DNA of 21,988 bases. Origin: a virus. The stretch covers positions 1 to 21,988 of IMG/VR virus record IMGVR_UViG_3300010883_028708, one strand, 5' to 3'. Below are positions 1-21,988 of this stretch, one piece after another (the first letter of the stretch is position 1; every line of letters starts with the position of its first letter). A model generated the notes under the pieces. It saw nothing but the letters and a program-made list of their open reading frames with translations. It made no database searches and was not told where the DNA came from. The translations under genes and the position numbers were made by a program.

Positions 1-372
1 TTATTGAATGAGTGGCCGGATCGTATCCAGATGCGAGGGCACCTTGGCCGCACGCACCCGCACGCAGTAGGGGTTGGCCGTAGCCTTCGCGCCGTAGGTC
101 TTGACCAGTTCGGCGGCAGCCCCTGCCCAGAAGCGTGGCACCCCGGCGTCGGTGGGGAAAGTGAGCTTGACCCACTGAGGATCTGCGGTATCTTCGACAA
201 CGGTCAGGCCGGTGAGGGTCGAGAAATCCGCATCGGCATCGATGATCGCTTGCACCTCATCGCGCTTTGCTTCGGCTGCGACGAGAATTGCGGCGGCGGT
301 GAGGCCAGCTTGGTAGGTGTCGAGGTCTTCTTGTGTAGCGGCAATGGTGCCGTCTGTATGGAGTGTGGCCAT
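1..372 (-). CDS. Small unknown protein at the end of the tail module (123 aa)
   Basis: ATG with AAGGGGG about 7 nt upstream, just after the previous stop; the stop TAA occupies positions 1-3, so the gene is complete but its downstream context is not visible. The first half is Ala-rich and helical (EDLDTYQAGLTAAAILVAAE, AEAKRDEVQAIIDADADF). The second has strands (VEDTADPQWVKLTFPTDAGV) and an AAELVKTYGAKATANPY helix. No recognised domain. By position it could be a fibre assembly or tail-tip accessory protein. Confidence 0.7.
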   Translation of the reverse strand: MATLHTDGTIAATQEDLDTYQAGLTAAAILVAAEAKRDEVQAIIDADADFSTLTGLTVVEDTADPQWVKLTFPTDAGVPRFWAGAAAELVKTYGAKATANPYCVRVRAAKVPSHLDTIRPLIQ

Positions 373-383
373 TAGATCCCCCT

Positions 384-1022
384 TTAGTATTGCTCGTTGC
401 CGGTGACGGTGGATGTGGCGGCGGTGTCAACAATTGCCGTGTCGGTGATATTGCCAACACAAACACAATTATCGCTTCCGGCGAGAATTTCGATAGCGTT
501 CCCACCCACCGCTTTGATATAATTATTATTGACTTGCATGTTATCCCCTTGAATACGCATCCCTATCTCATCGGCGTCTTCCACGGTATTTCCAATAATC
601 CTATTCCTATCTCCAACTAAGTGAAGGCCAAAGGAGTCGGAGTCTAAGATCCAACAGCCCTGCAAAATAGAATCGCTACACACCCAAGGAAGAGCCGCAT
701 CCCCGCCAGCGCCGCCGCCAGACGAGTTCGTGAAAGCAAGATTGCAAACAACGTTGTAACTTCCGTTAAAAGTCCCCGCTCCGGTGGTGTCCCCGTCAAT
801 CAGGGTGTCCCGCCCTTCGCCCATAAGAAGAAAGCTTCCGGCTGAAATAGTCCCCATAGCCGGATAAATTCCATTGCGGACGAAGATGGACTTGTGTCCG
901 GCGTCGATAGCGTCTTGCGGTAGGTAATAGCGACCCGTCTTCGGGTTGGTCTTGCCGTTTATATCGACTATCGCGCCAAAGGGCGTATGGTAGGCGACGT
1001 GGTGAATTATCTCTTGGTGCAT
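384..1022 (-). CDS. Right-handed beta-helix protein, probable tailspike (212 aa)
   Basis: The start overlaps the fibre stop (TAATG) with GGGGGGAG just upstream. After a segment like YYLPQDAIDAGHKSIFVRNG (32-51) come short repeated turns of the pectate-lyase/NosD type. Examples are SILQGCWILDSDSFGLHLVG (118-137), NRIIGNTVEDADEIGMRIQG (140-159) and QVNNNYIKAVGGNAIEILAG (163-182). Each rung carries the hydrophobic/Asn pattern of a beta-helix. It is short for a tailspike (usually over 400 residues), so it may be an accessory spike or a partner of the LamG protein. No clear catalytic residues of polysaccharide lyases seen. Low GC like its neighbour. Confidence 0.75.
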   Translation of the reverse strand: MHQEIIHHVAYHTPFGAIVDINGKTNPKTGRYYLPQDAIDAGHKSIFVRNGIYPAMGTISAGSFLLMGEGRDTLIDGDTTGAGTFNGSYNVVCNLAFTNSSGGGAGGDAALPWVCSDSILQGCWILDSDSFGLHLVGDRNRIIGNTVEDADEIGMRIQGDNMQVNNNYIKAVGGNAIEILAGSDNCVCVGNITDTAIVDTAATSTVTGNEQY

Positions 1023-3199
1023 TATCTCCCCCCGTCCGTGATAACTAGGTCCGCTTGCACGAACTCAACGTCCGACGAACCGCCGAGCAGAAGCGAGTAG
1101 CCGCCGCGCTGGCCGACGAATTGCTTAATAGCTACACAGTTAAGCGTTCCAGACGGCACGGCATCCGAGGCAATCGGGATACAGTGCCGGTCAAAGACAA
1201 TCACCTGCCCCCCGTCAATAGCGGCAACCCAATATCCACTGTCTGGATCTCCAGCGATTTCTTGCATATAAAGCTCTGGCAAGAAATCGTTATTTATCGC
1301 CACTTCTTGCGCTCTGAGGCCACGTTGGTAGTTGTATTGAATTTCTTCCCAGTCCAGCGGCAACTTTGAGACAACTACCTGATCCACCCGACCGGCAAAA
1401 GCTTCCGTTCCAACTCTGTTAGACCCTATCCAAATTTCATCCGGGTCGATACTTGCCGCCGCTTGGACGATTGTGATAGCTCCAACTTGCACCCCGTCAA
1501 TGTAGAGAGATAGCGTCGATCCGCTACGCTGAAAAACGCAGTTATGCCACCGCGCATCATACAAATCAACAGAGCCGGTATTGATTTCGTCGTTGGTGCT
1601 CATTCCATCGTCTGAAAGTCTGGCCCTGAAAGAGCCGTCAGTCAGAAATCTCAGGTCTATAACGTCTGAGCCGATGGAATCCACTAAATAGCAAACCAGT
1701 TCCAGCCCTGCCGGGTTACTCGCACTGGTGGACTTAAACCAAAGAGACACGCTCCAGTCCCCCGTTCCCATGTTAAAATCAGTATCACCAGTTCGGGACA
1801 GGGATTGATTAGATCCGTCAAAGGTCGGCGCATTACCCAACACCCCGCCCGAAGTAAAAAGGACAGTATTGTTGTTGGTTAGATTATTGCCCCTGCCGCT
1901 ATAGTCGGTCAGATTTTCTAAAGAATAACAAGCCACCGTCCCCGCCGTCCCAGATGAGTGAAAGCCTCCCTTGCAATAGGGGTGGTTCCCCTCTTCGTCA
2001 ATTTGCATCACACCCGACTTGGAAGGGTTGACTACATCAATGAAAAATATCATTGCGCCGTATGCGCCCCGCATTACATAGCACTCCCGGCCCTTTATAA
2101 GCTGGCCCATATATACAGCGGAAAAAAGACCTTCGCCGGTTCCGGCATGGCGAAAGAGCAAGTCATGGTTAGTTATAGTAGCTCCACCCATGAAATTAAA
2201 ATCTTCAGAGTTCCTGTCGTTGTTGCCTGTTCTTGTAAAGGTCCAGTCTGCCGTAATATTGGTGATATTGCGCCAACCCATTACATTGACCGTTCCGCCG
2301 CCGTTATAGTGAGTAAAGATCGCCAACCCATTAGAATTGACGTTCACTATGTTACATTCTGGGGTTCCTGAATTTGGGATGCCGTCCCACAGCGCCGCAT
2401 CAGCATCATTCTCCGCAGGGAAATAAGTTGTCCAGCCGTGCGTCCGCATGGTGGAAGACCAGTAATGTTTTGGCCTGCCAAATTCATCCACTAACGAAGG
2501 ATGCCGCGCCGCATTGATTGGCGGGTCACAGTCATTGTCCAGCGTATCTACGGTGGCCCCCGTAGGGCGAAGGATATTCCAACCAAGGCCATCGTTGCGC
2601 TCTGAGATATTCCCTTTGTATTTCATCAGACCATTGCCCGCGCTCAAGAAACGCCAGCCTTCATCGGCTACCAAATCAGCAATGTAGACGCCCCCGGCTG
2701 TGGCATCGCTACAAGAATAAATCTTGCCGTCTAAAAAATAAATATCTTGCAACACAACCAAACTGGCTGGTCCGAACAAATCCCCACCGGCTGAAACGGT
2801 TTCAAAGGCCATGTATTGCACGTTGGCTTCCAAGTCCCACCAGATGATTGAATCCTTGGCATGGTCAATCCACATAGCTCCATGTACTGGGGGCGGCCCT
2901 AATTCTGCCACCCAACTTGAGGCCTTGACCGCGCCCATGAACGCCTTGTAATCCCAGACCTGATTGGGGTCATCTAAGTCCACAAAGATGATTCGCCACG
3001 CCGACTCGGCGGTGAGTACGACGGAGGGCGCTTCCGCCACAAAGCCGGCCTTGTGCTTGCCGTCGCCCGTGGTCGGGTCCAGATCGTGGCCTACGTCGCC
3101 CTTCTGCTGCAAAAACTGGGTGTTGTCCCCGACCTTTTCGTGGTCCGACTTCTTGGTATAGCCGCCAATCGTGACGGTGGTATTGGTCTCGAAGTTCAT
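1022..3199 (-). CDS. Probable receptor-binding/tail fibre protein with LamG domain (725 aa)
   Basis: ATG at 3199, right after the upstream stop, chosen over a TTG 45 nt earlier that only extends into the previous gene. Residues about 60-420 are beta-rich with repeating Trp/Asp turns (ESAWRIIFVDLDDPNQVWDY; DGKIYSCSDATAGGVYIADL), perhaps a propeller-like region. Residues about 421-625 are a LamG/concanavalin-like jellyroll. Its signature is YSGRGNNLTN, APTFDGSNQSLS, WSVSLWFKSTS, ARWHNCVFQRSGSTLSLYID and IWIGSNRV. Such domains bind glycans on host surfaces. The C-terminus is a further beta unit. GC is visibly lower than in the upstream tail genes, a common mark of exchange at the host-recognition end. 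The assignment to receptor binding is inferred. Confidence 0.78.
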   Translation of the reverse strand: MNFETNTTVTIGGYTKKSDHEKVGDNTQFLQQKGDVGHDLDPTTGDGKHKAGFVAEAPSVVLTAESAWRIIFVDLDDPNQVWDYKAFMGAVKASSWVAELGPPPVHGAMWIDHAKDSIIWWDLEANVQYMAFETVSAGGDLFGPASLVVLQDIYFLDGKIYSCSDATAGGVYIADLVADEGWRFLSAGNGLMKYKGNISERNDGLGWNILRPTGATVDTLDNDCDPPINAARHPSLVDEFGRPKHYWSSTMRTHGWTTYFPAENDADAALWDGIPNSGTPECNIVNVNSNGLAIFTHYNGGGTVNVMGWRNITNITADWTFTRTGNNDRNSEDFNFMGGATITNHDLLFRHAGTGEGLFSAVYMGQLIKGRECYVMRGAYGAMIFFIDVVNPSKSGVMQIDEEGNHPYCKGGFHSSGTAGTVACYSLENLTDYSGRGNNLTNNNTVLFTSGGVLGNAPTFDGSNQSLSRTGDTDFNMGTGDWSVSLWFKSTSASNPAGLELVCYLVDSIGSDVIDLRFLTDGSFRARLSDDGMSTNDEINTGSVDLYDARWHNCVFQRSGSTLSLYIDGVQVGAITIVQAAASIDPDEIWIGSNRVGTEAFAGRVDQVVVSKLPLDWEEIQYNYQRGLRAQEVAINNDFLPELYMQEIAGDPDSGYWVAAIDGGQVIVFDRHCIPIASDAVPSGTLNCVAIKQFVGQRGGYSLLLGGSSDVEFVQADLVITDGGR

Positions 3200-3200
3200 A

Positions 3201-3653
3201 TCAATTCTCTGCTGCGAGTAGGGCGTGCAGGGCTTGAAGTTCAAGTAACCAGATGCCCACCTGCTCGTCGATATAGTGGATGTTGGCTTGGGCCTTATGG
3301 ATCTGGCCGCTCAGCTTCCTCTTTTGTGCCTCTGTCAACTTGTAATCGACCGGATGGCCGGCCCGCTTCTCTTCCCATTCCATCAACTCACCCTGATGGA
3401 TCTCCTTTTGCGCGAGTTGGTCCTGGATATTAAAGACACGGCCCGCCACGTCCCGGCGGAGTTGCAATAATCGCATGTCCCCCTCAAAGCCGGGGTGCCA
3501 CCGTCGGGGCCCCTCTACGATCACCTCGGCCGAATGGTAGACCTCGGGGATAGAGGGGGCGACCGACGCAAAGACCAACGGCCCATCAGAGGTATTTATA
3601 GCGTCGGCTGGCTTCCGAAGGTGAGCCGGAGGTATCGGCATATCCGTTGGCAT
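3201..3653 (-). CDS. Small helical tail-region protein (150 aa)
   Basis: An ORF whose first ATG is at 3653, inside the hub gene's end, with AAAGGA 10 nt upstream. Starts at the ATG of residue 5, or at a TTG after the hub stop, are also possible, so the start is uncertain. The first about 50 residues are Pro/Ser-rich (GPLVFASVAPSIPEVYHSAE). The rest is helical with coiled-coil character (RLLQLRRDVAGRVFNIQDQL, EAQKRKLSGQIHKAQANIHY). It ends TGA, 2 nt before the fibre start. Possibly a small structural or chaperone protein for the fibre, but no family recognised. Confidence 0.7.
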   Translation of the reverse strand: MPTDMPIPPAHLRKPADAINTSDGPLVFASVAPSIPEVYHSAEVIVEGPRRWHPGFEGDMRLLQLRRDVAGRVFNIQDQLAQKEIHQGELMEWEEKRAGHPVDYKLTEAQKRKLSGQIHKAQANIHYIDEQVGIWLLELQALHALLAAEN

Positions 3654-5238
3654 CGGTCAAAAATCCTTTCTGGTTGCGTTGATCGTCCGTGGCCGTCAAC
3701 CAGGTTACGGCCGCATCTTCGGTCCAGGTCCCCGCCCCCAGCACCGACATATTAAATCCGACCAAGGGCCGAGTATGCATCGCGCCGTAGTCGACTAGGT
3801 GGTCCCGAATCTGAAAAAGCGAAGCCTGGGCCTCACTATACTTGCCGTGCACCAGCCGAAACCGGTCGGTCGGCTCCAAGGCCGCGGCCTGGGGTCCTAT
3901 GCCCAAATCGACCAGTTCCGGCTCGGTAGAAAAGAGAAACAGCTCTCGCTGGGTCCGCACCTGGACCCCGCCGGTCTGGTGGAGCCAGTAAAAATCCAGG
4001 GTGCGATCTTGCCGCAGGCCATACTGGGCAATCGATGCATCGTCCTGTTTGTTGTACTGGTCGTCAAAGACGAGCGTGGCCGGGTTGTAGTCGAAGCGGC
4101 CCGTCATCACGTTGGCAAACAGGCCCGTGTCGTCCAGGTGCTCCCGAAACTGCTTGGTGCCGTCGGACTGATCCAGCAGATCCTCGGTGCGAAAGGTCGG
4201 GATCGAGGCGGCCGGATCGCCCAGCCGAAACTGGGGCGTATACTGGCCGGTGGTGCCGGAGATGATCATGTCGCCAAACCCTTCAAACAGCAGGCGCGCC
4301 AAGACCTCGTCCGAGTCCTCCCGCTGCGCGTTGTTGCCAATGATGCCCCGCGCGTAGTCGTCGATGGTCAGTTCCGCATCCCAGGCGTCGAAGGCGGTCT
4401 GGTCGAGCTTGGCCGAGGCCACCCCCATCATAGACTCGAGTACGTCCTGGGTGATATCGGGGATGGTCTGCAGCAAGGTCCCGGTCGAAAGCCCCGTATC
4501 CGTGCGTCCCTGACAGTGCACGGTGATCGTATCCGTAGCCGGATTATAGGCCTGGGTGAGTTCAAAGGTACCAGCGTCCAGGTTGACATTGGCGTAGGTG
4601 GCCGCGACGTCATTGAGAAACACGCTTTCGTGCTGCTTTAGTCCCCCGCCGGTGATGATAAATTGGCCGCCGGTGTTGACGGTGTGGTCGATTTGATAGG
4701 CTGGTACCCGCGTGGTGCTCACGGCGAAAGTGAAGTCGCCGAAGACCCAAGGAATAGGATGGTTGAGTGACTTGGTCTCGGCATTTGGGTAGGTGGTAGA
4801 GTCAATCAGATCCTGCGGCAAGGTCCGCCGGTCGGCCGAGCGCATGTCGGTGAGCTGAATCGTCACCCGCGTATCGGTGGCTTCTCGCCCGCCCAGGCGC
4901 ACCTTGGCAAAGAACACGTTTTGGTAATTGGCCGCCTGCTTGGAATACCCCACCGACAGCTCGACGTCTTTGTTGGCCCAGTTTTCTTGGGCAATCAGGT
5001 CGACGATCTCGTTGTTGATATTTTTGAAGACAATCGTCGCCTCCGGCGTAATCACCCGCGGGTCGATCCAGGAGCCGGCCGAGCGTTGAATAAGCGAAAA
5101 CGACTCCAGCCGCCCCTTCCAAAACGTGCCGTCGTCCAGCGCCAGCTCCTCGTTGGCAAAGTAGAGGTCCGAGCCGGACAGCTTGACCTTGACCCGCAGG
5201 GTCCAGTCGGCAATAGGTAAATTAAAATCCGGCGGCAT
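3586..5238 (-). CDS. Tail hub/tail-tip protein (550 aa)
   Basis: The true start is the ATG at 5238, overlapping the upstream stop (TAATG) with GGAGGAG about 11 nt before. The longer open frame up to 5664 is a shadow of the previous gene. The N-terminus (LRVKVKLSGSDLYFANEELA, DGTFWKGRLESFSLIQRS) and the following SWIDPRVITPEATIVF resemble hub proteins of siphovirus tail tips, gp27-like in layout. Later beta-rich segments (VFLNDVAATYANVNLDAGTF) and an acidic helical middle follow. It likely forms the ring that closes the tube and connects to receptor-binding proteins. No peptidase or lysozyme motif seen. The last 68 nt overlap the next gene in another frame. Confidence 0.72.
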   Translation of the reverse strand: MPPDFNLPIADWTLRVKVKLSGSDLYFANEELALDDGTFWKGRLESFSLIQRSAGSWIDPRVITPEATIVFKNINNEIVDLIAQENWANKDVELSVGYSKQAANYQNVFFAKVRLGGREATDTRVTIQLTDMRSADRRTLPQDLIDSTTYPNAETKSLNHPIPWVFGDFTFAVSTTRVPAYQIDHTVNTGGQFIITGGGLKQHESVFLNDVAATYANVNLDAGTFELTQAYNPATDTITVHCQGRTDTGLSTGTLLQTIPDITQDVLESMMGVASAKLDQTAFDAWDAELTIDDYARGIIGNNAQREDSDEVLARLLFEGFGDMIISGTTGQYTPQFRLGDPAASIPTFRTEDLLDQSDGTKQFREHLDDTGLFANVMTGRFDYNPATLVFDDQYNKQDDASIAQYGLRQDRTLDFYWLHQTGGVQVRTQRELFLFSTEPELVDLGIGPQAAALEPTDRFRLVHGKYSEAQASLFQIRDHLVDYGAMHTRPLVGFNMSVLGAGTWTEDAAVTWLTATDDQRNQKGFLTDANGYADTSGSPSEASRRYKYL

Positions 5239-6032
5239 TAGCGCGTCTTCTCCTCCAGCACGATCTGGACAAAGTCGTAGTAGCCGGCCGACGCCCCTTG
5301 CACGAAGTCTTCCTCCAGCTCCGTCTCGATGGTGCAGTAGGCCGAGTCGATCGAGGGGTAATTGTCTGGATCTAGGCACAGCACGGCCGGGACAAAGTGC
5401 CCGTTTTTCCGAAACCAGGTCACCACCTCGTCGCGCTGCGCCCGCAAGGTCAGCGGGATGCCAAAGCGCAGCCGCCGAAACGGCTCCTTTTGCACCACGG
5501 CGCTTTGGGTACCGGGGATGCGGTCCCCCTCCGATGGGTCGGCGTAGACCCAGCGAGGGTTGTCGCGGATGTTGCGCACAAACTCGTAGTAGGGCCAGCC
5601 CATGGCCCGGGCGATCTGGATATAGCCGTCCGGGTTGGTCGGATCGCTGATGACCAGCCGCCAATAGCGGTAGGTCTCGTCGAGAAAGTAAACCAAGCGT
5701 TTGTACACATCTCCGTCCGGATCGGTGGTAATCGGCAGCGTGGCGCTGAAATCGGGCGGGACCCAGGAGTCGGTGGCCGAGGCCTGCAGGGTGACTGAGG
5801 CGGCAGCCGTCAAGTTGAAGTTGAACAGTGAAAATCCTTTAACTAGCTTGGCTGAGCCCAGATCCCACTTGCTCCATTCGCCCAGGTCGGTGTCGGTGCG
5901 CCACGGCTGGCCCACAAAAATATTCTGCAGGTTGGCCGCTTTGTAGTCCGTACTGTTGGCCTGGCTGGAATAGAAGAGCGTGGCCGTGTCGAAGTCGGTA
6001 AACTTGCGGGCAAGACGAGCGTAGGCGGCCAT
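5238..6032 (-). CDS. Distal tail protein-like / minor tail protein (264 aa)
   Basis: Follows the tape measure, whose stop lies 4 nt before this ATG, with AGGTAACACC as a modest ribosome site. The N-terminal half is beta-rich and resembles discoidin-like minor tail domains: WSKWDLGSAKLVKGFSLFNF, ETYRYWRLVISDPTNPDGYI, IQIARAMGWPYYEF. Residues about 165-264 form a second domain (PFRRLRFGIPLTLRAQRDEV, WFRKNGHFVPAVLCLDPDNY, FVQIVLEEKTR). This arrangement is typical of proteins that ring the tail end and connect tube to hub. Alternative: another tail-tip component. The stop overlaps the hub start (TAATG). Confidence 0.78.
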   Translation of the reverse strand: MAAYARLARKFTDFDTATLFYSSQANSTDYKAANLQNIFVGQPWRTDTDLGEWSKWDLGSAKLVKGFSLFNFNLTAAASVTLQASATDSWVPPDFSATLPITTDPDGDVYKRLVYFLDETYRYWRLVISDPTNPDGYIQIARAMGWPYYEFVRNIRDNPRWVYADPSEGDRIPGTQSAVVQKEPFRRLRFGIPLTLRAQRDEVVTWFRKNGHFVPAVLCLDPDNYPSIDSAYCTIETELEEDFVQGASAGYYDFVQIVLEEKTR

Positions 6033-6036
6033 GGTG

Positions 6037-9000
6037 TTACCTGTTGACGATGCCTTTCTGGTTGAGTAGCGGCTTGCCGAAGTTAGACTCGGACATCATC
6101 AATTCCTTCATCATCGGCCAAATATCTTGCTTCACCGTGTCGCGCAGGCCGCGCGGATCCAACGTGGTGATGTGGAAATTGAAGGTGAAGTTGGTTTGTC
6201 CCCCACCTTGAGTCATGCTTTGAAAACCTTTTGCCGAAGGCATGGGTGAAATGTCGACCCGTTCGGAACCGGCTTCACCGGCCAGAATATGAGTAGGCCG
6301 GTGGACCATGCCGTGAAACCCTTGCGCGGCGACTATGTCAATGCTGTAATTGTGCTTTAGCGCGCCCTTTTGGTCGGCGCTTATGGTTCCACCCGAGACC
6401 AACGTCTGAAAGGCAAGTTGAGTGCCAAAATCTATTTCCCCCGTATAAAAACCGCCGCGAATAAGGCGCATAAACTGGTCGAAATCAGACGGTTTTAGTT
6501 GCGCCATTAGGCCGGCCGATATTTGACTGCGCCCGAGTAGTTGCGCGGCTTTACTTGCTACCGCCCCTACCGACATAAACGCCGGGTCTTGTCGTACATT
6601 GGGTGGTTCGGCAGGTTGCGTAATATTCGTAATGTCTAAGGGGTGGCCGGTGGCCGGTGTGCCCCCCCCGGCCACCGGCTTTTCGGTGCGGGTGATGGTT
6701 GTTGTAGGCGGTATAAATGCGGGATGGTCTGTTTCTGATCCCCCCCCACCGGCACCGGGCAAGGCCTTTGCAAACGGGCTCGGCTGCGGGTCGGTTGACG
6801 ACGCACCGCCATTGATGCCGGGCGGCGGCTCGGTGGTGAGCACCTCACCGCTCTGTATAAGTTCGAGGGTACGCACCGCCTCGTCGTACGGCATCCCGGC
6901 GGCCACTAACGACCGGACCAAAAGTTCGCGGCCAGAGGCAAACCCGGTAAACTCGGCGCCGTGAGTCAACCCTTGTTCGAGTAGATGGGGAACTAGCTGC
7001 GACGTGCCACCGGCTTGCGAGATGAGACCCTGGGCGCCGCCGGCGTGTAACATTGCGGCGCGAAACTCGGACACCGACTTTTTTTCTTGATCCTTTAACG
7101 TTTGCGTGTCGAACATCAACCCCTCCAGTAGACCACCGCCAACCCCGCCAATCGCCGCGCCGATAGGTCCAGCAATAGCAAACCCCAACGCGGCACCAAT
7201 GCCGGCACCAATCTCCCCAGTCGAGTCAAAGAGCGTAGCAAGATTTGCGCCGATTAAACCGGCTGTGGCGGCGTCCCCCAACGTTTGGCCAAACCCGGCA
7301 AAGGTAATGCCGTCCAATTCGGTCTGAAGCTGATCTATAGCTCCGGTGCCAATAGACAGGACCAGATTCCATTCGGCCGGCAAGCCGCCTCCGGTCAACG
7401 AGGCCAACGTCTCAACCGCTAGGAACGTCGTCAACCCGCCCTTGATCGCCCCGCCCAATGCGACGCCCCACTTAGCGCCGAAGGTGTAGCTATCAAAATC
7501 CCCCCACCCCAGAGAAAACGCGCTGGCCGAGCCCAGACCCAACGTCTTAAAGGAAGCCCCCAATCCGTCGAATCCGGTCTTTAGGGCGGCGGCCGAAGCG
7601 TGGCCGATCTCTTTAAACGGCCCCTTGAAATCCCCGGCGATCCCCAAGAGCTTGGCCTGGGCACCGGTCGAAGACCACGCCGACGCGATACGGTCGCCGG
7701 CCGCGTCTGAAAACTCCCCGGCCGATTTTTTACCGGCGTCTCTAAACGGCTTGGCGGTGCGGGCCGCTAGGCCGACCGTCTCATCCGTCAATTTTTTGGC
7801 CAGCGAGTCGACCGTGGCGTCGGCGGCCCCTTTGCCAAAGTCGTCAAAAGCGCTGGATATAGACCGCTCGGTCAAGAGGGACTTAAACCCTTGATCCAAG
7901 GCCGATTGAAAGCCGCCCTTTAAATTCTCGCCCATATCCCGCCCACTGGCCCGGGCTGGGATATTGACGGCCACCTCCTGATTCTCCTGCAGGCCCTGCC
8001 CCGTGCCGGTGGCCAGGTTGGCCCCGATGATCCCACCGATCTTGAGTAGGTCGCTTTTGAGCAGAGCCAACTCGTCGGCAAACTTTTTGCGTAAGGCGAT
8101 AAACTCAGGGGTGGCCTGGGTGGCCATGACGTCGGCGGTGTCGCTCCAGGCCGCTCCCACGTCATCGGCACCCTTCGATAGGTTATCGGCCAGCGTGCGG
8201 CCGCTGGCGCTTAAATCCGTCCACTGGACCTGGAGATCGGCCTTCATCGCGGCCCAGTGCGCCTCTATCGAGCGAGGCGCATCAACCGCAATAGGATCGA
8301 CATCGAACAATTCCAACACCTCGTTGATTGTGCCGATGGAGGTGGCTTTGATGTGTTCCCAAGCAAACTCAGCGGCCTGTCGAATCGGTACCCAAATAAG
8401 CTTGGCGGCCTGGAGGCTGACATTGAGGTTATCAATCCAGAACTGTTTGTGGGCCTTGTGGGCGGCCAGCAGCGTATCGCCAAACGAATCAATAAACGAG
8501 GTGCGAAACTTCGGATTGGAAAAAAAGGCATCGATGACGTTGACAGCCGACTTGCCGAATTCGGCCGACAGAGCCAGGGCGCTATCAAACATCTGCCCCA
8601 TCCCGCCCAGGTTGGCTACAAACGCACCGGCGGCTTGAGACCCCATGGTCAACCCTTTAACCAGGACGGTCATTTTAGGGATGAGTTCGGTACCTAAGCC
8701 GCGGGCCATACCTGTCCAGGCGCTGCCCAGATCCAGCAAAGCGTCGCGGTAGTCGGCCGCCTCGTTGGCTTGTTGGGTAGAAAATTCAAGGCCCAATTCG
8801 CGCGCCCGGGCCTGTAGGCGGCCAATGCCGGCCGATCCTTCTTTGAGCAGGGGCAGCAAGTCGGCCCCCGATCGACCAAACAGCCGTTGGGCCTGGGCCG
8901 CCTTTTCCGAGTCGGAGGACAGGCCCTTCAGGGCATCGGACAGCTCGAGCATCAATTCCATCGACGGCCTGAGCTGTCCGTCCGCCCCCACCGCCTGCAC

Positions 9001-9468
9001 GCCCAGCCGATCAAAGGACTCAGAGGCCTCCCCCACCCCTTCTGAGGCCTCCAGGGCATTACGCGTCATCCGCTGCAGACCCTTCTCTAAAACGGTAAAG
9101 TCCGTGCCAGAGCGTTCGGCGGCAAAAGCCAGGGTGGACAGGTCTTCGGCCAGTACGCCGGTGCGCAGGGACATCTTCTGGAAGGTGTCGCCGGACAGGG
9201 AGGTCGCCGAGACGATCTTGCCCAAGCCCACTACCGTGCCGCCGATGGCCCCAATCAACCCCAACAGCTTGAGCCGGGACAGGGTTGCCCCCTGTGTCAG
9301 GCTGCCCGAGCTTTTCTCACCAAAGGCCGCCTTAGATCCCTTATGCACCTGACCCAATTGGTGTCGGCTCTTGTTGAGGAACTGACGTACATCGCCCAGC
9401 ACGGCCTTGGACTTGGCCGACAGGTCAAAATCTACGGGGATGCGTAAGGGCTGGACGACTTCGCTCAT
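6037..9468 (-). CDS. Tail tape measure protein
   Basis: 1143 residues, the longest gene here, directly after the chaperones and before tail-tip genes. Residues about 60-260 hold a tape-measure core: a hydrophobic stretch (LLGLIGAIGGTVVGLGKIVS, 68-87) followed by DTFQKMSLRTGV and TLAFAAERSGTDFT, then FDRLGVQA and AAQAQRLFGRSGADLLPLL. Later come long helical segments, Gly/Ala-rich hydrophobic stretches (GAGIGAALGFAIAGPIGAAI) likely able to enter membranes, and a Pro/Gly-rich linker around 885-965. The C-terminus (from 1049) has GMVHRPTHILAGEAGSE, usual for this family. It sets tail length; at about 0.15 nm per residue this implies roughly 170 nm (inference). ATG preceded by GGAG. Confidence 0.95.
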   Translation of the reverse strand: MSEVVQPLRIPVDFDLSAKSKAVLGDVRQFLNKSRHQLGQVHKGSKAAFGEKSSGSLTQGATLSRLKLLGLIGAIGGTVVGLGKIVSATSLSGDTFQKMSLRTGVLAEDLSTLAFAAERSGTDFTVLEKGLQRMTRNALEASEGVGEASESFDRLGVQAVGADGQLRPSMELMLELSDALKGLSSDSEKAAQAQRLFGRSGADLLPLLKEGSAGIGRLQARARELGLEFSTQQANEAADYRDALLDLGSAWTGMARGLGTELIPKMTVLVKGLTMGSQAAGAFVANLGGMGQMFDSALALSAEFGKSAVNVIDAFFSNPKFRTSFIDSFGDTLLAAHKAHKQFWIDNLNVSLQAAKLIWVPIRQAAEFAWEHIKATSIGTINEVLELFDVDPIAVDAPRSIEAHWAAMKADLQVQWTDLSASGRTLADNLSKGADDVGAAWSDTADVMATQATPEFIALRKKFADELALLKSDLLKIGGIIGANLATGTGQGLQENQEVAVNIPARASGRDMGENLKGGFQSALDQGFKSLLTERSISSAFDDFGKGAADATVDSLAKKLTDETVGLAARTAKPFRDAGKKSAGEFSDAAGDRIASAWSSTGAQAKLLGIAGDFKGPFKEIGHASAAALKTGFDGLGASFKTLGLGSASAFSLGWGDFDSYTFGAKWGVALGGAIKGGLTTFLAVETLASLTGGGLPAEWNLVLSIGTGAIDQLQTELDGITFAGFGQTLGDAATAGLIGANLATLFDSTGEIGAGIGAALGFAIAGPIGAAIGGVGGGLLEGLMFDTQTLKDQEKKSVSEFRAAMLHAGGAQGLISQAGGTSQLVPHLLEQGLTHGAEFTGFASGRELLVRSLVAAGMPYDEAVRTLELIQSGEVLTTEPPPGINGGASSTDPQPSPFAKALPGAGGGGSETDHPAFIPPTTTITRTEKPVAGGGTPATGHPLDITNITQPAEPPNVRQDPAFMSVGAVASKAAQLLGRSQISAGLMAQLKPSDFDQFMRLIRGGFYTGEIDFGTQLAFQTLVSGGTISADQKGALKHNYSIDIVAAQGFHGMVHRPTHILAGEAGSERVDISPMPSAKGFQSMTQGGGQTNFTFNFHITTLDPRGLRDTVKQDIWPMMKELMMSESNFGKPLLNQKGIVNR

Positions 9469-9472
9469 GGCT

Positions 9473-10341
9473 TCACTCCGGGTTAGCCGGGGTCAAGGGC
9501 CTTAATTCGGCTAAGATCAGGTCAAAGGCTTCTGTCAGGTACTGCGGCAGGGCCATCATCTCCGTCATCGTGGCGTTGCGTGTCCACACCAAGCCGGCCC
9601 ATCCTTCTTGCTCTGTGTGGGCCATACGAAACAGGTTGTAAATCAGGTAGGACCGGGCGTGAATCAGCCGCGCCGGGCACACGTCTTCGAAGATGTATTC
9701 TTCTCCTTCTATGCCTCTGCTGAGATCAACGAGTCGTCCGTCTTGGCCGGCGGGATGCTCGCACTGTTCGGGGATGTGTCCGTACCGGCAGGCGTCGCAT
9801 TTGCGATCAGGGACATATCCAAGCCATCGAACTGCGAGACGAAGTTTTTTGCTTCCTCCTCCGTCAGCCCCGCCATACCGGACAGGGCCTGGTTGATCTC
9901 GATCAGGAGGTTGCTCTTGCGCTGCTCTGTAAACTTTTCCTTGACTTCCTCATCGCTCATGTCGGCGCTGAGCCTCGGCAAGGGCTTCATGGGCATGCGC
10001 ACAAAAATCTCCAGCGGGTCGGTCACTTGGCTGCCGTCAAAGATGAAGTTGCGCCAGTCGCGAGTGTAGTCGACGAGCGTTTTGACCATATGCCAGACTT
10101 CGTCCGACCAGGCCGCCACGACCTTACCGTATTCTTTGTGCTCGATCCACTTCTGGACTTCCGGCGTTTTCTTCCATTCCTCCACCACTTCTTCGCTGAC
10201 TAGTTGACCAGACAGCAGGTGGCCGGCGGTGAGCCGGTATAAATCCAGGGATTGCTGATCTTCATCGGGTAGCTGGCGGTTGCCGCGCCATTGGGGGCGA
10301 TACTCGATATACATGAGTCCGCCCAGTTCCATCTTAGCCAT
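9473..10341 (-). CDS. Tail assembly chaperone, long frameshift form (lambda gpGT-like)
   Basis: A -1 shift at A AAA AAC (9850-9844) joins codons 1-166 of the short form to 123 residues in the -1 frame, ending TAA-independent at TGA 9473, for 289 residues in all. The -1 frame is open from about 9950 to the stop. The extension has CDACRYGHIPEQCEH, a possible metal site (C-x2-C-x8-C-x-H), then GEEYIFEDVCPARLIHARSY and a helical C-terminus (TEMMALPQYLTEAFDLILAE). In lambda, the T domain of gpGT recruits tube subunits while G binds the tape measure; the same role is inferred. The apparent GTG start at 9682 has no SD at useful spacing, so independent translation is unlikely. Confidence 0.78.
9709..10341 (-). 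CDS. Tail assembly chaperone, short form (lambda gpG-like)
   Basis: 210 residues, starting at an ATG with GGAGGAG a few bases upstream. It sits between tube and tape-measure genes, exactly where lambda gpG-type chaperones lie. The N-terminal part is helical and acidic (HLLSGQLVSEEVVEEWKKTP; EVWHMVKTLVDYTRDWRNF). The frame carries a slippery A AAA AAC near codons 164-166, after which the zero-frame tail (to ISAEA, TAG) is short and of low complexity. Coating the tape measure during tail assembly is the known role. Sequence similarity to gpG is not visible to me, as these proteins diverge quickly; the call rests on order, size and the frameshift. Confidence 0.82.
   Translation of the reverse strand: MAKMELGGLMYIEYRPQWRGNRQLPDEDQQSLDLYRLTAGHLLSGQLVSEEVVEEWKKTPEVQKWIEHKEYGKVVAAWSDEVWHMVKTLVDYTRDWRNFIFDGSQVTDPLEIFVRMPMKPLPRLSADMSDEEVKEKFTEQRKSNLLIEINQALSGMAGLTEEEAKNFVSQFDGLDMSLIANATPAGTDTSPNSASIPPAKTDDSLISAEA
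9844..9850 (-). promoter_or_regulatory. -1 ribosomal slippery heptamer A AAA AAC
   Basis: In the zero frame it is read GCA AAA AAC, the canonical X XXY YYZ phase for simultaneous -1 slippage. An SD-like GGAGGAGG (9862-9855) lies 4 nt upstream in the coding frame, as a stimulator could, although E. coli dnaX has about 10 nt. The heptamer sits about 100 nt after the last -1-frame stop codon and 370 nt before its next one. Confidence 0.8.
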
Positions 10342-10458
10342 TTCTCTCCTCCGTTTTGAGAAAGGGGCCGCAGCGACCGGCCAGAGGTCCCGAAATGGGG
10401 CCGGCGCACGGTGCAGGATGCGCCCACCCCCGGGTCCGGCCGCTGCGACGGTGGTCGT
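10342..10458 (-). other. Structured 117-nt intergenic region after the tube gene
   Basis: A stem formed by 10436-10447 and 10369-10380 is 12 bp on the minus-strand RNA, with one G-U pair, and can extend by two more pairs. On the plus strand that pair would be a mismatch. Inside are smaller hairpins such as GGCGCA/TGCGCC. No strong T-run follows, so a simple terminator is unlikely. It may protect or process the tube mRNA, which must be made in large excess of chaperone and tape measure. Confidence 0.6.
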
Positions 10459-11628
10459 TTAGTCCTGCACCAGTTGGATTTCGTTTTCTCCTGAGCCCGA
10501 CCCTAACGCCTTGCCGTTGAGGGGCCAGGTGGCCGGTCCCGAGTCGCCGATGTCGCGAGCGGCCGGGTCGATCTCACAGGTGTCCATGTTGATGGTAAAG
10601 CGATCCGTCGCGGTCGTCCCCAATTTGATCTGAAGATCTTTGGACACCTTGCGGTGGGCGTGCGACATGAGGTAGGTCTCGTCGCGGCGGACAAACAGCT
10701 CCAGGTTAAAGTCCACCCGCCCCTCGGGTAGCTTTTGCTGGGTGATGTCGTCGGGGCCGGTATGGCCGGAAGATTGGTTCATCAGCTCCAGACCGGTGTT
10801 GATCACGACCGAGCCGCGGATGACCTTCACCGTGGTCGAGCCGCCGTCCAACGACACGGTACAATTCGTGCCGTACTTGGCATTGCCGATAAATGTGGCG
10901 GCCGGGATGTGGGGGCGCACGATGTCGTTGTCCGACCAGGTAAAGGTGCTTTCCAAAGTCAGCGTCTCGGTGGAGTGATTGGGATCGGCGTTGATCTGGA
11001 TACCGGCGCCCGAGTAGTCCTCTGAGCCGATCTGGATCAGGCCCCACTGGGTGAAAAAGTCGGCGTCGTCAACTACCAACGAAGAAGCAGCCACCCCAGC
11101 GCCGTCGGCCAAGGTGTAGCCGGCTTCGATGTTGAAGACGCCTTCGCCGGCAAACTCGAAGATGAGATAATCGTCCGAGCTCCAGCTAATCGTCAGCGTC
11201 TTAACAATGCAGGTGGTCAACCCTTCCAGCAGGCCGGCATCTTCCATCAACCGATACAAGGTGCCGTGCAGCCCCGTCAGATCTTTCAACAGCGAGTAGG
11301 TCACCGACGTGCCGCCCACGATCGTTTCCGTGCCGAAGGCGTGCTTGAGCAGGGTGCCGATGTCCGGCGGCGTGCCCAGGGTGCCCGACGGCCGCACGAT
11401 GCAGCGCAGCGACCAGGGCTGGACCGGGCGGCGGCCCTCCACTCTTTCCATCAGTGAATTTGTGGCCCGCTTTTCGGGTACGGGGACGCGCGCGCGCTCC
11501 TGACCGATGGTGATCCCCATATGGCGAAAGCCGTCGGTGGCGGCCGGCTTGACGGCCGTGTCGAAGGTCGATTCGGGGACAAAATAACCTTCCTCTTCCT
11601 GCCCCAATACATGCGTGTCTACTGCCAT
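10459..11628 (-). CDS. Major tail tube protein
   Basis: 389 residues, mostly beta-strand by pattern, opening with MAVDTHVLGQEEEGYFVPES. This 'G.e...g......' opening is common in tube proteins. Two beta-rich halves are separated near residues 165-225. The segment CIVKTLTISWSSDDYLIFEFAGEG is characteristic of tube proteins: an inner-sheet strand followed by 'v...G'. SLDGGSTTVKVIRGSVVINTG resembles the equivalent in a second copy. Hexamers stack to make the tail. No sheath gene is present next to it, so a non-contractile tail is inferred. The ATG has AAAGGAGATACACC upstream, a very strong site. It lies directly before the chaperone frameshift pair and tape measure. Confidence 0.85.
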   Translation of the reverse strand: MAVDTHVLGQEEEGYFVPESTFDTAVKPAATDGFRHMGITIGQERARVPVPEKRATNSLMERVEGRRPVQPWSLRCIVRPSGTLGTPPDIGTLLKHAFGTETIVGGTSVTYSLLKDLTGLHGTLYRLMEDAGLLEGLTTCIVKTLTISWSSDDYLIFEFAGEGVFNIEAGYTLADGAGVAASSLVVDDADFFTQWGLIQIGSEDYSGAGIQINADPNHSTETLTLESTFTWSDNDIVRPHIPAATFIGNAKYGTNCTVSLDGGSTTVKVIRGSVVINTGLELMNQSSGHTGPDDITQQKLPEGRVDFNLELFVRRDETYLMSHAHRKVSKDLQIKLGTTATDRFTINMDTCEIDPAARDIGDSGPATWPLNGKALGSGSGENEIQLVQD

Positions 11629-11640
11629 GGTGTATCTCCT

Positions 11641-12165
11641 TTAGGATGAAACGAGCACCTCCAGCAGGAGGGTGCCGTCTTTGAAAAACAGCTCTTGTTG
11701 GCCTTCGGGGCCTTTGGGCATCTTGACCGGGTCGTAGGGCACATCCCGCACCAGGACCTGGCTGGCCTGCGGCACACTATCGACGATGAGCTGGTAATTA
11801 TTTTCCAGTACGATCTCGATGCCTTCCAGGGTCCGTTGCAGCTTCTTGGTGGCCAGCTCGGACGAGGTCAGGCTGCGCCCCAGGTAGGTCTTCATACCTT
11901 TCAGGCTTTCAACGAAGAGGCGCAGACGGATAAAGTGCCGGCGGATGCCTTCTGCATTTTCTTTGGGCACGCTGCGCAGGGCCTCAATCACACAAGCCGG
12001 CCGGTTGTAGGGCCTCGTCTGGGCTGCCTCATAGAATTTCTTGATGTTGTCTAAAGCGATCCCATCCGCATACGCCGTCTGCAACGCCGTCAGTTGGGTC
12101 GGTAGATCGTCGCCGATCACACGAATCAACGCGTTGATTTGGACTTCGGGGTTGCGGTTGGACAT
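11641..12165 (-). CDS. Probable tail terminator or neck protein (174 aa)
   Basis: Starts at ATG with AGAAGG about 9 nt upstream inside the previous gene's end. The sequence is largely helical (ITRVIGDDLP-like start; FIRLRLFVESLKGMKTYLGR; ATKKLQRTLEGIEIVLENNY), ending in beta strands (QLIVDSVPQASQVLVRDVPYD, ELFFKDGTLLLEVLVSS). Its position after the virion-morphogenesis gene and directly before the tube gene is where lambda gpU/HK97 gp10-type tail terminators are found. I see no family motif, so this is context-based. Confidence 0.55.
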   Translation of the reverse strand: MSNRNPEVQINALIRVIGDDLPTQLTALQTAYADGIALDNIKKFYEAAQTRPYNRPACVIEALRSVPKENAEGIRRHFIRLRLFVESLKGMKTYLGRSLTSSELATKKLQRTLEGIEIVLENNYQLIVDSVPQASQVLVRDVPYDPVKMPKGPEGQQELFFKDGTLLLEVLVSS

Positions 12166-12171
12166 CGGTGG

Positions 12172-12663
12172 CTACCTTCTATTCTCGTTGACCAGTTCGA
12201 CAATGTGCTCGGCTTCGGCCCGGGCCACATCTACGGCGACCGGGTCGCCCGATTCGACCTGCCACACCGGCCGGGCGGGCATACGGTCTGTGCCTAGTTG
12301 GTGAAAGATCACCTTTTCGTCGGAGACCTCGATCACCATCTGGCTGCCGCTGAGACCGCTCTGCCCGTGAGTGAGGGAGAAGAGCGGATGGCGGAAGTCG
12401 GTCAGCGCGTCTTTCATGTCCCCTTGGTCCACCAGGATCTGACCCCGGCCCTGCTTTCGGGCTAGGGTCGCCGCCTGCAGGGCCGCCCACGGGCTTCCAT
12501 ACGCCGCCCCTTCCGTATCAAACGCTTCCTCTATACGCTCGGCCACCCGCCGCGCCACGCGCTCGGCCACGACCCGCCGACTTAAACCGGTGGCGGCGCC
12601 CCGTCCCAATCGCAAGAAGAGGCGATCAACGAGGGTCAGGCCTTGGGTGCCCAGGCGAAACAT
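12172..12663 (-). CDS. Virion morphogenesis/tail completion protein (Mu gpG/P2 gpS type)
   Basis: 163 residues with the signature of the phage virion morphogenesis family. An N-terminal helical segment, Arg-rich (RVARRVAERIEEAFDTEG, about 36-52), leads to SPWAALQAATLARKQGRG (57-74), ILVDQGDMKDAL (76-87) and FHQLGTDRMPARPVW (120-134). The last corresponds to the family's 'YA..HQ.G....PaRPF' end. Such proteins cap or join the tail at the neck. The start overlaps the upstream stop (TAATG). Ends in TAG, and that TAG is in frame with the next gene, though the next gene has its own AGAAGG site. Confidence 0.78.
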   Translation of the reverse strand: MFRLGTQGLTLVDRLFLRLGRGAATGLSRRVVAERVARRVAERIEEAFDTEGAAYGSPWAALQAATLARKQGRGQILVDQGDMKDALTDFRHPLFSLTHGQSGLSGSQMVIEVSDEKVIFHQLGTDRMPARPVWQVESGDPVAVDVARAEAEHIVELVNENRR

Positions 12664-13325
12664 TACTTGCTCTTTGCCGTCCCTTTGGAAGCAGCCTCTT
12701 CTTTCTCCGCCGCGCCTTCTTCCTTCTTCGCTGGCTTGGCCGCGTCCTGCTGTGCCAAAAAGGCGGCGGCCTGTTCTTCTTCTCGGCGGGCCTTCTCTTC
12801 GGGCTGGTGTTTTTCAGGCAACTCAGGGATCACCACATCGCCCTCCTTGGGAAGGTGTTGGTCCGGCTGTGCCAGAAATGCTTTGAAGGCACTCGAATAC
12901 CCTTTCTCGGGCAGCTCGACCTGGCCCGGCTCAGCAAAAAAGGCGGTCAATAGGTCGGCTTGCTCCACCAGGTGGGCCACCGCTTCGGCCGAGATTTCCC
13001 CCACCGCTCTTAACGTGGGAACCTCTCTTGACGGGATGGGAAAGACCCGTTCCGACTTTTCCTGCAAGGCGGTCTGGATTAAGGCAAAGACGGCGCGGAT
13101 GAGGTGCTGGGCCTTCTCCTGCGACATCTGCCCCTCGTAGCGGGCCTGCCGCCGGGCCTGCTCGGCCTGGTCTTCGGCGGCATCGCTGGCCGGCTTACCC
13201 GTATAGGGAGCGATACGCTCGGGAAACCGCGCCCCCAGCCGCTGCTGGATGTCGGCCACCCGGCAATAGCCGTCGACGCCCAGAGAGATTGGGGGCAACG
13301 GCTGGATCTCTTGTACTTCGGCCAT
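12663..13325 (-). CDS. Head-tail connector/adaptor-like protein B with charged C-tail (220 aa)
   Basis: The N-terminus ISLGVDGYCRVADIQQRLG mirrors the 159-aa protein's LNDDGYCEIADIERR. It is followed by a similar helix (HLIRAVFALIQTALQEK) and a PIP strand (VFPIPSREVPTLRAVGEISA). An insertion of about 30 residues lies between the opening and the helix. The last 50 residues are almost all Lys, Glu and Ala, probably a disordered tail or charged helix. ATG preceded by AAGGAG. The stop overlaps the next start as TAATG. Taken as a paralogue of the other adaptor-like protein; one may be the adaptor and the other a stopper or accessory ring. Confidence 0.6.
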   Translation of the reverse strand: MAEVQEIQPLPPISLGVDGYCRVADIQQRLGARFPERIAPYTGKPASDAAEDQAEQARRQARYEGQMSQEKAQHLIRAVFALIQTALQEKSERVFPIPSREVPTLRAVGEISAEAVAHLVEQADLLTAFFAEPGQVELPEKGYSSAFKAFLAQPDQHLPKEGDVVIPELPEKHQPEEKARREEEQAAAFLAQQDAAKPAKKEEGAAEKEEAASKGTAKSK

Positions 13326-13335
13326 GATATACTCC

Positions 13336-13623
13336 TTATGAAGTGACGATCGTCAGGTCTTTGTTCGGCAAGATGAGCTGGCTATTTTCATACGCCGCCA
13401 ACTGCGCCTTTAGGGCGGCGACCTGCTCATCTATCTTGTTCGCCGTGCTGTAGAGTGCCCGACCTAGAATCCGTTGGGTCTCGCACCGATTATCTGGCCC
13501 CTCTATAAACAGGTTCTCCCGGCCGTCCGGCAGCATCTCGACGGTAACGACCACCTTCAAGATTTCACCTGCGGCCATTGGCCGTTTGGGTTTGCTCTTT
13601 GTTTGCTTGTTGCTGGCCACCAT
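13336..13623 (-). CDS. Small unknown protein between the two adaptor-like genes (95 aa)
   Basis: The ATG at 13623 is preceded by GGAGG at 5-nt spacing; an ATG 4 nt earlier is too close to that site. The N-terminus is a basic Lys/Gln/Thr stretch (SNKQTKSKPKRP), perhaps nucleic-acid contacting. It is followed by beta strands (GEILKVVVTVEMLPDGREN) and a helix (ANKIDEQVAALKAQLAAYEN) with coiled-coil character. A second possible start at Met16 would remove the basic tail. No family recognised; a neck or head-completion role is suggested only by its neighbours. Confidence 0.68.
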   Translation of the reverse strand: MVASNKQTKSKPKRPMAAGEILKVVVTVEMLPDGRENLFIEGPDNRCETQRILGRALYSTANKIDEQVAALKAQLAAYENSQLILPNKDLTIVTS

Positions 13624-13649
13624 ACATTCCTCCGTTTAGATGTGTGGTA

Positions 13650-14129
13650 TTACCAGACCGTATCTCGGTCAAAGGTGGGGGCCTGCTCCACCCCATCGCT
13701 ATCAGGGTTGAACACCCCTTCCGGCTGCTGCTCGGCGTGCGACAGCGCTGTGCTATCCGTCTTGGTCGCATCCGGCAGGTCGAGCTTACGTTCGCTGACC
13801 TGCTTGATGAACAAATCGAAGGCCTCCATCCAGGCTTTAGTTCTAGGCGAGACCTGCTGCACCCCCGGTAACGAATTTTCCGCATCTGCCGCCGCCCCCT
13901 TGGAATTGAGGCTCCTGAGCAGGCGTGACGAGCGCACCGCCGTGGTGGGGATCGGCACACTATAGCCGATATTCTTCAGCGCGGCGTTGAGCAGGTCGGC
14001 TCGCTCCTTGATAAATTCCTCCACGTCCGCCTCGCTGAGCGACAAATCGGCATCGGAATAATCCTGCTGGGTCCGCCGCTCTATATCGGCGATCTCGCAA
14101 TAGCCGTCATCGTTTAGGGTGATGGCCAT
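13650..14129 (-). CDS. Head-tail connector/adaptor-like protein A (159 aa)
   Basis: Starts MAITLNDDGYCEIADIERRT. This N-terminal 'Y-x-x-x-x-D-I/L' opening is typical of phage adaptor proteins of the Mu gp36/HK97 gp6 type, which form a ring below the portal. A helix (EEFIKERADLLNAALKNIGY) then a PIPT strand agree with the family layout. The C-terminal about 60 residues are less ordered. It shares the opening with the 220-aa gene two loci downstream, so the pair look like diverged duplicates. ATG preceded by AAGGA. The call is from short motifs and position between capsid and tail-completion genes. Confidence 0.6.
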   Translation of the reverse strand: MAITLNDDGYCEIADIERRTQQDYSDADLSLSEADVEEFIKERADLLNAALKNIGYSVPIPTTAVRSSRLLRSLNSKGAAADAENSLPGVQQVSPRTKAWMEAFDLFIKQVSERKLDLPDATKTDSTALSHAEQQPEGVFNPDSDGVEQAPTFDRDTVW

Positions 14130-14259
14130 GGCGTTCCTTGCCTTTCCGGTTGTCCTCCGTCTCGGGCGCGATCAGGCGCGCGCCACCAGGAGCAATCAGG
14201 CGGAGCGCGCGGCGATCCCTAACCGCGCGCTCTTGGTGTGGTTGTGTGCACCGGTTCAT
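14107..14259 (-). CDS. Possible small ORF in the head-neck gap (50 aa)
   Basis: A short frame starts at an ATG (14259) with AAAGG 7 nt upstream, at the end of the preceding gene. It runs 50 codons to TGA at 14107, overlapping the next gene's start out of frame. The product is very Arg/Pro-rich and has a short internal repeat, RLIAPGGARLIAPE. The DNA also contains a perfect 10-bp inverted repeat, so the ORF could be incidental to a structured RNA. Without it the 140-nt gap would be the second-largest in the window. Low confidence. Confidence 0.3.
   Translation of the reverse strand: MNRCTQPHQERAVRDRRALRLIAPGGARLIAPETEDNRKGKERHGHHPKR
14203..14232. repeat. Perfect 10-bp inverted repeat in head-neck gap
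   Basis: GAGCGCGCGG (14203-14212) and CCGCGCGCTC (14223-14232) are exact reverse complements around a 10-nt loop. No T-run follows on either strand, so it is not a canonical terminator. Further GC-rich self-complementary sequence (GGCGCG/CGCGCC) lies at 14164-14183. It could stabilise or process the mRNA between head and neck genes. Confidence 0.6.
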
Positions 14260-14269
14260 AAGCATGCCT

Positions 14270-15148
14270 TTACGCCGCCAGGAGGTAGGCTTCTAGGATC
14301 AGACCGCAGTCGGCAAATTCGGTCGTGCCATCCTCCTGGACTAACATCAGCGCCAACTCGTCGCCGACGCTGGCGCTCAGCGTCATAGTGGCATCCCGGT
14401 CCATCACATCGCCCTTGGTCCAGGTAAACACGGCAAAGGTGCCCGCCGTGACGTTGACCAGCAGAAACACCGAATCGTTGTTGGTCGCCGAAGCGGTGGT
14501 GGCATGGGCTTGTACGCCGCGGATCTCACAGTCAAAGGGCATGCGGATACCGCTGCCGGCATTCAGCTCGAGGATCCACACCTGTGCCGCCGTGGGGGTG
14601 GTAGTGAAGTCGCCCACGGCGCAGCGGGCGCGCACCCACCAGGCGGACTGGCTGTTGACGGTGGTCTGGGCCCAGCCGGACGGCGGGTTAAAGGTGACGA
14701 AGTAGGTACCGGTCCCGGCGGTAAAGCCGGTAGACGAATCGGTAAATTGCGCCGTCTCCAACGAGACCCAGGCGGCGCCATTCCAGTACTCCCAGGTGAT
14801 AGCGGCTGCGCCGCCCCCCGTCGAGACCCCGGCGGCGGTCATATCGATCTGGATGCCGCAGAATTTGCCGGTCTGGCCGAAGTAATAGGCGTCGTTGATC
14901 ACCTCGGTGGCCGGCATGAGCGTCACGTCGCCGCCGGTGCCCTCGTTGGCCGGGGTCGTCTCGTCGGTGAATACCCCGCCGTCATCGGCAAAGGCATAGT
15001 CGATGGCCTGGGGCGTGAGACTGCCTATCAGCACGCCATCGACGGCCGCGCCGCCGCGGTGGTTCAACGTGGCCGGTAGACTCATCGGAATAGGAATAGT
15101 GACCCCTTGCAGATCTTCAATCAGCGTGCGGCCTCTTAGTTTGTTCAT
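14270..15148 (-). CDS. Putative head fibre or decoration protein with 'YWNGAAWV' module (292 aa)
   Basis: Start ATG preceded by TAAGGAGATACTCC, one of the best ribosome sites here, suggesting high expression. Residues about 80-200 contain a beta-sandwich-like module. Its signature is ITWEYWNGAAWVSLE, then GTYFVTFNPPSGWAQTTVNS and SAWWVRARCAVGD. Similar 'YWNG..W..L' modules occur in phage surface and baseplate proteins. The C-terminal about 80 residues (SGIRMPFDCEIRGVQAHATT to the end) are another beta-rich unit resembling head-fibre or trimeric receptor-like domains. Lying between capsid and neck genes, it is more likely on the head than on the tail. The module likeness is from memory and not specific. 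Confidence 0.7.
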   Translation of the reverse strand: MNKLRGRTLIEDLQGVTIPIPMSLPATLNHRGGAAVDGVLIGSLTPQAIDYAFADDGGVFTDETTPANEGTGGDVTLMPATEVINDAYYFGQTGKFCGIQIDMTAAGVSTGGGAAAITWEYWNGAAWVSLETAQFTDSSTGFTAGTGTYFVTFNPPSGWAQTTVNSQSAWWVRARCAVGDFTTTPTAAQVWILELNAGSGIRMPFDCEIRGVQAHATTASATNNDSVFLLVNVTAGTFAVFTWTKGDVMDRDATMTLSASVGDELALMLVQEDGTTEFADCGLILEAYLLAA

Positions 15149-15177
15149 GGAGTATCTCCTTACACGTTTCTGAGCCG

Positions 15178-15462
15178 TTAGGCCGGCTCTTTAGACCAGA
15201 CGATTTCGATAACGGGGGCGGTGCCGGTCACGGTAGCATAGACGGCCGTGTCGAAGTAGGCCCCCTTGGGAAACGAGCGGGTCGTCTGGCCGTTGGCCCC
15301 TGCCCGAGCGCCCAGCAGACGCGTGCCGCCCGAGGTGGCCTGGTTGGCCAACTCCACGGTGGCCACATCGGCGCCGGCCTCGACGTAGATCTCGTAGACG
15401 TAGGCCGGGCCGGCGCTGACGGGGGCGCTGGCCGCAATGGATAGAGGTTGGGCGGCCGGCAT
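15178..15462 (-). CDS. Small beta-rich protein, possible head decoration (94 aa)
   Basis: 94 residues, starting at an ATG that overlaps the upstream stop (TAATG). Alternating hydrophobic strands (AYVYEIYVEAGADVATVELA, APVIEIVWSKEPA) and many Gly/Thr/Ala suggest a small beta-sandwich with an Ala-rich N-terminus. No motif recognised. Position among head genes suggests a decoration or head-fibre part. The tight coupling to the gene before and the SD-preceded gene after it support real coding. Confidence 0.68.
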   Translation of the reverse strand: MPAAQPLSIAASAPVSAGPAYVYEIYVEAGADVATVELANQATSGGTRLLGARAGANGQTTRSFPKGAYFDTAVYATVTGTAPVIEIVWSKEPA

Positions 15463-15821
15463 TACTTACCCTTTGACGGGGTGGACGAAGAAGCGGCATC
15501 CGGTGCAGCTCCCTCTTCTTTGGGCGGCGGGGACGGAGGACCAACCGGTGCCTGAGCTAAGGCCTCGACTTCCCCCCCGACGGTGCCTTGCGCCATGGCC
15601 TGGCCGGTGTGGGCTTCCCCGTCGACACTTTCCTCGTCGCCCAAAGAGCGCGTAGGCGGGGCCGGTCGGGCCGGCTGATCGGGGATATGCAATACACCCG
15701 CCGTCAGCAGGGTCTCCAGCTGCCCTTCTTCGGCGCGCGTGGCGGGAAACTGGGTATTGGGCTCGTAGACGGTACCGTTGTGTTGCAGCCGGGTCACGGT
15801 GATGTAGGTTTTCTTTGCCAT
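15462..15821 (-). CDS. Small phage protein with Pro/Ala-rich tail (119 aa)
   Basis: The first about 50 residues form a compact beta-rich module (KTYITVTRLQHNGTVYEPN, then EEGQLETLLTAGVLHI) of a kind often found after major capsid genes. It resembles small SH3-like or KOW-like modules that end in a 'leu-leu-x-aGvl' helix. The remaining 70 are low-complexity, rich in Pro, Ala, Gly and Glu, and end in a basic GK. ATG with AAGGA upstream. The stop overlaps the next start as TAATG, so the two are coupled. A head or neck accessory role fits position, but I do not recognise a function. Confidence 0.75.
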   Translation of the reverse strand: MAKKTYITVTRLQHNGTVYEPNTQFPATRAEEGQLETLLTAGVLHIPDQPARPAPPTRSLGDEESVDGEAHTGQAMAQGTVGGEVEALAQAPVGPPSPPPKEEGAAPDAASSSTPSKGK

Positions 15822-15861
15822 GAGGCTTTTTCCTTAAAAGGGGTTGAGTGGATTAGGGGAT

Positions 15862-16788
15862 TTAGACCACCGCGTTCTGGACCATGTAGGCCAGATCGGG
15901 CGAGATGATTTTGTGGACGTAGCGGTCCTGCACCTTCTTCCAGGTTGCCTCCGGGTCGTTTTCCGGCCACTCGGTCACCTCTCGAGAACCGCCCCGCTGC
16001 AACGTGGCGGTGGCTGTCATGGCCCTCGGACCGGGGTTGTCGGCCAGATACAAGAGCACACAGTGCTTGCCCCAGATGTAACCGGCCGCATCCGCCTGCC
16101 CTTCGCGGGCCGTATTGTAGCGGGCCCGCCCGATAAACACCTTGGCCGGATCCACATCGATCAGCTCGGCAAACTGGGTCGAGGAAATGCCGCCGCCCTG
16201 GGTATACTGAAACTGGGCCAGCACATCGGGGTGGCGCCGGAGGCGGTTCCAGACCTGCTCGCCCATCACGCAGCCGTTGGCCGAGCGCCACATCGCCTCG
16301 TTGCCCTGGTCCAGATCTTTTAACGGCGTCGAGGCGTCGTTGTGCCACTGGCTGCTGCCCGACAGGGTGGTGTTCAGCGTCAGGTTGGCGGTGCTGAACA
16401 ACAGATCGGCCGCCCGTCGCTCGCGGGCCAACAACAACAGATCGGTCAAAAACTCCACAGCGTCCTCTTCCGGGTCCAGCACCTCGTCGGCGTTGTCGAC
16501 CTCTTCCTGTAAGACCAGCTCTTTGAGGCCGTAGCGGCCCAGGGTAAAGTCCTTTTTGACCAGATCGTGCCGGGCCTCGCTGGCCGGGCTGCGTTCCCCC
16601 AAGGGGCCGTCCGTTTCGATGCGGAGGTTGCCCTTGGCGTATTCGTAGTACTTGCCGCTGTCTTTGCCGGTGAATTCGGGGCCCCGCTGGCGGGGAAAGA
16701 CGCGATCGGCAATGTATTCTTCGTTGGTAAACCGTACGCTGAAATCGGTCAGCGTACGGTCGGTGCGTACATCGGCTACGGCTGGCAT
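15862..16788 (-). CDS. Major capsid protein (HK97 fold)
   Basis: 308 residues, recognised by a pattern common to one large family of phage coat proteins. It opens with DRTLTDFSVRFTNEEYIADR and VFPRQRG, followed by SGKYYEYAKGNLRIE. An acidic helix (NADEVLDPEEDAVEFLTDLLL, residues about 98-118) matches the HK97 spine helix region. The middle has SQWHNDASTPLKDLDQ, then VMGEQVWNRLRRHPDV and an A-domain strand (KVFIGRARYNT). It forms the icosahedral shell. No long N-terminal delta domain is present, in keeping with a separate scaffold. ATG preceded by AAGGGAG about 8 nt away. Ends TAA 40 nt before the next start. Confidence 0.92.
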   Translation of the reverse strand: MPAVADVRTDRTLTDFSVRFTNEEYIADRVFPRQRGPEFTGKDSGKYYEYAKGNLRIETDGPLGERSPASEARHDLVKKDFTLGRYGLKELVLQEEVDNADEVLDPEEDAVEFLTDLLLLARERRAADLLFSTANLTLNTTLSGSSQWHNDASTPLKDLDQGNEAMWRSANGCVMGEQVWNRLRRHPDVLAQFQYTQGGGISSTQFAELIDVDPAKVFIGRARYNTAREGQADAAGYIWGKHCVLLYLADNPGPRAMTATATLQRGGSREVTEWPENDPEATWKKVQDRYVHKIISPDLAYMVQNAVV

Positions 16789-16844
16789 GGGGGTACTCCC
16801 TTTTTAGTTTTTGTGGTGGTTATTGGCGATATAACGGCTTGTTT

Positions 16845-17231
16845 TTACGCGTGCAGGCGCGTGGGCAGCGGATCGACCACCGCCACGTCGTTGACCGCCC
16901 AGGCTTGATCGACACGGCCAATGCAGAAGTCGCCGGCGCTAGATTTGTTGACCAACAGGCCGGCCGCATCCGTGCCCACCCAGCCGGCCGTGACGCCCCC
17001 GGCGGCCACCTTGACCTTGAACGGGTTACCCGACGACAGAGCGGTCACATCGGCGCCCTGCCCGGCGGCCGACGGTTTGTTGTAGAGCGCACCTTGCGGG
17101 ATGTCGGCCGCATTGCTGCACACCACCACCTGGCCAGCCGTGGTGTGGTCTTTGACCAGTTTGTACTGGTCGCTGGATAGATCCCCACCGGCCTGCTTGC
17201 CGGGGATGAATTTGGGAAGGTCTACTGCCAT
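16845..17231 (-). CDS. Capsid cement/decoration protein (DUF2190-like)
   Basis: 128 residues rich in Gly, Ala and Val, with a predicted all-beta pattern (AGQVVVCSNAADIPQGALYN, FKVKVAAGGVTAGWVGTDAAG). This matches the DUF2190/lambda gpD-like cement fold, whose trimers stabilise expanded capsids. Its place between scaffold and major capsid protein is the lambda order C-Nu3-D-E. The ATG has GAGG 9 nt upstream. No Cys cluster or membrane segment. The fold assignment is from composition and context rather than a diagnostic motif; a head-fibre base is the main alternative. Confidence 0.7.
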   Translation of the reverse strand: MAVDLPKFIPGKQAGGDLSSDQYKLVKDHTTAGQVVVCSNAADIPQGALYNKPSAAGQGADVTALSSGNPFKVKVAAGGVTAGWVGTDAAGLLVNKSSAGDFCIGRVDQAWAVNDVAVVDPLPTRLHA

Positions 17232-17282
17232 GATCGCTTACCTCACGTGAAAGAAGGTGGAGTGAATCTTTATCGTGCTCTT

Positions 17283-17945
17283 TTACGCCGCGCCGCGGTA
17301 GCGCCAATCCTCGTACGCCGACCCAAACGTTTTACGGGCTTCGCGGTGCGACTGCGAGTGGGCTTCTCTGGCCGACTTGCCCTGACTTTCCAGCTCCTCG
17401 ATGCGTTGGTCGAGAAACTGCTGCACCTGATCGGTCGAAGTCGTCTCGGGGTCGGTATCGTCGCCCAGTTCGTCGGTCTGGACAATGGCGGCGCGGGCGT
17501 TGAGCTGCCGCTCGAAGCGTTCGAAGTTTTCATTCGCCTGCTCGCGCAGGTCGGCCTCTTCGGCGGCGGTGAATTTGTGACGGTTGACTTTGAGCACCTG
17601 ATCGACGCGCATCTGGTGCAACTGCTGAGCCGCCTCGGCCCCCTTCTGGGCGTTGGCGGTGAGCTGGACGTGCTCGTCCCGCGACAGTTGGACCGTGTCG
17701 GGGTCGGGCGTCTGGGTCGCAGTCAACTCGTCATACTCGGACTGCGGCACCAGCACCACCCCCTCGATCTCAACTTCGGCGGCGTGCGCGGCGATATACT
17801 GCTGCGCGTGGGCCTGGACCGTCTCGGGGCTGTTGAGCCGCTGATTCTCCTCATCCAGCTTAGAAAAAGCCTGGGTGCGGTGTTCGTCGGTGACCTCTAC
17901 GTCCTGCGATAGGCCGAGGATTTCGCGGATACGTGCATCGTTCAT
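17283..17945 (-). CDS. Nested head scaffold protein (internal in-frame start, Mu Z/lambda Nu3-like)
   Basis: An internal ATG at codon 252 of the protease gene is preceded by AAGGAG (17959-17954) at 8-nt spacing, as strong as any ribosome site in the window. Initiation here gives 220 residues starting MNDARIREILGL, which contain the whole Glu/Gln/Ala-rich helical scaffold domain and no protease. This is the classic nested layout of Mu I/Z and lambda C/Nu3, in which the scaffold is made in large excess of protease. The segment from about residue 105 of this product onward (HQMRVDQVLKVNRHKFTAAE) and the C-terminus (FGSAYEDWRYRG) are likely capsid-binding ends. The strength of the internal SD is seen; the excess is inferred. 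Confidence 0.82.
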   Translation of the reverse strand: MNDARIREILGLSQDVEVTDEHRTQAFSKLDEENQRLNSPETVQAHAQQYIAAHAAEVEIEGVVLVPQSEYDELTATQTPDPDTVQLSRDEHVQLTANAQKGAEAAQQLHQMRVDQVLKVNRHKFTAAEEADLREQANENFERFERQLNARAAIVQTDELGDDTDPETTSTDQVQQFLDQRIEELESQGKSAREAHSQSHREARKTFGSAYEDWRYRGAA

Positions 17946-18698
17946 GGTGTGCTCTCCTTGTGAGGGCGTGGGTTGGGATGGCGGGTCGTGTTCAGCGTCC
18001 GCTTTCGGTATGCTGAAAGTTTTATGAGGCTTCGTCGGCTCTGCCGCCGCGGCCACTTCCGGCTTTTCATCGGGGATCTTCACGTAGATCCCTTCCCCCC
18101 TCACCCAGCCGGCCGACAGAGCCGCATAGGCATTTTCGTAGAGGGAGCCGTGGTTGTAGTCGACCATCATTTCGGTCGGCGGATGGTCCGAGTTGGGGTT
18201 AGCCGAAGACAGGACATGCTCAAAGTTGTTCACCATCTCGTTGAGATGCTCGACGGTGATATCGATGCGGCCCCACCAGGGGTGATACCAGGTGCCCGTC
18301 ATAAAGACTTGGATGTGGGAAACGCGGTCTTCTTCGGTCACTTCCAGGGGAGCCATGCCGCACAGAAACGGTCGATTCGTCGCCCCGATAGCCAACAGCG
18401 CGGCACCGATGCGGTTGTCGGTTTTCTCGCTATTGTAGTTCAGGCTGAACTCCGGCGAGATGTAGCGGTATTCCTCGTTGGCAATAAACTCGTGCGCCCG
18501 CTTCGTCCAGTGCACCTCCGCCCACATTTCGGCATAGACGCCGCCGGGTACATCGTTCAGGCGAGTAAACTGACCGAAGGGCAAGCCGATAGCCGGCGAA
18601 TAGAAATGAGGGTGCTCCTTCTTGATCGCCTCGTAGAATTCGACTAACTCAGAGGCGCCCACTTGGGCTAGTTGCTCTCTAAAGGTTATCAGGTGCAT
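17283..18698 (-). CDS. Prohead protease (Mu gpI-like, permuted order) fused to scaffold
   Basis: 471 residues. The N-terminal 250 contain all blocks of the Mu gpI-like prohead protease, but in swapped order. Residues about 54-120 carry VHWTKRAHEFI, NEEYRYISPEF (Ser81) and GATNRPFLCGMAPLEV, normally the second half. Residues about 128-205 carry HIQVFMTGTWYHP, MMVDYNHGS (His183) and LSAGWVRGEG, normally the first half. A Pro/Ala/Lys-rich linker (about 210-250) leads into the scaffold domain from Met252, which is Glu/Gln-rich and helical. In this family the protease matures the prohead and removes the scaffold. Start ATG has AAGGGGA 7 nt upstream, overlapping the end of the portal-MuF gene. Protease-scaffold fusion is normal for the family; the block order is not. 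Confidence 0.88.
   Translation of the reverse strand: MHLITFREQLAQVGASELVEFYEAIKKEHPHFYSPAIGLPFGQFTRLNDVPGGVYAEMWAEVHWTKRAHEFIANEEYRYISPEFSLNYNSEKTDNRIGAALLAIGATNRPFLCGMAPLEVTEEDRVSHIQVFMTGTWYHPWWGRIDITVEHLNEMVNNFEHVLSSANPNSDHPPTEMMVDYNHGSLYENAYAALSAGWVRGEGIYVKIPDEKPEVAAAAEPTKPHKTFSIPKADAEHDPPSQPTPSQGEHTMNDARIREILGLSQDVEVTDEHRTQAFSKLDEENQRLNSPETVQAHAQQYIAAHAAEVEIEGVVLVPQSEYDELTATQTPDPDTVQLSRDEHVQLTANAQKGAEAAQQLHQMRVDQVLKVNRHKFTAAEEADLREQANENFERFERQLNARAAIVQTDELGDDTDPETTSTDQVQQFLDQRIEELESQGKSAREAHSQSHREARKTFGSAYEDWRYRGAA
17954..17959 (-). promoter_or_regulatory. Internal Shine-Dalgarno for nested scaffold
   Basis: AAGGAG inside the protease coding frame, 8 nt before an in-frame ATG. It lies at the junction of the low-complexity linker and the scaffold domain, where an internal start is functionally sensible. 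Confidence 0.75.
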
Positions 18699-18701
18699 GG
18701 A

Positions 18702-20063
18702 TTATTCCCCTTGGCTGAATTCGTATACGTAGAGACAGCGACAATTGTTAGAGCCGGAATTAGCCGATAGACATCTCCGGTTGGGCGGCAAGCTGGCGTA
18801 GTAGTCCGGGCTGCCCACCTCGAACTCTTCGCCGTCTAAGGGCTCGCACTCATCGCAGACATCACCGTCTAAGATGGCCGAGTAGATAGCCCGTTCGATA
18901 ACCGCCTTTTGGGCTTCCGCCTCTTTATTGCGGCCCATGGCAAACGCCGTGGCCACCAACAGCACCCCCTCCCTGCGCTGGGCTGGCTCGAACATCGCCT
19001 TGACTTCCTCGGCGATCTCCTCTAGCTCCGCCTCGTCGAAGTCGGCCCGCTGCGTACGCCATAGGTCTAAGGCCCGCTCGGTGACCAGCGCCTTTACGCG
19101 GCCGTAGAGTTGCTCCAGTGATTTCCTGGCGCGCGTCCAGAACAGGTCGGTGATCTCTTCGTTGACGATGTCCTCTTCGCGGAAGGTCTGCGGCGAATCG
19201 TGCCCATCTGACACAGAGGCCGCCTTTTTCTTTTGCTTTTTTGCCTCGTCTTTGACTGTGCGCCGCCCAAAGACAAACATCTCGCGCATGACGCCCACCA
19301 GCTCTTTGGCATGCTGGTGCCGCTGCGCCTTGGACAGTTGCACGTCGTTAACATCCGAGGCGTCTCCATCGCTCAGCGCTTCGGCCACCTGCTCGACCAG
19401 CGCATCCACCCACTTTCCTTTAGCTACCCCAGCGATCTCCACAACCTCTTCCGTGCCGTCGTCCTGCTTGCCGGCGATCTCTCTCAACGACATGGACTTT
19501 TCGAGGCCGGTCAGGTCCCGCCAGAAATCGACCGAGCCGGCCATCTGTGGGTGGTCGTGCCGATGGGGGCGGTGCACCTGGATCGTCTCTGCGGGCGGGC
19601 GGCTGGCTTTATCAGAGGTTTTGCCAACCTTTTGTGGCACGTCGGCCAAGTCCCGCAGGTGGACTTCCAGATCGTCGTCCGGCGTAACAAAGCCGCCCCG
19701 CTCCAACCGTTCCAGCGCGCGGGAGACCAATTCCAGGTTTTGGATCTCGAGGTCGGACCACTCGACGGTGGCCACTACGTCGTCGGGTCGAGGGTGGTTG
19801 AGGAGGAGAAACGGCTTGATCAGTTGTTCGTTGATAGCGGCGCGGATCCAATCGGCAATGGCCTCCAGCGACAACAGGAACATATCGAACATCGACTCGC
19901 CCAGGGCGCGGGAGCCGGTCTGTGTGCGCCCCAAATTCAGCGCCATGGCCAACACACACATGGCGATCATCTCGTCGCAGTAGTGGATGGGGCCCAACGG
20001 ATCGTAGCGGCCGGAGTCCCCGTGTCCTTCGATCTTAAACCCCCACCCGTGCGGGCTGAACAT
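18702..20063 (-). CDS. Portal C-terminal part fused to MuF-type minor head domain
   Basis: The coding frame continues from the portal N-part across the TAG; the first ATG after it (20063) has no good SD. The first roughly 120 residues finish the DUF935 portal (FSPHGWGFKIEG, then LGRTQTGSRALGESMFD, and the helical LELVSRALERLERGGFV). A low-complexity Lys/Gln-rich linker follows. The last 70 or so residues carry a MuF/SPP1 gp7 signature, CDECEPLDG then LPPNRRC and NCRCLYVY, where the usual PP.H..CRC His is not at its normal place. MuF proteins sit inside the head next to the portal and are needed for morphogenesis or for ejected cargo. The fused product would be about 699 residues. Start choice uncertain; functional only if the TAG is an error or is read through. 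Confidence 0.85.
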   Translation of the reverse strand: MFSPHGWGFKIEGHGDSGRYDPLGPIHYCDEMIAMCVLAMALNLGRTQTGSRALGESMFDMFLLSLEAIADWIRAAINEQLIKPFLLLNHPRPDDVVATVEWSDLEIQNLELVSRALERLERGGFVTPDDDLEVHLRDLADVPQKVGKTSDKASRPPAETIQVHRPHRHDHPQMAGSVDFWRDLTGLEKSMSLREIAGKQDDGTEEVVEIAGVAKGKWVDALVEQVAEALSDGDASDVNDVQLSKAQRHQHAKELVGVMREMFVFGRRTVKDEAKKQKKKAASVSDGHDSPQTFREEDIVNEEITDLFWTRARKSLEQLYGRVKALVTERALDLWRTQRADFDEAELEEIAEEVKAMFEPAQRREGVLLVATAFAMGRNKEAEAQKAVIERAIYSAILDGDVCDECEPLDGEEFEVGSPDYYASLPPNRRCLSANSGSNNCRCLYVYEFSQGE

Positions 20064-20069
20064 CCGGGC

Positions 20070-20072
20070 CTA
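20070..20072 (-). other. In-frame amber codon splitting the portal gene
   Basis: Reading ...GTG GGG GCA TAG GCC CGG ATG TTC..., the TAG is in the same frame as the coding sequence on both sides, so no insertion or deletion is involved. A single base change from GAG, AAG or CAG would explain it. No obvious readthrough context such as CAR-YYA follows. Confidence 0.9.
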
Positions 20073-20801
20073 TGCCCCCACCGTCATGGCCTTCATCATC
20101 TCCATGGCGGCGTCTTTGTCTTTGGGGTCGTAACTGCCCTCCGGCGCCGTGATGTGGGGTACCCCCACCGCGTGGCGCTGCAGGCCGATAGCCATCAGCT
20201 TCTCGAAGGTTTCCTTCATCCACCAGTACTTATAGGCCGCCCGATAGCCCGACTCGCCGACAAAGTTGTTGCCGATCTGGCCGTACGCGATATGAAAGAG
20301 TTTGTCGGCCGGGATCTCGATCTTTTTATAGGTGCCGTCCTTCCAGGCTCGCTGCACGATGCCGCCCAGATTGCCGTCCTTATCCGGCACCCAATCATGG
20401 ATCGTGGCTTGGCCGCGGTGGCCCAGCTTTTTATACCACAGCTTGCCGTTGTCTTCTTCCCAGACTTTTTCCATCACCTCGTGGCCGTAGTCAAAAGCCA
20501 ACAAAATGTGGTCCAGTAGGTTGCCTTTAAAGTTGAGGCGATGAAACAGGGCTTCGGTCAGATCTTCTTTAGCCTGGTCGTCGTCGGATTGGATGGTCCA
20601 CTTGGCCGCCTTGATGGGCAGCTTGACCACTTGGTTCGAGGCGTGCACCATGCCGTCGCGGCGCATCTTGGAGATGGTGTCGATGCCCTTGCGACCTTGT
20701 AGCTTGGGGACGTACTCGTCCGTCTTCAGAAAATTGCGGCCGAAGACGGTGCCAGTAGCCCCTAGCTCGGTGGTGCGTTGTTGTTTGGACGATTCGGTCA
20801 T
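20070..20801 (-). CDS. Portal protein, N-terminal part (Mu gp29-like/DUF935), ended by TAG
   Basis: The 243 residues begin a portal of the Mu gp29 (DUF935) family. MRRDGMVHASNQVV (about 46-59) and AFDYGHEVMEKVWE (about 102-115) are typical of the early portal wing and clip. Portals form the dodecameric ring at the capsid vertex through which DNA enters and leaves. The frame stops at an amber codon (20070-20072) after MKAMTVGA. The same frame resumes at once as ARMFSPHGWGF and continues for more than 450 codons with portal and MuF features, so this is half of one gene, not a full one. The start ATG has no SD and follows the terminator by about 10 nt. Either the stop is a sequence error or point mutation (GAG to TAG is the simplest), or it is read through. 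Confidence 0.88.
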   Translation of the reverse strand: MTESSKQQRTTELGATGTVFGRNFLKTDEYVPKLQGRKGIDTISKMRRDGMVHASNQVVKLPIKAAKWTIQSDDDQAKEDLTEALFHRLNFKGNLLDHILLAFDYGHEVMEKVWEEDNGKLWYKKLGHRGQATIHDWVPDKDGNLGGIVQRAWKDGTYKKIEIPADKLFHIAYGQIGNNFVGESGYRAAYKYWWMKETFEKLMAIGLQRHAVGVPHITAPEGSYDPKDKDAAMEMMKAMTVGA

Positions 20802-20811
20802 TGATGCGCAA

Positions 20812-20866
20812 TAAAAAAAGCCCCGGCTGGACGCATAGCGGGTAAGCTATACGTCCGGCCGGGGCT
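20812..20866 (-). terminator. Rho-independent terminator just before the portal gene
   Basis: Arms at 20846-20866 and 20819-20839 pair over 21 positions around a 6-nt loop, with 19 Watson-Crick matches and two positions that differ. The outer part of the stem is the GC-rich AGCCCCGGC. On the minus strand the stem runs directly into TTTTTTTATT, the classic layout of an intrinsic terminator. It points in the same direction as the genes. On the plus strand no T-run follows, so it is directional. The T-run ends only about 10 nt upstream of the portal start codon. Confidence 0.85.
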
Positions 20867-20957
20867 GAGGGTGTCAGTGATCCCGGTGTTGCCAAATTCA
20901 GTTGTTCAATCTACGACCAGGCCACCCATTTCTGACCTGACCGCCTGTTAAATATCC

Positions 20958-20986
20958 AATCAAACGGAACTATAGCACTGTGTCAA
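20958..20986 (-). promoter_or_regulatory. Candidate sigma70-type promoter upstream of portal
   Basis: On the minus strand a perfect -35 TTGACA (20986-20981) is followed after 17 nt by TTGATT (20963-20958), a weak -10 that matches three of six consensus positions. A TATAGT lies only 6 nt after the -35 and is too close to pair with it. The start point would be near 20950, giving a leader of about 150 nt that includes the terminator hairpin. It is the only gap in the window where I see a convincing -35. Confidence 0.35.
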
Positions 20987-20994
20987 GTCGAATT

Positions 20995-21204
20995 TTAAAA
21001 CTCTAATTCGGAGCCGTTGGCCTCATGCAGCCATTGGAGCACCTTCTCTGGTGGGCCGTTATACTCGATTCCTTTACACCAGACGGAGCCTTTATGTCGG
21101 GTAAAAGTGATCTGGCTGCCGTCCGGCCCTTGGCGTAGCCACCATTCAAAGGATTTGACGAGGTCCTTAACCCGTTCTTCGGATATGGTGGGTTGATTCC
21201 CCAT
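20995..21204 (-). CDS. Small unknown phage protein (69 aa)
   Basis: An ORF of 69 residues starts at an ATG whose upstream GGAG lies about 10 nt away and overlaps the end of the terminase gene, which suggests translational coupling. The sequence is mixed alpha/beta with several Trp residues (FEWWLRQGPDG, VLQWLHEANG) and no signal peptide, membrane segment or motif that I recognise. It is the last gene before the promoter-and-terminator leader of the portal operon, so it probably ends the packaging transcript. Function unknown. A role in packaging is only a guess from position. The coding call rests on its ribosome site, its tight spacing and the absence of a better frame. Confidence 0.7.
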   Translation of the reverse strand: MGNQPTISEERVKDLVKSFEWWLRQGPDGSQITFTRHKGSVWCKGIEYNGPPEKVLQWLHEANGSELEF

Positions 21205-21208
21205 AAGA

Positions 21209-21988
21209 TTAAAACTCCTCTCCCATTAGGCCGCCCAGTCCTGTTTCATCGCTGAGCAGCTCGTCTACGATTTCTTCATCAAAGCCTTCGCCCATCAGTC
21301 CGGTCATCAGCTTCAACACGGCCTGAGAGAGGGTGTCCATCTGGTCTTTGTACTTGCCGTTGGGAAACGCGGTAGCCTCCCCCAATAATTCGTTGACCCA
21401 TGGATAGAGCGACGGGTGCGGCAAATAAACATTGCCGGCCTGCACAAAGGGGCTGACGGCAATACCACGGGCCGTCTTATCCCCCTCCGGATTTACGGGG
21501 ATCATCCCGGGCACCTTCTTTTGCAGCGTCTGCATTACCGCCGGGCCGTTAGCCTTGTCCTCCACCCATTTGGCCGTGGCCTGGGGCCACTTCTCGGTCA
21601 GGTCGATAACGGCTCGGCAGGTTTCGGGTAGGTCTAACTTTTCCCGCACCTGATCTTGCAAATAGACATCGGCCTCGAGCTTAGACCAGACCTGCCCCAC
21701 GACAAAAGCCGAGGCTTTGGTATTCTTAAAGGCCATGTCCCAGGACTGCGCCCAGAAGGTATGAGCCACCGGCAATTCCATTTGTTCGCATTGGACATAG
21801 CTGCCATCGGTTAGGCGCACCACCACCGGCGCCGGGACCGGCGCACCGCGCGGATACCAAAAGCGCCACCAATGCCGCTTGAAGATGTTACCCTCGGCCG
21901 GGGCGGGCCGCTGTTGGTGTTGACCCGCCGTGCCGTAGTCACCCAGCCGCTGGCTGTCGTCGTCGACTTCCGTCTCGCCAAAGCGGTC
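21209..21988 (-). CDS. Phage terminase large subunit, C-terminal nuclease part (partial, 5' end beyond window)
   Basis: The frame is open to the right edge, giving 259 residues with the N-terminal ATPase off the window. The GTG at 21824-21826 is not the true start, because the upstream 54 codons continue in frame and contain GNIFKRHWWRFWYP, the usual linker into the nuclease domain. The RNase H-like nuclease is recognised by three acidic blocks: the Asp in SWDMAF (about residue 84), VEDKANG (about 143-144) and KYKDQMDTLSQA (about 215-218). In this family the protein cuts concatemeric DNA and powers packaging into the prohead at the portal. Ends in TAA, a few bases before the start of the 69-aa gene, with which it is probably cotranscribed. 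The C-terminus is Asp/Glu-rich. Family assignment is firm; the packaging type cannot be read from this part. Confidence 0.95.
   Translation of the reverse strand, partial: DRFGETEVDDDSQRLGDYGTAGQHQQRPAPAEGNIFKRHWWRFWYPRGAPVPAPVVVRLTDGSYVQCEQMELPVAHTFWAQSWDMAFKNTKASAFVVGQVWSKLEADVYLQDQVREKLDLPETCRAVIDLTEKWPQATAKWVEDKANGPAVMQTLQKKVPGMIPVNPEGDKTARGIAVSPFVQAGNVYLPHPSLYPWVNELLGEATAFPNGKYKDQMDTLSQAVLKLMTGLMGEGFDEEIVDELLSDETGLGGLMGEEF

Follow-up and report, generated by a model that had tools for sequence, protein, structure and literature searches.

A head-maturation protease circularly permuted in sequence in a group of tailed phages

The protease-scaffold gene and its surroundings

The sequence studied here, referred to as the window, comprises positions 1-21,988 of the viral record IMGVR_UViG_3300010883_028708. 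A minus-strand open reading frame (ORF) in the capsid region of the window, with AAGGGG preceding its ATG, is a real gene, predicted to encode a protease fused to a scaffold (Table 1). The gene sits between a fused portal/Mu-F gene and the gene of the major capsid protein, an arrangement shared by two related contigs, L001 and L004. The capsid protein is conserved at 27% between the window and L004, far below the portal/Mu-F protein (44%) and the protease (42%). An in-frame TAG splits the portal/Mu-F gene of the window at a position where L001 is open (699 aa); this TAG may be a strain variant, a sequencing error or a suppressed stop. The 740-aa product of the minus strand at 1022-3244 has a laminin-G/concanavalin-like domain (E 4e-18) and may bind a receptor or a glycan.

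Table 1. Coordinates of the protease-scaffold gene, its parts and neighboring genes in the window, and of one related protease on another contig.
Feature	Position	Strand	Remark
Protease-scaffold gene, tailed phage	17283..18698	minus	471 aa ORF
N-terminal extension, residues 1-55	18534..18698	minus	without match to the canonical profile
Canonical second half (β6-β9), residues 56-123, now first	18330..18533	minus	profile 75-142; 50% identity to L019 97-162
Canonical first half (β1-β5), residues 124-208, now second	18075..18329	minus	profile 4-66
New junction, old C-terminus to old N-terminus, residues 113-127	18318..18362	minus	profile end and start meet at 123
Ser81 codon, proposed catalytic serine	18456..18458	minus	residue invariant in family
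His183 codon, proposed catalytic histidine	18150..18152	minus	residue invariant in family
Internal Shine-Dalgarno AAGGAG ahead of predicted scaffold start	17954..17959	minus	sequence
Scaffold part, predicted internal start M252, 220 aa	17283..17945	minus	compare Mu Z, nested in I
Fused portal/Mu-F gene, next upstream of protease	18702..20801	minus	TAG interrupts at 20070-20072
Major capsid protein, downstream context	15862..16788	minus	weak Phage_cap_E match
L134 protease, second kind of permutation	contig 3300014613_000316	minus	junction-pattern scan

Inverted order of the two catalytic halves

Assignment of the protein to a family relies on its matches to PF10123 (Mu-like prophage I protein, Mu-like_Pro) and to phrog_328 (head maturation protease; E 2.4e-23). 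The PF10123 match reaches 69.9 bits (E 3.6e-19), above the curated cut-off of 25.2 bits, and is broken into three stretches, the best of which aligns residues 58-124 to profile positions 78-139. The family order is DxxH, AGW, WT, YxYxSP and TNxP, and the window protein departs from this collinearity in that its halves are inverted. Motifs of the second half come first (WTKRAHEFI at residues 64-72, YRYISPEF at 77-84, ATNRPFL at 106-112), followed by those of the first half (HIQVFMTG at 128-135, DYNH at 180-183, AGWVRGEG at 196-203). A first-pass annotation made from the sequence alone had described this order, and every motif that it named is found in the ORF.

The same annotation had suggested searching with the protein both as it stands and with its halves exchanged. 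The N-terminal half alone matches PF10123 positions 78-136 at 50.1 bits, the C-terminal half alone matches positions 39-68 at 14.2 bits, and the exchange of the two yields a single collinear stretch over positions 40-136 at 73.2 bits. Among GenBank phage records, five are matched by the protein as it is, with coverage of at most 16%, and 36 by the swapped protein, 17 of them at coverage of at least 80% (best E 5e-15). Ordinary profile and BLAST searches see such permuted genes as fragments, and hence the genes may be missed or misannotated.

A canonical profile, built from 42 canonical proteins only, aligns its positions 75-142 to residues 56-123 and then its positions 4-66 to residues 123-200. 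This inverted alignment was the outcome of a comparison named beforehand as a possible refutation of the permuted order. Chance is excluded, since the canonical profile matches both of the inverted halves strongly (E 3e-20 and 2e-12). The end and the start of the profile meet at a single residue, 123, so that the old termini are joined with zero gap, and the profile positions lost, the outermost ones aside, are 67-74 alone. The hallmarks of a circular permutant are homologous halves in swapped order, near-complete coverage, joined old termini and new termini in a loop, and each of these is found here. As judged from sequence, the window protein relates to PF10123 as a circular permutant and not as an ordinary member, with its catalytic domain cut at the β5-β6 hairpin and its old termini joined.

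It is very probable that the gene encodes a head-maturation serine protease with a fused scaffold, of the Mu gpI and herpesvirus-assemblin type, in which the catalytic domain has undergone a genuine circular permutation. With Mu gpI and its nested scaffold Z, as with PF10123 and phrog_328 generally, it shares the sequence family and the invariant residues; with Mu gpI it also shares the gene position between portal/F and capsid and a fused scaffold with an internal start. The two differ in that the catalytic halves of the window protein are swapped and its scaffold follows β5 rather than β9.

Distribution and polarity of the permuted order

Metagenomic contigs can be chimeric, and the inversion could in principle stem from an assembly or recombination artefact at 18300-18400 that misjoined two pieces of a gene that is canonical in the real phage. 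The chance of this is negligible. Contig L001 comes from another dataset; it shares 99.8% identity with the window across 6,936 bp and carries the gene for the same protein. The same permuted order is present in divergent proteins on L002-L004 (42% identical), L013-L015, L018 and L140 (36% identical), such that four divergent lineages and ten contigs, nine of them besides the window, have it in common. The gene is moreover a single intact frame under purifying selection: between L013 and L018, dN/dS is 0.074 in the permuted domain and 0.23 in the linker and scaffold, which indicates that the permuted domain is selected as a protein. Because the near-identical L001 and the divergent homologues keep the order, mis-assembly is excluded, and the survey of relatives proposed in the first-pass annotation thus settles in favor of the inversion.

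Normal order is present in the proteins of Mu, Lawsonia, Helicobacter and Klebsiella, and a scan of all collected loci with three part-profiles identified 47 distinct normal-order proteins. Trees built from the fused portal/Mu-F protein place all permuted rows in one clade (100/99), which joins the canonical L019 and L051 in a well-supported clade with canonical phages around it. These two sisters, the closest by the portal tree, have the scaffold motif IRE(I/V)LGLS in common with the window and differ from it in their normal order. Residues 57-122 of the window protein match L019 97-162 at 50% identity, and residues 115-434 match L019 13-350; relative to L019, where β6-β9 separate the first half from the scaffold, these strands have in effect been moved to the front. 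Since the sisters and the surrounding phages have normal order, the permuted state is derived. Most simply, the permuted order would have arisen once in the group of the window, and the trees and substitution rates show that the phages of one clade have inherited it under purifying selection, with normal-order phages around them.

Several canonical relatives display unusual architectures of their own. Microcystis phage vB_MaeS-yong1 was considered as a permuted GenBank member and rejected, as its order is canonical; its 848-aa ORF (L048:5839-8385) is an apparent fusion of protease, scaffold and major capsid protein. An HNH-endonuclease-like segment (KEIHHKNGNNVDNSPGNMEPLTKEEHAKKHG) lies in frame upstream of the canonical protease at L020:8992-10467, and also at L021:5416-6891. 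In the protease ORFs of L032-L036, an additional conserved domain (IQTIIVKKTPGM...FRQKDP...GVILIY) forms the N-terminal part, ahead of the canonical protease. A search of genome contigs with two queries found no relatives.

Fold of the canonical sister and position of the cut

Capsid maturation proteases are a hallmark common to tailed phages and herpesviruses. A sequence search for a solved structure matching the protease family returned none, and the fold is described here from a predicted model of the canonical sister L019 (pLDDT 85, core mostly above 90). The closest solved structures are the VZV protease (Z 11.4) and T4 gp21 (Z 8.8); unrelated MCE-type rows in the same comparison score Z of about 5. 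The herpesvirus assemblins (VZV, HSV and HCMV proteases) and T4 gp21 resemble the canonical sister in predicted fold and would share with it serine-histidine catalysis and a role in capsid maturation. They align in canonical order, and no permuted member is present among the structure matches.

In the L019 model, β5 spans residues 82-92 and β6 spans 97-104, and the profile stretch missing from the window protein includes the turn between them (L019 93-96). The permuted enzyme is cut at the tip of a hairpin, given that the missing stretch spans this turn. Insertions at the same hairpin in the canonical L038, L039 and L042 imply that the site tolerates change.

Catalysis and the fused scaffold

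Tailed-phage prohead proteases and the herpesvirus protease are known to use a conserved serine and histidine in catalysis (PMC7411985). In the 42 canonical proteins, five residues are invariant, which in L019 numbering are H70, W85, S121, N148 and P150. The equivalents in the window protein, H183, W198, S81, N108 and P110, are all present, and all five are kept in every permuted lineage. The candidate catalytic pair picked out in the first-pass annotation, Ser81 and His183, is therefore retained at the family positions, with the serine now before the histidine and the chain order reversed.

The annotation had also stated that a fused scaffold follows the protease in the normal manner. This part carries its own Shine-Dalgarno sequence and start (AAGGAG, then the ATG of M252), is collinear with L019 and contains the common motif IREILGLS. 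Mu Z is annotated as nested in Mu I, and by analogy M252 is the predicted internal start of the scaffold.

In the working model, the permuted chain would fold to the usual barrel, in which Ser81 and His183 would meet as in the canonical enzymes. The protease would enter the prohead through its scaffold tail and cleave itself, the scaffold and probably the capsid proteins. As a consequence of the permutation, the scaffold would leave the enzyme after β5 rather than β9, and we infer that this shifted exit alters self-cleavage.

A different reading accepts the permutation and denies the activity: the protein would have a scaffold or structural role, with maturation left to another enzyme or to none. 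AlphaFold2 gives the permuted domain a pLDDT of 36, from an alignment of five sequences of which three are nearly alike, and the protein bears a 55-residue N-terminal extension; both points are in keeping with an inactive protein. Such a loss of activity is nevertheless improbable in view of the five invariant residues, serine and histidine included, kept in all permuted lineages, and of the lower dN/dS in the protease domain than in the scaffold.

Origin of the permutation

In the textbook account of a circular permutation, a tandem duplication is followed by loss of the two outer halves. Here, the catalytic part would have been duplicated in tandem and in frame, after which the front half of the first copy and the rear half of the second would have been lost. 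This route, put forward in the first-pass annotation, is plausible and fits the map; no trace of a remnant or intermediate was found. Comparison of the window gene with its relatives revealed no remnant of a lost half, and a search for direct repeats gave one 12-nt pair, no better than chance. A strand duplicated at both ends was considered as a trace of duplication and dropped after comparison with L019, which shows that the strand in the C-terminal half is the normal β5.

A second, differently cut permutation

A second permutation, cut at a different point, adds to what the first-pass annotation had claimed. The domain at L031:5821-6960 opens at helix α1 and continues with DxxH, AAGW, WT, YISS and TNRPF; after TNRPF it runs on into KIEILREGDFYHQVYGNFTI, which corresponds to canonical β1-β3 moved behind β9. 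A scan of the viral contigs with a DNA pattern of the new junction found the known cases again and added L140, of the first kind, and L134, of the second kind, whose protease is 42% identical. Most of the other new pattern matches (L127, L129-L133, L135, L137, L143 and L144) failed the profiles and are due to chance.

L031 and L134 belong to the same family as the window protein and join the same old termini, C- to N-terminus, but differ from it in the cut, with β1-β3 behind β9. They form their own clade (100/100) apart from the first permuted clade, and two independent permutation events are hence the simplest reading. The zero-gap join in the window protein, with the same join in the second permutation, suggests that the unpermuted fold would bring the old termini close together.

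Such adjacency would bear on a domain-swapped arrangement, in which β6-β9 would pair with β1-β5 of a neighboring subunit and an active site would exist only between subunits of the prohead core. The short connection between the halves, with the profile end and start meeting at residue 123, and the crowding of scaffold-bound proteases would suit such a swap. It is unlikely, though somewhat less so than the loss of activity considered above, as the second permutation uses the same short join, which is what a single domain with neighboring old termini would lead one to expect.

The preferred reading remains a permuted barrel within a single chain. A literature search for a permuted phage protease, made largely over papers open without subscription, found no earlier description, in agreement with the first-pass annotation, and its matches were mostly to permuted genomes. 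On balance, we favor the view that tailed phages have circularly permuted the capsid-protease fold on at least two independent occasions, with different cut points and the same join of termini. In the version present in the window, the chain order of the catalytic residues is reversed and the scaffold would exit at a different edge of the barrel; the tethering of the enzyme to its own scaffold, and its cutting of that scaffold in head maturation, would change accordingly. Two separate permutations, each near normal-order relatives, constitute a natural experiment. They reveal which chain connections the fold can spare and which of its termini need to lie side by side. They also allow a test of whether self-cleavage is controlled by where the scaffold is tethered.

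The L134 protease ORF has one further feature, a RCIANGGTDKTCAPQAIRVALAKVKEK segment in the same frame before the permuted protease, which is possibly a small extra domain or the end of a separate gene.
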